This document shows positions 1 to 64,000 of a DNA stretch of 64,000 nt, one piece after another. The stretch is taken from assembly GCF_014648395.1 (NCBI RefSeq), contig NZ_BMRA01000002.1:592150-656149 (forward strand), read 5' to 3'. The DNA comes from Micromonospora fulviviridis (GTDB lineage: Bacteria > Actinomycetota > Actinomycetes > Mycobacteriales > Micromonosporaceae). Every line of letters starts with the position of its first letter. Position 1 is the first letter of the stretch. The notes under the pieces were generated by a model. The model searched no databases, was not told the origin of the DNA, and saw nothing but the letters and a program-made list of their open reading frames with translations. A program made the position numbers and the translations under genes.

Positions 1-7
1 GCTTGGG

Positions 8-1825
8 TCAGCTCTTCTCGAGCCGGCCCTCGGTGTCCTCCTGGTAGCTGGCGCCACCGTCGGACTCGCGGGTCAGCGGCTTGGCGCCGCCCTCCGGCGG
101 GCCGGCCAGGCTGGTGCCGGCGGCCAGCTCGGGGAACTTGTGGTCGAAAGCCGGCCGCTCCGAGCGGATCCGCGGCATCCGGTCGAAGTTCCGCAGCGGG
201 GGCGGCGAGCTGGTGGCCCACTCGAGCGAGTTGCCGTGGCCCCACGGGTCGTCGACCTCGACCACCGGACCGGTCTTGTACGACTTCCAGCAGTTCCAGA
301 TGAACGGCAGGGTCGAGATACCGGTGATGAAGGCGCCGACCGTGGACAGCGTGTTCAGGAACGTGAAGCCGTCACCGGGCAGGTAGTCGGCGTACCGGCG
401 GGGCATGCCCTCGGCACCGAGCCAGTGCTGCACCAGGAAGGTGGTGTGGAAGCCGATCATGGTCAGCCAGAAGTGGATCTTGCCGAGCCGCTCGTCGAGC
501 ATCCGGCCGAACATCTTCGGGAACCAGAAGTAGATGCCGCCGAAGACGGCGAACACGATGGTGCCGAAGAGCACGTAGTGGAAGTGCGCCACCACGAAGT
601 ACGAGTCGTGCAGGTGGAAGTCGAGCGGCGGGCTGGCCAGCAGCACACCGGTGAGGCCACCGAAGAGGAAGGTCACCAGGAAGCCGACCGCGAAGAGCAT
701 CGGCGTCTCGAATGTGATCTGGCCCCGCCACATGGTGCCGATCCAGTTGAAGAACTTCATACCGGTCGGCACGGCGATCAGGTAGCTGAGGAAGCTGAAG
801 AACGGCAGCAGCACCTGGCCGGTGGCGAACATGTGGTGCGCCCACACGCTCATCGACAGGGCGGCGATGGCGATGGTCGCGGCGACCAGGCCCTTGTAAC
901 CGAAGATCGGCTTCCGGGAGAAGACCGGGATGATCTCGGTGATGATGCCGAAGAACGGCAGCGCGATGATGTAGACCTCGGGGTGCCCGAAGAACCAGAA
1001 CAGGTGCTGCCAGAGCATCGGGCCGCCGGTGGCGGGGTCGTACACGTGGGCGCCGATCAGGCGGTCCGCGGCGAGCGCGAACAGCGCGGCGGCCAGCAGC
1101 GGGAAGACCAGGATCGCCAGCAGGCTGGTGACCAGCATGTTCCAGGTGAAGATCGGCATCCGGAACATGGTCATGCCGGGGGCGCGCAGGGTCAGGATCG
1201 TGGTGATCAGGTTGACCGCGCCGAGGATCGTGCCCAGACCGGAGATGGCCAGGCCGACGACCCACATGTTCGCGCCGACGCCCGGCGCGTGCTCGGCGGT
1301 GCTCAGCGGCGTGTACGCCGTCCAGCCGAAGTCGGCCGCACCGCCCGGGGTGATGAAGCCGGCCGTGGCCATGGTGCCGCCGAACAGGTACAGCCAGTAG
1401 GCGAACGCGTTCAGTCGGGGGAACGACACGTCGGGCGCGCCGATCTGCAGCGGCACCACGTAGTTCGCGAAGGCGAACACGATCGGCGTCGCGAAGAACA
1501 GCAGCATGATCGTGCCGTGCATGGTGAAGAGCTGGTTGTACTGCTCGGGCGACAGGAACTGCAGGCCCGGCCGCGCCAGCTCGGCGCGCATGATCAGGGC
1601 CATCAGGCCACCGATCAGGAAGAACGCGAACGCGGTGACCATGTACATGATCCCGATCTGCTTCGCGTCCGTGGTGCGCAGCAGCCGCGCGATTGCCGAC
1701 CCCTTGACCGGCTCGCGGACCGGCCAGGGCCGGGTCACGACCGGCTTGGGTGCGACGGTGGTCACGAGTGGCCTCCGGTTCTGGGTTGTCCCGCTCGGCG
1801 CGCTGTTCATCTGCGCGGCCGTCAT
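8..1825 (-). CDS. ctaD: Cytochrome c oxidase subunit I (aa3-type)
   Basis: Catalytic subunit of the terminal oxidase that reduces O2 and pumps protons across the plasma membrane. It has about twelve hydrophobic segments. Diagnostic motifs are visible: the low-spin haem histidine in [15 protein letters not shown], the CuB/Tyr cross-link motif [13 protein letters not shown], the double histidine in VWAHHMF, and HFHYVLFG for the haem a3 and a ligands. About 605 residues is the usual actinobacterial length. I use the ATG at 1825; a TTG two codons upstream is also in frame and neither has a clear Shine-Dalgarno. No other oxidase subunit gene lies in the window on this side. Family assignment is secure; the start is less so. 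Confidence 0.97.
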
Positions 1826-1893
1826 CCGCAAGGAGGATAGTCCCCGGTAGGTGGCCCCGCCGCGTGGGGTGGGCGGCTACGATCACCGCCCCG

Positions 1894-3000
1894 TCAGAGC
1901 GGACCGGTCAACAACCGGTAGTGCTCCTGGAAGATCCGCCCGCCACGTCCGCGCAGCAACGGGTCGCGCAGCGCCGGCGGCACGTCGCGGGTGCGGTTGC
2001 GGTCCCGGGTCCGGTCCCGCACCCAGCGGGTACGCGGGCGGCGGCGACTCTCGTACGCGATGAGCGCCGCCTCGACGCTGCCGGCCGCCCGCAGCGACTC
2101 GGCGAGCACCACGGCGTCCTCCAGCGCCATGGCGGCGCCCTGGGAGAGCGTCGGCGCGGTGGCGTGAGCCGCGTCACCGACGAGCAGCACCCGGCCGTGG
2201 AACCAGCGCCCCAGCTCGACCTCCTCGGTGAGTTCCACGTCCACCGTCTCCAGCGCGGCGAGCACCTCGGGGACCGGCCCGCCGTAGTCGCCGAACAGCT
2301 CGTGCAGCCGGGCGAGCGGGTCGGCCGGCAGGCTGGTGCCGGCCTCGTCGGCGTAGCAGTGCAGCCGGCCGGCGCCGATCGGCACCACCAGGAAGCCGGC
2401 GCGCTGGCCGAGCAGGGCGGTCCAGTCGGCCACCCGGGGGCCGCCGCGCACCACGCTGCGGTAGACCACCTGGCCGGCGGGGCGGGCCGGGCCGCCGAGC
2501 GCGGCCAGGGTACGCACCGCCGAGCGGGGGCCGTCGGCGCCGATGACCAGGTCGTACTCGCCGCTGGTGCCGTCGGTGAAGCCGACCGCGACGCCGCCGG
2601 GCAGCGGCTCGACGGTGCTGACCTCGGCCCCGTGCCGGACGGCGCCGCCGGCCCCGGTGAGCAGCACCCGGTGCAGCTCGGAGCGGGGCAGCGCGCGGCA
2701 CTCCCCCACCCCGGCCCAGAGCGCGTCGAGGTCGACCTCGCAGAGCGGCGCGCCGGTGGCGTCCAGGAAGCGCTGCCGGTGGATGACCTGGCCGAGGGGG
2801 CGTACCGGGCCGTCCAGGTCGAGCCGGCGCAGTGCCCGGGCCGCGTTGCCCGGGAGGTAGAGGCCGATGTCGGCGCGCTCGGTCGGCGGCAGCTTCTCGG
2901 TGACGTCGGGGCGGAACCCCGCGAGGCGCAGCGCCCGGGCCACGGCGAGACCGGCGATGCCCGCGCCGACGACGAGGATGCGCAGGGGGGAACCACCCAT
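1894..3000 (-). CDS. FAD-dependent aromatic-type monooxygenase
   Basis: Single-component flavoprotein hydroxylase of the PHBH/UbiH type, 368 residues. The N-terminus carries the dinucleotide-binding motif VVGAGIAGLAVARAL. A central IGADGPRSAVR stretch is the DG fingerprint. The C-terminal GDAAHATAPTLSQGA contacts the FAD ribityl and pyrophosphate. No thioredoxin-like C-terminal domain is present, so it is the short form. The substrate cannot be told from sequence; neighbours (ctaD and a cellulase) give no pathway. The ATG start has no strong ribosome site. It sits 68 bp upstream of ctaD on the same strand, so the two could be co-transcribed. Confidence 0.9.
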   Translation of the reverse strand: MGGSPLRILVVGAGIAGLAVARALRLAGFRPDVTEKLPPTERADIGLYLPGNAARALRRLDLDGPVRPLGQVIHRQRFLDATGAPLCEVDLDALWAGVGECRALPRSELHRVLLTGAGGAVRHGAEVSTVEPLPGGVAVGFTDGTSGEYDLVIGADGPRSAVRTLAALGGPARPAGQVVYRSVVRGGPRVADWTALLGQRAGFLVVPIGAGRLHCYADEAGTSLPADPLARLHELFGDYGGPVPEVLAALETVDVELTEEVELGRWFHGRVLLVGDAAHATAPTLSQGAAMALEDAVVLAESLRAAGSVEAALIAYESRRRPRTRWVRDRTRDRNRTRDVPPALRDPLLRGRGGRIFQEHYRLLTGPL

Positions 3001-3342
3001 CGTGGGGTACGCCTCCGGAGGGGATCGGAACGCGTTGGAGGCAAGACATTACTCGCCGCAACCAACCGGCGGAAGTGCCCATCGGCCCTGGCGTCGCGGC
3101 CCGGTCAGCGACGACGGCCCCTCCCACCGGCGGGAATCCCGCCCCGACCGGGTGACCTGGACGTCGACGGCCCCGACGCGCTGCCACCGATCACGTACGG
3201 ACGGTGGTCGATTCGATTGCTTCGGTCGGTACGGTTGCGCACCTGTTTCAGACATGTAAATGTGTTGCTCTGAGCTTGGGAGCGCTCCCGGCCGTACCTC
3301 CCGACACGAACCGGCGCCCCCGCGCCGAGCCCAAGGAGCATC
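3001..3342. other. Divergent intergenic region with cellulase promoter
   Basis: This 342-bp gap separates the divergent monooxygenase and cellulase genes. It is noticeably less GC-rich around 3210-3270, as expected of promoter DNA. It holds the inverted repeat at 3277-3290 and an AAGGAG ribosome site at 3333-3338 for the cellulase. No further gene is seen. Confidence 0.6.
3277..3290. promoter_or_regulatory. CebR/CelR-like operator
   Basis: The sequence TGGGAGCGCTCCCG matches 13 of 14 bases of the TGGGAGCGCTCCCA palindrome bound by the LacI-family cellulose-utilisation repressors CelR (Thermobifida) and CebR (Streptomyces). It lies 53 bp upstream of the cellulase ATG, where a repressor would block transcription. 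In known systems cellobiose releases the repressor; that this happens here is inference. Confidence 0.8.
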
Positions 3343-4482
3343 ATGAAGCGTCCACTGAGAGCCCTCGCCGCGGCCGGCCTGCTGGCCGCCGGCTCGATCG
3401 TCGCCGTCGCGCTCGGCGGCACCGCCTCCGCTGACACCCAGATCTGCGAGCAGTACGGGTCGACCACCATCGGCGGCAAGTACGTCGTGCAGAACAACCG
3501 TTGGGGCACCAGCGCGCAGCAGTGCATCAACGTGACCTCCACCGGCTTCTCGATCACCCGCCAGGACGGCGTCGGATCGACCAGCGGCGCGCCGGTGTCG
3601 TACCCGTCGATCTTCGTGGGCTGCCACTACACGAACTGCTCACCCGGCACCAACCTGCCGGTGCAGGTGAAGAGCATCAGCAGCGCGCCGGCCAGCATCA
3701 GCTACAACTACGTCAGCGGCGCCGTCTACGACGCCGCGTACGACATCTGGCTCGACCCGTCGCCGAAGAAGGACGGCGTGAACCAGATGGAGATCATGAT
3801 CTGGCTCAACCGGCAGGGCCCCATCCAGCCCATCGGCTCGCCGGTCGGCAACGCCAGCATCGCCGGCCGGACCTGGGAGGTCTGGCGGGGCAGCAACGGC
3901 TCGAACAACGTCATCTCGTACGTGGCCCCGTCGGCGATCCCCAGCATGAGCTTCGACGCCATGGCGTTCATCAACGACACGAAGAACCGGGGCGCGATCA
4001 CCGGTGACTGGTACCTGACCAGCATCCAGGCCGGTTTCGAGCCGTGGCAGGGCGGCGTCGGCCTGGCGGTCAACTCCTTCTCGCAGAGCGTCAACACCGG
4101 CGGCAGCACCCCGCCGCCCACCACGACGCCGCCCCCGACCACCACCCCGCCCCCGGGCAATGCGGCCTGCGCGGTGAAGTACACCGCGACCAACGTCTGG
4201 AACAACGGCTTCACGGCCGAGGTGACGATCACCAACACCGGCTCCGGCACCGTCAACGGCTGGACCCTGGCCTACAACCTGCCCTCCGGGCAGGCCGTCA
4301 CGAACGCCTGGAACGCCACCGTGACCCAGAGCGGGTCCGCGGTGACCGCCCGGAACGTCAGCTACAACGGCACGCTGTCGCCCGGGGCCTCGACCAACTT
4401 CGGCTACCAGGCGACGCTGAACGGCGCGTTCTCCGCCCCGACCAGCTTCACCCTCAACGGCGCCACCTGCACCAGGGTCTGA
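3343..4482 (+). CDS. Secreted GH12 endoglucanase with CBM2
   Basis: Extracellular beta-1,4-endoglucanase of 379 residues. Residues 1-30 form a Sec signal peptide ending in TASA. Residues about 31-250 are a GH12 jelly-roll: the EIMIW motif holds the nucleophile Glu, and GFEPW near the domain end holds the acid/base Glu. A Pro/Thr linker (about 252-275) leads to a C-terminal family 2 cellulose-binding module with the paired cysteines and tryptophans of that fold. The ATG follows an AAGGAG ribosome site by 4 bp. Regulation by cellobiose through the 3277-3290 operator is likely. A perfect hairpin follows the stop. No other cellulase gene lies nearby, so it looks like a monocistronic regulon member. 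Confidence 0.95.
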   Translation: MKRPLRALAAAGLLAAGSIVAVALGGTASADTQICEQYGSTTIGGKYVVQNNRWGTSAQQCINVTSTGFSITRQDGVGSTSGAPVSYPSIFVGCHYTNCSPGTNLPVQVKSISSAPASISYNYVSGAVYDAAYDIWLDPSPKKDGVNQMEIMIWLNRQGPIQPIGSPVGNASIAGRTWEVWRGSNGSNNVISYVAPSAIPSMSFDAMAFINDTKNRGAITGDWYLTSIQAGFEPWQGGVGLAVNSFSQSVNTGGSTPPPTTTPPPTTTPPPGNAACAVKYTATNVWNNGFTAEVTITNTGSGTVNGWTLAYNLPSGQAVTNAWNATVTQSGSAVTARNVSYNGTLSPGASTNFGYQATLNGAFSAPTSFTLNGATCTRV

Positions 4483-4494
4483 CAGCGGCACTGC

Positions 4495-4526
4495 GCGGCT
4501 GGAGGTCGGCGACGACCTCCAGCCGC
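4495..4526. terminator. Hairpin terminator after the cellulase gene
   Basis: A perfect 14-bp GC-rich stem (GCGGCTGGAGGTCG with its complement) closes on a GCGA tetraloop, just after the GH12 stop and before the convergent minus-strand cassette. There is no T-tract, which is common in high-GC actinobacteria. It could work in both directions. Confidence 0.75.
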
Positions 4527-4560
4527 CCGTTCCGGGTTCGGCAGGACAACGTGCGTGTCC

Positions 4561-5070
4561 TCACCCGGGTCCACCACGACGCCACTGATTGGTGCCGCCA
4601 CTGTGCCATACGGTCCGTTGGGCGTCCGAGTAGGACCACAACTCCGAACCGACACTCCAGTCGACCTTCGACTCACACCGCACCGTGGCTGACGATGCCC
4701 CGCCCGGAGCCAGGTGGCCGAAGAGGACCACGACCGACCCCGCCTCCTGCTCGAGTCGTACGGGACGGTCCGATCTGAGCAGATGGCAGGTCAGCGCTCC
4801 GACCGGGTCGATGGACACGGCGACACGCAAATTGAAGATCGGAAGGTCCGAATAACTCTGCGCGTGGAACTCCAACTCCCGGGCATGCGCCCCCACAACG
4901 TCCCGCGCCGATACCGAGCCGATGATCGAATGAGCTCTCGACCACCACAGCTTCTCTTCCTCGTCCGCCCGCTTGCGAACCTCGTTCCTGATGGTCCAAG
5001 CGGCGAACGTGGCGCTCAACCCGGCTACTCCAGCGCCGAGCCAAGCCGGCACTGTCCCCATGTCCACCAT
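4561..5070 (-). CDS. Membrane-anchored unknown protein, ClpX-like cassette gene 3
   Basis: Unrecognised protein of about 169 residues. A single N-terminal hydrophobic segment (roughly residues 5-25, VPAWLGAGVAGLSATFAAW) is followed by a charged stretch and a soluble, probably beta-rich domain of about 120 residues, suggesting a membrane-tethered cytoplasmic domain. The ATG overlaps the stop of the upstream gene as TGATG and has no ribosome site of its own, pointing to translational coupling. Codon use is less GC-biased than in neighbouring housekeeping genes. It is the last gene of the three-gene cassette. No function can be assigned. Confidence 0.75.
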   Translation of the reverse strand: MVDMGTVPAWLGAGVAGLSATFAAWTIRNEVRKRADEEEKLWWSRAHSIIGSVSARDVVGAHARELEFHAQSYSDLPIFNLRVAVSIDPVGALTCHLLRSDRPVRLEQEAGSVVVLFGHLAPGGASSATVRCESKVDWSVGSELWSYSDAQRTVWHSGGTNQWRRGGPG

Positions 5071-5996
5071 CAAGGGAGAACGCTCGCCGAGCTTCGGAAG
5101 TCGATGCCCGACATGATTTGGCTCATGAAGCTGAGGATCGCCTTATCCCTGAGGAATCTGCCGTACGCGACCTCGTACTCGCCGAAGAACTTGCGGTGCT
5201 CGAACGGCTCACGGTCCCGGCTGTTCGGTGACTTGTATGTCTCCCCGCCGTATCCGAAGGTGAACCACAGGCCGGCGAACTCCTTGTTGGCCGGCGCTTC
5301 CACGGTGTACCTCTCCAGCCGTAGCAGCTGATCCGAGGTGCGGACCCATCTCGAAATGTTGACGTCGATCCGTCCTGCGGTGTCGAACACCTCCTCCTCG
5401 TCCGACAGCTGGCCACTGTCGTTCGGCAGGCCTTTGACCAGCTTCCGCATGACCTCTGAGTTACGAATGCGACGCTTGCTGCCCTCGGCATAGAGGCTGT
5501 GCACGATGAACTTGAAGTAGAAGCTGGCCCGGAAAATCGTGAACTCTCTACCCGTCAAATTTTTCAGTTCATCGAGACAGCCCGCGATCAGCGCGGAGAG
5601 CGGATCTCCGAACTTGAGGAACCAGTAGTGGAAGTCTTCCATCCGCGAGCCGTCCCGGCGGACCAGGATGGTGTCGTTTCCGATCTCTACCTTGAAGTCG
5701 TACCGGTCGTCCTGATACACGACGCCGGCTCGGCCCGGCATACCCGAGAGTGCCAGATCGGACTGGTTGAAGAACCGAGCCTTCTCGATTGCCGACAGCA
5801 CGTGCGGATAGACCTTGGAACTGAGTTCCTGCGCGAAGCCCCCTTCGCCGACCTCCGGGATCGGCGGAATCTCCGCCACCACCGCGAACTCGTTGATGTC
5901 AAGTAGCTTGTCGAATATCGAGCGTCGGCCGGAGAACCTTTCCCACGACATCATCTCCTCGCTGGTAGCGTCCCAGCCCGCATCATCGCTGTTCAA
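5070..5996 (-). CDS. Unknown soluble protein, ClpX-like cassette gene 2
   Basis: Unrecognised protein of 308 residues without signal peptide or membrane segments. The start is TTG, supported by GAAGGAG nine bases upstream, and lies 3 bp after the stop of the ClpX-like gene. Near residue 40 a PPIPEV stretch begins a mixed alpha/beta region that faintly recalls the TIGR04255 group, a sporadically distributed bacterial family; I do not regard this as established. The C-terminus is rich in aromatic and charged residues (GEYEVAYGRFLRDKA). Many AT-ending codons mark it as compositionally unlike its flanks. The tight spacing argues that it works with the ATPase, as partner or substrate adaptor. Confidence 0.75.
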   Translation of the reverse strand: MNSDDAGWDATSEEMMSWERFSGRRSIFDKLLDINEFAVVAEIPPIPEVGEGGFAQELSSKVYPHVLSAIEKARFFNQSDLALSGMPGRAGVVYQDDRYDFKVEIGNDTILVRRDGSRMEDFHYWFLKFGDPLSALIAGCLDELKNLTGREFTIFRASFYFKFIVHSLYAEGSKRRIRNSEVMRKLVKGLPNDSGQLSDEEEVFDTAGRIDVNISRWVRTSDQLLRLERYTVEAPANKEFAGLWFTFGYGGETYKSPNSRDREPFEHRKFFGEYEVAYGRFLRDKAILSFMSQIMSGIDFRSSASVLP

Positions 5997-5999
5997 TTC

Positions 6000-7364
6000 T
6001 CAGGACTCCTTCGGCTGATCCGGTTGCGCCTCGGTCTGCACTTCGGGGAGGGGTTCGAGCGGATTCAGCTGCGATTCACGCCGAAAGTCCTCCACCGCGA
6101 GCCGGACGGCGGCTCCCCCTTTAATGTCGGCGGCAACAGTTTTCCGGGCAAGCAGCGGGAACACTACTTGTTGCAAGGCGCGGGCACCCATACGCAGCCG
6201 CACCGCCTCCTTGGCGAGGAACGGAAGGACCCGATCCTCGACCTCGAACGGGATGTCGAGACCGGCGAGAGCGTCCTGCCACAACTTGAGCGGTGACACC
6301 TGGTCGTTGCGTAGAATCTGCTCCAGATGCCCGGTGCTGAGTTCCGTGAAGGGAACTATCACGGGTAGGCGCGCGACAAGTTCGGGCATGAAGCCGTAGT
6401 TCTGTATGTCCTCCGCGGTGACACCGCCGGCGTTGGCGCCTTCGGTCTCGGCGGGCTTGGGCGCGACCCTTCGTTTCGAGCGGACCTCGTTGGAGTCGAT
6501 ACCCGCAAACGCTCCACCCACCAGGATGAGGAGATTCGCGGTGTGAATGTAGTGCTCCGACCAGGAAACGGTCTTTCGCCCGATTGCAACCAGATCGCCC
6601 TCGAGCAGGGTCAGCAGCCGACGCTGCACCGCTCTGCCGCGTTCCGAGCCTCCTCGGCCACCCTCCTTGCCGTCAGGACTGGCGAGTTTGTCAAATTCGT
6701 CGAAGAAGACGATGCCTCGACCGGCGAGCCAGCGGACGTCATCCTGGCTGGGTCGACTCTGCGTCGAGTCAAGGAGCGTCTGCGCCTCTCCGACCAGCAT
6801 TTCCATGATGTCCTCGGGCTGGCCGCCCACGATGCCCGCCTCCACCAGGGTGGAGCAGTCGACAGTGACGAAGGGCAGGCCGATCTGGTGGGAGAGGCTT
6901 CTCATGCTGTGCGTCTTACCGACGCCCGTAGGGCCCACCAGCACGGCCGACGGGAGCCCCCGTTCCTGATCCTGGCCGGCCAACACCCGGGCGAGGTGGA
7001 GCGAGAACAGCACGGAGAGGTAGTCCTTCGCCGTGTCCTGGCCGATGACGGCGGAGAGGCGGGACCGGATGGCGGCAGGGCGGGCTTGCGCCGGTTCGAT
7101 GTGGACCAGGAGGCGTTCGTGCGGCTTCCGGTCTCGATGCTCGTCCGCAGGAAATTCATCCGGCGAGAACTCGTCCAGCATGGGTTCGGTTGACGGGCCC
7201 CATGGACGACCTTCTCGCCGGGTCAGCGGCGGTGGGTCCAACCAGACCGGATCGAACTCATCTGCGTTGTCACGAGAGTCCAATCGGTCAGCCCAGCGCC
7301 GGAGCAGCAGCGCCGAACGCCGTCGTATCTTCGGGACCCTGCGCGGCTTCGGCTCACCCCTCAC
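6000..7364 (-). CDS. Divergent ClpX-like AAA+ ATPase, cassette gene 1
   Basis: AAA+ ATPase of 454 residues most like ClpX. Walker A GPTGVGKT is at 144-151, Walker B VFFDEFDK at 219-226, ClpX-type GGAFAGID at 283-290, the arginine finger in MPELVARLP near 332 and sensor 2 GAR at 393-395. It differs from true ClpX in three ways: the first ~100 residues are a basic/acidic extension with no four-cysteine zinc domain; the pore-1 loop reads GIVG where ClpX has GYVG; and the ClpP-docking IGF tripeptide is absent from residues 291-314. It probably remodels a partner rather than feeding ClpP, which is inference. The GTG start overlaps a possible short upstream frame by 11 bp. Confidence 0.88.
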   Translation of the reverse strand: MRGEPKPRRVPKIRRRSALLLRRWADRLDSRDNADEFDPVWLDPPPLTRREGRPWGPSTEPMLDEFSPDEFPADEHRDRKPHERLLVHIEPAQARPAAIRSRLSAVIGQDTAKDYLSVLFSLHLARVLAGQDQERGLPSAVLVGPTGVGKTHSMRSLSHQIGLPFVTVDCSTLVEAGIVGGQPEDIMEMLVGEAQTLLDSTQSRPSQDDVRWLAGRGIVFFDEFDKLASPDGKEGGRGGSERGRAVQRRLLTLLEGDLVAIGRKTVSWSEHYIHTANLLILVGGAFAGIDSNEVRSKRRVAPKPAETEGANAGGVTAEDIQNYGFMPELVARLPVIVPFTELSTGHLEQILRNDQVSPLKLWQDALAGLDIPFEVEDRVLPFLAKEAVRLRMGARALQQVVFPLLARKTVAADIKGGAAVRLAVEDFRRESQLNPLEPLPEVQTEAQPDQPKES

Positions 7365-7746
7365 GGCGGGCCGCGGAGTCGCCGGCGGTGCCGACCGCCG
7401 TCTGCACGTCCGGGGAGTCTTCTGGCGGAACTGACATCATCTCCGGTCCCCCTGAGCGAGAGGTGCGACTGATGACCAGCGCTGGCGGCGTCGGCTGAGG
7501 TCCGCCTCTCGCGGGACCGCGCAAGGCTCGCCCCGGCGGAATCACTCACGCCTGTGTGGGAGACGTGGTTCCGACTGCGCCTTTCGCGTACGTTAAGCGA
7601 AGCGTCATCTGGACGCCACCCTCTGAACAGACCGCTGGCGGCCGCAGTAGTCGGCGGGCCGCCCACATCGGACAGGAGTGGGTCGCCTGAGTAGCCGGTC
7701 TCGGAACGGCAACCGGCGCACCGGAGTCAGGCGCCGGGAACGGGCG
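7365..7746. other. Upstream region of the ClpX-like cassette
   Basis: A 382-bp gap between the cassette and the aldo/keto reductase gene, both on the minus strand. It should carry the cassette promoter, but I see no clear -35/-10 pair. A minus-strand frame of up to 63 codons (7354-7545) ends 11 bp inside the ATPase gene; it is short and GC-biased and could be chance. No other gene is supported. Confidence 0.4.
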
Positions 7747-8529
7747 TCAGCCGCCGAGGGCGTCGATGTCGCGCATCTCCTCGGCGGTGAGCGAGAAGCC
7801 GAACACGTCGGCGTTGGCCCGGATCCGGTCCGGGGTGACCGACTTGGGGATGACCACGATCTCGTGGTCGATGTGCCAACGCAGCACCACCTGGGCCGGC
7901 GAGACGTCGTGCGCCTGGGCGATCCGGACCAGCACCGGGTCGGAGAGGTCGCTGGTCTTGAACGGGCTGTAGCCCTCCAGCACCACGCCCCGGTCCCGGT
8001 GCGCGGCGTGCACCTGGCGGTCGTACAGCGACGGGCTCCAGCGGATCTGGTTGACCGCCGGGGTCTCCTCGGTGGCCTGGATCAGCTCGTCGATCTGGCT
8101 GACGCTGTAGTTGCTCACCCCGACGGCCCGGGTCAGGTTCTCGTCCCGGGCGGCGAGCAGCTCGCGCCAGACCGGGATGCTGTCGCCGGGCGCGGACGGC
8201 GGCCAGTGGATCAGCCACAGGTCGACGTGGTCGGTGTCCAGGGCGGCCAGGCTCGCCTCGATGGTCTCCCGCTCCCGGCCCACCCGGTCCGGCGGCAGCT
8301 TCGTGGTGATGAAGAGGTCCTCGCGGCGCAGCCCGCTCTCCCGGACCGCCCGGCCGACCTCCTTCTCGTTGCCGTACATCGTGGCGGTGTCGATGTGCCG
8401 GTAACCGGCGTCGAGGGCGGCGAGCACGGCGTCGTACCCGGCGTTGCCGGTGGCCTGCCAGGTGCCGAAGCCGAGCAGCGGCATCCGGACGTCGCCGGTG
8501 AGCGGGACGGTGGGCTGGTCGAGGTCCAT
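7747..8529 (-). CDS. Aldo/keto reductase (AKR5-like)
   Basis: NADPH-dependent carbonyl reductase of 260 residues with the (beta/alpha)8 AKR fold. Visible family features are GFGTWQ near the N-terminus, GYRHIDTATMYGNE with catalytic Asp and Tyr, the Lys in ITTKL, LIHWP with the catalytic His, GVSNY, and the NADPH-binding PKS near the C-terminus. It resembles 2,5-diketo-D-gluconate reductase relatives. I chose the ATG at 8529 because homology begins six residues later; the open frame extends further upstream without family similarity. A second gene of the same subfamily lies at 38475. The physiological substrate is unknown. Confidence 0.93.
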   Translation of the reverse strand: MDLDQPTVPLTGDVRMPLLGFGTWQATGNAGYDAVLAALDAGYRHIDTATMYGNEKEVGRAVRESGLRREDLFITTKLPPDRVGRERETIEASLAALDTDHVDLWLIHWPPSAPGDSIPVWRELLAARDENLTRAVGVSNYSVSQIDELIQATEETPAVNQIRWSPSLYDRQVHAAHRDRGVVLEGYSPFKTSDLSDPVLVRIAQAHDVSPAQVVLRWHIDHEIVVIPKSVTPDRIRANADVFGFSLTAEEMRDIDALGG

Positions 8530-8647
8530 ACCGACGCTTCTACCCGTGATCGCCCCCGCCATGCCGGCGACCCGCCGACCGGCGGTCGAACGGGACAGAA
8601 GCGGCAGGAAGCGGGCGATCGGGCCGGACCTGCCGGAGAATGCGGGG

Positions 8648-9682
8648 GTGGCTGACCGGCTGGAGGAGTACCGGCGGAAACGGGACGCGGCGCGTACCCC
8701 GGAGCCGGTGCCGGAACCGACCCCGGAGCGGAAGCGGGCCGCGCGGCGCAAGCCCCGGTTCGTGATCCAGCAGCACCACGCCCGGAGCCTGCACTGGGAC
8801 CTGCGCCTGGAGCACGACGGCGTGCTGGCCTCCTGGGCGGTGCCGCGCGGCCTGCCCCGCGACCCGGGCCGCAACCACCTCGCCGTGCACACCGAGGACC
8901 ATCCGATGGAGTACCTCACCTTCCACGGCGAGATCCCGGCCGGCGAGTACGGCGGCGGTCGGATGAGCGTCCACGACACCGGCACCTACCGCGCGGAGAA
9001 GTGGCGCGACGACGAGGTGATCGTGGTCCTGGACGGCCGGCGGACGAAGGGGCGGTACGTCCTCTTCGCCACCGGCGGCCGGGGCCGGGACTGGATGGTC
9101 CGCCGCACCGACCCGGCCCCGGAGGGCTGGACGCCGATGCCCGAGCTGGTCCGTCCCATGCACACCACGCCCGGCAAGGGCCTGCCGAAGGACGAGGCCT
9201 CCTGGGGCTACGAGCTGCGCTGGGACGGCGTGCGGGCGATGGCCTACGTCTCCGGCGGCCGGTTGAGGCTGCTCGACTCCGCGGACGAGGAGGTCACCGG
9301 GGCGTACCCGTGGCTGCGGGCGATGGCCGAGGAGCTGGCCCCGGTCGAGGCGGTGCTGGACGGCGTGCTGGTCCGGATCGACCCGGGCGGGCGGGTCAAG
9401 CCACCCAGCAAGCGGGACGGCCAGTTCCTCGCCGTCGACCTGCTCTGGCTGGAGGGCGTGACCAGCCTCGACGTGCCGTACGCGCAGCGCCGGGAGCTGC
9501 TCGACGGTCTGGCGCTGACCGGCCCGCACTGGCAGACTCCGCCGTGGTTCCCGGGGGTCGGCGCCGACGCCCTGCGGACCGCCCGCGAGCAGGGGCTCCC
9601 GGGGGTGGTGGCCAAGCGCCTGGACTCCCCCTATGAGCCGGGTCGGCGCAGCCGGCACTGGTTGAGCCTCGACCCGAGCTGA
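8648..9682 (+). CDS. LigD-type 3'-phosphoesterase with degenerate ligase domain
   Basis: 344 residues in two parts. Residues ~37-155 are a LigD 3'-phosphoesterase (PE) domain, which trims 3'-phosphate and ribonucleotide ends during non-homologous end joining; its metal and phosphate ligands look intact in SLHWDLRLEHDGVL and LAVHTEDHP. Residues ~185-344 resemble the adenylation domain of ATP-dependent ligases, but motif I reads RWDG (191-194) where the catalytic Lys belongs, motif III has Val for Glu (LDGVLV), and motif IV lacks its Glu (PGVVAK). No OB-fold follows. The ligase part is therefore predicted to be inactive. The GTG start has GGAG nine bases upstream. Threonine synthase follows after 8 bp. 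Confidence 0.88.
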   Translation: MADRLEEYRRKRDAARTPEPVPEPTPERKRAARRKPRFVIQQHHARSLHWDLRLEHDGVLASWAVPRGLPRDPGRNHLAVHTEDHPMEYLTFHGEIPAGEYGGGRMSVHDTGTYRAEKWRDDEVIVVLDGRRTKGRYVLFATGGRGRDWMVRRTDPAPEGWTPMPELVRPMHTTPGKGLPKDEASWGYELRWDGVRAMAYVSGGRLRLLDSADEEVTGAYPWLRAMAEELAPVEAVLDGVLVRIDPGGRVKPPSKRDGQFLAVDLLWLEGVTSLDVPYAQRRELLDGLALTGPHWQTPPWFPGVGADALRTAREQGLPGVVAKRLDSPYEPGRRSRHWLSLDPS

Positions 9683-9690
9683 GGAGCACC

Positions 9691-10878
9691 GTGCACCTGA
9701 CGCACCTGGAGTGCCCGCGCTGCGACCGGCGGCATCCGGCCGACAAGTTGCAGAACCTGTGCGAGTGCGGCTCTCCGCTGCTGGCCCGCTACGACCTGGC
9801 CGCGGTGGCCGCCGCGGTCACCCCGGAGCAGTTCGGGCTGCGCCCGGCCGACCTGTGGCGCTACCGGGAGCTGTTGCCGGTGGCCGATCCCCGTTTCGTC
9901 ACCACGCTGGGCGAGGGCTGGACGCCGCTGCTGCGCGCCCCGGCGTACGGGCAGGAGATCGGGATCCCGGACCTGATCGTGAAGGACGAGGGGCTGACCC
10001 CGACCGGGTCGTTCAAGGCCCGGGGCGCGGCGGTCGGCGTGAGCCGGGCCCGGGAGCTGGGCGTCGAGCGGATCGCCATGCCGACGAACGGCAACGCGGG
10101 CGCGGCCTGGGCGACGTACGCGGCCCGGGCCGGGATGGGCGCGACCATCGCCATGCCCCTCGACGCGCCGACCATCTGCCGGCGGGAGTGCGTCGCCGCC
10201 GGGGCGGACCTGCGGCTGGTGGACGGCCTGATCAGCGACGCCGGCCGGTGGGTGGCCCGGCTGGTCGCCGAGTCGGGCGGGCGGGTCTTCGACGCCGGCA
10301 CGCTGCGCGAGCCGTACCGCCTGGAGGGCAAGAAGACCATGGGGTACGAGATCGTCGAGCAGCTCGGCTGGCAGGTGCCCGACGTGATCATCTATCCGAC
10401 CGGCGGCGGGGTCGGGCTGATCGGCATCCACAAGGCGCTGCACGAGCTGCGCGAGCTGGGCTGGGTGGAGGACCGGCTGCCCCGCCTCGTCGCGGTGCAG
10501 TCCACCGGCTGCGCGCCGATCGTCCGGGCGTTCGCGGCCGGCGAACCGCGGGCCACCCCGTGGGCGGACGCCCACACCCTGGCGTTCGGCATCACCGTGC
10601 CCGCCCCGCTCGGCGACGAGCTGATCCTGGCCGCGCTGCGGGAGAGCGGCGGCACCGCGATCGCCGTGGACGACGCGGAGATCCTCACCGACCTGCGTGA
10701 CTTCGCCGCACGGGAGGGCCTGCTGCTCTGCCCCGAGGGGGCGGCCTGCCTGACCGCCGCCCGGCATCTGCGGGCCGGCGGCTGGATCCGCTCCGGCGAG
10801 CGGGTGGTGGTGCTCAACACCGGCGCGGGCCTCAAGTATCCGGAGACGGTGGACGTCTCCGGCGTGCCGACGGTGTGA
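9691..10878 (+). CDS. thrC: Threonine synthase
   Basis: PLP enzyme converting O-phosphohomoserine to threonine, 395 residues. The N-terminus has a zinc-ribbon-like CPRC...CECG element common in class II actinobacterial and archaeal ThrC. The PLP lysine is in PTGSFKARGA; NGNAGAA binds the substrate phosphate and the glycine-rich PTGGGVGLIG loop binds the cofactor phosphate. The GTG start has AGGAGCACC just upstream. The gene is separate from hom and thrB, which are not in this window. Some pathway paralogues of this fold exist, so a related lyase cannot be fully excluded. Confidence 0.92.
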   Translation: MHLTHLECPRCDRRHPADKLQNLCECGSPLLARYDLAAVAAAVTPEQFGLRPADLWRYRELLPVADPRFVTTLGEGWTPLLRAPAYGQEIGIPDLIVKDEGLTPTGSFKARGAAVGVSRARELGVERIAMPTNGNAGAAWATYAARAGMGATIAMPLDAPTICRRECVAAGADLRLVDGLISDAGRWVARLVAESGGRVFDAGTLREPYRLEGKKTMGYEIVEQLGWQVPDVIIYPTGGGVGLIGIHKALHELRELGWVEDRLPRLVAVQSTGCAPIVRAFAAGEPRATPWADAHTLAFGITVPAPLGDELILAALRESGGTAIAVDDAEILTDLRDFAAREGLLLCPEGAACLTAARHLRAGGWIRSGERVVVLNTGAGLKYPETVDVSGVPTV

Positions 10879-10907
10879 CGCGGGCCCCCGTGACCGGGGA
10901 GCCCGCG
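10879..10907. terminator. Bidirectional hairpin between thrC and pectate lyase
   Basis: A CGCGGGC/GCCCGCG stem continues with CCCCG/CGGGG around a TGAC loop, broken by one bulged A. It lies between the stops of two convergent genes. Confidence 0.75.
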
Positions 10908-10917
10908 CCGGACCGTT

Positions 10918-12285
10918 CTACCGGTAGGTGATGTCGGAGGCGGAGTAGAAGCAGTTCACCCCGTCGGCGCCCGCGCCGATCTCGGTGGGTTCGCTGCCCT
11001 TCGGCACGCCCTGGTACTTGACGCAGATCCGGGTGGACCGGTTCGGGTCGTTGAGGATGGTGATCCGGCTGAACCGGGCCGTGTCGCCCCAGTTGGTGTT
11101 GATGCCGGCCAGCACCTTGGTGCCGGTGGCGGTGACGTTGTCCATCACCACGTGGCGCTGGTAGGAGGTGGAGCAGTTGCCGCAGGCCCGGTAGAGCTTG
11201 CCGGCGCTCTCCACCCGGAAGTTGCGGATGTAAACGGTGCCCGGGCCGTTGTGCTGGAAGACCTTGTCGCTGGCCGACCGGGCGCCCCCGCCGTCCACCG
11301 TGTAGGTGGTGCCGCCGCGGAAGGTGGCGGCGTCCTCGCCGACGTCCTCCCACCAGACGTTGACCAGCGTGCAGTTGCCCTCGCAGTGCACGCCGTCGCC
11401 AGCCGGCGCGCCGATGATGACGTTCTTCAGCGTGGCGCCGGCGGCCAGCTCGAACATCGGGTCCTGGCTCTCGCTCTGCCCGCCGTCGCCGATGCCGTAG
11501 TAGCGCTTCATTCCGCCGTCGAAGGTGCCGGAGACCGCGGTGGTGGCGTCCACCTTGACGCTGGCGGTGGGCGTGGGCCACGAGGCGGGCGGCGGCGTGG
11601 TGCCGGTGGGGGTCGGGGTGGGCGAGCCGGGCGGGGTGCTGGTCGGCGGCGTGGTCGGGGTGCTGACCGAGGAGTCCACCGCCACGTCGTCGAAGCTGCC
11701 GGCGGCGTAGGCGGTGACCAGGCCGATCCGGCCGGCGCCCACGAGGCTGTTGCTGCCGCCGCCGACCTGGGCGCCGTTGACGTAGCCGCGGATGGTGCTG
11801 CCGCTGGCCTCGATCCTCAGGGTGTACCAGGTGCCGGTGGTCGCGCCGACCGACGCCGAGCCGAGCGAGGTGATCTGGCTGCCGTTGACCGCCTGGAGTT
11901 CGGCCCGGCCGGAGCCGAGCAGGGCCAGCCGGTACATCTTGGTGCTGCTGCTGGCCCGGGCGGCGAGCCCGACCAGGGCGCTGGACGAGGCGAAGCCGGT
12001 CGGGCGTACCCGGGCCTGCACCTGGTAGTCGGTCCAGCCGGTCTGGCCGGCGAACTGGCGGGCCAGCTCGCTGGCGGTGCTGGACTGGGTGAAGGCCCCG
12101 TCGGCGACCGCCCAGGTCCCGCCGGACTTGGACCAGCCGGCGGCGTCGCCGTCGGAGAAGGTGTCGGAGAAGACGGTGGCGGCGAAGGCCGAGGTCCCCA
12201 TCCCGGCGGCGAGCGCCGCCACGGTGGCTCCGGCGCCCACCGCGAGCAGCAGCGGGCGGCGGAGTCTGGCACGTGAGGTCTGCAC
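10918..12285 (-). CDS. Secreted PL3 pectate lyase with N-terminal LamG-like domain
   Basis: Extracellular, calcium-dependent polygalacturonate lyase of 455 residues. Residues 1-35 are a signal peptide ending SAFA. Residues ~36-205 form a concanavalin-like LamG-type domain, probably carbohydrate-binding. A Thr/Pro linker (~208-240) leads to a C-terminal PL3 beta-helix with the family pattern HCEGNC, WWEDVGEDAATF and a cysteine-rich KLYRACGNCS segment; the Lys/Arg of VMDNVTATG and RICVKYQG lie in the catalytic region. The GTG start is preceded by a near-perfect AAGGAGGACAACC ribosome site. A LacI-type inverted repeat upstream suggests sugar control. Confidence 0.93.
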   Translation of the reverse strand: MQTSRARLRRPLLLAVGAGATVAALAAGMGTSAFAATVFSDTFSDGDAAGWSKSGGTWAVADGAFTQSSTASELARQFAGQTGWTDYQVQARVRPTGFASSSALVGLAARASSSTKMYRLALLGSGRAELQAVNGSQITSLGSASVGATTGTWYTLRIEASGSTIRGYVNGAQVGGGSNSLVGAGRIGLVTAYAAGSFDDVAVDSSVSTPTTPPTSTPPGSPTPTPTGTTPPPASWPTPTASVKVDATTAVSGTFDGGMKRYYGIGDGGQSESQDPMFELAAGATLKNVIIGAPAGDGVHCEGNCTLVNVWWEDVGEDAATFRGGTTYTVDGGGARSASDKVFQHNGPGTVYIRNFRVESAGKLYRACGNCSTSYQRHVVMDNVTATGTKVLAGINTNWGDTARFSRITILNDPNRSTRICVKYQGVPKGSEPTEIGAGADGVNCFYSASDITYR

Positions 12286-12417
12286 GGTTGTCCTCCTTGA
12301 GGCACGTGGTGGTGGACCGCCGCGGCGGAGGGTCGACGCCTGGCCACGGTCGCGACGGTCGGTGCGCCCCGGCCGGAGGCCCGGTCTCCGGATGCGGGGG
12401 CGAGGAAGCGGAGCCCA

Positions 12418-12431
12418 GGAAAGGGCTTTCC
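12418..12431. promoter_or_regulatory. Candidate LacI-type operator upstream of pectate lyase
   Basis: GGAAAG-GG-CTTTCC is a 6-bp-arm inverted repeat 133 bp upstream of the pectate lyase start. Its layout resembles the GAAAGCGCTTTC sites of LacI-family regulators of polysaccharide use. The non-canonical GG centre lowers confidence. Confidence 0.4.
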
Positions 12432-12508
12432 CGTACCAGCAGGCTAGGCCCGTGCAGATATCGACGTCAATGGCTGCGATGTGCAGGATTGTTGCAGGTC
12501 AAACGACT

Positions 12509-12539
12509 CGCGCTCCACCATGGGTGATGGTGGAGCGCG
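12509..12539. terminator. Hairpin terminator after the cupin gene
   Basis: A perfect 13-bp stem (CGCGCTCCACCAT and its complement) with loop GGGTG lies 17 bp beyond the stop of the minus-strand cupin gene. Confidence 0.75.
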
Positions 12540-12556
12540 GAAGCGGTTCGGCGCGG

Positions 12557-12949
12557 TCAGGAGGTGGGCGGCTCGTCCTCGCCGGCTGCCTCGGCCGCCT
12601 CGGCCTCCTCCTTGGTCCGGTGCACCGCCCCGTCGGCGTGGTCCGGCGGGCCGTACACCGTGTACAGCACGAGCGGGTTGGGGCCGGTGTTGACGAAGTT
12701 GTGTTTCGTGCCGGCCGGTACGACCACGAGGTCGCCCGCCACGACCTCCTTCTTCTCCCCGGCCACCCGCGCCTCGCCGGTGCCGCTGACGAAGGTCAGG
12801 ATCTGGTCGATGCCCTCGTGGACCTCCTCGCCGATCTCCCCGCCCGCCGGGATCGTCATGATCACCAGCTGGGTGTGCTCCCCGGTCCAGAGCACGCGGC
12901 GGAAGTCGGGACTCTTCTCGGCGACGGTCGCGATCGTGAAATGCTCCAT
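12557..12949 (-). CDS. Cupin-domain protein
   Basis: Small single-domain cupin of 130 residues. Motif 1 is recognisable as GEEVHEGIDQILTFVSG and motif 2 as GDLVVVPAGTKHNFVN, giving a likely metal site of two His and one Glu plus the motif-2 His. The C-terminal ~25 residues are an acidic Ala/Glu-rich tail. Such proteins may be isomerases, dioxygenases or small-molecule binders; the sequence does not decide. I chose the internal ATG (MEHF) because the cupin homology begins there. It is likely cytoplasmic. Confidence 0.85.
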   Translation of the reverse strand: MEHFTIATVAEKSPDFRRVLWTGEHTQLVIMTIPAGGEIGEEVHEGIDQILTFVSGTGEARVAGEKKEVVAGDLVVVPAGTKHNFVNTGPNPLVLYTVYGPPDHADGAVHRTKEEAEAAEAAGEDEPPTS

Positions 12950-13149
12950 GGCCCGCACATACCCGGTCCCCGCGCCGCTCACGCCGGGACTCGCAAATGG
13001 TGGAATTCCCCACCCGCCCGGGGTTTGGATCCCCTCTGGACGGGCATCTGCTGCTCCGAGACCGGTGCACGCTGGCCGGTCGAGCCAGGTCCCTGCTGTC
13101 GTACCGCCGTACGGCTGCGGTGGTGGGAGACGGCCAGAGCGCGGCGACG

Positions 13150-13932
13150 TTACGACCCAGGTCGGGCGGCGCCGTGCGCTCGTGTGCGCACCCGGTCCGC
13201 CCACCGGCACCCGGCCAGCACGAACGCCGCCGCCAGGAAGCCCAGCAGGTCGGCCCAGACCCCACCCCCGGTCACCCGGACGCGGTACTCCTCCGCGCTG
13301 TAGAAGACCAGCCCCGGACCCGGGGCGCCGCCCGCCGGCCAGGCCGGCGGCACCACGCCGAGCGCGGCCACCGCCGCCAGGCCCAGGCCCAGGGCCGCGG
13401 GCACCGACCCCGACCGGACCAGGGCCACCAGGGCGAGGGCCACCAGCACGAGGTACGCCGGCAGCACGTCGCCCGGGTCGGGCGGCAGCGCGTACGGGGG
13501 CAGGAAGACCGCGCTGTCCCGGACCACGGCGAGCAGGCCGGCCAGCACGGCCAGCACCACGGCGGCAGCCGTGCGACGCCGGTCCGGCGCCCGCCTCGGC
13601 AGGGCGGCGACGGCCACCGCTAGCCCGATCCCGGCCACGCCGCGCAGGGCCTGTTCCGCGGTCCACCCCGGCTCGACCGGTGGCGCTGCCACCCAGCCGA
13701 ACTGCGGCTCACCGTGCAGGGGCGCGGTCGCCACAGCGACGGCGGCCGCGGCGACGGCCAGCCCGTACCGGGCGCGGGGTGGCAGTTCGGGCGCGGTCAG
13801 CGCGGCGCCGGCCAGGGCGCACCAGGCCAGGGCCTGCGCGGCCGGCAGCAGCGGCTGGTCGTACCAGCGCCCGACCAGGTGGGCGAGGGCCGACAGGGCC
13901 GCGGCGGCGACGAGCAGGCGGTGGGGGCGCAC
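13150..13932 (-). CDS. Unknown polytopic membrane protein
   Basis: Protein of about 260 residues with roughly seven hydrophobic, Ala/Leu/Val-rich segments and short arginine-rich loops. I do not recognise a family. The GTG at 13932 is the first plausible start of the hydrophobic frame; there is no strong ribosome site. A loop near residues 205-225 (GLVFYSAEEYRVRV) is the only long polar stretch. It lies 47 bp downstream of the unknown gene at 13980 on the same strand, so the two may form one transcript. Confidence 0.6.
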   Translation of the reverse strand: MRPHRLLVAAAALSALAHLVGRWYDQPLLPAAQALAWCALAGAALTAPELPPRARYGLAVAAAAVAVATAPLHGEPQFGWVAAPPVEPGWTAEQALRGVAGIGLAVAVAALPRRAPDRRRTAAAVVLAVLAGLLAVVRDSAVFLPPYALPPDPGDVLPAYLVLVALALVALVRSGSVPAALGLGLAAVAALGVVPPAWPAGGAPGPGLVFYSAEEYRVRVTGGGVWADLLGFLAAAFVLAGCRWADRVRTRAHGAARPGS

Positions 13933-13979
13933 CGCGCGATGCTGCCACAGGACACCCGCCCGGCACCGCCCCGCGCCGG

Positions 13980-14381
13980 TCAGGCGAGCACGGCCAGGTG
14001 GAACGGGCGGTCGGTGTGGCCGCTCGCCGCGTACGTCTCGACGAAGACCGCGTTCGGGATGCCGGTTCGCGGCGCCACCGTGATGGCCCCCTGCGGGGCG
14101 AGCCCGCCTGCGGCGGGCCCCACGGTGCCGACGTAGGCCGCGCCGGCGACGTCCTGGTCGAAGGCGACCTGGTACATCCCGGCGGCCAGGCGGGTGGCCG
14201 AGGTGGCGCCGAGCCCGCGGACCAGGCTGCCGTTCGCGTCGACCACGGCGAACAGCACGCGGGCGGTGGCCGGCAGTCCGGCCGCGGTGCACGAGTTGAT
14301 CTCGGTGTCGGCGCGGGCGGCCTCCTCCGCGTCGGGGGCGGGCTGGCCGACCGCTCCCCTCCTCGATCTGGAGCTGGACAT
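13980..14381 (-). CDS. Small unknown protein with probable beta-sandwich
   Basis: Unrecognised protein of 133 residues. The N-terminal ~35 residues are basic then acidic (SSSRSRRG, DAEEAARAD). The rest looks beta-rich, with ATARVLFAVVDANGSL and GMYQVAFDQDVAGAAYVGTVG, suggesting a small beta-sandwich such as those in actinobacterial repeat proteins. No signal peptide is evident from this start. The ATG at 14381 is chosen because AGAGAGGA lies 5 bp upstream. The inverted repeat at 14509-14528 lies upstream. Confidence 0.6.
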   Translation of the reverse strand: MSSSRSRRGAVGQPAPDAEEAARADTEINSCTAAGLPATARVLFAVVDANGSLVRGLGATSATRLAAGMYQVAFDQDVAGAAYVGTVGPAAGGLAPQGAITVAPRTGIPNAVFVETYAASGHTDRPFHLAVLA

Positions 14382-14706
14382 GGCGGTCCTCTCTGCCGCC
14401 GGTGCGGCGGCGGCGGCGAGGCGTACGGGGCGGGCGGGCGGATCGGCGGCGATCGCCCTCCGTGTTCCCGAAGCTATGCCGGCCCACCGCCCGCCAACCA
14501 GCGGCAGCACTGTCCGATCAAGGACAGTTCAGGCCGCTGAGCTGGGAAAACGCGGTCGCGGAGGGCTGTGCGACATCGGATCGGAGCGCTCGGGGCCCCG
14601 AGCGTCCGGCCCCGTCAGGAGGTGCCGGCCCGCGCGACGCCGGATGGATCGGCAACGATGCCCGGAAGGCCCGTGGCGGAACGCGATCGGGTCGCTACAT
14701 TGAAGT
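14382..14706. other. Divergent intergenic region
   Basis: A 325-bp gap between the divergent genes at 13980 and 14707. It contains an inverted repeat at 14509-14528 and a TACATT element at 14696-14701 only five bases before the Beta-family ATG, consistent with a leaderless transcript. No further gene is supported. Confidence 0.45.
14509..14528. repeat. Inverted repeat, possible operator
   Basis: ACTGTCC and GGACAGT form 7-bp arms around GATCAA in the divergent promoter region. Such a dyad can bind a dimeric regulator; which one is unknown. Confidence 0.4.
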
Positions 14707-15810
14707 ATGGTGCCCGCCCACGGGGGTCGGGCGGCGGAACCGGTCTACCGCCCTGTGCTGGCCGGTCGTCGGGGTGAGCTGGAGGCGCTGGCCCATCTCG
14801 ACGACGCGACCGCTCCGCTGCTCGCTCCGGTCATCGACGTCCACGCGGTGGATCCGTGCACCGTGGACCTGCTCGGCCGGCTGCCGGCCGGGCTCCTTCC
14901 CGCCGTCGACGTGTCGGCGCTGCCCGACTCGCCGGAGAGCGAACTGGTCCGCTGGGGCGTACCGCTGCTGCCGGTGATCGGGCTCGCGGAGGGCGACCGG
15001 CGGCTGGTGGCGCACGGCGCGGCCGCCCGGGCGTACGCGCGGCGGGCGGTGGTCCGGCTGCGGACCGGGCAGGACCGGGGCGGTCCGGACGCCTCCACGG
15101 CCGCGGTCGAGCGGGTGTGGCGGCTGGCCGGGCTGGTGCCGGAGCAGTGCGACCTGCTCGTCGACGCGGGAGACGTGTGCTGCCCGGCCGATGTCCGGCT
15201 GGTCGAGCCCCGGGTCCGGCGGCTGGCGGAGTGGGCCCGGCGGCACGCCTGGCGCTCGGTCAGCGTGGCGGCCGGCGGGATGCCGCCGACGCTGGCCCGG
15301 CTCCCCACCGACGAGCCGGTACGCGTCGACCGCTTCGACTGGCAGCTCTCGCAGCGCCTGGCCGACCTCGGTCTCGGCTACGGGGACTACGGCGTGAGCT
15401 GCGCGGTGCCCGGGGCGGACGGGCCGGGCGACCGGCTGCCGACGCTGCGCTACACCACGACCGGGGCGTGGTGGGTCTACCGGTGGTCGCGCCGGGGTGG
15501 CCGCGGTGACGACCGGTTCGCCGACCTGTGCCGCACGCTCGTCGCGTCCCCGCACTGGACGGCCGCGGGCGCGAGCTTCTCCTGGGGCGACCACGAGATC
15601 CTGCGCCGGGCACGGCGCGGCGCGGGCGCCGGCTCACCGGCGAACTGGATCGCGTGGAGCACGTCGCACCACCTGGCGCACGTGCTGGCCACGCTGCTCC
15701 GCTTGGAGCGGGAACAGCGCGGCGGGCCCTGGCGGGCCGATCAGGACAGCCCCGAGCGGGGGCGTGCCGGCCGGCCGCAGCGCGGCGGCGAGACGCGTCG
15801 CGCCGGGTGA
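14707..15810 (+). CDS. Beta_protein-family protein (phage/defence-associated family)
   Basis: Protein of 367 residues resembling the Beta_protein family, named from a phage protein and often found in mobile and defence-type loci. Family-like features are the N-terminal YRPVLAGRRGELEALAHL, the PVIDVHAVD segment, FDWQLSQRLADLG followed by GYGDYGVSC, and LRYTTTGAWWVYRWS. The C-terminal ~30 residues are a disordered Arg/Gly tail. The biochemical role of the family is not established, to my knowledge. The ATG has no Shine-Dalgarno and lies five bases after a TACATT box, so translation may be leaderless. The convergent HesB-like gene begins 1 bp beyond its stop. Confidence 0.7.
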   Translation: MVPAHGGRAAEPVYRPVLAGRRGELEALAHLDDATAPLLAPVIDVHAVDPCTVDLLGRLPAGLLPAVDVSALPDSPESELVRWGVPLLPVIGLAEGDRRLVAHGAAARAYARRAVVRLRTGQDRGGPDASTAAVERVWRLAGLVPEQCDLLVDAGDVCCPADVRLVEPRVRRLAEWARRHAWRSVSVAAGGMPPTLARLPTDEPVRVDRFDWQLSQRLADLGLGYGDYGVSCAVPGADGPGDRLPTLRYTTTGAWWVYRWSRRGGRGDDRFADLCRTLVASPHWTAAGASFSWGDHEILRRARRGAGAGSPANWIAWSTSHHLAHVLATLLRLEREQRGGPWRADQDSPERGRAGRPQRGGETRRAG

Positions 15811-15811
15811 G

Positions 15812-16093
15812 TCACTCCTTCTCGGTGAAGCCGAACTGGACGATGCCCTCGTCGTCGACCGTAGCGTCCACGGAGGTGTCGTTGAGCAGTTCGGCGGCGT
15901 CGGCGTCGAGGAAGATGCGGGCCCCCTGGTTGTCCACCACCTGGTCGCCCTGGATCGGCTCCTCGACCAGCTCGATGGAGAGCGAGCCGGCGTCGGTGTC
16001 GGCGGCGATGCGCAGGCCACCGGCCTCGGCGACGTCCTGCTGGTTGGCCAGGTCACGGATCACCAGGATGGCGTTTTCGGTCATGGTCAGCAT
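15812..16093 (-). CDS. HesB/IscA-like protein lacking cysteines
   Basis: 93-residue protein with the fold pattern of A-type iron-sulfur carriers: an N-terminal helix (LTMTENAILVIRDLANQQ), a GLRI strand, and the C-terminal DADAAELL...VDATVDDEG segment. The three cysteines that bind iron in IscA/ErpA are all missing; the protein has no cysteine. It therefore cannot be a conventional cluster carrier. Cys-less relatives are widespread in actinobacteria, but their role is not settled. The ATG at 16093 is chosen because GAGGAG lies seven to eight bases upstream; a second ATG is three codons inside. Confidence 0.8.
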   Translation of the reverse strand: MLTMTENAILVIRDLANQQDVAEAGGLRIAADTDAGSLSIELVEEPIQGDQVVDNQGARIFLDADAAELLNDTSVDATVDDEGIVQFGFTEKE

Positions 16094-16408
16094 GGCGGCA
16101 CTCCTCGTGGGCTGGTTCGGGAATCGCGGGCGGTCGACGGCCCGTGCGGCCGGTCGAGGCCCGGGGATGGCGAATCAGGCTTCGCCGTGCAAACCAGGGC
16201 AGGTCGAACGCCCCTCACGGCCTACGGTGCCCCCTGCCCGGGCATCCGTCAAATAGAGCCGGGTCAGTCGACACCGGACCGGTGACGCCGCGCCGACGAA
16301 TGTTTTTCCCGCCGTATTCGGGGTATTGCGGCGGGTTCGGCCCCCGTCCGTCAATAACTTTCGCGCGGGAGTCTTCTCCGGAGGAAAGCTCCATGGCAGC
16401 ATCGGCAC
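16094..16408. other. Divergent intergenic region
   Basis: A 315-bp gap between the HesB-like and PBP4 genes, AT-richer around 16295-16370. A 7-bp stem (CCCGCCG/CGGCGGG, 16308-16335) with a 14-base loop is present. It probably holds both promoters. No gene is seen. Confidence 0.4.
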
Positions 16409-17992
16409 ATGCATCGTCGTCTCTTCCCCCGGGCGCTCGCGGTGCTGGCGCTGGTCGCCACCGCGGCCACCGCCGGCGCGCCCACCGCCACGGCCGAAGC
16501 GCCCACCCCCGCGCAGACGCGGCTGCACGCGACCATCGACGCGATCCTCGCCGACTCCCGGCTGGCCGGGGCGCAGGCGGGCGTGGTCGTCGTCGACACC
16601 ACCACCGGGCAGACCCTCTACGACCGCAACGGGGACCGGCGGCTCGTCCCCGCCTCGAACACCAAGCTGCTCACCTCGACGGCGGCCATGGAGCTGCTCG
16701 GCCCGGGGCACCGCTTCACCACCGACGTGGCCGGCGACGGGGCAAGGCGGGCGGGGCTGCTCTCCGGCAACCTCTACCTGCGGGGCGGGGGCGACCCCAC
16801 GATGCTGGCCGAGGACTACGACCGGCTGGCCGCCGAGGTGGCCGCCGCGGGCGTACGGGTGGTGACCGGCAACCTGGTCGCCGACGACACCCGCTACGAC
16901 CGGACCCGGCTCGGCCCGGACTGGACCTGGGACGACGAGTCCTACTACTACGCGGCGCAGGTGTCCGCGCTGACCGTCGCGCCGGACACCGACTACGACG
17001 CCGGCACGGTTATCGTGCACGCCGCGCCGGCCGGGCAGGCCGGCACGCGGCCGAAGATCACCATGACGCCGGCCAACGGCTGGCTTCGGATCGACAACCG
17101 GGCCGAGACGGTCGCCACCGGGCAGACGACGATCTCCTTCGAGCGCGAGCACGGTGGCAACACCATCGTGGTCACCGGCCAGATCGCGGTCGGCCAGGCC
17201 GAGGAGAGCGACTGGATGACGGTCTGGGAGCCGACCGGGTACGCGGCCGACATCTTCCGGTCGGCGCTGCACCGGCACGGGGTGCGGGTCCTCGGCCGGA
17301 CCGTGCTCGGCCAGGCCACCCCGGACGACGCCAAGCCGGTCGCCCGGCACGACTCGATGCCGCTGGCCGACCTCATGGTGCCGTTCCTCAAGCTCTCCAA
17401 CAACGGCCACGCCGAGGTGCTCACCAAGGAGCTGGGCCGGGTGCTCTCCGGCTCCGGCACCTGGGCCGCCGGACTGACCGCGATCAGCGAGTACGTCGGC
17501 GACTCCGGAATGGACACCGGGACACTGCGCCAGCGTGACGGCTCCGGGTTGTCCCGGCGCAACATGATCCCGCCCGCCCAGTTCGTCGCGCTGCTCTCGG
17601 CGGTCCGCGCCGAACCCTGGTTCGACACCTGGTACGCCGCCCTGCCGGTGGCCGGCAACCCGGAGCGGTTCGTCGGCGGCACGCTGCGCAGCCGGATGCG
17701 CGGCACCGCCGCGGCCGACAACGTGCACGCCAAGACCGGCAGCCTGACCGGCGCGTCCAGCCTCTCCGGCTACGCCACCGACGCCGACGGGCACGTGCTG
17801 GCCTTCTCCGTCGTGCTCAACAACTACCTGACCTCGTCGGTGAAGGGGCTGGAGGACCAGATCGCGATCGCGCTGGCCTCGTACACCGAGATGGGGACGA
17901 CCACGGCGCGGCTGGCGGTGCCGACGGCGCCGGAGTCGCCGCGGGTGTCCGAGGGTCTGGAGTGCTCCTGGGTGAAGCCGGTCGTCTGCTGA
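16409..17992 (+). CDS. dacB: D-alanyl-D-alanine carboxypeptidase/endopeptidase PBP4
   Basis: Exported class C low-molecular-weight penicillin-binding protein (peptidase S13), 527 residues, trimming or cleaving peptidoglycan cross-links. A signal peptide (1-29, MHRRLF to ATAE) is followed by the transpeptidase fold. Catalytic motif SxxK is SNTK at 83-86, SxN is in LKLSNNGHAEVL, and KTG is in HAKTGSLTG. The long insertion between motifs 1 and 2 is typical of the family. The start has no clear ribosome site. The C-terminal ~25 residues extend beyond the domain and end with two cysteines (ECSW and VVC), a possible disulfide. Confidence 0.95.
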   Translation: MHRRLFPRALAVLALVATAATAGAPTATAEAPTPAQTRLHATIDAILADSRLAGAQAGVVVVDTTTGQTLYDRNGDRRLVPASNTKLLTSTAAMELLGPGHRFTTDVAGDGARRAGLLSGNLYLRGGGDPTMLAEDYDRLAAEVAAAGVRVVTGNLVADDTRYDRTRLGPDWTWDDESYYYAAQVSALTVAPDTDYDAGTVIVHAAPAGQAGTRPKITMTPANGWLRIDNRAETVATGQTTISFEREHGGNTIVVTGQIAVGQAEESDWMTVWEPTGYAADIFRSALHRHGVRVLGRTVLGQATPDDAKPVARHDSMPLADLMVPFLKLSNNGHAEVLTKELGRVLSGSGTWAAGLTAISEYVGDSGMDTGTLRQRDGSGLSRRNMIPPAQFVALLSAVRAEPWFDTWYAALPVAGNPERFVGGTLRSRMRGTAAADNVHAKTGSLTGASSLSGYATDADGHVLAFSVVLNNYLTSSVKGLEDQIAIALASYTEMGTTTARLAVPTAPESPRVSEGLECSWVKPVVC

Positions 17993-18017
17993 GCCGCACC
18001 CGCTCCGGTCCGGCCGC

Positions 18018-18329
18018 TCAGGCGCCGGGCCGGGGCGGGCGCGGCTCGGCGGCGGGGTCGCCGCGCTCGATCAGCGCGTCGATCTCGGCCGGCGGCAGGC
18101 CGCGCAGCGTGAGCACCCGCCGTCCCCACCGGTGCAGCCGGCACGGGTGAGGGCTGGCGTCGTTGCGGCAGATCGTCCCGCCCGACCAGCGCCGTGGCGC
18201 GTGCACCACCACCGCCCGCACCGCGAACTGGGCGTCCTCTCCGGTCACGTACGGCGGCAGCGGGATCTCCCGCAGCACGTCGCCGTCGGACGGCGGAAGG
18301 GAACGGACGACGCGGGCCCTGCTGCTCAT
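18018..18329 (-). CDS. Small unknown protein, family copy 1
   Basis: 103-residue protein of an unrecognised actinobacterial family that also has a copy at 25458-25910. Shared features are a [D/E]DxxxAVRAVVVHA segment, a CRND motif, then PCRLHRWGRRVL, and a C-terminal L...IDALI helix. Two cysteines and a histidine are conserved between the copies, possibly a metal site. The ATG at 18329 has GGAGG eight bases upstream. There are no membrane segments. Confidence 0.75.
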   Translation of the reverse strand: MSSRARVVRSLPPSDGDVLREIPLPPYVTGEDAQFAVRAVVVHAPRRWSGGTICRNDASPHPCRLHRWGRRVLTLRGLPPAEIDALIERGDPAAEPRPPRPGA

Positions 18330-18421
18330 CGGTCGAGCCTCCACAGCGGATGGTCGGACGGGAACATCGGAAAACTACGGCGTCCCGCGACGGCCGCGAC
18401 GGACAAACTGTCCCCGGCGAC

Positions 18422-18859
18422 TCAGACCCGTTCCAGCACCACCACCGGGATCTCCCGGTCGGTCTTCGTCTGGTACTCGTCGTACGCCGGCCAGGCGGCC
18501 GTCATGGTGCGCCACATCCGCGGCTTCTCCTCCGCCGTCGCGGTGCGCGCCCGGACCGCGAAGGTGTCCGCCCCGACCTGCACCTGCGCCTCGGGGTCGG
18601 CCAGCAGGTTGAGGTACCAGGCGGGGTGCTGCGGCGCTCCGCCCTGGGACGCCACCACCAGGTAGGCGTCGCCGTCCCGGCCGTAGATGAGCGCGGTACG
18701 CCGCAGCTTGCCCGAGCGCCGGCCGCGGGTGGTGAGCAGCAGGGTGAAGACGCCGGGACGCCACTCGTGGCCCTCCGCGCCGCCGGTCTCCACATATCGC
18801 CGGATGTGCTCGGCGACCCAACCCTCGGGGCTGTCCAGCACCTGCTCGCCCGTGGTCAT
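18422..18859 (-). CDS. Deazaflavin (F420)-dependent nitroreductase family protein
   Basis: 145-residue split-barrel protein of the Ddn/DUF385 type, which in mycobacteria uses reduced cofactor F420 to reduce nitroaromatics and quinones. Family features are LLLTTRGRRSGKLRRTALIYG, which contacts F420 phosphate, VVASQGGAPQHPAWYLNLLADP, and the C-terminal PVVVLERV. The ATG has a strong GGGAGGGACACC ribosome site. Related F420/FMN split-barrel genes lie at 19972 and 23074. The natural substrate is unknown. Confidence 0.93.
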   Translation of the reverse strand: MTTGEQVLDSPEGWVAEHIRRYVETGGAEGHEWRPGVFTLLLTTRGRRSGKLRRTALIYGRDGDAYLVVASQGGAPQHPAWYLNLLADPEAQVQVGADTFAVRARTATAEEKPRMWRTMTAAWPAYDEYQTKTDREIPVVVLERV

Positions 18860-18938
18860 GGTGTCCCTCCCGGATCGTCGGTCGGCCCGCCGGGCCCACG
18901 CTACCCCCGGCCGGAGCCGGGCACCGGGCGATCGGCGG

Positions 18939-19832
18939 TCAGCGCAGCGCGACCGCCTGGAGGCTGACGTTGCCGCAGTCCCCCAGGGACTCCTCCACCG
19001 TCCAGGTCATCAGCAGCTTCGCGCCGGCCGGGGCACGGAACCGGATGGTGAAGTCGGCGGTCCGCGCGGTGTGCGGGTCCTCCAGGCGCAGGGTGCTGGC
19101 CGGTCCCCCGCCGGAGATCCGCAGGTCGAGGCGGCCGCGGGCCATCCACACCCCGGCGTAGAGGTGCACGGTGCGGGGCTGGCCGTCGGCGGCCACGGCC
19201 AGGGTGAAGCCGTTGCCGCGGTCGCAGGTGTACACCCCGGACATGGTGCCGCTGGCCGAGCCGACCGGGGCGCCGTCGTGCCAGGCGTACGCCTCCGGGT
19301 TGTTGCTGTAGCTCTGCCGCTCGCCCCGGCCACCCTCGTCGCGGATGTCGCCGGAACCGTGCCGCTTGCGCACCGGCGTCCGTGCCCCGAGCAGTCCCCA
19401 CTGGACCCAGTCGACCGGGCCCGCCGCGCTGAGGTCGACCCGTGCCGGCACCTCGGCCTGGCTCACCGTCAGGGTCGGCGGCACCGCGGGCGTGGACGGC
19501 GACGGGCTGGGCGAGGGTGGGCGCTGGCGGGGGCGCAGCCCCGGCGTGACGGCCCCGGCCTGGGCGCCGCCGGGGGGCGGCAGCACGGGGCGGCCGGTCG
19601 GCCGGGCCGGCAGCACGGCGCTCTCCTCCCGCGGCTTGTCGTGCCGCTCGCTGCCGAGGTAGGCCACCAGGGCGGCCAGACAGGCGAACGCGGCCACCGC
19701 CTCCAGCAGCCAGCGCCGTCGTCGCCGGGCCCGGGCCAGCCGGCGGAGCGCCGACCGCGTGTGCCCGTGCGGGTACGACGTCCGGTCGCCGACCCGACCG
19801 TGGTCCTGCTGCCCCACCGAACCTCCGCTCAC
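18939..19832 (-). CDS. Membrane-anchored protein with extracellular beta-sandwich
   Basis: 297-residue protein. A basic cytoplasmic N-terminus (RRLARARRRRRW) precedes one membrane helix (~residues 43-60, AVAAFACLAALVAYLG) in type II orientation. A Pro/Ser-rich spacer (~residues 80-120) then leads to a C-terminal beta-rich domain with MSGVYTCDRGNGFTLAV and VHLYAGVWMARGRLDL. That domain looks like small beta-sandwich modules in actinobacterial exoenzymes; two cysteines may pair. The function is unknown, and surface ligand binding is a guess. The GTG at 19832 has GGAG seven bases upstream; another GTG five codons in is also possible. Confidence 0.7.
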   Translation of the reverse strand: MSGGSVGQQDHGRVGDRTSYPHGHTRSALRRLARARRRRRWLLEAVAAFACLAALVAYLGSERHDKPREESAVLPARPTGRPVLPPPGGAQAGAVTPGLRPRQRPPSPSPSPSTPAVPPTLTVSQAEVPARVDLSAAGPVDWVQWGLLGARTPVRKRHGSGDIRDEGGRGERQSYSNNPEAYAWHDGAPVGSASGTMSGVYTCDRGNGFTLAVAADGQPRTVHLYAGVWMARGRLDLRISGGGPASTLRLEDPHTARTADFTIRFRAPAGAKLLMTWTVEESLGDCGNVSLQAVALR

Positions 19833-19971
19833 CGCCGCGCTCCGGCCGCCGGTTCACGTTTCCATCATGGGCGGCGGTGCGCCATATGTCGGCGGGGGGC
19901 AGTTTCCAGTTCGTTACCAAGCGGTAGCGACGGCGGCCCGACTCACCGTAACCGTCTTCCACCCACGACGG

Positions 19972-20424
19972 TCAGCGCCGCTCGCGCCGCCGCAGGCCGC
20001 GGCCCGGGTGCCAGCTCTCGATCACCAGGTGGTCCGGCGGGTCGCCGACCCGGGTCAGCACCACCTCGGTCAGCTCGACGCGGAACCGGTGCGAGCCGTC
20101 CTCGCCCGCCGGCTCCTCGTGCGCCCGGCCGGCGATCTTCGCGTCGCCGCCCCAGGAGGCCGGGTCGTCCTCCGGGGTGTCCTCGGTCGGGCAGTGCAGC
20201 GCCACCCGGGGGTCGCGGCGCAGGTCGAGCGCCTTCAGGGCACCCGCCATGCTGCCCAGCCGAAGCTGCCCGTCGTCGGCGAAGTCGAACTCCGTGCCAC
20301 TGATCCGGGGCGAGCCGTCCCGCCGCAGGGTCGCCATCGTGCCGTGCTTGCGGACGGCGAAGCGGGCGCGCACCCGCGCCGCGAAGTCGGGTTCGGACGC
20401 CACCAGGTCGGACCACCATGTCAT
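19972..20424 (-). CDS. PPOX-class split-barrel oxidoreductase
   Basis: 150-residue protein of the pyridoxamine 5'-phosphate oxidase-like superfamily. It has the strand pattern ATLRRDGSPRISGTEFDF, a glycine/charged turn, and ALKALDLRRDPRVALHC, which in relatives lines the FMN or F420 site. The C-terminus ends in a basic RGLRRRERR tail. I start at the ATG giving MTWWSDL; an upstream GTG adds ten residues. The cofactor cannot be determined by eye. Confidence 0.85.
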   Translation of the reverse strand: MTWWSDLVASEPDFAARVRARFAVRKHGTMATLRRDGSPRISGTEFDFADDGQLRLGSMAGALKALDLRRDPRVALHCPTEDTPEDDPASWGGDAKIAGRAHEEPAGEDGSHRFRVELTEVVLTRVGDPPDHLVIESWHPGRGLRRRERR

Positions 20425-20478
20425 GCGGGCCAGCCTGGCAGGGAAACCTGACACCCCGCGGCGCCTTTCCCCCGCGGG

Positions 20479-21072
20479 TCAGCGGATCTCGAAGCCCAGC
20501 GCCTGCGCCAGCACGACGGCCTGCTCGGCGTCGACGACCGCGCCGGCGCGCTCCACCGCCGTGGGGTCGAGCGCGGTCAGGTCGCTGCCGCGCAGGTCGG
20601 CCCGGATCAGCTTGGCGGCGTGCAACTGGGCGCCGGAGAGGTCGACGCCGGTGAGCACCGCGCCGGTCAGGTCGGCGCCGGTCAGGTCGACCTCGCGCAT
20701 GCGCACGTCGGTGATCCGCACCCCGCGCAGGTCGGCGCCGGGCAGGGCGACGAAGGACCAGTCGCCGCCGTCGACCCGCAGCGGGCGCAGGTCGCACTGC
20801 TCGAAGCTGCTGCCGACCAGCTTGCAGCCGGTGAACTCGGCCTCGAAGAGGTTGCACCGCTTGAAGGTGCAGCGGTGGAACGCGGAGTCGGTGTGCCGGG
20901 AGGCGTTGAGGGCCACGTTGCCGAAGACGCACTCGGTGAAGGTGGCGCCCTGGCTGACCGCCTCGGTGAGGTCGACGTGGAAGAACTCGCACCGGACGAA
21001 GTGCCGGTCGACCAGTTCCTCGGCGTACCAGTCCTGGTGGCGGTAGGTGACGTCCTCGACGGCTTCCGGCAT
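20479..21072 (-). CDS. Pentapeptide-repeat protein
   Basis: 197-residue right-handed quadrilateral beta-helix protein. Repeats of A(D/N)LXX type run through most of its length, such as FRCEFFHVDL-like coils early and VDLTGADLTGAVLTGVDLSG near the C-terminus. Some relatives (MfpA, Qnr) mimic DNA and protect gyrase from quinolones; others have unknown roles, and nothing here proves gyrase binding. The protein is single-domain and cytoplasmic. It is divergent from the serine hydrolase at 21139, with 66 bp between the starts. A much longer open frame upstream is not homologous. Confidence 0.9.
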   Translation of the reverse strand: MPEAVEDVTYRHQDWYAEELVDRHFVRCEFFHVDLTEAVSQGATFTECVFGNVALNASRHTDSAFHRCTFKRCNLFEAEFTGCKLVGSSFEQCDLRPLRVDGGDWSFVALPGADLRGVRITDVRMREVDLTGADLTGAVLTGVDLSGAQLHAAKLIRADLRGSDLTALDPTAVERAGAVVDAEQAVVLAQALGFEIR

Positions 21073-21138
21073 GGGGCCGAGACTAGTGTGCCCGGCCGAC
21101 ACTTCCCGGCCGGCGTACCGGCCGGTAGGTTCGGCGTC

Positions 21139-22371
21139 GTGAGCGTCGCAGTGAGCACCGACCCGGACCGCATCGGCTTCGACCCCGCCCGGCTGGCGCG
21201 GATCGACGAGCACTTCGGCAGGTACGTCGACGACGGCCGGCTCGCCGGCTGGCAGATCGTCGTCACCCGCCGGGGCGAGGTGGCCCACTCCTCGACGTAC
21301 GGGCTGCGGGACCGGGAGGCCGGCGCGCCGGTCGAGTCGGACACCCTCTGGCGCATCTACTCGATGACCAAGCCGATCACCTCGGTCGCCGCCATGATGC
21401 TCTGGGAGGAGGGCCGGCTCGAGCTGAACGACCCGGTCAGCCGCTGGCTGCCGGAGTTCGCCGACGTCCGGGTCTACGACCGGGGTTCGGTGCTCAAGCC
21501 GTACACGGTGCCGGCGGTCGAGCCGGTCCGGGTCTGGCACCTGCTCACCCACACGGCCGGCCTGACGTACGGTTTCGCCCAGGTCAGCGTGGTCGACGGC
21601 CTCTACCGGGCGGCGGGCTTCGACCTGGGTGTGCCGGCCGGCGCGGACCTGGCCGAGGCGACCCGCGGGATGGCCCGGCTGCCGCTGCTCTTCCAGCCGG
21701 GCACCAGCTGGAACTACGGCGTCTCCACCGACGTGCTGGGCCGGCTGGTCGAGGTGGTCTCCGGGCAGTCGCTGGACGCGTTCTTCGCCGAGCGGATCTT
21801 CCGGCCGCTGGGCATGACCGACACCCGCTGGTGGGTCGACGAGCCGGACGCCAAGCGCCTCGCCGCGCTCTACACCCCCCATCCGGCCACCGGCCAGGCG
21901 GTCCGCGCCGAGGCGATCGGCCGCTACGCGCTCAGCGCGCCGGACTGCCTCTCCGGCGGCGGCGGGCTGGTCTCCACGGCCGCCGACTACCACCGGTTCA
22001 CCCAGTTCCTGCTGCGCGGCGGCGAGCTGGACGGCGTCCGCCTGCTCGGCCCCCGCACGGTGCGCTTCATGACCCGCAACCACCTGCCCGGCAACCGGGA
22101 CCTGGCGTCGTTCTCCCCGGAGGGCTTCGCCGAGACGATCCTCGACGGGGTCGGCTTCGGGCTGGGCTTCGCCGTGGTGCTCGACCCGGTGCCGTCCCGG
22201 GTGCCGAGCAGCGTGGGCGAGTACTACTGGGGCGGCCTGGCCAGCACGGCCTTCTGGGTGGACCCGGTGGAGGAGGTCACGGCGCTGCTCTTCACCCAGC
22301 TCATGCCGTCGAGCACCTACCCGCTCCGCCCCCAGCTGCGCCAGCTCGTCTACTCAGCCCTGGTCGACTGA
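21139..22371 (+). CDS. Serine beta-lactamase-fold hydrolase/esterase
   Basis: 410-residue protein of the beta-lactamase/class C PBP-like family (EstB type). The nucleophile is in SMTKPI (SxxK), the YxN-like element is YGVS in WNYGVSTDVLGRLVE, and the KTG equivalent is the GGLASTAFWVDP strand. There is no signal peptide, so it is probably a cytoplasmic esterase rather than a true beta-lactamase. The GTG start is chosen because homology begins about ten residues in. The gene is divergent from the pentapeptide gene. Confidence 0.9.
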   Translation: MSVAVSTDPDRIGFDPARLARIDEHFGRYVDDGRLAGWQIVVTRRGEVAHSSTYGLRDREAGAPVESDTLWRIYSMTKPITSVAAMMLWEEGRLELNDPVSRWLPEFADVRVYDRGSVLKPYTVPAVEPVRVWHLLTHTAGLTYGFAQVSVVDGLYRAAGFDLGVPAGADLAEATRGMARLPLLFQPGTSWNYGVSTDVLGRLVEVVSGQSLDAFFAERIFRPLGMTDTRWWVDEPDAKRLAALYTPHPATGQAVRAEAIGRYALSAPDCLSGGGGLVSTAADYHRFTQFLLRGGELDGVRLLGPRTVRFMTRNHLPGNRDLASFSPEGFAETILDGVGFGLGFAVVLDPVPSRVPSSVGEYYWGGLASTAFWVDPVEEVTALLFTQLMPSSTYPLRPQLRQLVYSALVD

Positions 22372-22429
22372 GCCGGCCGGTTCGTCGGAACGGCACCGGT
22401 CGGGCGGCCCGCTCCCTAGCCTGGGGAGC

Positions 22430-23071
22430 ATGAGCGACATCGTCGTGTTCGGCGCCGGCGGCACCGCGGGCTCCCGGATCGCCGCCGAGGCGGCCGAGCG
22501 GGGGCACCGGGTCACCGCGGCGGTGCGCCGCCCGGAGGCGACCAGCTACCTGCCGCCCGGGGTCCGCACGGTGACCGGTGACGCGACCTCGGCGCGGAGC
22601 GTCCGCGAGCTGGCCGAGGACGCCGACGTGTTCGTGGTGGCCATCGGCGGCGGCGAACGGGAGCTGTGGCGCGACGCCGCGCGGACCCTCGTCGACACCC
22701 TGCGCGAGCTGCCCGACCCGCCCCGGGTGATCCACGTGGGCGGCGGCGCGACGCTGCTGACCCCGAAGGGCACCCGCTACCTGGACGAGCCGGACTTCCC
22801 CGAGGAGTACCGGGACTCGGCCGAGGGCCAGGCCGAGGCCCTGGACATCTACCGCTCCTCGGCCGACGGGGTGACCTGGACCTACGTGTCGCCGCCGCCG
22901 CTGGAGTTCCATCCGGGCGAGCGGACCGGCCACTACCGCACCGGCACCGACCACCCGGTCACCGACGCGCAGGGCCGCTCGGTGCTCACCTACGAGGACC
23001 TGGCGGTGGCGATCGTCGACGAGATCGAGAACCCCCGTTTCGGCAACGCCCGTTTCACCGCGGCGTACTGA
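22430..23071 (+). CDS. NAD(P)-binding NmrA/atypical SDR protein
   Basis: 213-residue Rossmann protein with the N-terminal motif VVFGAGGTAGSRIAAEAAERG, then AAVRRPEA for the NADP 2'-phosphate and a central VIHVGGGATLL strand. It matches the NAD(P)H-binding/NmrA-like atypical short-chain dehydrogenase group, which act as redox sensors or flavin/quinone-like reductases. There is no YxxxK catalytic pair in the classical place. A convergent F420-type oxidoreductase begins 2 bp beyond its stop. Confidence 0.88.
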   Translation: MSDIVVFGAGGTAGSRIAAEAAERGHRVTAAVRRPEATSYLPPGVRTVTGDATSARSVRELAEDADVFVVAIGGGERELWRDAARTLVDTLRELPDPPRVIHVGGGATLLTPKGTRYLDEPDFPEEYRDSAEGQAEALDIYRSSADGVTWTYVSPPPLEFHPGERTGHYRTGTDHPVTDAQGRSVLTYEDLAVAIVDEIENPRFGNARFTAAY

Positions 23072-23073
23072 GG

Positions 23074-23538
23074 TCAGTCGGCCAGCCGGGCGGGGAAGCC
23101 GCCGGTGGCGATCGGCCCCCAGCTGTCGATGGTCACCCGGATCAGCGACTTGCCCTGCTTGACCATGGCGGCGCGGTACTCGTCCCAGTCCGGGTGCTCG
23201 CCGGAGATGCTGCGGAAGTACTCGACCAGCGGTTCGAGCGCCGCCGGCAGGTCGAGCACCTCGGCGGTGCCGTCGACCTGCACCCACGGCCCGTTCCAGT
23301 CGTCGGAGAGCACGCACGCGGAGACCCGGGGGTCGCGGCGGATGTTGGTGACCTTGGCCCGTTCCGGGTACGTGGAGATCACGAGCCGGCCCTCGGCGTC
23401 GACGCCGCAGGAGACCGGGGACGACTGCGGCCGGCCGTCGGCGCGGGTGGTCATGAGCACCACCCGGTGCCGGGGACGGAGGAACTCGATCAGGGCGTCC
23501 CGGTCGACCCGGGTGTTGCTCGCGATGCTGCGTGGCAT
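23074..23538 (-). CDS. PPOX-class F420-dependent oxidoreductase
   Basis: 154-residue split-barrel protein like mycobacterial Rv1155/Rv2074. Recognisable parts are RHRVVLMTTRADGRPQSSPV, the strand LVISTYPERAKVTNIRRDPRV, and WVQVDGTAEVLDL. The C-terminal helix (EYRAAMVKQGKSLIRV) closes the dimer. Members reduce biliverdin or other substrates with F420H2; the substrate here is unknown. The gene is convergent with the NmrA-like gene. Confidence 0.92.
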   Translation of the reverse strand: MPRSIASNTRVDRDALIEFLRPRHRVVLMTTRADGRPQSSPVSCGVDAEGRLVISTYPERAKVTNIRRDPRVSACVLSDDWNGPWVQVDGTAEVLDLPAALEPLVEYFRSISGEHPDWDEYRAAMVKQGKSLIRVTIDSWGPIATGGFPARLAD

Positions 23539-23570
23539 GTCTCGGTTCTACCAGGCGGACCGGGCGGGCC

Positions 23571-24212
23571 TCAGCGGGGACGGCCGGCGACCCGGCGCGG
23601 GGACGCCTGCTCCGGCACGCGTGGCCGGGCGCTGGGCCGCCAGGCGCGGCCGTTGGCGTAGATCACCCGGAAGCCGAGGTAGGAGGCGAGCGGCGCCCAG
23701 TGCGCCGAGCCCATCCGCAGCTCGGCGGCGTTGTGCCGCTGCCCGTTGGCCAGCACGTCGAGCAGCACGGTCTCGAAGGCGGCCGACTCGACCCAGTCGA
23801 CCTCGCGGGTGAAACCGCAGACCAGCGCGGCCCCGGTGACGTCGAGGAAGTCGCGCAGCGCGGCGTCGGATGCGCGCAGCACCGAGCAGCTGCCGAAGTA
23901 GAGGCGGCGCCCCTCGCAGCGCCCCGCCATCCGTTCGGCGACGTCGGCCAGCTCGACGGAGTCCCAGTCGGTGAGGCAGAGCCGGCTCGGCTCGCCGTGC
24001 ATGGCGAAGAAGCCGACCCGGTAGTCGGCGTACTGCTTGAGCAGCCAGCGGTCGAGGAAGTAGAAGAGCTCGTCGCGGGTGGCGGCGTCCTTGTGGATGA
24101 AACGGATCCGGCCCAGCCGTTCGAGCAGTTCGAGGGTGGGCAGCACGGAGCCGCGCTCGTTGAGGTCCCGGTGCCACTGCCCCTCGACGCAGAAGACGCC
24201 ACCACGCGCCAA
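23571..24212 (-). CDS. Unknown protein, DUF6642-like
   Basis: About 213 residues, likely an alpha/beta fold. It begins with GVFCVEGQWH, then LELLERLGRIRFIHKDAATRDELFYFLDRW, and includes GFFAMHG, YFGSCSVLRA and a CGFTREVDWVESAAFE stretch, which recalls the DUF6642 family (CHAT-like caspase fold appearance, with an FxxHG and GSC pair). If it is CHAT-like, the His in AMHG and the Cys in GSCS would be the dyad; that is a hypothesis. A TTG start at 24212 is chosen because GGGGGAGG lies six bases upstream; an ATG at 24302 is the alternative. Confidence 0.65.
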   Translation of the reverse strand: MARGGVFCVEGQWHRDLNERGSVLPTLELLERLGRIRFIHKDAATRDELFYFLDRWLLKQYADYRVGFFAMHGEPSRLCLTDWDSVELADVAERMAGRCEGRRLYFGSCSVLRASDAALRDFLDVTGAALVCGFTREVDWVESAAFETVLLDVLANGQRHNAAELRMGSAHWAPLASYLGFRVIYANGRAWRPSARPRVPEQASPRRVAGRPR

Positions 24213-24554
24213 CGCCCACCTCCCCCGCCCGCGAAGGTCGCCCCGGAGGCCGTACCCGGCCTTGGTGGCAGACGTTACCGGGCCGGGGTGACAAGGCGGC
24301 ATCACCCTCGGTGTGGTCGATTGCCGTATTCCGTCACCGTCGCGCGGTTCCGTCGTCGCCGATGCCGACCGGGCGTGAATGGGCGTTTCGCAATTCACCG
24401 CAATTCACAGGCAATGCCCGGCGAGCGCCTAATGTGAGAGCAATTCCGGTTATTCGCCACGAATCGTCAGGGCGGCTGTCACGGTGGAAGGGACGGGACG
24501 TCCCGGTCGATGTTCCGTCCCAACCCCGAACCACTCTCAACCGGGAGGAACTCT
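24213..24554. other. Upstream region of the M15 peptidase gene
   Basis: A 342-bp divergent gap, locally AT-rich at 24380-24460. It contains two direct repeats, CAATTCAC at 24391-24398 and 24401-24408, one helical turn apart, and an inverted half-copy GTGAAT at 24375-24380. A GGGAGGAA ribosome site ends the region. I looked for a c-di-AMP (ydaO) riboswitch, often placed before peptidoglycan hydrolases, and did not see its conserved cores. Confidence 0.45.
24391..24408. repeat. Direct repeat, possible regulator site
   Basis: CAATTCAC occurs twice with a 10-bp period, about 150 bp before the M15 peptidase start. Spacing of one helical turn suits a regulator binding one face of the DNA. This is inference. 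Confidence 0.35.
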
Positions 24555-25331
24555 GTGCGCGTCAACACGCTCAAGCGGGTGGCCGTCGCGTTCGCGCTGG
24601 CCCTGCCCGGGGCCGCGATCGCCACTGTCGTCGCCGCGCCACCGGCCCACGCCGACAGCTGCTACACCTGGCCCCGGAACCTCTACCAGGGGCGCTCCGG
24701 CGAGGACGTACGGCAGCTCCAGATCCGCGTGGCCGGCTGGGCCGCGTACCGGGACATCGTCCGGGTCGACGGGATCTACGGCCCCGAGACGGCGGCCGCG
24801 GTCCGACGCTTCCAGTCCGCGTACGGGCTGCGGGCCGACGGCGTCGCCGGCCCGCAGACCTTCGCCAAGATCTACGACCTCCAGGACAGCGACTGCACGC
24901 CGAAGCACTTCAGCTACACCGAACTCGACAACGGCTGCGGCAAGGGCGGGTGGAGCGGGGGCCCGCTCTCGCCGACCGCGACCCGGGAGAAGGCGCTGCG
25001 CACCATGTGGAAGCTGGAGGCGCTGCGCCGCAGCCTCGGCGACACGCCGCTCTACATCAGCAGCGGCTTCCGCAGCATCGCCTGCAACCAGCAGGTCGAC
25101 GGCGCCTCGGACAGCCAGCACCTCTACGGCAACGCGGCCGACGTGACCTCCCGCAACCGGACGCTCTGCCAGGTGGCCCGGTCGGCGCGCGACCACGGCT
25201 TCAGCGGCCTCTACGGTCCCGGCTACCCCGGCCACGACGACCACGTCCACGTGGACTCGCGCCGGGAGAACAACCAGGACCGGTCGTCGAACGGCACCAA
25301 CTGGTCCGTCCCGGACTGCGGGGTGAGCTGA
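24555..25331 (+). CDS. Secreted M15 peptidoglycan peptidase with PG-binding domain
   Basis: 258-residue exported peptidase, probably a D-alanyl-D-alanine carboxypeptidase or endolysin-like enzyme. A signal peptide (1-34, ending APPAHA) is followed by a PG_binding_1 domain with the GRSGEDVRQLQ and VDGIYGPETAAAVRRFQ motifs. The C-terminal M15 domain has the zinc ligands in SQHLYGNAADV (His and Asp) and HDDHVHVD (second His), with ISSGFRS upstream. Six cysteines suggest disulfides outside the cell. The GTG start is fixed by GGGAGGAA four bases upstream. A strong terminator follows. Confidence 0.92.
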   Translation: MRVNTLKRVAVAFALALPGAAIATVVAAPPAHADSCYTWPRNLYQGRSGEDVRQLQIRVAGWAAYRDIVRVDGIYGPETAAAVRRFQSAYGLRADGVAGPQTFAKIYDLQDSDCTPKHFSYTELDNGCGKGGWSGGPLSPTATREKALRTMWKLEALRRSLGDTPLYISSGFRSIACNQQVDGASDSQHLYGNAADVTSRNRTLCQVARSARDHGFSGLYGPGYPGHDDHVHVDSRRENNQDRSSNGTNWSVPDCGVS

Positions 25332-25340
25332 CCCGACGTC

Positions 25341-25390
25341 GACGGCGGCCCGGCGCAGGGGTGGGGGCTCCCTGCGGCCGGGCCGCCGTC
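25341..25390. terminator. Long perfect hairpin terminator
   Basis: A 14-bp stem (GACGGCGGCCCGGC and its complement) continues after one unpaired G with GCAGGG/CCCTGC around a 9-base loop. It lies directly after the M15 peptidase stop and before the convergent small gene. Confidence 0.85.
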
Positions 25391-25457
25391 CCCCGGTGGA
25401 GCAGGACGACCATCCCGGCTCGGCGTGTCCACGCCACGCCGCGACCCGGGATGCCCG

Positions 25458-25910
25458 TCAGCTCGCCCGGGGCCAGCGCGGCCGGGTGGCGGGGGGCGCC
25501 ACGGGCCGACCGGTACCGCCGGGCCGGAGAGCGGGCCGCACCGGAGGTGCGGCGACCCGGCCGGCCGGGCCGCGCGGGGACTGGGAGGCCGCCGGCCGCC
25601 CGGCCGACGGGCCGGACAGCACGAACGGGAAGGGCACGTGCACGAACGGGTTCCCGTGACGTACCAGGGCGTCGATCTGGCGCTCGTTGAGGCCGTGGGC
25701 CTCCAGCACCCGCCGCCCCCACCGGTGCAGCCGGCAGGGGTACGCGGCGCCGTCGTTGCGGCACTTCGGTCCGGCGGGCCACTCCTCGGCGGCGTGCACC
25801 ACCACCGCCCGGACCGCGAGCCGGACATCCTCGGGGGTCAGCGATGCCGGCACCGGCACCTCGCCCAGGATCTGATCGATGGGATCCGTCGACTGCTCAC
25901 CAACTCGCAC
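25458..25910 (-). CDS. Small unknown protein, family copy 2
   Basis: 150-residue paralogue of the protein at 18018-18329. It shares EDVRLAVRAVVVHA, KCRNDGA, YPCRLHRWGRRVL and IDALV. Unlike copy 1 it has a ~50-residue Pro/Arg-rich C-terminal tail after the conserved core. The GTG at 25910 is preceded by GGGAGG at six bases; the frame is open further upstream without similarity. Function is unknown. Two Cys and a His conserved in both copies suggest metal binding or a redox site. Confidence 0.75.
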   Translation of the reverse strand: MRVGEQSTDPIDQILGEVPVPASLTPEDVRLAVRAVVVHAAEEWPAGPKCRNDGAAYPCRLHRWGRRVLEAHGLNERQIDALVRHGNPFVHVPFPFVLSGPSAGRPAASQSPRGPAGRVAAPPVRPALRPGGTGRPVAPPATRPRWPRAS

Positions 25911-26015
25911 GGCAGGCCTCCCGCAGCTCGGCAGCGGTGCGGCGGACCGGCCGCACCACATCCTCGACCACTGGTACGGCCCCGTGCCGGCAGCAGTTCA
26001 ATCCGCACCCGGCGG

Positions 26016-26693
26016 TCAGACCAACCCGGCGTCCTGCACCAGCAGCGCCACCTGCACCCGGTTGTTCAGGTCGAGCTTGGTGAGCAGGCGCGAGACGTAC
26101 GCCTTCACGGTGGCCACGCTCATGAACAGCTCCGCCGAGATCTCCGCGTTGGTCCGGCCCTGCCCGAGCGCCACGGCGACCTCCCGCTCCCGCTCGGTCA
26201 GCCCGTCGAGCAGCCGCAGCGCCCGGTCCCGCCGGGAGTCCGGCGCCCGGGCCGGCGCCGGGGCGGTCACGTGCGCGATGAGCTTGCGGGTCACCGCCGG
26301 TGACAGGGTCGCCTCGCCGGCCGCGACCCGGCGCACCGCCGCCACGATCTCGGCGGGCGGGGTGTCCTTGAGCAGGAAGCCGGCCGCCCCGGCGCGCAGC
26401 GCCCGCAGCACCTGCTCGTCGGCGTCGAAGGTGGTCAGCACCAGCACCTCGGGCGGGTCGGGCGCGGCCCGCAGCGCCTCGGTGGCGGCCAGCCCGTCGA
26501 CCCGGGGCATCCGGATGTCCATGAGCACCACGTCGGGGGCGTACGCGGCGACCGCGGCGGGCACCTCCGCGCCGTCGGTGGCCTCGCCGACCACCCGGAC
26601 GTCCGGCACCCCGCCGAGGATCATCGACAGCGCGGCCCGGACCAGCGCGTCGTCGTCGACGATCAGCACCCGGACGGGCGGCTCGGCGCTCAC
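26016..26693 (-). CDS. NarL/LuxR-family response regulator
   Basis: 225-residue two-component regulator. The receiver domain (~8-125) has the acidic pair in IVDDD, the phospho-acceptor Asp in VVLMDIRMP, the conserved Thr in LVLTTFDAD and the Lys in FLLKDTP. The C-terminal LuxR-type HTH has LTEREREVAVALGQGRTNAEI and VATVKAYVSRLLTKL. The GTG overlaps the upstream kinase stop by 4 bp, so the pair is coupled. The likely target is the divergent ABC exporter at 28061. Confidence 0.95.
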   Translation of the reverse strand: MSAEPPVRVLIVDDDALVRAALSMILGGVPDVRVVGEATDGAEVPAAVAAYAPDVVLMDIRMPRVDGLAATEALRAAPDPPEVLVLTTFDADEQVLRALRAGAAGFLLKDTPPAEIVAAVRRVAAGEATLSPAVTRKLIAHVTAPAPARAPDSRRDRALRLLDGLTEREREVAVALGQGRTNAEISAELFMSVATVKAYVSRLLTKLDLNNRVQVALLVQDAGLV

Positions 26694-27928
26694 GCGGGAG
26701 CCCAGGGCAGCCAGGCGATGAGCCGGAAGTCGCCGTCGGCGTCCCGCCCGTGGTCGAGCCGGCCACCGGCCAGGCTGACCCGTTCCGCCACCCCGACCAG
26801 CCCGGTGCCGGTGCCGGGGATCGGCGAGCCCGCCTCGCCGACCGGCCACGGGTTGCGGATCTCCACGGCCAGGCCGTCGCCGGGGCCGCCGGCCAGCCGG
26901 ACGGTCACCACCGCCCCGGGCGCGTGCTTGCGGGCGTTGGTGAGCCCCTCCTGCACGATCCGGTACGCGCTGCGCCCGACCGCCGCCGGCACCGCCGCCG
27001 GGTCGGCGACCTCGTCCACCACGCTGACCCGTACCCCGGCGGTCCGGGACTCGGCGACCAGCGCGGGCACGTCGCCGAGGGTGGGCTGCGGGCGCTCCGG
27101 GGCGGCCTCGGCGGCCGGCTCGGCGCGGAGCACGCCGATCACCTCGCGCAGGTCCTGGAGCGCGGCGTGCGCGCTGGCCCGGATCACGCCGGCCGCCCGG
27201 GCCACCTCCGCCGGTGGCGCGTCCGGGCGGAATTCCAACGCGCCGGCGTGCAGGCTGAGCAGGGAGATCCGGTGCGCCAGCACGTCGTGCATCTCCCGGG
27301 CGATCCGGGTCCGTTCGAGCTGGCGGGCCTGGTCGAGTCGGAGCTGCTGCTCGGCCTCGGCCCGCTCGGCCCGGTCGCGCAGCGACAGCACGAGCTGGCG
27401 GCGGGCCCGGACGAACAGCGCCCAGGCCACCGTGCCGCCGATGAAGAGCAGGGTCCAGGCCACGGCCGCCCAGAACGGCAGCACCGGATCGGGGCGGATC
27501 GCCAGGTAGAGCGGCGTCGTCACCAGGTGCCAGCCGACCAGCGCCAGGGCCACCGCCAGCCGCTGGTGCACCACCAGCGTGAACAGGATGATCAGCAGCG
27601 CGATCCCGGAGGTGACCGAGAAGAGGGCCAGCGGCGCGGCGGCCACGGCCAGCCCGACCGGCCAGCGCCGGCGCAGCCAGAGGGCGGCGCTGACCAGCAG
27701 CCCGATGGCCAGGTCCAGCTGGTTCAGCCAGGCCGGCCCGAGGTTCATGGCGAACTCCGGCTCCGGCCGCACCGAGTCGCCGTAGGCGAGCAGCACCCAG
27801 GCCACCGAGAACAGGAAGGCCAGGCTGTCGACCAGCCAGTCCCGGGGCGTACGCCGGGGCACCCGGGCGGCGGGCGTCAGGGAGCCCGGCAGCAGCCAGG
27901 GGTGATCGGGTACGACGGCGCTGCTCAT
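26690..27928 (-). CDS. NarL-type sensor histidine kinase (HisKA_3)
   Basis: 412-residue membrane kinase. About five to six hydrophobic segments fill residues ~30-185, with no sizeable extracellular sensor loop, as in LiaS/DesK-like intramembrane-sensing kinases. The phospho-acceptor His lies in IAREMHDVLAHRISLLS. The ATPase region has the N box QEGLTNARKHAPG and the G box GTGTGLVGVAERV. It partners the overlapping response regulator, and is divergent from an ABC exporter 132 bp away, as in antibiotic or envelope-stress modules. Confidence 0.94.
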   Translation of the reverse strand: MSSAVVPDHPWLLPGSLTPAARVPRRTPRDWLVDSLAFLFSVAWVLLAYGDSVRPEPEFAMNLGPAWLNQLDLAIGLLVSAALWLRRRWPVGLAVAAAPLALFSVTSGIALLIILFTLVVHQRLAVALALVGWHLVTTPLYLAIRPDPVLPFWAAVAWTLLFIGGTVAWALFVRARRQLVLSLRDRAERAEAEQQLRLDQARQLERTRIAREMHDVLAHRISLLSLHAGALEFRPDAPPAEVARAAGVIRASAHAALQDLREVIGVLRAEPAAEAAPERPQPTLGDVPALVAESRTAGVRVSVVDEVADPAAVPAAVGRSAYRIVQEGLTNARKHAPGAVVTVRLAGGPGDGLAVEIRNPWPVGEAGSPIPGTGTGLVGVAERVSLAGGRLDHGRDADGDFRLIAWLPWAPA

Positions 27929-28060
27929 CCACCCATGCTAGGAAGCCCCTTCCGGGCCCCACCAGCTACCAAAGTCGACGTCTGGCGGTAGACCGAGGTA
28001 TCGGCGGCACCGACCGCCGGCCGCAGCGGGCGACCGGGTCGCCCCGGCAGGCTCGACGGC

Positions 28061-28960
28061 ATGATCGAAGTCGACCACCTCACCAAGCGGTACGGCCCGC
28101 ACACCGCCGTCGAGGACGTCTCGTTCCGCTGCGAACCGGGCACGGTGACCGGCTTCCTCGGCCCGAACGGCGCCGGCAAGTCCACCACCATGCGGATGAT
28201 CTGCGGGATGACGACGCCCAGCGCGGGCGGCGCCACGGTCGCCGGGCGGCCCTACCGGCAACTGCCCAACCCCGGGCGGGAGATCGGCGTCCTGCTCGAC
28301 GCCTCCGCGCAGCACGCCGGGCGGACCGGGCGGGAGGCGCTGGCCCTGGCCGCCCGGACCATGGGCGTGGCGCGCGGGCAGGTCGCGGCCAAGCTGGACC
28401 TGGTCGGGCTGAACGAGACCGCGGCGCGGCGGCGGGTCGGGGCGTACTCCCTGGGCATGCGCCAGCGGCTCGGCCTGGCGCTGGCGCTGCTGGGCGACCC
28501 CCGGGTGCTGATCCTCGACGAGCCGGCCAACGGCCTCGACCCGGAGGGCATCTTCTGGATGCGCGGCCTGCTGCGCGACTTCGCCGACCGGGGCGGCACC
28601 GTGCTGCTCTCCTCGCACCTGCTGCGCGAGGTGGAGGCGGTGGCCGACCGGCTCGTGGTGATCGGCGGCGGCCGGGTGGTCGCCCAGGGCGGCAAGGACG
28701 AACTGCTGTCCGGCGCCGGCACCCTGGTCCGCGCCCGGGACCAGCACGCCCTGCGGCTGACCCTGGACCGGGCCGGCCTGCCGGCCACCGCGGGCACCGA
28801 CGGCGGCTACGTCGTGCGGGCCGAGCCGGAGGCCGTCGGCCTTGCCGCGGCGGACGCCGGGCTGGTCCTCACCGAGCTGCGCCCGGCCGGCAGCGGCGGC
28901 CTCGAACAGCTCTTCCTCACCCTCACCGCCGGCGCGTCCACGAAGGAGGCCGTCCGATGA
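28061..28960 (+). CDS. ABC transporter ATP-binding protein
   Basis: 299-residue ATPase. Walker A is GPNGAGKST, the signature is the degenerate YSLGMRQR, Walker B is VLILDEPANGLDPEG, and the switch His is in SSHLL. It resembles BcrA/NatA-type exporters for peptides or small toxic molecules. The permease gene overlaps by 4 bp (ATGA). The divergent two-component system at 26016-27928 probably senses the exported compound or envelope stress; that link is inference from context. Confidence 0.94.
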   Translation: MIEVDHLTKRYGPHTAVEDVSFRCEPGTVTGFLGPNGAGKSTTMRMICGMTTPSAGGATVAGRPYRQLPNPGREIGVLLDASAQHAGRTGREALALAARTMGVARGQVAAKLDLVGLNETAARRRVGAYSLGMRQRLGLALALLGDPRVLILDEPANGLDPEGIFWMRGLLRDFADRGGTVLLSSHLLREVEAVADRLVVIGGGRVVAQGGKDELLSGAGTLVRARDQHALRLTLDRAGLPATAGTDGGYVVRAEPEAVGLAAADAGLVLTELRPAGSGGLEQLFLTLTAGASTKEAVR

Positions 28961-29733
28961 CCGCCGTCACCGCCCCCGCTCTGCGCCGCCCGGCCGCGAC
29001 CGGGCCCTCGCTGGCCCGGCTGACCGGGGTCGAGCTGCGCAAGCTCGCCGACACCCGGGCCGGACGCTGGCTCCTGATCACCATGGGCCTGGTCGCGGCC
29101 GCCATCGTGACGGTGCAGATCTTCGTGCTCAAGGACCCCGAGCAGACCTTCACGGCCTTCTTCACCCCGTCGCTGTTCCCGGTGGGGCTGCTCCTGCCGG
29201 TGCTGGGCATCCTCTCCATCACCGGGGAGTGGTCGCAGCGCACCGCGCTGACCACCTTCGCCCTGGTGCCCCGCCGGGAGCGGGTGGTCACCGCGAAGCT
29301 CGCCGCCGTGGTGCTCGCCGCGCTGGCCTCGGTGCTGGTCAGCCTGGCCGTCGCCGCCGCCGGCACGCTGGCCGCCCGGGCCACCGGCGGCGCGGGCGCC
29401 TGGACGTTCGACTGGCACCTGCTGCCGTACGCGGCGGTGTTCCAGGTGGCGAACGTGCTCATGGGCGCGGGCTTCGGCCTGCTGCTGCTGAACACCCCGC
29501 TGGCGATCGTCACCTACCTGCTGCTGCCCACCGTGTGGAGCATCCTCGCCGCGATGATCCGGGCGCTGCGCGAGCCGGCGCGGTGGCTGGACACCTCGGT
29601 CACCATGGAGCCCCTGCTTGGCCCTGAGGTGACGGCCGGGCAGTGGGGCCGGCTCGGGGTGTCGCTGGCCGTGTGGCTGCTCGTCCCGCTGGCCGCCGGG
29701 CTGGTCCGTACGCTGCGCCGGGAGGTGTCCTGA
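28957..29733 (+). CDS. ABC-2 type permease
   Basis: 258-residue integral membrane partner of the upstream ATPase. An amphipathic N-terminus (GVELRKLADTRAGRWLL) typical of ABC-2 permeases is followed by six hydrophobic segments. The start ATG overlaps the ATPase stop. The next gene begins 2 bp after its stop. The substrate is unknown. Confidence 0.9.
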   Translation: MTAVTAPALRRPAATGPSLARLTGVELRKLADTRAGRWLLITMGLVAAAIVTVQIFVLKDPEQTFTAFFTPSLFPVGLLLPVLGILSITGEWSQRTALTTFALVPRRERVVTAKLAAVVLAALASVLVSLAVAAAGTLAARATGGAGAWTFDWHLLPYAAVFQVANVLMGAGFGLLLLNTPLAIVTYLLLPTVWSILAAMIRALREPARWLDTSVTMEPLLGPEVTAGQWGRLGVSLAVWLLVPLAAGLVRTLRREVS

Positions 29734-29735
29734 CC

Positions 29736-30452
29736 GTGGCGCGGGGGTCCGGCGAGGCCGTCGTGGTCAGTGGCGGCGCCGGCGAGCTGGTGCTGATGTG
29801 GGCCGGGTTCCCGCTGCTCGGGGCGGGGCTGGGCGCGGCGCTGGCCGCCGTGTCCGGCTGGGTGGCCGACCTGCCCTGGTTCCCGTTCCAGGGCTGGTTC
29901 GCGCTGCTGGACCGGTGGCCGGAGGAGCGGTCGTACCCGGTCGGGGCGGGGCTGGCCGCGCTGGCCGGCCTGGTGCTCGCGTTCCTGGGCACCCGGGAAC
30001 GGTTGACCGTGACGGTGGGGCGGGCCTCGGTCCGGCTGCACCGGGACGGCCACGGCCGGGACGTGGCGCGGGCCGCGGTCACCGGCGTCTTCCTCGACGG
30101 GCGGGCGCTGGTGTTGCTGGACGCCGCCGGCGGCGAGCTGGCCCGGGAGCGGTCCGACCTCAGCCCGGAGGGCCTGCGCGCGGCGTTCACCGGGCAGGGC
30201 TGGCCCTGGGTCGCGCAGGACCCGTACGGGTCGGCGTACCGGCGCTGGGTCGAGGGCCTGCCGGGGCTGCCGGCCGGGGCGGACGCGCTGCTGCGGGCCC
30301 GGCAGCGGGCGGTCGACGCCGGCCGGGGCGGCGAGGCGGGTGAGCTGCGCGGCGAGCTGGCCCGGCTCGGCGTGGTGGTCCGGGACGAGGGGAAGCGGCA
30401 GTACTGGCGGCTGGTCCCCGGTCCGCCGGACCGGGACGGCGTGCGGCGGTAG
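29736..30452 (+). CDS. YqeB-like two-helix membrane protein
   Basis: 238-residue protein with two N-terminal membrane segments (~20-42 and ~70-90) and a cytoplasmic domain of about 150 residues with ERLTVTVGRASVRLHRDG and RAAVTGVFLDGRALVLLD, which looks like a PH-like beta-barrel, as in YqeB-type proteins. The GTG start is 2 bp after the permease stop, with GGAGG ten bases upstream inside the permease gene, so it belongs to the exporter operon. Its role there is unknown. Confidence 0.7.
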   Translation: MARGSGEAVVVSGGAGELVLMWAGFPLLGAGLGAALAAVSGWVADLPWFPFQGWFALLDRWPEERSYPVGAGLAALAGLVLAFLGTRERLTVTVGRASVRLHRDGHGRDVARAAVTGVFLDGRALVLLDAAGGELARERSDLSPEGLRAAFTGQGWPWVAQDPYGSAYRRWVEGLPGLPAGADALLRARQRAVDAGRGGEAGELRGELARLGVVVRDEGKRQYWRLVPGPPDRDGVRR

Positions 30453-30489
30453 CGTCGGCGGTGGGACCACCGAGGCCGGGGAGGGTGCG

Positions 30490-31053
30490 ATGACCGAGCG
30501 GCAGCCGTACCGCGTGGTGGCTCGTCACCCGGGGTTCGAGCTGCGCCGCTACCCGGCCCACCTGGTCGCCGAGGTGCGCGTCGAAGGGTCGTTCGAGTCG
30601 GCCGGCAACGCGGCGTTCCGGCCGCTCGCCCGGTACCTCTCCGGCGCGAACCGGTCGCGGCGGGCGGTCCCGGTGATCGCGGCGGTGGCACCGGGGGCCG
30701 CCGGCGCGGAGCGGATCGCGATGACGGCTCCCGTGCTCCAGGAGGAGGGCGACCGGCCGGGGTGCTGGCTGGTGCGGTTCGTGATGCCGGCGGGCTTCAC
30801 TCCGGCCACGCTGCCCGAGCCGACGGACCCGCTGGTCCGCACCCGGGAGGTCCCCGCGCAGCTCGCCGCGGCGATGCGGTTCTCCGGGCGGTGGACCGCG
30901 CGGGCGTTCGAGCGACGGGCCACCGCCCTCGGCCGCGCGGTCACCGCCACCGGCCTGCGCCCGACCGGTGCCGTCCGGTACGCCCGCTACGACCCGCCGT
31001 GGAAGCCCTGGTTCCTGCGCCGTAACGAGGTCGTCCTCCCGGTCGCCGAATAG
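30490..31053 (+). CDS. SOUL haem-binding family protein
   Basis: 187-residue single-domain protein of the SOUL/HBP23-like family, known for haem or tetrapyrrole binding in eukaryotes. Family signatures are FELRRYPAHLVAEVRVEG near the N-terminus, IAMTAPVLQ in the middle, and the C-terminal YDPPWKPWFLRRNEV. Bacterial members' roles are unclear and the haem-binding His is not conserved in all, so binding here is unproven. The gene follows the exporter operon with a 37-bp gap. Confidence 0.9.
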   Translation: MTERQPYRVVARHPGFELRRYPAHLVAEVRVEGSFESAGNAAFRPLARYLSGANRSRRAVPVIAAVAPGAAGAERIAMTAPVLQEEGDRPGCWLVRFVMPAGFTPATLPEPTDPLVRTREVPAQLAAAMRFSGRWTARAFERRATALGRAVTATGLRPTGAVRYARYDPPWKPWFLRRNEVVLPVAE

Positions 31054-31121
31054 TCGGCGGCCGGCGCGGTCGCCGGGCCACCGCCGGACTCGGTGGCCCC
31101 GCCCGCCAGATGGGAGACCCC

Positions 31122-31616
31122 GTGCGCCGCTGGCCCGCCGCCCTGGCCCTGGTGCTGCTGCTCGCCGGCTGCGGCGGGGGCAGCGACACGACCGCCCGGC
31201 CGACCTGGGCGACCCCCGCGCCGAGCGCGCCGGCCCCGCTGACCGTGACGGAGGCGAAGGGCCGCTACCTGGCCATCGTGGCGCCGTACAACACGGCGCT
31301 GGAGAAGCTGGAGGAGGCGCTGAAGGCGGGCCGGCCGTGGCGGACGGTGCGGGGCCTGACCCGGACGGTCGCCACCACCAACGCCGCGCACGCCGAGCAG
31401 CTCCGCGCCACCGCCTGGCCGGCCGTGGCGCAGGCCCCGGTCGCCGCGCTGCTCAAGGAGAACGAGGTGGCGCTGCGGCACTGGCGGCTCGCGGCCGAGG
31501 CCGGCAGCGCCGCGGTGCTCATGCGGGAGATCCGCGCTGCCGCCGCGCACGACGGCGGCTCGCAGGCCGACAAGGTACGCACCAGCCTCGGCCTCCCGCT
31601 CTACCGGGACTCCTGA
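31122..31616 (+). CDS. Small exported lipoprotein
   Basis: 164-residue lipoprotein. A short basic N-terminus and hydrophobic stretch end in the lipobox LLAGC, so the mature protein starts at that Cys and is anchored outside the membrane. A Thr/Ala/Pro spacer leads to an alpha-helical domain of about 115 residues (KGRYLAIVAPYNTALEKLEEALKAG). I recognise no family. The GTG at 31122 is chosen because GGGAGA is 5 bp upstream; an ATG 12 bp earlier is also possible. Confidence 0.8.
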   Translation: MRRWPAALALVLLLAGCGGGSDTTARPTWATPAPSAPAPLTVTEAKGRYLAIVAPYNTALEKLEEALKAGRPWRTVRGLTRTVATTNAAHAEQLRATAWPAVAQAPVAALLKENEVALRHWRLAAEAGSAAVLMREIRAAAAHDGGSQADKVRTSLGLPLYRDS

Positions 31617-31628
31617 CCTCCGGACGAC

Positions 31629-31663
31629 GTCGGGCCCGCGCCGAGGTGCGGCGCGGGCCCGAC
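31629..31663. terminator. Perfect bidirectional hairpin terminator
   Basis: A perfect 14-bp stem (GTCGGGCCCGCGCC and complement) with loop GAGGTGC lies between the convergent lipoprotein and M6 protease genes. Confidence 0.85.
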
Positions 31664-31675
31664 GGGGTGGGATAG

Positions 31676-33805
31676 CTACTTCCGGTTGCCCGTGTTGTTC
31701 ACCCGGAAGGTGTAGTCCGCGTCCAGGTAGGTGAGGTCACCGGTCGGCAGGTTGGAGATCAGGACGGCGAAGTCGTCCTGGTTGCCGTTGGCGCACTTCG
31801 TCTGCAGGCCGCTGGCGGTGAAGTGGTCGCCGGTGGACCGGTAGACCCAGTTGCCCGCGCCGTCGGTGGTCTCCCCCGCCGAGGTGACGCCCGGCGTGAG
31901 GTCGCAGTGGCTGACCACCTGGACCGTCCAGTTGTTGTCCTGCACGCCGTCGGTGGCGATCCAGTTGCCCGCCGCGGAGGTGAGGTTCGCCGCGGCGCCG
32001 TTGACCCGGACGTCATCGACGAACCAGCCGGTGTCCATGTACGCGGCGTCGGTGGAGTAGCGGAACCGCACGTCCGTGGTGCCGGCCGGCAGGTCGGCGG
32101 TGAGGTGCAGGTAGACCGGGTCGTCCACGAAGTACTCGCCGCCGGAGGTGCCGGTCAGGCCGTTGCCCTCCTCGTTGTTGCCGTGGGGGTCGTCGTCGGT
32201 GGTGACGACCTGCCCGGCGTCGTTGCGCACCGGCACCGTCACCCAGTTGCCGCCGACGAGCGCCTCGACGAAGCCGTAGTCCCAGCCCTCCTCGATGAAG
32301 TACCAGCTCCAGAAGTCCAGCGAGGTGACCGCGCCGGAGGTGTTCACGTCGAGGATGTTGTCGTCCTGGCTCTCGTAGCCGGCGTACCAGTGCGTCGTGC
32401 CGGTGTGCGGCGCGATCACCGTCTCGTCGTCGCCGTCGAAGGCCAGCGACACGGTCGGGCCGGGGTTGCGGAACCGCTCGACCGACATGCCGAACGGCAC
32501 GGCGGTGGTGTCCGGGCGGTTCTTCAGCCGCGCCCACTTGGCCTCGGGGGTGGCGCCGTTGTAGCTGCCTCGGCCGCCCCAGAAGACGTCGTCGGCGATG
32601 TCGATCGTCCACGAGGTGTCAGCCGGGTCGCCGAAGTTGAACGCCTTGATGTCGTAGATCGGCGAGTCCTCGTCGTCGAGGTAGACCGCCACCGACCAGT
32701 CGCGGAACAGGTCGGCCGCGCTGCGCAGGTGCGCCCCGGTCGCCGCGTTGAAGTCGTCGATGGCGTTCTGCACGCCGGCCATGCCGTCGGCCTGCTCCTC
32801 GAAGATCGTCTTGATGAGCAGGTCACCGGCCTTGCCGTCGTACTGCTTGTCCGGGGTGTAGGTGCCGTCGCCGTTGCCGCCCGCCTGCTCCCAGAGGTAC
32901 TGGAAGTAGGTGAACGCCGCCCCGTAGTTCGCGAGGCTGCCGCCCCAGCGGGTCAGCGAGGTCTCCTCGTACAGGACCTGGTGGTTGGTGAGGTGCGAGC
33001 CGCCGGCGTCCAGGCCGTTGAGGAAGATGGCGAAGTCGGCCAGGCCCTCGTCGACCCAGGACAGCTCACCCGGGTCGCTGTAGTTGTGCAGCAGGTGCTC
33101 CAACTCGTGGGCGACCGTGCCCTCGTACAGCTCCGGCCGGTCGTTGGCCGGGTTGGCGTCCCGCCACGGCGAGTCGTTCGGGCCGACCCGGTTGGCCCAG
33201 TCAAGACCGTCGACTGAGATGACGTTCATGCCGACGCTGTCGATGAAGTCCGGCGCGAAGTAGCCGGCGGTGTACGAGGTGACCGCGCAGTCGTAGTACG
33301 CGTCGTCCTGGATGTTGTAGACCAGCATCACCAGCGAGTCGCTGGCCGGCTCGTCCGGGTCCGCCGCGTCCATCGGGCCGTAGTGTTCCTCGTCCACGGC
33401 GACGATCTGGTCGGCGAGCTTGTCGCCCACGTAGTTGATCTGCGCCTGGGTGAGGGTGAACTGCGCGGCCGTCGCGGTGGCGCAGGGAACGAACTCGTCG
33501 CCCGGGTTGTGGTCGAACTGCGGGTCGAGGCTGGCCACGCCGGTCGGCGCGGTGCCGTCGAGCGGGGTGCCCTTCGGGACGTAGATGTAGACCGGGGTGC
33601 CGTCGGGGGTGGTGTTGGCGTAGACCCGGGTGAAGTCCTGGTTGTAGGTGCCGCCCGCCGCGCTGTCGTTGATCGGCACCGTGATGGTCGGCTCGCCGGG
33701 AAGGTTCTCGTGGTCGTTGGCCTCGGCCGGGGCCGAGACCGTGAAGGCGAGCGCCGTCACGCCCGCCACCGCGGCCGCGATCCGGCTCGGTCGTCTCATT
33801 CGCAC
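31676..33805 (-). CDS. Secreted immune inhibitor A-like metalloprotease (M6 type)
   Basis: 709-residue exported zinc protease. The signal peptide covers ~1-30 and ends SAPAEA. The catalytic motif is HELEH in VAHELEHLLHNYSDPG, with a downstream Glu in WVDEGLADF as likely third zinc ligand (gluzincin-like). The C-terminal ~250 residues form beta-sandwich modules with SLDFWSWYFIEEGWDYGFVE and STDAAYMDTGWFVDDVRV, the MAM/jelly-roll-like parts typical of M6 enzymes. Acidic surface residues suggest calcium sites. The GTG at 33805 has AGGAGG seven bases upstream; an ATG two codons inside is too far from that site. Confidence 0.88.
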   Translation of the reverse strand: MRMRRPSRIAAAVAGVTALAFTVSAPAEANDHENLPGEPTITVPINDSAAGGTYNQDFTRVYANTTPDGTPVYIYVPKGTPLDGTAPTGVASLDPQFDHNPGDEFVPCATATAAQFTLTQAQINYVGDKLADQIVAVDEEHYGPMDAADPDEPASDSLVMLVYNIQDDAYYDCAVTSYTAGYFAPDFIDSVGMNVISVDGLDWANRVGPNDSPWRDANPANDRPELYEGTVAHELEHLLHNYSDPGELSWVDEGLADFAIFLNGLDAGGSHLTNHQVLYEETSLTRWGGSLANYGAAFTYFQYLWEQAGGNGDGTYTPDKQYDGKAGDLLIKTIFEEQADGMAGVQNAIDDFNAATGAHLRSAADLFRDWSVAVYLDDEDSPIYDIKAFNFGDPADTSWTIDIADDVFWGGRGSYNGATPEAKWARLKNRPDTTAVPFGMSVERFRNPGPTVSLAFDGDDETVIAPHTGTTHWYAGYESQDDNILDVNTSGAVTSLDFWSWYFIEEGWDYGFVEALVGGNWVTVPVRNDAGQVVTTDDDPHGNNEEGNGLTGTSGGEYFVDDPVYLHLTADLPAGTTDVRFRYSTDAAYMDTGWFVDDVRVNGAAANLTSAAGNWIATDGVQDNNWTVQVVSHCDLTPGVTSAGETTDGAGNWVYRSTGDHFTASGLQTKCANGNQDDFAVLISNLPTGDLTYLDADYTFRVNNTGNRK

Positions 33806-34059
33806 GCGGATGCCTCCTGCCATGAGGCGGTGATCAGCTCCGGCCACCGCCGTCGGATGAGCAGTTGCCCGGTCGGTGCCGCCCGAGGCAGCAGCTGACC
33901 AGGGGAATTTTGTCTTCAGGCAACCACTTGCGACGGTGCGGCGGGAGGGAGCTTCGGTAACGAATGTGTCACGAACGCGAGTCACTTGTCCGCGCGCGGA
34001 TAGCGGGCGGCGGCGGTTCTAGGCTGGGGGTCCACGTGACGCCGAGGCGAGGAGGCCCG

Positions 34060-34599
34060 ATGACCCGCTACGCCGCCCTGCTGCGGGGCGTGAACGTCGG
34101 CACCACCCGCCTCGCCATGGCCGACCTGCGCCGCCTCGTCACCGACCTCGGGCACGAGGACGTCAAGACCTACCTGCAGAGCGGCAACGTGGTCTTCAGC
34201 AGCCCGCCGACGAAGGACGACATCCTGGCTGAGGGCATCGCCCGCAAGCTCGCCGACGAACTGGGCCTGCGCGTGCCGGTGCTGGTGCGCAGCGGCGACG
34301 AACTGGCCTCGGTCGTGGCGGCCAGCCCGTACGCCGGGAAGCAGGACGACCCGACCCGGGTGCTGGTGGCCTTCCTCGCGGCCGCGCCGAGCAAGGCCAA
34401 GGTCAGGGACCTCGCCGCGCCGGCCGGGGAGAACCTGGAGTTCGCGGTCGACGGCCGGGAGATCCACCTGCACTTCCCCGACGGCGGCTACGGGCGGACC
34501 AAGTTCACCAACGCCCACCTGGAGAAGAAGCTGGGCGTGGTGGCGACCACCCGGAACTGGAAGTCGGTGCTGGCGCTGCGCGACCTGGCCGCCGGCTGA
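34060..34599 (+). CDS. DUF1697 family protein
   Basis: 179-residue member of the widespread DUF1697 family of unknown function. Signatures are YAALLRGVNVGTTRLAMADLRRL, the KTYLQSGNVVFSS segment, and the C-terminal FTNAHLEKKLGVVATTRNWKSV. It has no membrane segment or signal. The ATG has GAGGAGG six to seven bases upstream. A TAGGCT element upstream may be its -10. Confidence 0.93.
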   Translation: MTRYAALLRGVNVGTTRLAMADLRRLVTDLGHEDVKTYLQSGNVVFSSPPTKDDILAEGIARKLADELGLRVPVLVRSGDELASVVAASPYAGKQDDPTRVLVAFLAAAPSKAKVRDLAAPAGENLEFAVDGREIHLHFPDGGYGRTKFTNAHLEKKLGVVATTRNWKSVLALRDLAAG

Positions 34600-34601
34600 A
34601 C

Positions 34602-34632
34602 GGAGGGGCCGGCCCCGTGACCCGGCCCCTCC
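34602..34632. terminator. Hairpin terminator between convergent genes
   Basis: An 11-bp stem (GGAGGGGCCGG and complement) around a 9-base loop follows the DUF1697 stop and precedes the convergent hydrolase stop. Confidence 0.75.
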
Positions 34633-34643
34633 CCCACCGGCCT

Positions 34644-35624
34644 CTAGAAGTGGTACGCCGTGTGGTACTCCGGCACCAGCACGCGGCTGCGCGGCGACGC
34701 CTTCCGCACGGCGGCGATCAGGTCCTCGAGGCGCTTGCGGTCGTTCGGCGCCACCGTCGGCGGGTTGGTCAGCGGGGTCTCGAAGTTGTCCCAGTGCACC
34801 GGCACCACGACCTTCGGGTAGTCGAGTGCGGCCATCAGCCGGGGCACGTAGTCGGCGGTGGCGGTGCTCGCGGCGGAGGCCACCATGGCCACGTCGGGGG
34901 CCAGCCCGACCAGGTTGCGCTCGGCGAAGTCGCTCGCCCCCATGAAGAACACCGACGGGCCGCCGTCGACCCGGATCTGGTACGCCAGGGTGTCCCCCTC
35001 CGGCAGGTCGGAGATCTTCTCCGGCCTGGGCGGCCGGCTGACCCGTACGCCCGGGAAGGCCATCGACCAGGCGCCGTTGCGGCTGTGCCGGGAGCTGACC
35101 ACCTCGACCGTGTACGCGCCGAAGTCGAGCACCTCGCCGCCCTTGACCGGGGCGAGCTGCCCGGACGGCAGCCCGTAGGCCAGCCCGAGGTGGTAGGCGG
35201 TAAGGGTGCCGAAGACCCGGCCGCCGGTCCGCTCGGCGATGTGGGGCACGTCGTTGAAGTGGTCCCAGTGGGTGTGCGTGACCAGGATGTTCTCGGCCCG
35301 GTCCACCAGCGGGTCGACGACGGTGGTGTCCACCGTCAGCGGGGTGTTCTCGTTGAACGCGCCCTTGAACAGGCCGGTGTCGTAGCGGCTCAGGTACGGG
35401 TCGACCAGCACCGTCCGGTTGCCGATGTCGATCCGCCAGCCCGACGTACCCCACCAGCGGAAGCTGACCGCGCCGGAGCCCCCGGCCCCGGCGGTGGCGG
35501 CGGTGGTGGTGTTGGCGGCCCGGGCCGGCGCGCCGGCGGCGAGGCCGGCGGTCGAGACGGCGGCGGCGCCCACCGCGGCGTCGCGCAGGAAACGGCGGCG
35601 GTCGTACGACCGTTCGTCGAGCAT
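34644..35624 (-). CDS. Tat-exported MBL-fold metallo-hydrolase (UlaG-like)
   Basis: 326-residue protein. Residues ~1-37 are a Tat signal with the twin-arginine motif RRRFLRDAA. The mature part is a metallo-beta-lactamase fold: strand WWGTSGWRIDI, metal motif HTHWDHF (HxHxDH variant), the His in SSRHSRNGAW, and Asp in FMGASDFAERN. Tat export fits a metal cofactor loaded in the cytoplasm. Resemblance to UlaG lactonase-type enzymes is clear, but the substrate is unknown. The ATG follows GGGGAGGA by six bases. Confidence 0.9.
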   Translation of the reverse strand: MLDERSYDRRRFLRDAAVGAAAVSTAGLAAGAPARAANTTTAATAGAGGSGAVSFRWWGTSGWRIDIGNRTVLVDPYLSRYDTGLFKGAFNENTPLTVDTTVVDPLVDRAENILVTHTHWDHFNDVPHIAERTGGRVFGTLTAYHLGLAYGLPSGQLAPVKGGEVLDFGAYTVEVVSSRHSRNGAWSMAFPGVRVSRPPRPEKISDLPEGDTLAYQIRVDGGPSVFFMGASDFAERNLVGLAPDVAMVASAASTATADYVPRLMAALDYPKVVVPVHWDNFETPLTNPPTVAPNDRKRLEDLIAAVRKASPRSRVLVPEYHTAYHF

Positions 35625-35776
35625 GGAGCGTCCTCCCCGTGGAGCAGGTTGTTCGGTGGCCCCACCCCACCACCGGCCGCCCGCCGATGTCCAAGATCGT
35701 CCGCTGGTACGGTCGATACGCGTCCGGATATCACCGCAGGTCACGGCCCCGCGAACGGCCCGAGCCGGCCGGGAAA

Positions 35777-36658
35777 TCAGCCGGCGCGCAGCGCCTCCAC
35801 GGCGGCCCGGGCGGCGTCGCCCATGGCCCGGTCCACGTCGATCCGGCGGGTGCTGAGTCGCTCGGTGCGCGCGAAGACCGCGACCGCGTACCGGCCGCCG
35901 TCGGGATACTCGACGACCCCGGCCTCCAGGTGCAGGCCGGGCAGGGTGCCGGTCTTGCCGGCGACCCGGACGCCGGGCGGGAAGCCGGCGGCGAGCCGGG
36001 TCCAGAAGAGCTGCCGGGCCATCAGCTCGCGGACCGTCGCGCAGGCGGCGGGCGGACCGGCCTCGTCCCGCCAGATCAGCCCGAGCAACCGGGTGATCTC
36101 CCGGGCCGTGCTGGAGGTGGTGTGGGCCGGGTCGAAGACCCGCATGGCCCGGACCCGCTCCGGCGGCAGCGTGGGGAAGATCCGGGCGAAGTCGGCCTCG
36201 GTCCGGGCCCCCACGTCGGCCAGCATCGTCTCCACCAGCTGGCGGGGGCCGCCGACGATCCGGGTACGCGGCAGGTCCAGCTCGGCGGCGAGCATCGGCA
36301 GCACGTCCGGGCCCACCCGGCGCAGCAGCAGGTCGGCCGCCGTGTTGTCGCTGACCGACATGGCGAAGTAGGCCAGGTCGCGCAGGGACACCTCGACGTC
36401 GTCGGCGCAGCCGGCGACACCCCAGCCGCCGAGCCGGTCGGCAGCCCCGACGAGCACCCGCTCGGCCGGGTCGAGCTGCCCGGCGACGGCCTGCCGGGCG
36501 AACTCCAGCACCAGCAGGATCTTGAACACCGAGGCGATCACCACCTGCTCGTCGGCGCGCAGCGCCACCTCCCGCCCCGGCGCGTCGACGTCCACGACGT
36601 GCAGGCAGCCGCTGATCCCGGCCCGCTGGAAGATCTCCCCGATCCGCTCCGCGCTCAC
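35777..36658 (-). CDS. Class A beta-lactamase-like serine hydrolase
   Basis: 293-residue protein with the class A serine beta-lactamase plan: SVFK at 43-46 (SxxK), SDN at 103-105, and KTG in VAGKTGTLPG. DPAHTT marks the end of the omega-loop region. The general-base Glu of the omega loop (ExxLN) is not convincingly present, and no signal peptide is seen, so true beta-lactam hydrolysis is doubtful; it may be a related cytoplasmic hydrolase. The gene is divergent from a LysR regulator, 49 bp between starts, which recalls AmpR/BlaA-type control of beta-lactamase genes. Confidence 0.85.
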   Translation of the reverse strand: MSAERIGEIFQRAGISGCLHVVDVDAPGREVALRADEQVVIASVFKILLVLEFARQAVAGQLDPAERVLVGAADRLGGWGVAGCADDVEVSLRDLAYFAMSVSDNTAADLLLRRVGPDVLPMLAAELDLPRTRIVGGPRQLVETMLADVGARTEADFARIFPTLPPERVRAMRVFDPAHTTSSTAREITRLLGLIWRDEAGPPAACATVRELMARQLFWTRLAAGFPPGVRVAGKTGTLPGLHLEAGVVEYPDGGRYAVAVFARTERLSTRRIDVDRAMGDAARAAVEALRAG

Positions 36659-36707
36659 CCCGACACGCTAGCCACCGCAGATCGGGGCGGGCGTAGGGTG
36701 GCCCGTC

Positions 36708-37700
36708 GTGGACCTGCTGCGACACCTGCGGCACTTCGTGGTGGTGGCCCGGGAGCTGCACTTCGGCCGGGCGGCCGAGGTGCTCGGCATGGCGCAGCCG
36801 CCGCTGAGCCAGTCGATCCAGCGGCTGGAACGCGAGCTGGGCGCCACCCTCTTCGACCGGTCGCAGCGCCGGGTCCGGCTCACCACGGCCGGCCAGCTCC
36901 TGCTCGGCGAGGCCGACGACCTGCTCGCCGGGGAGCGCCGGCTGCGCAACCTCGTCGACCAGGTACGCCGGGGCGCGCTCGGCGTGCTGCGCGCCGGCGT
37001 ACCCCCGGAGACCCCGGCCGTGACACTGCGCGCGCTGCTCGACGGGCTGGCCGCCCGGGCGCCCGGGCTCGACCTGGACCTGCACGAGCTGACCAGCGCC
37101 GAGCAGCAGCGGATGCTGGCCGAGGGGCGGCTCGACGTCGGCCTGCTGCACCACCCGGTCGAGGAGACCGGGCTGCGCTTCGGCCCGGCCGTGGACGCGC
37201 CGGTCGGGGTGCTGCTGCCCCGGGCCGCCCCGGTGGCCCGGGGCCGGGAGGTGGAGCTGGCCGACCTGGCCGGCCTGGACCTGATCACCGCGCCGCCGGC
37301 CACCGCGCCCGGCTGGCACGGCCACCTGCTGGCGGTCTGCCGGCGGCACGGCTTCGTGCCCGCCCGGGTCCGGCCCGCCCGCAACCCGGAGTTCCTGTTC
37401 GGACTGCTGCTGGCCGGCGGCGCGGTCGCCCTGGAACCGGAGTCCCTGGCCCGCCGCGAGCCCCGGATCGCCTGGCGGCCGCTGGCCGGCGCACCCCTGG
37501 TGAAGCGCACCTCGGCGGCCTGGCCGGCCCGGGCGGGCCACCCCGCCGCCCCGATGTTCGGGCAGCTCGCGGCCGAGGTGCTGGCCGCCGCGGAGCCGCC
37601 GCTGCCGACGGCGGCGCCCGCGTCGGCCGCGCGGCCCTGGCCGGTGCTCTTCGAGGCCGGCCAGGGCGGGCAGAGCGTCGGTCAGCAGCCGCAGGTGTAG
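36708..37700 (+). CDS. LysR-family transcriptional regulator
   Basis: 330-residue regulator. The N-terminal winged HTH has LRHFVVVARELHFGRAAEVLGMAQPPLSQSIQRLE and RLTTAGQLLL-type family sequence. The C-terminal two-lobed co-inducer domain runs from ~88 to ~295, followed by a disordered Ala/Pro tail. LysR proteins usually regulate the divergent gene, here the class A beta-lactamase-like gene. The GTG start lies in a very short divergent promoter region. Its 3' end overlaps the convergent M15-like gene by 19 bp. Confidence 0.94.
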   Translation: MDLLRHLRHFVVVARELHFGRAAEVLGMAQPPLSQSIQRLERELGATLFDRSQRRVRLTTAGQLLLGEADDLLAGERRLRNLVDQVRRGALGVLRAGVPPETPAVTLRALLDGLAARAPGLDLDLHELTSAEQQRMLAEGRLDVGLLHHPVEETGLRFGPAVDAPVGVLLPRAAPVARGREVELADLAGLDLITAPPATAPGWHGHLLAVCRRHGFVPARVRPARNPEFLFGLLLAGGAVALEPESLARREPRIAWRPLAGAPLVKRTSAAWPARAGHPAAPMFGQLAAEVLAAAEPPLPTAAPASAARPWPVLFEAGQGGQSVGQQPQV

Positions 37701-38185
37701 TAGAGGATGTCCCAGTGGCTGCCTTCCTTGGTGTAGAGGTTGCCGGAGGGCGCGCGGTACTGGTAGCCGAAGCCGGAGATGTAGCCGACGTAGGTGTAGG
37801 CGGCGGAGATGTAGTTCTGGATGCAGGTGCTCAGGGCTATGTCGACCTTGTAGCCGTTCCAGTGGCTGTAGGTGCCGCTCGCGTGGCCGATCTCGGTGCC
37901 GGCCGTGATGGTGATGGCGCAGCCGCTGGCGCGCTTGAAGGTGATGATCCCGTCGATCGTGGCCTGGCGGATGCCCTCGAAGGAGGTGCAGGTGGCGACG
38001 TAACGGTCGCTGCAGTTCCCGCTGGATGTCCAGGAGATACCGGCGGCCCGTAGTTGTGAGGTGGCGCTGGAGTGGCTGATCGCCCATGCCGGAGCGGCCA
38101 GCCCGAGAGCGGCGCCGACGGTGACGGCGGTGGCGGTGAGGAGGGTGAGCAGGCGACGACGCAGACCGGTTCGGATGGACGACAT
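37682..38185 (-). CDS. Secreted small M15-like protein, probable peptidoglycan peptidase
   Basis: 167-residue exported protein. The signal peptide covers ~1-35, ending APAWA. The mature part starts ISHSSATSQLRAAGI and contains GTEIGHASGTYSHWNGYKVDI and, near the end, KEGSHWDILYY. The SHxxGxxxD plus SHW arrangement matches the zinc-ligand layout of M15/hedgehog-type peptidases, so a cell-wall peptidase role is suggested, but I do not recognise the exact family. Six cysteines suggest disulfides. The ATG has GGGAG five bases upstream. Confidence 0.7.
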   Translation of the reverse strand: MSSIRTGLRRRLLTLLTATAVTVGAALGLAAPAWAISHSSATSQLRAAGISWTSSGNCSDRYVATCTSFEGIRQATIDGIITFKRASGCAITITAGTEIGHASGTYSHWNGYKVDIALSTCIQNYISAAYTYVGYISGFGYQYRAPSGNLYTKEGSHWDILYYTCGC

Positions 38186-38474
38186 GACGCTCCCGTTCCC
38201 GTGGCTTCCTGGAGTCCGGCACGACGGTGAAACGACTTGCCGGATTCTTGCCGTCCATCGACGTAACCCGATATATGTCCGACACACACAGGATCGACAT
38301 CGATTGATGTGTGTGGACTACCTTGCTCGAAGGGGCGGCGCATGGTGGCGGCACAGATCACCCGGCCACGGCCGTGACGAGCCGGAACGAGCGGGTAGAG
38401 AAGACTGGTGGCAGGCCCGGCGCCGCGCATGGAAGCGTTCCCGGGCACCCCGGACGATCGGAGATGAGGCTTCC

Positions 38475-39329
38475 ATGGCCCCGAACAGCGTTCCCGACAT
38501 CTCGCTCAACGACGGCAACACCATCCCGCAGCTCGGCTTCGGGGTCTTCCAGATCGACCCCAAGGACACCGCGCAGGCCGTCGGCACGGCGCTGGAGGTC
38601 GGCTACCGGCACATCGACACCGCCGAGATGTACGGCAACGAGGCCGAGGTCGGGCAGGCCGTGCGCACCTCCGGGCTGGACCGGAGCGAGGTCTTCGTCA
38701 CCAGCAAGCTGAACAACGGCTTCCACCGCCCGGACGACGCCCGCAAGGCGTTCGAGTCGACCCTCCAGGCACTGAAGTTCGACTACCTCGACCTGTTCCT
38801 GATCCACTGGCCGCTGCCGACCCTCTACGACGGCGACTTCGTCTCGACCTGGAAGGTGCTGGAGGAACTCCAGCGCGACGGCCGGATCAGGTCGATCGGC
38901 GTCTCCAACTTCCAGGTGGCCCACCTGGAGCGGCTGGCCGCCGAGGCGACGGTCACGCCGGCGGTGAACCAGATCGAGGTGCACCCGTACTTCGCCAACG
39001 AGGAGGTCCGCGCCTACGGGAAGGCGCACAACATCCTCACCGAGGCGTGGTCCCCGATCGCGCAGGGCAAGGTGCTCGACGACCCGACCGTCGTCGACAT
39101 CGCCGAGGAGGTCGGCCGGACGCCGGCGCAGGTGGTGCTGCGCTGGCACGTGCAGCGCGGCGACATCGTCTTCCCGAAGTCGACCACCCCGAGCCGGATC
39201 GAGGAGAACTTCCGGATCTTCGACTTCGAGCTGGACGACGCGTCGATGGACCGGATCAACGGCCTGAACAAGGGCGAGGCGGGCCGGCAGGGGCCGAACC
39301 CGGACACCTTCGACTACGTTCCCCGATGA
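38475..39329 (+). CDS. Aldo/keto reductase (AKR5-like)
   Basis: 284-residue NADPH-dependent reductase related to the gene at 7747. Motifs are LGFGVFQ, GYRHIDTAEMYGNE (catalytic Asp and Tyr), VTSKL (Lys), LIHWP (His), GVSNF and VFPKSTTPSRI for NADPH. The ATG follows a GAGATGAGG region. It is probably a 2,5-diketogluconate or methylglyoxal reductase-like enzyme; the physiological substrate is unknown. Confidence 0.94.
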   Translation: MAPNSVPDISLNDGNTIPQLGFGVFQIDPKDTAQAVGTALEVGYRHIDTAEMYGNEAEVGQAVRTSGLDRSEVFVTSKLNNGFHRPDDARKAFESTLQALKFDYLDLFLIHWPLPTLYDGDFVSTWKVLEELQRDGRIRSIGVSNFQVAHLERLAAEATVTPAVNQIEVHPYFANEEVRAYGKAHNILTEAWSPIAQGKVLDDPTVVDIAEEVGRTPAQVVLRWHVQRGDIVFPKSTTPSRIEENFRIFDFELDDASMDRINGLNKGEAGRQGPNPDTFDYVPR

Positions 39330-39337
39330 GCCGCCAC

Positions 39338-39372
39338 CGCGCCCGGGGCCCGGCCGCCGGGCCCCGGGCGCG
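39338..39372. terminator. 16-bp perfect hairpin terminator
   Basis: CGCGCCCGGGGCCCGG pairs perfectly with its complement around a 3-base loop, between two convergent genes. Confidence 0.85.
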
Positions 39373-39375
39373 GGT

Positions 39376-40212
39376 TCAGGAGTCGACCCGCTCGGCGACC
39401 CGGCGGAACGCGGCCTGGGTCGGCGACCCCGGTTCGGGGACGTAGACGATGAGCCGCTGGTCGGTCTCCGGCACGTGCAGCACCCGGCACTCGAACTCCA
39501 GCGGACCCAGCTCCGGGTGGGCCACCCGCTTGACCGTCGGGCGCCGCTCCCCCACCTCGTGCTCCGCCCACAGCGCGGCGAACCGCGGGGAGAGCCCGAG
39601 CAGCTCGGTGACCAGCGCGGCCAGCGCCGGATCGGCCGGGTAGCGGCCGTAGGCGGCCCGCAGGTCCGCCACGGTGGTCCGCGCGAAGCGCAGCACCTCC
39701 GGGTCGGCCCAGTGCGACTCGGGCACCGTCCGGCCGAACATCCAGCGGACCATGCTCCGCTCGCCGGCCGGCACCGCCGACAGGTCGCCGACGAACCAGG
39801 CGGCCAGCCGGTTCCAGGCCAGGATCTCGTACGCCGCGTCGACCAGGTAGGCGGGCGTCTCCGACATCGCGTCGAGCAGGTGCCGCAGGCCCGGCGACAC
39901 CTCCCGGCCGGGCCCGGTCGCCTCCGGCGGGGCCTCCCCGGCGACCCGGAACAGATAGGCCCGCTCGTCCCCGCTCAGCAGCAGCGCCCGGGCCAGCGCG
40001 GCGAGCACCTGCCGGGACGGGTGCGGGCCGCGCCCCTGCTCCAGCCGGATGTAGTAGTCGATGGACATGCCGGCGAGCTGGGCGACCTCCTGGCGGCGCA
40101 GGCCCGGCGTGCGGCGGCGTACCCCCTCGGGGAGGCCGACCTCGGCGGGGCGTAACCGGGCGCGGCGGGTGCGCAGGAAGTTCGCCAGTTCGTCGCGGCG
40201 CAGCGTGCTCAT
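39376..40212 (-). CDS. XRE-family regulator with MmyB-like ligand domain
   Basis: 278-residue regulator. The N-terminal HTH_31 has FLRTRRARLRPAEVG, RRTPGLRRQEVAQLAGMS and DYYIRLEQGRGPHPS. The C-terminal MmyB-like domain (~105-275) has ILAWNRLAAWF and HPELGPLEFECRVLHVPE, thought to bind a fatty-acid-like ligand in this family. It is divergent from an SDR gene with a palindrome between them, a frequent arrangement in which the regulator controls the oxidoreductase. A paralogue lies at 63153. Confidence 0.94.
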   Translation of the reverse strand: MSTLRRDELANFLRTRRARLRPAEVGLPEGVRRRTPGLRRQEVAQLAGMSIDYYIRLEQGRGPHPSRQVLAALARALLLSGDERAYLFRVAGEAPPEATGPGREVSPGLRHLLDAMSETPAYLVDAAYEILAWNRLAAWFVGDLSAVPAGERSMVRWMFGRTVPESHWADPEVLRFARTTVADLRAAYGRYPADPALAALVTELLGLSPRFAALWAEHEVGERRPTVKRVAHPELGPLEFECRVLHVPETDQRLIVYVPEPGSPTQAAFRRVAERVDS

Positions 40213-40242
40213 GCCCCCAGCCTGCCGCATCGCCGGCCGCCC

Positions 40243-40268
40243 GAGGTGGTACCGCCGGTACCAGCCTC
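40243..40268. promoter_or_regulatory. Divergent-promoter palindrome, candidate XRE operator
   Basis: GGTACC-GCC-GGTACC, with flanking GAGG...CCTC extending the dyad, lies between the divergent regulator and SDR genes, 31 and 47 bp from their starts. This position is typical for the MmyB-type regulator's own site. Binding is inferred. Confidence 0.55.
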
Positions 40269-40314
40269 GGCGGGCCTCTCCCGCCGGCCCGCGACCGGCG
40301 GCAGGCTCGACCGC

Positions 40315-41064
40315 ATGACGACGACGATCGCCCTGATCACCGGGGCCAACAAGGGAATCGGCCTGGCCACCGCCCGGCAGCTCGGCGCGCGCGGGATGAC
40401 CGTGCTGGTCGGGGCGCGCGACGCCGCGCGCGGCGGGGAGGCGGCGGACAAACTGCGCGCCGAGGGGGTGGACGCCCGGTTCGTGCCGCTGGACGTCACC
40501 GACGCGGCGTCGGTCGCCGCCGCGGCCGAGCTGGTCGAGCGGGAGTACGGCCACCTGGACGTGCTGGTCAACAACGCGGGCATCATCCGGGCCGACGGGT
40601 CGGCGCTGCCCAGCGAGACCACCCTCGACACGCTGCGCGAGGTGTACGAGACGAACGTGTTCGGCGTGGTCGCGGTGACCAACGCGCTGCTGCCGCTGCT
40701 GCGCCGGGCCCCGGCCGCCCGGATCGTCAACGTCTCCAGCGAGGTCGGCTCGATCGCGGTGATGACCGACCCGGAGGGCGCCCTGTTCGCGCTGACCTCA
40801 ATCCCCTACCCGTCCTCCAAGACGGCGCTGAACATGGTCACCGCCATGTACGCCAAGGAGCTGCGGGACACCCCGATCAAGGTGAACGCGGCCAACCCCG
40901 GCTACTGCGCCACCGACCTCAACCACCACAGCGGTTTCCGCACCCCGGAGGAGGGCGCGGAGGTGAGCGTGCACCTGGCGACCCTGCCGGCGGACGCGCC
41001 GAGCGGCCTGCTCTGGGGCTACCAGATGGACGCCGGCGGCGGCTACGGCGTGCTCCCGTGGTGA
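40315..41064 (+). CDS. Short-chain dehydrogenase/reductase
   Basis: 249-residue classical SDR. The cofactor motif is TGANKGIG, NNAG is in LVNNAGII, the catalytic Ser lies in NVSSEVGS and the YxxxK pair in YPSSK. The C-terminus ATDLNHHSGFRTPEEGA is like carbonyl reductase relatives. It probably prefers NADPH. The divergent XRE regulator at 39376 likely controls it. An aldo/keto reductase gene follows after 64 bp. Confidence 0.95.
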   Translation: MTTTIALITGANKGIGLATARQLGARGMTVLVGARDAARGGEAADKLRAEGVDARFVPLDVTDAASVAAAAELVEREYGHLDVLVNNAGIIRADGSALPSETTLDTLREVYETNVFGVVAVTNALLPLLRRAPAARIVNVSSEVGSIAVMTDPEGALFALTSIPYPSSKTALNMVTAMYAKELRDTPIKVNAANPGYCATDLNHHSGFRTPEEGAEVSVHLATLPADAPSGLLWGYQMDAGGGYGVLPW

Positions 41065-41128
41065 GGGTTTGACTTCGCGCGCACTCGAAGGTGGAGGGTG
41101 GTGGGCACGCTCTGACGGGGAGGAAACC

Positions 41129-42112
41129 ATGCGTTACCGCACCATCGGCACCGATCCGGCCACCCGCCGCGAGGTGAGCGTGCTCAGCCTCGGCGCGATG
41201 CTCTTCGGCACCGCCACCGACGAGGCCACCTCGTACGCCATCCTCGACCGGTACGTCGAGGCCGGCGGCACCTTCATCGACACCTCGGACAACTACGCGT
41301 TCTGGCAGAACGGGGGCCAGGGCGGGGAGAGCGAGGAGCTGCTGGGCCGCTGGCGGCGCAGCCGCGGCGTCGGCGGCGAGGTGGTCGTCGCCACGAAGCT
41401 CGGCGCCCGTCCCCTCGCCCCGGGCACCAGCTACGTGGACAACGCCGAGGGCCTGTCGGCCAAGGTGATCCGCGAGTCGGCCGAGCGCAGCCGGGAACGG
41501 CTCGGCGTGGACCGGCTCGACCTGCTCTACGCGCACATCGAGGACCGGACCGTGCCACTGGAGGAGACGGTCCACGGCTTCGCGGAGCTGGTCGCCGAGG
41601 GCGCCGTCGGGCTGCTGGGCGCCAGCAACCACCGCGCCTGGCGGGTCGAGCGCGCCCGGGCCGTCGCCGCCGCGGCCGGCCTGCCCGGGTACGAGGTGCT
41701 CCAGTACCACCGCAGCTACCTGGCGCGGCGGCCGGACCTGCCGAGCGAGCTGGACCCGGACGGCGACGTCGGCTGGGTCGGCCCGGACCTGGCCAGCTAC
41801 CTGCGGGCCGAGCCGCGGCTCACCCTGGTGGCCTACTCACCGCTGCTCAAGGGCGCGTACGCGAAGCCGGAACGCCTCGGCGAGGACTACGCCCTGCCCA
41901 GCACCCCGGCCCGGCTGGCGGCGCTGCGCGCGGTGGCCGACGAGACCGGGGCGACGGTCAACCAGGTGGTGCTCGCCTGGCTGCTGGGCGGCGACGTGCC
42001 GGCGATCCCTCTGGTCGGCTTCTCCTCGGTGGCGCAGTTGGAGGAGAGCCTCGCGGCGGTCGAGCTGGAGCTGACCCCGGAGCAGCGGGCCCGGCTGGAC
42101 ACCGCCCGCTGA
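41129..42112 (+). CDS. Aldo/keto reductase
   Basis: 327-residue AKR of the YajO/IolS-like branch. It begins MRYRTIG with SVLSLGAMLFG, and has FIDTSDNYAFW (catalytic Asp and Tyr), VVATKLG (Lys), LLYAHIED where the usual His lies, GASNHRAW, and IPLVGFSS. GGGGAGGAAACC gives a strong ribosome site for the ATG. It may be co-transcribed with the SDR upstream. Substrate unknown. Confidence 0.93.
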   Translation: MRYRTIGTDPATRREVSVLSLGAMLFGTATDEATSYAILDRYVEAGGTFIDTSDNYAFWQNGGQGGESEELLGRWRRSRGVGGEVVVATKLGARPLAPGTSYVDNAEGLSAKVIRESAERSRERLGVDRLDLLYAHIEDRTVPLEETVHGFAELVAEGAVGLLGASNHRAWRVERARAVAAAAGLPGYEVLQYHRSYLARRPDLPSELDPDGDVGWVGPDLASYLRAEPRLTLVAYSPLLKGAYAKPERLGEDYALPSTPARLAALRAVADETGATVNQVVLAWLLGGDVPAIPLVGFSSVAQLEESLAAVELELTPEQRARLDTAR

Positions 42113-42210
42113 CGCCCCTGCACACGGGCGGGCCACCCGTCCGTGCCCCTGAAATCCGCCAGTTCCTCTTCAATATTCGGTGACTACAGGCGCAAGGCTG
42201 AAACCTACAG

Positions 42211-42247
42211 ACGCACCCCATGGCAGATCTCCTGCCATGGGGTGCGT
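42211..42247. terminator. Perfect 16-bp hairpin
   Basis: ACGCACCCCATGGCAG pairs perfectly with its complement around ATCTC. It lies ~100 bp after the aldo/keto reductase stop and ~85 bp before the promoter of the next gene, so it probably insulates the insert; it could equally be a recognition structure. Confidence 0.65.
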
Positions 42248-42331
42248 CCAGTTGTCGGCAGACGATGCCGCCCGAGACATGATCGACTGACGAACTACGC
42301 GAGCTCGCTCAGGTTTCCCTCGACAACCGCC

Positions 42332-42360
42332 TTGACTGAACCTACGTCCACCCCTATAGT
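42332..42360 (+). promoter_or_regulatory. Sigma-70-type promoter
   Basis: TTGACT and TATAGT are separated by exactly 17 bp, close to the housekeeping consensus and unusual in this GC-rich genome. The -10 is within a tandem CTATAGTT repeat. Transcription would start near 42367, about 70 bp before the GTG of the RHH/RAMA-like gene. Confidence 0.8.
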
Positions 42361-42438
42361 TTCTATAGTTGACCCTAGGCGGCGGAGTCGGAGCCGTCAT
42401 TGCGCAGCCGATCCAGGCCCACCTCCGTGAGGGACACC

Positions 42439-42852
42439 GTGAAGCAGATCGACGTATACGACGACACGTACGACCGACTCAGGTTCGCGGCCAAGGTGTT
42501 CGGCGTATCGATCGCAGAGGTCGTCGAGCGGATGGTGCAGACGCATGACGGGCCACAAGTAGGGGCTGTCAAGCCAGAGCAGCCCGCCCCCCCCACCCAG
42601 ACTCATGAAGTACCGGTACACGTCGTGTACCAGAACATCCGAATCCAAGGACTTTTCGAGCCGGACACGAACCTCTTGAGGATCACGACCGGGGACCTCG
42701 CCGGCCGCACATACTCCTCACCCAGCGCTGCCGCGATAGCTGTGGTGGAGAAGATGAACCCCGGGCGCGCGTTTCCCCAGACCAACGGTCGAACCTTCTG
42801 GGTGGTTGACAGCACGGGAAAGACGCTTCGCTCGATCCTCGGAAAGCGCTAG
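42439..42852 (+). CDS. RHH plus RAMA-like domain protein
   Basis: 137-residue protein. Residues 1-35 (KQIDVYDDTYDRLRFAAKVF, then SIAEVVERMV) look like a ribbon-helix-helix DNA-binding or dimerisation element. After a Pro-rich linker, residues ~60-132 resemble a RAMA/DUF4357-type domain: GLFEPDTNLLRITTGDL, TYSSPSAAAIAVVEKM, NGRTFWVVDSTGKTLRSI. RAMA domains are linked to restriction-modification and defence proteins and may read modified DNA. The GTG follows GAGGGA. Its consensus promoter suggests constitutive expression. It may act with the NYN gene downstream. Confidence 0.75.
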   Translation: MKQIDVYDDTYDRLRFAAKVFGVSIAEVVERMVQTHDGPQVGAVKPEQPAPPTQTHEVPVHVVYQNIRIQGLFEPDTNLLRITTGDLAGRTYSSPSAAAIAVVEKMNPGRAFPQTNGRTFWVVDSTGKTLRSILGKR

Positions 42853-42879
42853 CTCTCTTCTTAAGAAGCTAAAAAGAAC

Positions 42880-42904
42880 GACGGCCTCGCTGTGCGAGGC
42901 CGTC
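42880..42904. terminator. Hairpin terminator
   Basis: An 11-bp perfect stem (GACGGCCTCGC and complement) with loop TGT, preceded by an A-rich tract, lies 28 bp after the RHH/RAMA-like stop. Confidence 0.75.
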
Positions 42905-43008
42905 AGGCCGGAGAGCAGGTCACCGGCGGAGTTGAAGCAAGGCTAACCGCCTCAAGCGAGCTGTGCAACCCTCCGGCCGTATGACGGCCCCCACCCCGAG
43001 GAGGACCG

Positions 43009-43638
43009 GTGGCCGAGGTCATCGCATATGTCGACGGCTTCAACCTCTACCACGGGCTTCGCGAGCGATTCCAGCATCGTTACCTCTGGCTGGACCTTCA
43101 GACACTCGTACAGCGGTTGCGCCCTCAAGACAAGATCGTGGCCATCCGGTATTTCACCGCCGCCGTGCGGAACGATCCACCAGCAGAGGCACGCCAACAC
43201 ACCTATCTCGAGGCACTGAAGGCGCATTGCGGCAGCAGCCTTCAGGTCGTCCTGGGCAGGTACCAGGCTAAGTCCCGTACTTGTAGGGGTTGCGGGGCGA
43301 CATGGATTGCGTACGAGGAGAAGGAAACAGACGTCAACATCGCCGTCACGTTGGTCGCCGACGCCGCCGCCGGCGCGGCCGACATTGCCCTGCTGGTGAG
43401 CGCCGACTCCGATCTGTGCCCAGCCGTCCGGCAGGCACGTACAGTCGCGGCCCAGTTCGGACACAAGTTGGGCATGGTCGCTGCCTTCCCTCCTCGCCGG
43501 AACAGCAACGAGCTGAGGACCTTGATCCCAGCGTCCTTCCAGCTCTCGCAGGCAAATATCCGAAATTCGCTCCTACCCACCACGGTGACGGACACGTCGA
43601 CGGGACGCACATACGCTCGTCCTCAGAAATGGTACTGA
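43009..43638 (+). CDS. NYN-domain nuclease-like protein with zinc knuckle
   Basis: 209-residue PIN-like NYN (LabA/DUF88-type) protein. Putative metal-binding acids are Asp9 in YVDGFN, Asp108 in EKETDVNIAV, and Asp133/Asp135 in SADSDL. A CRGC pair (Cys92, Cys95) sits just before the catalytic ETD strand, a small zinc-ribbon-like insertion. The family typically cleaves RNA. The C-terminal ~50 residues are less conserved. The GTG has GAGGAGG four bases upstream. Codon use is AT-richer than the flanks, suggesting transfer with the RHH/RAMA-like gene. Confidence 0.85.
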   Translation: MAEVIAYVDGFNLYHGLRERFQHRYLWLDLQTLVQRLRPQDKIVAIRYFTAAVRNDPPAEARQHTYLEALKAHCGSSLQVVLGRYQAKSRTCRGCGATWIAYEEKETDVNIAVTLVADAAAGAADIALLVSADSDLCPAVRQARTVAAQFGHKLGMVAAFPPRRNSNELRTLIPASFQLSQANIRNSLLPTTVTDTSTGRTYARPQKWY

Positions 43639-43668
43639 GGTGCACAGCCACAATGGATCGGCGACGCT

Positions 43669-44166
43669 TCAACTCAGCTCGACGCGCCAGTCGTTGGAGC
43701 GCATCAGCTGCCCCGGCGGGTATTCGAACTCCGTCTCGCCGAGCAGCGTGAACCCGGCCTTGCGGCACACCGCGTTCGACGCCGGATGGTCCACCGACGG
43801 GTAGGCGTGCGCGTAGCGCCGGTCGCCGTGCGCCGCGGCCTCCGCGATCAGCGCGCGCACGGCCGCGCTCGCCAGCCCCCGCCCCTGGTACGCCGGCAGC
43901 ACCGCCCAGCCCATCTCGTAGACCGGCTCGCCGCGCCACTCCCGCGCCCAGTAGCCGACGCTGCCGGCCTTCGTCCCGTCGGGCAGCCCGACGGTGAACA
44001 TGTGCCCGCTGCGCGGGCCGGGGCCACGCAGGTAGCGCTCGTGCCGGGCGAGCACCTGCTCGTCGGTCTCCGGGCCGCCGGTGTGCGCCCGCACCTCCGG
44101 CGCGTTGAGCTGCCGCAGCAGCGCCAGGTCGTCGGCGCTCCACCGCGCGAGGCGTACCTCGGTCAT
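43669..44166 (-). CDS. GNAT-family N-acetyltransferase
   Basis: 165-residue acetyltransferase of the RimJ/RimL-like type. The acetyl-CoA motif is QGRGLA in VLPAYQGRGLASAAVRALI, preceded by a YWAREWRGEPVYEMGW strand. The C-terminal SNAVCRKAGFTLLGE is the typical motif B. The substrate could be a protein N-terminus or a small amine. The ATG is preceded by an AGGGGG-type site. Confidence 0.92.
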   Translation of the reverse strand: MTEVRLARWSADDLALLRQLNAPEVRAHTGGPETDEQVLARHERYLRGPGPRSGHMFTVGLPDGTKAGSVGYWAREWRGEPVYEMGWAVLPAYQGRGLASAAVRALIAEAAAHGDRRYAHAYPSVDHPASNAVCRKAGFTLLGETEFEYPPGQLMRSNDWRVELS

Positions 44167-44301
44167 GCCGCCCCCTTCCGTCGCGGCGCCGATTGAAGCA
44201 CCCACCCCCGACACGCGCCCGCCGCCAGATCCGATCTGGCGGGCTGCCGGCCGGCGTCTGGCGCCTGTGGGACGAGGCCCGACACCAGCGGGGAGGGGAG
44301 C

Positions 44302-44856
44302 ATGACGCCGTTGCGGCTCGCCGTGATCATCGGCAGCACCAGGGAGGGGCGGATCGGCGACCGGATCGGTCGCTGGTTCGCCACGCAGGCACGCCGGCGC
44401 GAGGGACTGGCCGTGACCGTGCTCGACCTGGCCGGATACGACTTCCCGGCCAGCCTGCCGGCCGAGCCGACCGGGGCGATGCGCTCGTTCGCCGCCGAGG
44501 TGAACCGCGCGGAGGCGTTCGCCGTGGTCACCCCCGAGTACAACCACAGCTTCCCGGCCTCGTTGAAACAGGCGATCGACTACGCCTACGACGAGTGGCA
44601 GGCCAAGCCGGTCGGCTTCGTGTCGTACGGCTGCCGGTCGGTCGGCCTGCACGCGGTCGACCAGCTGCGGACCGTGTTCACCGCCCTGCACGCGATGACC
44701 GTGCGGGACACCGTCGGCGTCGACCTGCTCGACGGCGAGCCGACGGGGCGGGCCGAGGAGCAGCTCCGGCAGGACGTCCGGGTGCTCCTCGACGAGCTCT
44801 GCTGGTGGGGCCTGGCGCTGCGCGAGGGCCGCGCGGCGCGCCCGTACGTCTCCTGA
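44302..44856 (+). CDS. NADPH-dependent FMN reductase
   Basis: 184-residue flavodoxin-like reductase. IIGSTREGRIGDRIGRWF binds FMN phosphate, and TPEYNHSFPASLKQAIDYAY is the family signature contacting the isoalloxazine ring. Members reduce quinones, azo dyes or chromate with NADPH. The ATG follows GGGAGGGGAG. It is followed after 27 bp by the DrrAB-like exporter genes. Confidence 0.93.
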   Translation: MTPLRLAVIIGSTREGRIGDRIGRWFATQARRREGLAVTVLDLAGYDFPASLPAEPTGAMRSFAAEVNRAEAFAVVTPEYNHSFPASLKQAIDYAYDEWQAKPVGFVSYGCRSVGLHAVDQLRTVFTALHAMTVRDTVGVDLLDGEPTGRAEEQLRQDVRVLLDELCWWGLALREGRAARPYVS

Positions 44857-44883
44857 GAACACCGACGAAGAGAGGTAGTGATC

Positions 44884-45894
44884 ATGGGTAACCGGAACAC
44901 CGGCCCGGCCGTCGAGGCCGACGGGCTGGTCCGGTCGTTCGGCTCGACCCGCGCGCTCGACGGCCTGGACCTCCAGGTCCCCGCCGGCACCGTCTACGGG
45001 CTGCTCGGGCCGAACGGCGCCGGCAAGACCACCGCGGTACGCGTGCTGGCCACGCTGCTGCGCCCGGACGGCGGGCGGGCCCGCGTCTTCGGCCACGACG
45101 TGGTCACCGAGGCGGACGCGGTCCGCGCCCGGGTCAGCCTGACCGGCCAGTACGCCTCGCTCGACGAGGACCTCACCGGGGCGGAGAACCTGGTCCTGCT
45201 GGGCCGGCTGCTCGGCCTGGGCCGGCCGGCGGCCCGGCAGCGGGCCGACCGCCTGCTCGCCGCGTTCGGGCTGACCGAGGCGGCCGGGCGGCAGGTGAAG
45301 AAGTACTCGGGCGGGATGCGGCGGCGGATCGACATCGCGGCCAGCATCCTCAACACCCCGGACCTGCTCTTCCTGGACGAGCCGACGACCGGGCTGGACC
45401 CGCGCAGCCGCAACCAGGTGTGGGAGATCATCCGGGCCGTGGTCGCGCACGGCACCACGGTGCTGCTGACCACCCAGTACCTGGACGAGGCCGACCAGCT
45501 CGCCGGGCGGATCGCGGTGGTCGACCACGGTCGGGTGATCGCGGAGGGCACCCCGGGCGAGCTGAAGTCGTCGGTCGGCTCCGGCACCGTCCACGTCCGA
45601 CTGCGCGACGCCGGGGAGCGGCCCCGGGCCGAGCAGGTGCTGCGGGCGGCGCTGGGCGTGCCGGTGCAGCCGGCGGCGGACCCGGTGGTGCTCACCGCCC
45701 GGGTCGGCGAGGACGGCACCGACCTGGAGGCCGGCGAGCAGGCCGCCCGCGCCCTCGGCGAGCTGGCCCGCGCCGGCATCGTGGTGGACGACTTCTCCCT
45801 CGGCCAGCCGAGCCTGGACGAGGTCTTCCTGGCCCTGACCGACCACCCCGCCGTGACGGACGAGCGGGACGACGAACTGGAGGCGGCCCGATGA
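44884..45894 (+). CDS. DrrA-type ABC exporter ATPase
   Basis: 336-residue ATPase of the daunorubicin-resistance group. Walker A is GPNGAGKTT, the signature YSGGMRRR, Walker [17 protein letters not shown], and the switch region [12 protein letters not shown], all typical of DrrA. The C-terminal ~100 residues are the DUF4162 regulatory region. I choose the ATG at 44884 because AGAGAGG lies eight bases upstream; a GTG two codons earlier is too close. It probably exports drug-like or lipid substrates with the overlapping permease. No biosynthetic genes lie nearby. Confidence 0.94.
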
Positions 45895-46745
45895 GCGACA
45901 CCGCGACCACGACCGGGCGGCCGCCGTCCGTCTACGTGCCGTCCGCCGAGGCCCTGGCGACGGTCCTCGCCCCCGGTGAGCGGCCGCCGAGGCCGGGCGC
46001 GCTGTCCGCGTCGCTGACCTTCGGCTGGCGGGCGATGCTGAAGATCAAGCACGTGCCGGAGCAACTCTTCGACGTGACCGCGTTCCCGATCATCATGGTG
46101 CTGATGTTCACCTACCTGTTCGGCGGCGCGCTCGCCGACAGCCCGCGGGACTACCTGCAGTTCTTCCTGCCCGGCATCATGGTGACCAGCGTCGTGATGA
46201 TCACCATGTACACCGGCGTCGGGCTGAACAACGACATCGAGAAGGGCGTCTTCGACCGGATCCGCACCCTGCCGGTCTGGCGACCCGCCGCGCTCGTCGG
46301 CATGATCTTCGGCGACGTGCTGCGCTACGTGCTCGCCGCGCTGGTCATCCTCGGCGTGGGGCTGGCGCTCGGGTTCCGGCCCGGCGGCGGGCCGGTCGGC
46401 GTCCTCGCCGGCATCGGCCTGCTGGTGGTCTTCTCGTTCGCGTTCTCCTGGGTGTGGACGTTCTTCGGCCTGGTGCTGCGCAGCGAGAAGTCGGTGATGG
46501 GGGTCAGCATGATGGTGCTGTTCCCGCTGACGTTCCTGAGCAACGTCTTCGTCGACCCGGCCACCATGCCGGGCTGGCTCCAGGCGTTCGTCAAGGCCAA
46601 CCCGGTCACCCACCTGGTCGCGGCCGTACGCGCCGCGATGGCCGGGTCGACGGACGCCACGAACACCCTGTGGCTGCTGCTGTGGAGCGCCGGGTTCGTG
46701 GTCGTCTTCGGCACGCTGACCATGTACCGCTACAACCGCCGCTGA
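45891..46745 (+). CDS. DrrB-type ABC-2 permease
   Basis: 284-residue membrane partner of the upstream ATPase. It has six hydrophobic segments and the ABC-2 family stretch [22 protein letters not shown] followed by a long hydrophobic core and [12 protein letters not shown]. The ATG overlaps the ATPase stop by 4 bp. A long hairpin follows. Confidence 0.93.
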
Positions 46746-46754
46746 CCCGACGGG

Positions 46755-46790
46755 ACGACGGGGGTGTCGCCGCGGCGGCACCCCCGTCGT
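46755..46790. terminator. Bidirectional hairpin terminator
   Basis: ACGACGGGGGTG pairs with CACCCCCGTCGT around a GC-rich loop that contains its own GCCGCGGC palindrome. It lies between convergent genes. Confidence 0.75.
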
Positions 46791-46800
46791 CGTCCCGCCC

Positions 46801-47799
46801 CTACCGGACGCGGTTCGCCCACCGCCAGTTGTGCACGAAGCCGTGCTTGACACCGCCGAAGAAGTACGCCCACACGGGGCTCGTGGCGTACGGGCCGATC
46901 TCGTCGAACATGGCCTTCGCCTCGTCCCGGCGGTCGGACAGCGAGTAGGCGAGGGCGAGCCAGTTGCGGCACACCATCGCGTCGCCGTGCCGGGGCGGGC
47001 CGGCCGCTCGCCACTTTGCCGCGCAGGCGTCGTACTCCTGCCGCACCTCCGGGCGCTGGAAGTACTGGCGGCAGGCCAGCACCCCTTCCGGAGTGGGAGT
47101 GCCCCAGTTGAACTCGCGCATCGCGTACTCGAAGTGCGCGAACAGGGGAAGCAGGGTGACCGCCGTCCCGGGCGGCGCGGCGGCGGCGGTGGCCCGGGCC
47201 AGGCCGAACATCTCCTCGTGCGAGCCGTACCACTTCTCGCAGAGGAAGCTCACCGCCGCCAGGTGGACGCCCAGGTTGAACGGGTCACGGCGCCGCGCCT
47301 CGGTGAACGCCTGGTGGAACTCCGCCTGCCGCGAGCGGCCGTCGGAGAACATCGCCCACAGCACGTCGATCCACGGCACGGGGTCGTGGGGCGCGAGGGC
47401 GATGGCTCGGCGCGCGGCGACCGCGGCCTGGGCCGACAGCTCGGCGAACCCCTGGAACTGCTCCTGGGTCGTCTGGCTGGCCGGGGCCGAGCCCCGCGCC
47501 CGGCCCGCCCGTTCCGCCAGCGTCGCGGCGAGGAGGACGGCGGCGGTCGGATCGTCGGGAGCGGACACCAGCCAGGCGTCCAGCCACGTGTCGTCGGCGG
47601 CGGCGTCGCTGAGGACGGAGACCCGGCGGGCGCGGCGCTCCCAGTCGGAGCCGGCGGCCTCGATCACGTCGCGGGCGACACGCCAGTCGGCGGACGCCTT
47701 GTCCCGCGCGGCGCGCAACTCCAGGTCGTCAAGGGCCCGGTCCAGGTCGACGGCCGGCTCGACCGGCCGCTGACCGCGGCTGAAGAGGTTCCGGAACAT
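46801..47799 (-). CDS. Unknown alpha-helical repeat protein
   Basis: 332-residue soluble protein with a helical, TPR-like pattern: repeating Ala/Leu amphipathic helices from ~30 to ~320, and motifs DPVPWIDVLWAMFSDGRSR and FNLGVHLAAVSFLCEKWYGSHEEMF. It may belong to a DUF4034-like group; I am not sure. The C-terminus ends with VKHGFVHNWRWANRVR. The ATG at 47799 begins MFRNLFSRG; an upstream ATG gives 20 further residues. No ribosome site decides between them. Confidence 0.65.
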   Translation of the reverse strand: MFRNLFSRGQRPVEPAVDLDRALDDLELRAARDKASADWRVARDVIEAAGSDWERRARRVSVLSDAAADDTWLDAWLVSAPDDPTAAVLLAATLAERAGRARGSAPASQTTQEQFQGFAELSAQAAVAARRAIALAPHDPVPWIDVLWAMFSDGRSRQAEFHQAFTEARRRDPFNLGVHLAAVSFLCEKWYGSHEEMFGLARATAAAAPPGTAVTLLPLFAHFEYAMREFNWGTPTPEGVLACRQYFQRPEVRQEYDACAAKWRAAGPPRHGDAMVCRNWLALAYSLSDRRDEAKAMFDEIGPYATSPVWAYFFGGVKHGFVHNWRWANRVR

Positions 47800-47880
47800 C
47801 GGGGGAGCATATGCCCCTCGGACCGGTCGTGGTGGTCGTCCGGTCCGGTAGTTGATCATCGTCGATCCCGGGCCGTGGGC

Positions 47881-50800
47881 TCAGCGGCCAGCTGCCTCAC
47901 CAGGCTCGGAGAGGCGCCAGGGCACGGGCTCGGTGGGCAGGTAGCGGCAGGAGCTGCCGGTGGAGACGGTGGCGCGCAGGTGCTCGGCGAGCGCCGGATG
48001 CCGATCGTCCAGCCGACGCAGCGTGTCACGGATCCGGGCCGTCACCGCCTTGCGGGCCCGCTCGGCCTCGTCGCCGAGCCGGCGGGTGCGCCCGGCCAGC
48101 CCGGCCGCGGCGCGCAACTCGGCCAGCAGCGCGGTGCGCTCGGCGTCCAGGGCGGCCACCTTCCGGTCGTCGCCGCGGGCGGCGGACCGGTCGATCTCGT
48201 CGTCGAGCCGTTGCAGGTGTCGCCGGTAGCGGGCCTTGGCCTCGTCGTCGAGGACCGGGTCGCCACCGAGCCGCCGGGCGGCGACCAGCTCCGGGCCGGC
48301 GGCCGGGTCGAGCAGCTCGACCGCGGGCACGTCGACGCCGGGCCGGCTCAGCAGCAGCCGCAGGTCGTGCAGGCCCTTGGCATCGGGCAGGTGCGCCACC
48401 GTGCCGCCGTACGCGAGCCGCCACACGGCCCCGTCCCGCCGGAACTCGGGCACGCCGGCGACCTCGGCCGCACCGGCCCGGTCACCGTCGACGATGCCGG
48501 AACCCGCGACGGCGACCCCCGCCTCGCCGGCCCGGCCAGCGCCGCCGATTCCGGAACCGGCTGGGCCGCGGAGGCCGGGACCGGCTGGGCCGCCGATGCC
48601 GGGACCGCCCGGGCCGCCGGCCGGGTGACCCGCTCCGGCCGGGGCAGGCACCGGGACGGTCGGGACGGCATCCTGTCGTCCTGGCCCGGGTCCGGCGGCG
48701 ACGGGCAGCTCACCCAGCCGGTGCAGGACCTGGGTCATGCCGAGCGCCCGCGCCTCGGCCGCCGTGTCGGCCCGCAACCGCGCGGCCGTGGCCGCGTCGT
48801 CGGGCCGCCCCCGTGCCATCAGGGCGGCCACCAGCCCGGCCCGGCTCAGCAGCGACCAGGGCCGGGCGCCCATCCGGTCGGCGGCCTCGCGGGCTGCCGC
48901 GTAGCCGGTGACCGCGTCGTCCCAGCGCCGCTCGGCGGCGTCGACGGCGGCCAGCCAGAGGTCGACCGGGCCGCTGATGTCGCAGCCGAAGAGCGCAGCC
49001 AACCACCGGCCCCGGTGCGGCTCCAGCGCCGCCCGCGCCTCGACGCAGCGGCGCGGGTCGCCGCCCGCTGCCGCCGCCTGCGCCCGCAGCCGCACCCACA
49101 AGGGCGACACCGGCCGGGAGTACCTGGTGCCGGCCGCCTCGATCCCGGCGGTGAGCCGCAGCACGGTCTCCGTGTCGCCACGCTCGGCGGCCGTGATGGC
49201 CCGGAGCAGCTCCAGTTGCGGGTGGCCGGCCGCCTCCGGCCCGTCGAGCAGCGCCTCGGCCTCGGCAAGGCGGCCCCGGAGCAGCAGCAGGCACCAGCGC
49301 AGGTGCTGGCCCATGAAGGCGTGGTCGGAGTGCTCCCACTCGCCGTACCCGTCCATCTCGGCGAAGTGCGCGTCGGCGGCGGCGAAGTCGCCGCGGAAGC
49401 CGGCGATGATGCCGCTGTCGATGGCCGCCGCCATGCGCTGGCGGGCGACCTCGCCCTGCCGGCAGCCGGTGGCGAAGGCGGTGAGCTCGTCGTGGTAGCG
49501 CGGGTCGCCCAGTTCCAGCAGCGCGACCCAGCGCAGCGAGGTCGCCCACAGCTCGGTCTCCCGGTCCCCGGTACGGCGGGCCACCTCGCGGATCTCGGCG
49601 GTGACCACGGCCCGGTCCTCGGCGGTGCCCAGCCCCCAGGTGGTGTCGTGCCGGGCCCACAGGCTGAAGGTGAGCGCCTCGTCGTCGCGGCCGTGCCGGG
49701 CGAGCGTCTCGGTGGCGGTGATCAGGTCGGTGACCAGGGCCCTCGTCCCCCGCCCCGGCTCGGGCTCCCCGATCAACCGCCGGTACGCCTCGCCGACCAG
49801 CGCGTCGGCGTCGACGCGGCGGCGGGCGGCCGCCTCCTGCCGGTGGGCGGTGAGCGCGACGCGGGCCAGCAGCGCCGGCTCGTCGAGCGGGCGGGCCAGC
49901 GCCGCGGCGTCGACGAGCAGCCGCTCGGCCTCCTCCTGGGGGCCCACGTGATACAGCAGTTGGGCCAGCTCCAGCAGCACCTTGACCCGACGGGCCGGCT
50001 CGTCGGCGACCTCCAGCGCGCGGCGGAAGTGCCGCGTCGACTCCTCCACGGCCAGCCGGCCGCCAGCGTCCCGGGCGGCGGCGACCAGCAGCTCGACGGC
50101 GCGCGCCGGGTCGATCTCGGCGCCGGCGAGCCAGGCGTGGCGGGCCAGGTCGGCCGGGATGAGCCGCTCGGCGAGCGCCGCCGACCGGTCGACGGCGCGG
50201 ACCACGGCGGCGTGCCGGGCGCGCCGCTCGGCATCGGTCAACCCGTCGTAGAGGGTCTCCCGGACCAGGTCGTGGGCGAACGCGAACCGGCCGTCGCCCC
50301 GGGGCAGCACGAGCCGGGCGGTGGCCGCGCGGTCGAGCAGCCGGTCCACCTGTGCGGCCGGGCCGGGCAGGCAGGCCGCGAGGACCTGACGGTGGAAGTC
50401 GCGGCCGAGCACGGCGGCCACGGTGAGCGCCTCGACCACCGGAGCGGGCAACTGGTCGAGCCGGCGACGCACCGCCTCCCGTACGCCGGGTGCGATGGTG
50501 GTGGCCAGACCGTCGGTGTGCCACAGCCGGGCGGTCTGCTCGACGAAGAACGGGTTGCCGCCGGTGCGCCGGTGCACCTCGTCGACGAGGTCGGCGCCGG
50601 GTTCGCGCCCGGCGGTGCGGCGGATCAGCGCGGCCACCTCGTCGCGGGCGAGCCCGGTGAGGGTGATGGTGGTGGCCTTCGCGGTCAGCGGCAGCAGCAG
50701 CGGCCGGAGCCGGTGGTCGCCGGACTCGACCTCGGCGTCGCGGTAGGTGCCGACCAGCAGGAGCCGTTCGAACCAGGTGTGCTGGGTGGCGAACTGGAGC

Positions 50801-51294
50801 AGCCGCATCGAGGCCGGGTCGGCCCAGTGCAGGTCGTCGAGGACGACCACGACCGGCCGGTGCTGGGCGACGGCCACCAGCGCGGTGGTCACCGCGTCGT
50901 GCAGGGCGAACTCCGCCTGGCCGCCGTCGTCGGAGTGTTCCTCCCCAGTCGGGTCGGCGGTGCCCTCGCCGAGCAGCGCCGCGAGCCCCGGCCCGGCGGC
51001 CTCCTGCGCCCGGGCCCAGTCGTCCGGCCGGCGGCCCAGGCGGCGCAGCACCTGCACCCACGGCCAGTAGCCGGGGGCGCTGTCGGAGTCCCAGCAGGCC
51101 GCGCCGAGCACCAGGGCACCGCGCCGCCGGGCCTCGTCGGCGGCGGCGCTCACCAGCGTGGTCTTGCCGATGCCCGGCTCGCCGGCGACCAGGACCAGGC
51201 CGCCGTGGCTGGCGGTCACCCGGTCCACTTCGGCGCGCAGCAGGGCCGCGGGGTGCTCCCGCCCGATGATCGCCTCGCCGAACCGCGGCTCCAT
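47881..51294 (-). CDS. Large MalT/LAL-like AAA ATPase regulator without terminal HTH
   Basis: 1,137-residue protein. The N-terminal AAA_16 ATPase starts at GREHPAALL, with Walker A GEPGIGKTT near residue 40 and the DDLHWAD Walker B. A wide helical TPR-like middle (~350-830) follows, as in LAL regulators. A Gly/Pro-rich linker with repeated GxGGPxGPG units precedes a C-terminal domain with WRLAYGGTVAHLPDAKGLHDLRLLL and a charged coiled coil (EIDRSAARGDDRKVAALDAER). No LuxR-type HTH is visible at the end, unlike canonical LAL proteins. It may be a signal-transduction ATPase rather than a DNA binder. The ATG has GGGAAG four bases upstream. Confidence 0.85.
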   Translation of the reverse strand: MEPRFGEAIIGREHPAALLRAEVDRVTASHGGLVLVAGEPGIGKTTLVSAAADEARRRGALVLGAACWDSDSAPGYWPWVQVLRRLGRRPDDWARAQEAAGPGLAALLGEGTADPTGEEHSDDGGQAEFALHDAVTTALVAVAQHRPVVVVLDDLHWADPASMRLLQFATQHTWFERLLLVGTYRDAEVESGDHRLRPLLLPLTAKATTITLTGLARDEVAALIRRTAGREPGADLVDEVHRRTGGNPFFVEQTARLWHTDGLATTIAPGVREAVRRRLDQLPAPVVEALTVAAVLGRDFHRQVLAACLPGPAAQVDRLLDRAATARLVLPRGDGRFAFAHDLVRETLYDGLTDAERRARHAAVVRAVDRSAALAERLIPADLARHAWLAGAEIDPARAVELLVAAARDAGGRLAVEESTRHFRRALEVADEPARRVKVLLELAQLLYHVGPQEEAERLLVDAAALARPLDEPALLARVALTAHRQEAAARRRVDADALVGEAYRRLIGEPEPGRGTRALVTDLITATETLARHGRDDEALTFSLWARHDTTWGLGTAEDRAVVTAEIREVARRTGDRETELWATSLRWVALLELGDPRYHDELTAFATGCRQGEVARQRMAAAIDSGIIAGFRGDFAAADAHFAEMDGYGEWEHSDHAFMGQHLRWCLLLLRGRLAEAEALLDGPEAAGHPQLELLRAITAAERGDTETVLRLTAGIEAAGTRYSRPVSPLWVRLRAQAAAAGGDPRRCVEARAALEPHRGRWLAALFGCDISGPVDLWLAAVDAAERRWDDAVTGYAAAREAADRMGARPWSLLSRAGLVAALMARGRPDDAATAARLRADTAAEARALGMTQVLHRLGELPVAAGPGPGRQDAVPTVPVPAPAGAGHPAGGPGGPGIGGPAGPGLRGPAGSGIGGAGRAGEAGVAVAGSGIVDGDRAGAAEVAGVPEFRRDGAVWRLAYGGTVAHLPDAKGLHDLRLLLSRPGVDVPAVELLDPAAGPELVAARRLGGDPVLDDEAKARYRRHLQRLDDEIDRSAARGDDRKVAALDAERTALLAELRAAAGLAGRTRRLGDEAERARKAVTARIRDTLRRLDDRHPALAEHLRATVSTGSSCRYLPTEPVPWRLSEPGEAAGR

Positions 51295-51528
51295 GACTTC
51301 CCGACGGTAGTCGACCGGTCCGACAACGCGGGATACCCGCCGACAGGGACCAGCGGCGGCGGATCCGCAGCGCCACGCCGGCCACCTCCCGGCTGGCCCC
51401 CCGTGCCGGCCGACCGGCACCCGGGCGCTGCTGGTGCACCACGACCGTGACACGTACCGAAGAAAGCGACTGCCGTGGCCGGATCTGGGGCCATGACTAG
51501 CGGTGGAGGCAGCGGGTAACCGCGGCCC

Positions 51529-51750
51529 ATGGGTAGCCACAAGCAGAACAAGCACGATCCGGGCGGCGAGTCGGCGCGGGCGAACCGACACCCGGGGAGC
51601 GGCGCGCCGGGCCGCCAGGGCGCGGAGATGGAACGCCCGGGTAAGCGCCGGCAGCTGCACACCGCCACCGGCGCCGCCGGCAGCGAACGCGACCAGGGCC
51701 GCGCCAAGGTCGAGGGCGCACAGCGGGTGCAGCGGCAAGGTAATCGCTGA
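51529..51750 (+). CDS. Small hydrophilic unknown protein
   Basis: 73-residue, highly charged protein beginning MGSHKQNKHDPGGE, low in hydrophobic residues and probably disordered. Its stop is 1 bp before the ATG of the GYD-like gene, which suggests coupling. It has no strong ribosome site. It could be a real small gene of the KGG/stress-peptide-like sort, but chance coding in this GC-rich DNA cannot be excluded. Confidence 0.45.
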   Translation: MGSHKQNKHDPGGESARANRHPGSGAPGRQGAEMERPGKRRQLHTATGAAGSERDQGRAKVEGAQRVQRQGNR

Positions 51751-51751
51751 G

Positions 51752-52072
51752 ATGCCCGCGTTCCTGCTGCGGTCCGTCTACACGGCGGAGGGGATCGACG
51801 GGCTGACGCGCGACGGCGGCACCAAGCGCGCCGAGGTCGTCCGGAAGCTGGTCGAGGACGCCGGCGGGCAGTTGCTGTCGATGCACTTCGCCTTCGCCGA
51901 CGACGACACCTACGTGCTGTGCGACCTGCCCGACCACCGCACCGCCGCCGCGCTGGCGATGCGCATCGGCGCGGCCCGCGGGCTGCGGACCCGGGTCACC
52001 CCGCTGCTGACCCCGGCCGAGGTCGACGAGGCGACCCGGACGCGGACCGACTACACCCCGCCGGGCGACTGA
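51752..52072 (+). CDS. GYD-domain-like small protein
   Basis: 106-residue ferredoxin-like alpha/beta protein. MPAFLLRSVYTAEGIDGL, then GGTKRAEVVRKLVEDAGGQLLSMHFAFADDDTYVLCDLPD, match the GYD superfamily, small proteins of unknown function. The start follows the upstream stop by 1 bp. The C-terminal TPAEVDEATRTRT is variable in the family. Confidence 0.85.
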   Translation: MPAFLLRSVYTAEGIDGLTRDGGTKRAEVVRKLVEDAGGQLLSMHFAFADDDTYVLCDLPDHRTAAALAMRIGAARGLRTRVTPLLTPAEVDEATRTRTDYTPPGD

Positions 52073-52114
52073 CGCCGGTCCCGACGGCCGCCCTGTCGCG
52101 CCGGCGGGGCGGCG

Positions 52115-52519
52115 TCAGCGCGCGTCGGTGACCACGTGCGAGCAGGCCGGGCAGGCCGCCGGGCCCTGCTCGGCGAACCACCGGCAGGTACGCCGGATCG
52201 CGCACTTCGGCAGCTGCTCCTCGCCCGGCTCGGCGGTCTCCGCGTACGAGGCGGCCATCCGGGCGCCCAGACCGCAGTGCTCGCCGGTCCAGAAGCCGCA
52301 GGACGAGGTGACGCACGGGCCGGCCAGCCGGAAGCGGGACTCGACCGGGGCGTCGGAGCCGCCGGCCGCGGCGAGCGCCACCTCGGCCGGCACCGCCGGC
52401 GTCACGTAGGCGACCCGCCCCGCCGGAGTGATCATGCCGAGGAACACCGTGGCGTTCGCCGCCGGCGTGCTCGGACACATCCGCTCCGGCGGGTCGGTCC
52501 GTCCGACGGCGTCGGTCAC
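52115..52519 (-). CDS. Cysteine-rich unknown protein, Tat-cassette gene 3
   Basis: 134-residue protein with eight cysteines: one near the N-terminus (ERMCPS), three in GPCVTSSCGFWTGEHCG, and four in KCAIRRTCRWFAEQGPAACPACS. The spacing suggests an iron-sulfur cluster or zinc sites. I recognise no family. The GTG start overlaps the stop of the 86-residue gene by 4 bp, so the two are translationally coupled. There is no signal peptide. Confidence 0.75.
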   Translation of the reverse strand: MTDAVGRTDPPERMCPSTPAANATVFLGMITPAGRVAYVTPAVPAEVALAAAGGSDAPVESRFRLAGPCVTSSCGFWTGEHCGLGARMAASYAETAEPGEEQLPKCAIRRTCRWFAEQGPAACPACSHVVTDAR

Positions 52520-52776
52520 CGCTGCATCCAGAAGCCGATGTCGTTGATCTTCTGGCCGAGGTCCTGGGCGAACGGGCCGTCGAGCACCCAGAGGCCGTAC
52601 CACTCGGGGCGCAGCTTGAGGTTGCCGTGACCGAGGGTGAGCGGGTTGGTCAGCTTGGCGTTGGCGGTGCCCAGGGCGGCCAGGCCGGCCTTCTGGATCT
52701 CGCCGGCGATGAGGGTCTGCTGCTCGGGGGTCAGGTCGACGCCGTCGACCACGAACCGGAACTCGTTGCGGGACAT
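52516..52776 (-). CDS. Small unknown protein, Tat-cassette gene 2
   Basis: 86-residue protein. It begins MSRNEFRFVVDGVDLTPEQQ, has an amphipathic helix (IAGEIQKAGLAALG), and ends in an aromatic segment with RPEWYGLWVLDG. There is no signal peptide or Cys. The ATG has CCGGAGG six bases upstream. The size and N-terminal helix recall RiPP-type precursors, but no known maturation enzyme is beside it, so this is only a thought. It overlaps the Cys-rich gene. Confidence 0.75.
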   Translation of the reverse strand: MSRNEFRFVVDGVDLTPEQQTLIAGEIQKAGLAALGTANAKLTNPLTLGHGNLKLRPEWYGLWVLDGPFAQDLGQKINDIGFWMQR

Positions 52777-52789
52777 GTGCTACCTCCGG

Positions 52790-53497
52790 TCACTCGTACG
52801 ATTCGGTGCCCAGCCCGCGGCGCAGGCTGATCCGGGTGAAGGCCGCCCAGCCGGCGTGCGAGGCGGCGTCGGCCCGCTGCCCGGCCCGGGCGAGCGCCCG
52901 GCCGGCGTGCTCCGCCCAGCGGGCGGCGGTGGCGTCGCCGTCGCCCCACAGCTCCCGGCACGCCGCGACCGCGAAGGCGACCTGCCCGGGCGCGCCGGTG
53001 AAACCGGCGGGCCCGTCGCCGACCCGGACCGTCCCGTCGGGCAGGACGCGCACGCTCGGGAAGTGGTGGTGCAGGCTGGCCAGGGTCGCCGCGTGGCTGC
53101 CGTCCCGCCGCCCCGCCGCGAAGCCGGCGCGCAGCTCGTCGTCGCGCCGGTAGCGGATCGCGTGCAGGGTGAGGGCGTCGCCGGCCGGCGCGACACGGCC
53201 GACCACCTGGACCGGGGCGCTCCAGGCGCGGGGTGAGTTGGCCGACCAGAAGGCCAGCCAGGCGGCCAGCCGGGCGTGGAAGTCGGCCTGGAAGCGGACC
53301 GCCGGGGCGGTGCCGTCGGGTGCCCGCAGCGCCGCGGTGGCGATCCGGTCCCGGGCGACCAGCGGGGTGGTGGCGCGGGCGGGGGTCGCCGCGGCGGCGG
53401 TCGGGGCGACGGCCACGCCGGTCACGGTGACCGCCGAGGCCGCCGCCGCGCCGGCGAGCAGTCGCCGGCGTGAGAACGGGTACGCGTTGTCGTTCAT
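52790..53497 (-). CDS. Tat-exported unknown protein, Tat-cassette gene 1
   Basis: 235-residue protein. The N-terminus has a twin-arginine signal (SRRRLLAG, then a hydrophobic Ala/Val stretch to about residue 37). The mature domain is helical, with RFQADFHARLAAWLAFWSAN and HHHFPSV, and ends RRGLGTESYE. A cofactor or folding in the cytoplasm is implied by Tat use. No catalytic motif is recognised. It is 13 bp upstream of the 86-residue gene and probably heads the three-gene transcript. Confidence 0.75.
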   Translation of the reverse strand: MNDNAYPFSRRRLLAGAAAASAVTVTGVAVAPTAAAATPARATTPLVARDRIATAALRAPDGTAPAVRFQADFHARLAAWLAFWSANSPRAWSAPVQVVGRVAPAGDALTLHAIRYRRDDELRAGFAAGRRDGSHAATLASLHHHFPSVRVLPDGTVRVGDGPAGFTGAPGQVAFAVAACRELWGDGDATAARWAEHAGRALARAGQRADAASHAGWAAFTRISLRRGLGTESYE

Positions 53498-53666
53498 CGT
53501 CGGCCTTTCGTCGACGGCCAGTGCACCGACGCTATCGACCGAGACGGATCGAATGAACACTCCGCGTGACGGGAGGCCGACAGGAAGTCCGGGAATCCAC
53601 GGCGGCGTGAATGACCATTCCTGTGCCGCCCGACATCCATTCACGGGCGGCGTCGGGCAAGGGTCG

Positions 53667-54350
53667 TCAGCCGCGTCCTCGCCGCCACCGCACGACGGTC
53701 CGGCAGACGACGCGAACGCCACCGACGAACCGGCCCAGATGGTCCCTGTTCTGGAGCACGTACGTGACGATCAGCATGACGAGGAAGCTCAGTCCCGCCA
53801 GCCAGGCCAGCCAGTCGCCGATCGAGGCCAGCAGCGGAAGGGTGGCGACCAGGGCGGCGGCGGCCGAGAGCGGAAAGACCAGTTGCAGCCCGAACTCGTA
53901 CCGCATGGACCGCGCGTCCTTGTGGCGGGCGTAGAACTCCTCCCACAGGAAGATCCGGTCGTCACCGGAGCACTGCACGGCGATCGGCCGGAGCACCTCG
54001 CGGACGTACCGGTGCGCCACCTCCCGGTCCCGGCGGCGCCGCAGGATGGTGATGCCACAGACGGCGGACAGGATGGGAACGGTGATCAGCAAGCGCGGAT
54101 CGGCCCGATTCGCGACGACGAACCCCAGAATCACGGCCACCACGGTCAGGTATGCGCCGACGAGAGCGTGCGACGCCGATGACTTCTGCGCCACCACGGC
54201 CCGGATCGCGGTGTACTCCGCGATGAGCAGGTTCGTGCGGTTGTCGACGCGAGCATCCGCCGCGACGTACTCCGGATGGGTGGATCTGCCTCCGCGGTCA
54301 ACCACGTCCTCCCACGCCACGGCCCAATGATGGCAATGGATGGCAACCAT
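53667..54350 (-). CDS. Unknown four-helix membrane protein
   Basis: About 227 residues with two pairs of membrane segments: LVGAYLTVVAVILGFVV and LITVPILSAVCGITIL, then after a ~60-residue charged cytoplasmic loop (RRRRDREVAHRYVREVL), two more near residues 155-195. No family is recognised; it loosely resembles small integral membrane effector-type proteins. The start is uncertain: the ATG at 54350 or a GTG at 54320 (VAWEDV) would both fit. No ribosome site decides. Confidence 0.6.
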   Translation of the reverse strand: MVAIHCHHWAVAWEDVVDRGGRSTHPEYVAADARVDNRTNLLIAEYTAIRAVVAQKSSASHALVGAYLTVVAVILGFVVANRADPRLLITVPILSAVCGITILRRRRDREVAHRYVREVLRPIAVQCSGDDRIFLWEEFYARHKDARSMRYEFGLQLVFPLSAAAALVATLPLLASIGDWLAWLAGLSFLVMLIVTYVLQNRDHLGRFVGGVRVVCRTVVRWRRGRG

Positions 54351-54375
54351 CCGCCAACACGGACGGCGCGGGTCC

Positions 54376-55632
54376 TCAGCCGCGCGCCGCGGCGGGCAGC
54401 GTGCGCGCCGGTTGGGCGGGGACGGCCACGCCCGGGGACGGCAGGGTCACCGTCACGACGAGTCCGCCGCCGTCCCGGGGATGGGCGTGCACGGCACCGC
54501 CGTGCGCCTGGGCCACCGCCCGCACGATCGACAGGCCCAGTCCGAACCCTCGCCCGGCGCCGGCGCGGTCGCGCGCGCCGCTCCGCTCGGGATCCGGCCG
54601 GGCAGCGGCCACCCGGTCGTGGTGGAGCCGCCGGAAGGGCTGGAAGATCGCCTCGATCTCGTAACTGGGCACCACCGGTCCGGTGTTGACCACCACCAGG
54701 GTGGCGCGGCCGTCGACGGTGCCGGTGCTCACGTCGATCTCGCCGCCGGCCGGCAGGTTGTGCCGGACCGCGTTCTCCACCAGGTTCTGCGTGAGCCGCT
54801 CCAGCAGCACCGGGTCGCCGGCCGTGGCGGCGGGCGCGAGCCGCCGGCGTACGGTCAGCTGCGGCGTGCCGGCCACCTGGTCGAGGAGGTGGCCGGCGAT
54901 CTCGGCGAGGTCGACCGGGGTGCGGTCGACCACCTGCTGCTCCGAGTCGGCCAGGGTGAGCAGCCCGTCGATGAGCCGTTCGTGGCGTTCGTTGACCGCC
55001 ATCAGGGTCTCGCCGAGCTGCCGCAGTTCGGCGGAGGCACCCGGCCGGGACATCGCCACCTCCAGCAGCGACCGGTTGAGCGCGAGCGGGGTACGCAGCT
55101 CGTGGGACGCGTTCGCCACGAACCGCCGCTGGACGTCGAAGGACCGGTCGAGCCGCTCCAGCATCAGGTCGAAGGTGTCGGCCAGTTCCTTCACCTCGTC
55201 CCGCGGCCCGCGCAGCGCGATCCGCTCGTGCAGCCCCCGCCCGCCCGCGTCGGCGGCGGCGATCCGCCGCGCGGTGCCGGTGATCTGGTGCAACGGCTGC
55301 AACGCCCGCCCGGCGATCAGCCAGCCGAAGCCGAGGGCGACCGCCGAGATCAGCAGCAGCGCGATCCCGCCCTGGGTGAGCAGCGACTCCAACGCGTTCC
55401 GCTTCGCCTCGTCCTGGGCCTCCTGGATGAGGACCCGCAGCTGATCGGCCGCCCCCACGCCTGGCAACTTGCCGAACGGGGTCTGGACGATCTGAGCCTT
55501 CACCCCCGTCAGCGGCTGCCGCATCCGCTGGTCGACCAGCACGTACGTGACGGCGAGCAGGACCACCCCGGCGAGCAGCAGGAGCCCGCCGTGCACCAGG
55601 GTCAGTCGGGCCCGGATGGTCAGTCGTTTCAC
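54376..55632 (-). CDS. Sensor histidine kinase (HAMP/HisKA)
   Basis: 418-residue envelope sensor. One membrane segment at ~10-30 and another at ~90-112 enclose an extracytoplasmic loop of ~60 residues. A HAMP region (~112-170) leads to the HisKA domain with the phospho-acceptor His in FVANASHELRTPL, and a HATPase domain with NLVENAVRHNLPAGG and GFGLGLSIVRAV. The GTG overlaps the upstream regulator's stop by 4 bp. It likely controls the divergent efflux operon at 56418. Confidence 0.95.
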   Translation of the reverse strand: MKRLTIRARLTLVHGGLLLLAGVVLLAVTYVLVDQRMRQPLTGVKAQIVQTPFGKLPGVGAADQLRVLIQEAQDEAKRNALESLLTQGGIALLLISAVALGFGWLIAGRALQPLHQITGTARRIAAADAGGRGLHERIALRGPRDEVKELADTFDLMLERLDRSFDVQRRFVANASHELRTPLALNRSLLEVAMSRPGASAELRQLGETLMAVNERHERLIDGLLTLADSEQQVVDRTPVDLAEIAGHLLDQVAGTPQLTVRRRLAPAATAGDPVLLERLTQNLVENAVRHNLPAGGEIDVSTGTVDGRATLVVVNTGPVVPSYEIEAIFQPFRRLHHDRVAAARPDPERSGARDRAGAGRGFGLGLSIVRAVAQAHGGAVHAHPRDGGGLVVTVTLPSPGVAVPAQPARTLPAAARG

Positions 55633-56294
55633 CGGATCTGATACCCCACTCCCGGCACCGTCTCGACCACCTGTGGGTCGCCGAGCTTGCGGCGCAGCTT
55701 CATCACGGTCACCCGCACCACGTTGGTGAACGGGTCGATGTGCTCGTCCCAGGCCCGGTCCAGCAGCTCCTCCGCGGAGACCACCGCCCCGCCGGCCCGC
55801 ACCAGCTCCGCCAGCACGGCGAACTCCTTGCGGGACAGCGCGACGTACCGGCCGTCCCGGTAGACCTCCCGGCGGGCCGGGTCGACCACGATGCCGGCCC
55901 GGCTCAGCCTCGGCGGGACCGCCGGCCGGGCCCGCCGGGCCAGCGCGTGCACCCGGGCGGAGAGTTCGACAAGCGCGAACGGTTTGACCAGGTAGTCGTC
56001 GGCGCCGAGGGCCAGCCCGGCCACCCGTTCCCGGACGGCCGCGGCGGCGGTCAGCATGAGCACCCGGGTCTCAGCGCCGCTGTCCACCACCGCCCGGCAG
56101 ACGTCGTCGCCGTGCACCACCGGCAGGTCCCGGTCGAGCACCACCACGTCGTAGTCGGTGACGCCGAGCCGTTCCAGCGCCGCGTCCCCGTCGTACGCCA
56201 CGTCCACGGCGAACGCCTCCCGGCGCAGCCACTCGGCGATGGAGTCGGCCAGCAGCGTCTCGTCCTCGACCACAAGCACTCGCACGTTCCCCAT
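55629..56294 (-). CDS. OmpR-family response regulator
   Basis: 221-residue regulator. The receiver has VVEDETLLADSIAEWLR, the phospho-acceptor Asp in VVVLDRDLPV, the Thr in LMLTAAAA and the Lys in DYLVKPFALVEL. The C-terminal winged HTH ends in RVTVMKLRRKLGDPQVVETVPGVGYQIR-type sequence. It precedes and overlaps the kinase gene. Its promoter is shared with the divergent lipoprotein gene at 56418. Confidence 0.95.
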   Translation of the reverse strand: MGNVRVLVVEDETLLADSIAEWLRREAFAVDVAYDGDAALERLGVTDYDVVVLDRDLPVVHGDDVCRAVVDSGAETRVLMLTAAAAVRERVAGLALGADDYLVKPFALVELSARVHALARRARPAVPPRLSRAGIVVDPARREVYRDGRYVALSRKEFAVLAELVRAGGAVVSAEELLDRAWDEHIDPFTNVVRVTVMKLRRKLGDPQVVETVPGVGYQIR

Positions 56295-56417
56295 GGTGCC
56301 GCGCCCGCGGATAACGGCGGCGTTAACGCCGGCGGTTACGCCCGGGATACCGCCGCTGCGGTCGACTCGTCCGTATCGGCCGGCGATCGGCGCCGGCCGG
56401 GAGGAAGGAGTTGTGCC

Positions 56418-56972
56418 ATGCGCCGACGAATGTCGGGCACACTGCTCGTCCTGCCCCTGCTGCTGGGTCTGGCGACCGCGGGCTGCGGGGGTACCGACCG
56501 GGACGGGGAGCGGGTGGCCACGGCCGGAGGCGGTGCGGGCGGGGCCTCGCCCAGCGCCAGCATCGCCCCGGTCAGCGACGAGGACCGGCAGCGCGAGTTC
56601 GCCAGGTGCATGCGGGAGAACGGGGTGCCGGACTTCCCCGACCCGGAGCCCGGCGAGGGCGGTGGCTTCCGCATCCGCATGCCCGCCGGCGCCGACAAGG
56701 AGAAGGTCCAGGCGGCCATGGAGCAGTGCCGCAGCCTGATGCCCAACGGCGGCAAGGCGCTCAAGCTCGACCCCGAGCAGGTGGAGAAGGTGCGGAAGCT
56801 GGCCCGGTGCATGCGGGAGAACGGCGTGCCGGACTTCCCGGACCCGGGCCCGGACGGCAGCATCGAACTCAAGGGCGGCGCCAACATCGACCCGGAGAAC
56901 CCGACCACGCGGGCCGCGCTGGAGAAGTGCCGCGAGGGTGACGCGCCGCTGCTGATGAAGAGGACGCAGTGA
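56418..56972 (+). CDS. Exported lipoprotein with duplicated RCMRENGVPDFPDP motif
   Basis: 184-residue lipoprotein. The signal ends in the lipobox-like ATAGC, giving a mature N-terminal Cys at 23. The domain RCMRENGVPDFPDP occurs twice, at 63-76 and 130-143, each followed by a conserved AA(M/L)EQ/KCR pattern (Cys104, Cys171). The paired Cys residues suggest disulfides or metal binding. Its place ahead of an adaptor-ATPase-permease operon suggests it presents a substrate or senses envelope stress. The ATG has GGAAGGAG upstream, and its stop overlaps the adaptor start. Confidence 0.85.
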   Translation: MRRRMSGTLLVLPLLLGLATAGCGGTDRDGERVATAGGGAGGASPSASIAPVSDEDRQREFARCMRENGVPDFPDPEPGEGGGFRIRMPAGADKEKVQAAMEQCRSLMPNGGKALKLDPEQVEKVRKLARCMRENGVPDFPDPGPDGSIELKGGANIDPENPTTRAALEKCREGDAPLLMKRTQ

Positions 56973-57088
56973 GCGCGAGGAGTGAGCCGGGTCTTGCGAG
57001 CCCCACAGTCGCGAACAACAGCGGCCCCGTGAGCGCGAGGAACGAGCCGGGTCTTGCGAGCCCCGCAGTCGCGAACACCAGCGGCCCC
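56969..57088. repeat. Tandem 60-bp repeat within the adaptor start, REP-like
   Basis: Two adjacent 60-bp copies (56969-57028 and 57029-57088) differ at only 4 positions, and a third begins GTGAGCGCG at 57089. The repeat is 20 codons long, so the frame stays open and both copies translate to VSAR(S/N)EPGLASP-type sequence. I recall similar GAGCGCGAGG...CTTGCGAGCCCCGCAGTCGCGAAC repeats being dispersed in Micromonosporaceae; this would make it an inserted repetitive element. A genome search would settle that. Confidence 0.7.
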
Positions 57089-58249
57089 GTGAGCGCGGGC
57101 ATCACCACGCCGGTCGAGGCGACCATCACCGCCGATCCGCCGGCTGCCGCGCCGGCGAGCGCCGGGCGCAGCCGCCGCCGGCGCGCGCGTACCCGGCTGG
57201 TGGTGGCTTCGGCGGTGGTGGTCGCCGCCGCGGCGGGCGTCACGGCCGCGGTGGCGGCCGGTGGCCGCGACGGGGGTACGGCGGCCGCTGGTGGCCTGCC
57301 GCCGGCGACCGCCGAGGTCACCCGGCAGACCCTTGTGGACGCGGAGAGCTTCGACGGGGAACTCGGCTACGGCGCCACCCACCACGCGGCGCCACGCGCG
57401 GGCGGCACGCTCACCTGGCTGGCCGCCACCGGCGCCCAGGTCACCCGGGGCAAGCCACTGTTCGCGGTCGACGACGCCGAGGTCGTGCTGCTGTACGGGA
57501 AGCTGCCGGCGTACCGGACCCTGGGGCCCGGCATGTCCGGCGCGGACGTACGGCAGTTCGAGCGGAACCTGGCGGCGCTCGGCTACTCCGGGTTCACCGC
57601 CGACGACGAGTACACCTCGGCCACGGCGGACGCGGTGCGGGACTGGCAGGAGGACCTCGACCTGCCCGAGACCGGCCGGGTCGAGCTGGGCCGGGTGGTC
57701 TACGCCGAGGGCGCGGTCCGGGTGGAGAGCCACGAGGCGGAGCCCGGCGATCCGGCCCAGCCCGGGCAGGCGGTGCTGAGCTGGACCGGCACCACCCGGG
57801 TGGTGACCGTGTCCCTCGACGTCGACGACGAGCGGCTGGCGAAGAAGGGCGCCAAGGTGACCGTCTCCCTGCCCGACGGCAAGGAGGTCGCCGGCACGGT
57901 CGCCGACACGGAGACGGTGATCGAGACCGGCGCCGACGGCGGGGCGGGCGGCCAGGGCGAACCGGAAACGAAGATCGAGGTCACCGTGACGGTGGCCGAC
58001 CCGAAGGCGCTGACCGGCTTCGACCAGGCCTCGGCCAAGGTCGCGTTCACCGCCGCCGAGCGCCGCGACGTGCTCACCGTCCCGGTCGCCGCGCTGCTGG
58101 CGCTGGCCGAGGGCGGCTACGGCGTGCAGCTGGTCGAGGGCGCGAGCACCCGGATCGTCGCCGTGCAGACCGGGCTGTTCGCCGCCGGCCGGGTGGAGGT
58201 CTCCGGCGCCGGGCTGGCCGAGGGGGCGACCGTGGGGATGCCGACGTGA
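56969..58249 (+). CDS. Efflux adaptor (membrane fusion type) with peptidoglycan-binding motif
   Basis: About 426 residues from the first GTG; the first ~40 residues are repeat-derived, so the ancestral start may be the GTG at 57089. A membrane anchor ([22 protein letters not shown]) precedes an HlyD/MacA-like barrel-sandwich pattern with [22 protein letters not shown]. Between the halves is a PG_binding_1-like stretch [21 protein letters not shown]. It probably couples the MacB-like transporter downstream to the cell wall. The stop is overlapped by the ATPase gene. Confidence 0.85.
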
Positions 58250-58941
58250 CCGGCGAGACGGTCGTCGAGCTGACCGATGTCAGCAAGGTCTACCCGGGCG
58301 GCGTACGGGCCCTGGACGGGGTCTCGCTGACCATCCGCCCCGGCGAGCTGGTGGCCATCGTCGGGCCCTCCGGGTCGGGCAAGTCCACCATGCTGCACCT
58401 GATCGGCACCCTGGACCGCCCGTCCACCGGCCGGGTCCGCATCGACGGGCACGACGTGGCCGCGCTCGGCGACCGGCAGCTCTCCGCGCTGCGGTCCTCC
58501 CGGATCGGCTTCGTCTTCCAGCAGTTCCACCTCGCCCCGAACGTGCCGGTGCGGGACAACGTCGCCGACGGGCTGCTCTACGCGGGCGTACCTCTGCGGG
58601 AGCGGCGGCGGCGCGCGGAGGCCGCGCTGGCCCGGGTCGGGCTGGGGCACCGGCTCGACCACCGGCCGCACGAACTGTCCGGCGGCGAGCGGCAGCGGGT
58701 GGCGATCGCCCGTGCGGTGGTCGGCGCGCCCGCGCTGCTGCTGGCGGACGAACCGACCGGCAACCTGGATTCGGCGTCCGGCGCCGGGGTGCTGGCGCTG
58801 CTGCGCGACCTGCACGCGGCCGGGACCACCATCGTGGTGATCACCCACGACCTGGAGATCGCCGCCGGCCTGCCCCGCCGGGTCCAGATGCGCGACGGCC
58901 GGATCGTGGCCGACCACCGCCCGGTGGGGGTGCCGGCATGA
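58246..58941 (+). CDS. MacB/LolD-type ABC ATPase
   Basis: 231-residue ATPase. Walker A is GPSGSGKST, the signature LSGGERQR, Walker [18 protein letters not shown], and the switch His in VITHD. The MacB/LolD hallmark [18 protein letters not shown] is present. It works with the adjacent adaptor and permease as a mechanotransmission exporter of antibiotics or lipids. The GTG overlaps the upstream stop. Confidence 0.95.
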
Positions 58942-60146
58942 GCGGGCCGACCAGGCTGGCGCCCGCCCGGCTCCGCCCCCGGGACGTCCTGCGGGTCGGC
59001 GGCGTCGGGCTGCGCACCCGGCCGCTGCGGGCGTTCCTCTCGGCGCTGGGCATCGCGATCGGGATCGCCGCCATGGTCGCGGTGGTCGGGATCTCCGCCT
59101 CGTCCCGGGCGGAACTGGACCGCACGCTCGCCGAACTCGGCACCAACCTGCTCACCGTCGGCCCGGGCAACACCCTCTTCGGCGACGACGCCGAGCTGCC
59201 GGCGGAGTCGGTGGCGATGATCGGGCGGATCGGGCCGGTGCGGGAGGTCGCCGCGACGGCGCTGCTGGCGGACGCGCGGGTGTACCGCTCGGATCTGATC
59301 TCCCGGGGCGAGAGCGGCGGGATCGCCGCCCGCGCCGCCGGCCTGGAGCTGCGCGACACGGTCGGGCTGGAGGTGGTCAGCGGCACGTGGCTGAACGCCG
59401 CCACCGCCCGCTACCCGGCGGTGGTGCTCGGCGCCACCACGGCCCAGCGGCTCGGTGTCGGCGCCGCCGGACCGGACGTGCGGATCCAGCTCGGCGGGCG
59501 CTGGTTCACCGTGGTGGGCATCCTGGCGCCCGCGCCGCTCGCGCCGGAGCTGGACCTGTCCGCGTTGGTCGGCTGGGACGCGGCGCGGTCGTACCTCGAC
59601 TTCGACGGGCACCCGACCGCGGTCTACACCCGGACCTCGGAGACCGCGGTCGAGGCGGTACGCGCGGTGCTCGCCGCCACGGCGAACCCGGAGGCGCCGA
59701 ACGAGGTGAAGGTGGCGCGGCCCTCCGACGCGCTCGCCGCGAAGCAGGCGACCGACGAGGCGTTCACCGGGCTGCTGCTCGGCCTCGGCGCGGTCGCCCT
59801 GCTGGTGGGTGGCGTCGGGGTGGCGAACACGATGGTGATCTCGGTGCTGGAGCGGCGCCCGGAGATCGGCCTGCGCCGGTCGCTCGGGGCCACCCGGGGA
59901 CAGGTCCGCACCCAGTTCCTGGCCGAGTCGCTGCTGCTGTCCGCCCTCGGCGGTCTCGGCGGGGTGCTGCTGGGTAGCGCGGTCACGGCGGGTTACGCGT
60001 TCTCCCGGTCGTGGCCGGCGGTGGTGCCGGCCTGGGCGCTGGGCGGCGGGGTCGGCGCGACCCTGCTGATCGGGGCCCTCGCGGGGCTGTACCCGGCGAT
60101 CCGCGCGGCCCGCCTCGCGCCGACCGAGGCGCTCGCCACGCCGTGA
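58938..60146 (+). CDS. MacB-like ABC permease (FtsX fold)
   Basis: 402-residue permease with one N-terminal helix (residues ~25-45), a large extracytoplasmic MacB_PCD domain, and three C-terminal helices. The FtsX signature [23 protein letters not shown] is present near residue 312. It shares the operon with the lipoprotein, adaptor and ATPase. The ATG overlaps the ATPase stop (ATGA). Confidence 0.94.
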
Positions 60147-60310
60147 GCGCCGGCCGGCGGATTGTGGCCGGTGACCGGTCACGCCCGCCGGCCGTTTCAC
60201 CCGGATCCTCCCGGGTATCCGGGTCGCCCGGCCGGATCGCCGTCCCGCGACGACCCGCCGGGCGGCGGTCGTCGCGTGAGGTCGGGTAACGGGGCAGGTT
60301 CGGGGGACGC

Positions 60311-61321
60311 ATGCGCGCGCTGCTGAACGTCGTGGCCTGGGTGGTCGCCGCCCTGCTCGTGGCCTGGCTCGCCGGGCTGTTCTTCCGCTGGGCGTGCCGG
60401 ACCCGCTACGGGTGGATCATCAAACCGGTCTACGAAGCGTGCCGCCGGCCGGCGGTGGCCGTGCTGGTGATCGGGGCGTTGTTCGCCTCGGTCCCCGGCC
60501 GGCGGTACGAGTGGTTGTCGGCGTTCCGGCACGGGCTGCTGCTGGCGTTCGCCGCGGCCTGCGCGTGGCTGGTGATCAGATTCCTGCAGGTCACCGAGGG
60601 CCTCGCGTTGGGGCGCCTGTCCCACGAACCGACGGCGAACCGGCAGCACCGGCGGGCGCGTACCCAGATCCGGTTGGTCCGGGGCTTGACCGCCGTGATC
60701 GTGACCCTGGCCGCGATCGCCGTCGCGTTGATGAGCTACCAGCAGGTGCGGGTGGTCGGGGTCTCCCTGGTGACCTCCGCCGGCGTGATCGGCGTGCTGA
60801 TCGGGGTGGCCGCCCGCACGTCGCTGTCGAACGCCTTCGCGGGCCTGCAGATCGCCTTCACCGACGCGATCCACGTCGACGACGTGGTGGTGGTCGACGG
60901 CGCGTGGGGTCGGGTCGAGGAGGTGAAGCTGACCAGCGTCGTGATACGGATGTGGGATGAGCGCCGGCTCATCCTGCCGACCACCCACTTCACCGACCGC
61001 CCGTTCCAGAACTGGACCCGGCACGAGTCCCGGGTCGTCGGCGAGCTGCGGCTGCACGTCGACTACACCGCCGACGTGGAGCAGATCCGGCGCGAGGCCC
61101 GCCGGCTGGTCGAGGAGTCACCGCTGTGGGACCGGGCCCTCTGGGTGCTCCAGGTGGTCGACGTCACCCCGCAGACGCTGGAACTCCAGGTACGTGTCTC
61201 GGCCGCGGACGGGCCGAGCAGCTGGGACCTCCGCTGCGACCTGCGCGAGGGCCTCATGAAGTACATCCGCGACCAGCACCCGCAGTGGCTGCCCCGGACC
61301 CGCGCCGAGCCCCAGCCCTAG
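60311..61321 (+). CDS. MscS-family mechanosensitive channel
   Basis: 336-residue membrane channel. About five hydrophobic segments (residues ~1-175) include the pore-lining TM3 region with VTSAGVIGVLIGVAARTSLSNAFAG, Gly/Ala-rich as in MscS. The cytoplasmic beta-domain has IHVDDVVVVDGAWGRVEEV and LPTTHFTDRPFQNWTRHES. It probably opens under osmotic stress. The start ATG is likely. No close partner genes exist. Confidence 0.9.
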   Translation: MRALLNVVAWVVAALLVAWLAGLFFRWACRTRYGWIIKPVYEACRRPAVAVLVIGALFASVPGRRYEWLSAFRHGLLLAFAAACAWLVIRFLQVTEGLALGRLSHEPTANRQHRRARTQIRLVRGLTAVIVTLAAIAVALMSYQQVRVVGVSLVTSAGVIGVLIGVAARTSLSNAFAGLQIAFTDAIHVDDVVVVDGAWGRVEEVKLTSVVIRMWDERRLILPTTHFTDRPFQNWTRHESRVVGELRLHVDYTADVEQIRREARRLVEESPLWDRALWVLQVVDVTPQTLELQVRVSAADGPSSWDLRCDLREGLMKYIRDQHPQWLPRTRAEPQP

Positions 61322-61547
61322 TGCGGTGTCCACGAACCTTCACCGGGTGTCCGGTGGTTGTTGTGGATCCTCGCCTGCTGGGCAAGCGACTCCCCACTAC
61401 TGGGTGGGGCGGGCCTCCGCGGGCCAACTGATCTTCGCGCCGCCCGTTCTGGGCTGCGGGGCACCACCCCTACGACAATCTTCCTCGGCGGCGAACCCGG
61501 CGAGCGTTAATGGACACAGCACTCGCTGGGAGTTGGTGGACACCGCG

Positions 61548-62516
61548 CTAACGGAGCACGGCTTCGCCGAGGGGTGTACGCCGATAGCGGATCTCGTGCC
61601 GGTGTCGTTCCCCGGCGACAAACCCGGCGTCGCGCAGCACCGACAAATGCTCGGACACCGTCCCGGCTGCCAGCGCGTGGCGGTGGGCCAGCGTCGTCGT
61701 GCTGGCGGCCTCGTCGAGGCTGAGTAGCAGCGCCGCCCGGGTTCTGCCGATCAGCCGCCCCAGAGCCGCATGCCGATCCGTGGAAAGGGGCTGCCAGAGC
61801 GTGCCGAGCCCCCGCGCCGGATAGATCACTGTGGGCTGCCACGGCGGGTCCACGATGACCACGACCTGATCCCACTTGAAGGCGCTGGGCACGAGGGCCA
61901 GCCCCTCGCCGCGCAGATCGCGATGCTCTTCGTCGCCGTACTCGCGGGTCAGCACGCCGCTGTTCCAGCGCAGTCGGGGATGCAGCTCGGCGAACAACCG
62001 GTCCAGGCCGCCTTCAGCGAGACGTCGGGTCTGGAAGGCCACATCGGCATCGAGCAGCCCACGTACGTGCGGCCAGACCGGTTCGACCAGGACCTCCCAT
62101 GCCTGCTTCACGAGTGAGACCAGGGTCTGGAGAGCAACCGCTGGGTCGCCCAGCAGGAGCCGTCCGGTCGCCGACTCGGCCGCACCCGGAGTGTCCGCCA
62201 GTGACCGTCGCACCTCCGCACGTACCCGATCATGGTCAGTGGCCGTTACGGCCGCGAGCTCGTCCTCGAACCGGGCGTGTGGGCTGACCGGAGGCGGCGA
62301 GAGGAAGTCGGGGGTGTAGCCGCGACGCGGCTGGAGCAGGGCGATCGGTCGCAGGTCGAGTTCCCGCGTGTCGAGGGTGTCGAGCCAGCGGCGGTGGGGG
62401 CCGACGCCTTCGCGCGGGGAGAGCAGGCGCACCGCGGACAGCGTCTCGAGCATGGGCGAGATGGCGAAGCGGCAGCGCAGCAGGTCGGCGGGGGTGAACC
62501 TCAGCGTGACCGCCAT
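61548..62516 (-). CDS. ArsR-family regulator with DUF5937 domain
   Basis: 322-residue regulator. The N-terminal ~170 residues (MAVTLRFTPADLLRCRFAISPMLE) match a DUF5937-type ligand or dimerisation module common ahead of ArsR HTHs in actinobacteria. The C-terminal winged HTH has ALAAGTVSEHLSVLRDAGFV. There are no cysteine metal ligands, so the effector is probably organic. The ATG at 62516 is chosen as the start of homology. It is divergent from the TPR-like gene, a plausible target. Confidence 0.9.
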   Translation of the reverse strand: MAVTLRFTPADLLRCRFAISPMLETLSAVRLLSPREGVGPHRRWLDTLDTRELDLRPIALLQPRRGYTPDFLSPPPVSPHARFEDELAAVTATDHDRVRAEVRRSLADTPGAAESATGRLLLGDPAVALQTLVSLVKQAWEVLVEPVWPHVRGLLDADVAFQTRRLAEGGLDRLFAELHPRLRWNSGVLTREYGDEEHRDLRGEGLALVPSAFKWDQVVVIVDPPWQPTVIYPARGLGTLWQPLSTDRHAALGRLIGRTRAALLLSLDEAASTTTLAHRHALAAGTVSEHLSVLRDAGFVAGERHRHEIRYRRTPLGEAVLR

Positions 62517-62629
62517 CCGCAGCACCTTCCGGGAGAAGAGATTCGGCGCTTGCCGAATCACTCGCAACCACGCTACCCGTGCTCGCAGAGTGTCTCTCGC
62601 CTGAACCGACGATCACGAGGAGAACGACG

Positions 62630-63136
62630 ATGAACCCGAGCGCCGACTGGGAGCAGCGCAGCGCGGACCTGTGGGCGGCCTTCAACGCGGCACCCGACGA
62701 CTGGGACGAGGTGGAGTTCCGCGAGCGGGTCGACGTCCTCGCCGACGAGTTGGGGCCGGATCATCCGGTGGCGGCGTTCGAGCGGGCCTGCGCCTGGGAC
62801 TCGACCGGTCATTCGGACAAGGCGGTTCCGCTCTACCGAAGGGCACTGGAGCTGGGCATCGACGGCATCCGCCGCCGGCGCTCGGTGATTCAGATGTCCA
62901 GCTCGCTGCGGAACACCGGGCAGCCAGAGGAGAGCGTCCGGCTGCTGACCGAGGAGCGCCAGCGCGGCTCCGACGAGCTCGACGACGCGGTCAGCGCGAC
63001 GCTCGCGCTGGCGCTGACCAGCGTCGGCCGGGAGCGGGAGGCGGTCTCGATCGCCGTCGGGGCACTCGCGAAGCACCTGCCGCGCTACCAGCGGTCGATG
63101 GCCAACTACGCCCGGCTCCTGGTCGAGCCCAACTGA
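62630..63136 (+). CDS. TPR-like small protein
   Basis: 168-residue protein with two to three tetratricopeptide-like hairpins: HPVAAFERACAWDSTGHSDKAVPLYRRAL and SSLRNTGQPEESVRLLTEER. This resembles a tetratrico peptide repeat family protein common in actinobacteria, likely a protein-protein scaffold. The ATG has an ACGAGGAG site seven bases upstream. Divergent from the ArsR gene. Confidence 0.88.
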   Translation: MNPSADWEQRSADLWAAFNAAPDDWDEVEFRERVDVLADELGPDHPVAAFERACAWDSTGHSDKAVPLYRRALELGIDGIRRRRSVIQMSSSLRNTGQPEESVRLLTEERQRGSDELDDAVSATLALALTSVGREREAVSIAVGALAKHLPRYQRSMANYARLLVEPN

Positions 63137-63152
63137 CCACGGAACTACTCGT

Positions 63153-63998
63153 CTAGGTGCTGGCCGGGAAGCGCTCGTGCCCCAGCACGGCGAGCAGTTG
63201 CAGCTTCTCGTAGCCCTCGCTGCGCGGCGGCGCTGTGAGCACGAGCAGCGCCTGGGACTGGTCCTCGGTGAACAGCACCTGGCAGTCCAGCTCGATCGGC
63301 CCGAGCTCGGGATGGATCAGGGTCTTGTGGTCCGCGAAGCGCTGGGCCACCTCGTGCCGCTCCCACAGCTCCGCGAACTCCGGGCTGACCTTCTGCAGCG
63401 CCCGCACCAGCTCACCGGCCCGCGACTGCGGCCCCATCGACCCGTACGCGGCGCGCAGGTTGGCGACCTGGGCGCGGCTCTGCCGGTCGCGGTCCTCCTC
63501 GGGGTAGCGGATCCGCTCCGCCGGGTCGGTGAACCACCGGTAGATCTCGCTACGGGCCAGGCCCGTGTGGCCCGACCGGTCGCCGAACAGCGCCTCGGCC
63601 ATCCGGTTCTGCACCAGGGTCTCGCCGAGGTTGGACAGGATGAGCGCCGGGGTGTCCGCCAGCCGGTCGAGCACCCGCAGCAGCGCCGGGGAGACGTGCG
63701 TCGCCACGGACACCGAGGCCGGCGGGTTGTGCCCCGCCACCCGGAACAGGTAGTCGCGTTCGTCGCTCGTCAGCCGCAGCGCCCGGGCCAGCGAGGCGAG
63801 CAGCTGCGGACTCGGCTGCGGGCCGCGCTGCTGTTCCAGCCGGGTGTAGTAGTCGGTCGACATGGTGGCCAGGGCGGCCACCTCCTCGCGCCGCAGTCCC
63901 GGGGCGCGTCGGCGGACGCCGGCGGCCAGCCCGACGTCCCCGGGCTGCAGCGCCTCGCGGCGGCGCCGGAGGAAGTCGGCCAGAGCTGCACGGTCCAT
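63153..63998 (-). CDS. XRE-family regulator with MmyB-like ligand domain
   Basis: 281-residue paralogue of the regulator at 39376. The HTH has FLRRRREALQPGDVG, RRRAPGLRREEVAALATMS and DYYTRLEQQRGPQPS. The MmyB-like C-terminal part has VQNRMAEALFGD and HPELGPIELDCQVLFTED. The ATG lies 2 bp from the window edge, so its promoter and any divergent target gene are outside view. Confidence 0.94.
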   Translation of the reverse strand: MDRAALADFLRRRREALQPGDVGLAAGVRRRAPGLRREEVAALATMSTDYYTRLEQQRGPQPSPQLLASLARALRLTSDERDYLFRVAGHNPPASVSVATHVSPALLRVLDRLADTPALILSNLGETLVQNRMAEALFGDRSGHTGLARSEIYRWFTDPAERIRYPEEDRDRQSRAQVANLRAAYGSMGPQSRAGELVRALQKVSPEFAELWERHEVAQRFADHKTLIHPELGPIELDCQVLFTEDQSQALLVLTAPPRSEGYEKLQLLAVLGHERFPAST

Positions 63999-64000
63999 GA

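What the first reader, a model, noticed from the sequence alone, without database searches (positions are those of the whole stretch)
4561..7364. Three-gene cassette of ClpX-like ATPase plus two unknown proteins
Seen: three minus-strand genes with a 3-bp gap and a TGATG overlap encode a divergent ClpX-like ATPase, a 308-residue unknown and a membrane-anchored 169-residue unknown, with AT-richer codons than the neighbours. Known: tight AAA+ plus unknown plus membrane-tethered sets are common in defence and conflict systems. Inference: the cassette may be a transferred conflict or protein-remodelling system not yet described.
Basis: partly seen in the sequence, partly recalled or inferred. Interest (0 to 1): 0.72.

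Follow-up and report, generated by a model that had tools for sequence, protein, structure and literature searches.

The report
Imported cassette with ClpP-free ClpX-like motor
A high-GC bacterium carries a small imported set of three genes, one coding for a protein-unfolding motor that seems to have lost its link to the usual protease, the other two like nothing found in the collections searched; what the set does is not known.

Summary
In detail: three tightly packed minus-strand genes, A (454 aa), B (308 aa) and C (169 aa), with clearly lower GC3 than five neighbours. They fill a ~3.26 kb insert between two conserved convergent genes. In four relatives aligned at base level 42-64 bp separate the homologous ends, and none of the 159 other genomes searched in the genus matched A at E <= 1e-38, so acquisition is well supported. 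A has a ClpX-type AAA+ core (best structural match ClpX, Z 27.7, HslU close behind). It lacks the N-terminal zinc domain, has AGIVG for AGYVG in pore loop 1, and lacks the 'xGF' ClpP-docking tripeptide that all 49 other ClpX-like proteins compared here keep. A is therefore best read as a ClpP-independent remodelling motor, in that respect like yeast Mcx1. No defence model, defence neighbour or mobile-element end was found. My reading: an acquired, membrane-tethered A-B-C remodelling complex, possibly a conflict system; the biological role is inference.

The parts
6000..7364 (-). gene A: ClpX-type AAA+ ATPase, 454 aa (start codon uncertain; AAA core is residues ~90-433)
6912..6935 (-). Walker A GPTGVGKT (A residues 144-151)
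6825..6836 (-). pore-1 loop, GIVG (A 177-180) where all 30 housekeeping-type ClpX compared have GYVG
6687..6710 (-). Walker B VFFDEFDK (A 219-226)
6426..6494 (-). low-confidence loop (A 291-313) at the place of the ClpP-docking IGF loop; no xGF tripeptide
5070..5996 (-). gene B: 308-aa protein without detectable relatives
4561..5070 (-). gene C: 169-aa protein with one N-terminal hydrophobic stretch, without credible relatives
4990..5055 (-). putative membrane helix of C (about residues 6-27), followed by basic residues RNEVRKR, suggesting a cytoplasmic C-terminal part
   Evidence: hydropathy; topology is inference from the positive-inside rule
4484..7742 (.). the insert: homology with four relatives' empty site ends at 4483-4484 and resumes at 7742-7753
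4495..4526 (.). perfect 14-bp hairpin downstream of C and of the flanking plus-strand gene, terminator-like
7354..7440 (-). 28-aa upstream ORF whose end overlaps A's GTG start; better ribosome-site-like run than A itself

Best explanation
A three-gene operon acquired by horizontal transfer. Shown: the insert, its absence at the same site in relatives, the three overlapping or adjacent genes, A's complete set of aligned ATPase residues, and A's lack of zinc domain and ClpP-docking tripeptide. Inferred: A forms a ClpX-type hexameric ring that grips and unfolds or remodels proteins but does not deliver them to ClpP; B, the soluble middle protein, is A's dedicated client or substrate-presenting adaptor; C holds the complex at the cytoplasmic face of the membrane. 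ATP-driven remodelling of B (or of a target that B binds) at the membrane is the output. The most likely use is conflict, against phages or other elements, given its import, its variable site and its rarity; this last step is the weakest.
For: Import: the matches of the two flanking genes lie 99 bp or less apart in 19 of the 60 other genomes searched (my count from the listed places), and 42-64 bp separate the homologous ends in the four aligned, against 3.26 kb here; no match to A at E <= 1e-38 in the 159 other genomes of the genus searched; GC3. Motor: Walker A, Walker B, Arg-finger R332 and sensor-2 R395 kept (motif names are recalled); ClpX fold, Z 27.7, rmsd 5.4 over 319 residues, on a model with block means of pLDDT mostly 75-92 over residues ~90-430 outside loops. 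Uncoupling from ClpP: xGF in 49 of 49 other ClpX-like proteins (30 housekeeping-type, 19 divergent), absent in A; the stretch around the loop spans 42 residues in A against 50 in all 30 housekeeping-type ClpX; IGF residues and loop length matter for ClpP binding (PMC7112951, passages). Precedent: yeast MCX1 lacks the IGF element and is thought to act as an unfoldase only (PMC10886707, passages). One operon: 3-bp gap and start-stop overlap.
Against: No physical or functional link between A, B and C is shown beyond gene order. No relatives were found, so conserved co-occurrence, the usual support for a system, is missing. Loop length alone says little: the 19 divergent ClpX-like proteins range from 35 to 60 residues there and still have xGF. 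The pore-1 aromatic residue is Ile, which could mean weak gripping (2 of the 19 divergent proteins also have Ile there). No defence gene lies in the insert, and the same spot in other genomes holds ordinary genes (amidase, sulphate permease, two-component and peptide-synthetase-like genes).
Confidence: 0.4

Rival explanations
1. A is an accessory ClpX that still works with ClpP through other contacts, and B and C are substrate adaptors for regulated proteolysis.
For: ClpX is the closest family by sequence and fold; adaptors encoded near specialised unfoldases are known (general knowledge, not tested).
Against: No xGF tripeptide in the docking loop although all 49 compared proteins have one, including 19 divergent ones; the loop stretch is shorter than in the 30 housekeeping-type ClpX, though not than in some divergent ones.
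Confidence: 0.15
2. The three genes are imported cargo without a selected function here: rare genes in a variable intergenic spot, on the way to loss.
For: No relatives; variable spot with unrelated contents in other genomes; A's GTG start has no ribosome-site-like run and overlaps a 28-aa upstream ORF.
Against: All three frames are open with coding-type base usage (GC3 0.76-0.81 against GC2 0.40-0.54); motor residues are intact; B has a good ribosome-site-like run and tight spacing.
Confidence: 0.2
3. A, B and C are unrelated genes that arrived together by chance; A is a stand-alone chaperone and C an ordinary small membrane protein.
For: Lack of recurrence means co-inheritance is not shown; other genomes hold unrelated genes at this spot.
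Against: Overlapping and 3-bp spacing of all three genes in one orientation, similar GC3, one insert.
Confidence: 0.15
4. B is a very distant relative of the sporadic TIGR04255 family, so that the trio is a variant of a known but uncharacterised accessory type.
For: By eye only: B's order of hydrophobic strands and helices resembles that family (recalled lead).
Against: No NCBIfam hit at E <= 1; hhalign of B against a 10-sequence TIGR04255 alignment scores no better than reversed B or eight shuffles of B.
Confidence: 0.1

Closest known systems
ClpX (bacterial ClpXP unfoldase)
   Same: AAA+ core with Walker A/B, Arg finger, sensor 2, GGAFAG stretch; best structural match
   Different: no zinc-binding domain, AGIVG for AGYVG, RKT for RKH, no xGF ClpP-docking tripeptide; far below NCBIfam cut-offs
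Yeast mitochondrial Mcx1 (ClpX without ClpP)
   Same: ClpX-type motor lacking the IGF element, thought to act as unfoldase only (PMC10886707 passages)
   Different: mitochondrial role in haem synthesis; no sequence comparison was made here
HslU
   Same: Related AAA+ fold; Z 25.3, rmsd 3.6 over 302 residues
   Different: 77.3 bits against a cut-off of 362.45; no HslV-type gene recognised in the insert
IetAS anti-phage system (AAA ATPase plus subtilase; partner recalled)
   Same: An AAA ATPase gene with a partner; weak match limited to about 37 residues around Walker A
   Different: no subtilase hit among the partners
phrog_4339 (phage protein family, function unknown)
   Same: E 2.6e-41, comparable with the best ClpX model (1.9e-45)
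   Different: 552-position model that A matches in two stretches; its members were not examined

Membership tests
ClpX | AAA+ core with Walker A, Walker B, Arg finger, sensor 2 | tested here: met
ClpX | N-terminal C4 zinc-binding domain | tested here: not met
   A has a single Cys (170) in all; CxxC..CxxC found in 30 of 30 housekeeping-type ClpX, 2 of 19 divergent
ClpX | ClpP-docking xGF (IGF) tripeptide | tested here: not met
   49 of 49 others have it, A does not
ClpX | GYVG pore-1 loop | tested here: not met
   GIVG in A; AGYVG in 30 of 30 housekeeping-type
ClpX | RKH loop motif | tested here: not met
   RKT at 263-265 in a shortened segment of the alignment
ClpX | score over the NCBIfam equivalog cut-off | tested here: not met
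   155.5 against 359 and 133.5 against 370.75 bits
HslU | score over the NCBIfam equivalog cut-off | tested here: not met
   77.3 against 362.45 bits
HslU | HslV partner gene beside it | tested here: not met
   insert holds only A, B, C and no Pfam or NCBIfam hit for B or C; the rest of the genome was not searched for HslV
IetAS | IetA over cut-off and a subtilase partner | tested here: not met
   21.4 against 510 bits; B and C without any hit
TIGR04255 (for B) | profile match over cut-off | tested here: not met
   no hit at E <= 1; hhalign at the level of shuffles
known anti-phage systems in general | protection against phage | not testable with these tools
   needs an infection assay

The most novel reading that the evidence does not exclude
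A new kind of mobile conflict system in which a ClpX-derived motor, freed from ClpP, drives a membrane-tethered effector pair (B, C) of new families: a bacterial ClpX-type ATPase turned from proteolysis to effector activation within a transferable cassette. Nothing like it was seen in the paper searches (listings only).
Probability: 0.25. Interest if true: 0.68.

Novelty: new variant of a known kind. Interest (0 to 1): 0.42.

Why it matters
ClpX is normally the feeding motor of the ClpP protease. A bacterial ClpX-type motor that has lost the docking element, and that sits in an imported cassette with two proteins not found in the collections searched, would be a natural test of what such motors do without a protease outside mitochondria, and a candidate for a system that present defence catalogues cannot see because its partners have no models.

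Tried and rejected
Searches without result. B: only itself in 200 order genomes and 296 phylum genomes; genome contigs by six exact 8-residue patterns (13 candidate stretches, none confirmed); viral contigs likewise (13, none); plasmids and phages by tblastn at E <= 1; PDB sequences at E <= 10. C: plasmids gave one 37-bit match to a TraB-annotated stretch at E 0.8, phages none, PDB none, PHROGs one at E 0.049, genus 2 of 160 with itself, where the other (E 8.5e-4) lies in a stretch whose long ORFs I read by eye as kinase and transporter genes and is taken as chance. At E <= 1e-38 or 1e-36 A matched only itself in 394 class, 160 genus and 116 family genomes, and nothing in 150 genomes of another genus of the class, where the tool notes that no positive control was present. 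These sets overlap. Five order genomes with two matches (G111, G219, G239, G255, G294) were not looked into. A in plasmids and phages: matches at 28-36% identity in the rows shown, most annotated ClpX where annotated. A full-length in viral contigs: none confirmed. The genome-contig scan for A residues 92-345 gave 15 loci from 59 stretches, viral contigs 3; none has a B or C relative (BLASTP at E <= 1; one 27-residue hit to C at E 0.22 taken as chance). The pattern scans find close relatives only, and no nr or UniProt search was possible, so 'no relatives' means in these collections at this sensitivity.

B as a TIGR04255 relative: not above shuffles. Structure of B from one sequence: pLDDT 37, not used. 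Inverted 10-bp repeat at the insert ends: 101 of 2000 random pairs do as well, so not evidence of a transposon. Insert DNA in plasmids by distant blastn: none. Tree: A is a long branch outside the housekeeping ClpX clade; its exact place is unsure and long branches meet there. Literature: ClpX-like with anti-phage and AAA+ 0 papers, TIGR04255 with AAA 0, at least two of four ClpX/paralog/zinc/IGF terms 373, 15 listed, one of them opened, ClpX with defence-effector terms 2 listed, not opened; other searches are. Only ClpX and HslU entries fill the 50 rows shown for A's fold; other families are not excluded by that.

Full report
What is there. Three minus-strand genes, A (7364-6000), B (5996-5070) and C (5070-4561), are packed with a 3-bp gap and a start-stop overlap. 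Their GC3 (0.77, 0.81, 0.76) is well below the 0.96-0.98 of five neighbours (two out-of-frame rows dropped). The names I use for the neighbours (secreted glycoside hydrolase with a binding module on the left, aldo/keto reductase, 'AKR', on the right) are by eye and come from no call.

How it got there. I searched the left and the right flanking gene in the same 61 genomes of the genus, the own genome included. In 19 of the 60 others the two matches lie 99 bp or less apart, by my count from the listed places. Twenty stretches were fetched, chosen by me to cover short and long gaps. In the four short ones aligned (G084, G098, G682, G028) homology to the window ends at 4483-4484 and resumes at 7742-7753, with 42-64 bp between. 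Here 3.26 kb lies between. So 4484-7742 is an insert; loss from every relative is possible but less simple. The remaining 16 stretches hold other ORFs in the gap (in one, G139, the left gene was not found in the stretch). Of 36 ORFs picked mechanically there, some probably antisense artefacts, 11 form one related group, one per genome; the member scanned is an amidase with a golvesin C-terminal domain. Ten of the 36 were scanned with Pfam and PADLOC: besides that one, a sulphate permease, a response regulator, a histidine kinase and two peptide-synthetase-like proteins, and four without a hit. The only PADLOC hits were generic ones of the response regulator. The spot is variable, but I saw no sign that it is a defence spot. 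No tRNA or repeat marks the ends: the one tRNA of the window is at 15028 and the end repeats are at chance level; the insert itself holds no recognisable integrase.

How common it is. A matched nothing above ClpX level outside its own genome in any genome set searched: 160 of the genus, 116 of the family, 298 of the order, 394 of the class, 150 of another genus; the sets overlap. B was absent from the 199 and 295 other genomes searched. Pattern scans of genome contigs and viral contigs gave no relative of B, and for A only distantly related ClpX-like proteins, by record title mostly Lachnospiraceae, Bacilli and Moraxella, and three viral contigs, without B or C beside them.

What A is. Pfam, NCBIfam, PDB sequence and fold comparisons all place A with ClpX and HslU. 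Aligned with 30 housekeeping-type ClpX (own genome and 29 loci of the order) and 19 divergent ClpX-like proteins (22 such proteins are shown residue by residue), A keeps the ATPase residues. It has no CxxC pair before the core, GIVG in pore loop 1, and no xGF in the ClpP-docking loop, which all 49 others have. The divergent set came from loci sharing short stretches with A, not chosen by this loop. The predicted model has low confidence there (residues 291-313), as expected of a loop; that stretch is shorter than in housekeeping ClpX (42 against 50 residues) but within the range of the divergent set (35-60). In E. coli ClpX the IGF residues and the loop length matter for ClpP binding, and the RKH motif for substrate recognition (PMC7112951, passages). 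Yeast MCX1, which lacks the IGF element, is thought to act without proteolysis (PMC10886707, passages). By this logic A is a remodelling motor without ClpP. That is an inference from sequence.

What B and C are. B is soluble by hydropathy and has no relatives found. C has one hydrophobic stretch at residues ~9-27 followed by basic residues, so an N-terminal anchor with the rest in the cytoplasm is likely by the positive-inside rule. A first idea that B is a distant TIGR04255 protein did not survive the test available.

How it most likely works. A ring of A, held at the membrane through C, remodels B or a protein that B presents. Import, rarity and a variable site fit a conflict role but would fit other accessory functions. 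I put the complex-level mechanism at 0.4 and a new conflict system at 0.25.

Limits. General protein databases could not be searched. B and C have no alignment of relatives and so no usable model (B alone: pLDDT 37; C was not modelled). A's start codon is uncertain: its GTG has no ribosome-site-like run and overlaps the end of a 28-aa ORF (7440-7354) that has one.

Noticed in passing
window 7354-7440 (-): A 28-aa ORF with a good ribosome-site-like run ends inside the start of gene A, in another frame; it may be a coupled leader, or A's start may lie elsewhere.
   Followed up: partly
L178:84-11082, similar gene order in L180: Lachnospiraceae contigs carry three divergent ClpX-like AAA+ genes close together, in L178 beside an HtrA-like trypsin-PDZ gene and an S8 subtilase; all keep the xGF tripeptide.
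   Followed up: partly
L185:7292-9900, L190:7032-9846: Moraxella ClpX-like genes follow a radical-SAM gene with UPF0004 and TRAM domains.
   Followed up: partly
gap between the two flanking genes, L241-L256: The intergenic spot holds different genes in different members of the genus, up to 7.9 kb with two-component and peptide-synthetase-like genes.
   Followed up: partly
window 4495-4526: Perfect 14-bp hairpin between the convergent ends of gene C and the left flanking gene, terminator-like for both strands.
   Followed up: no
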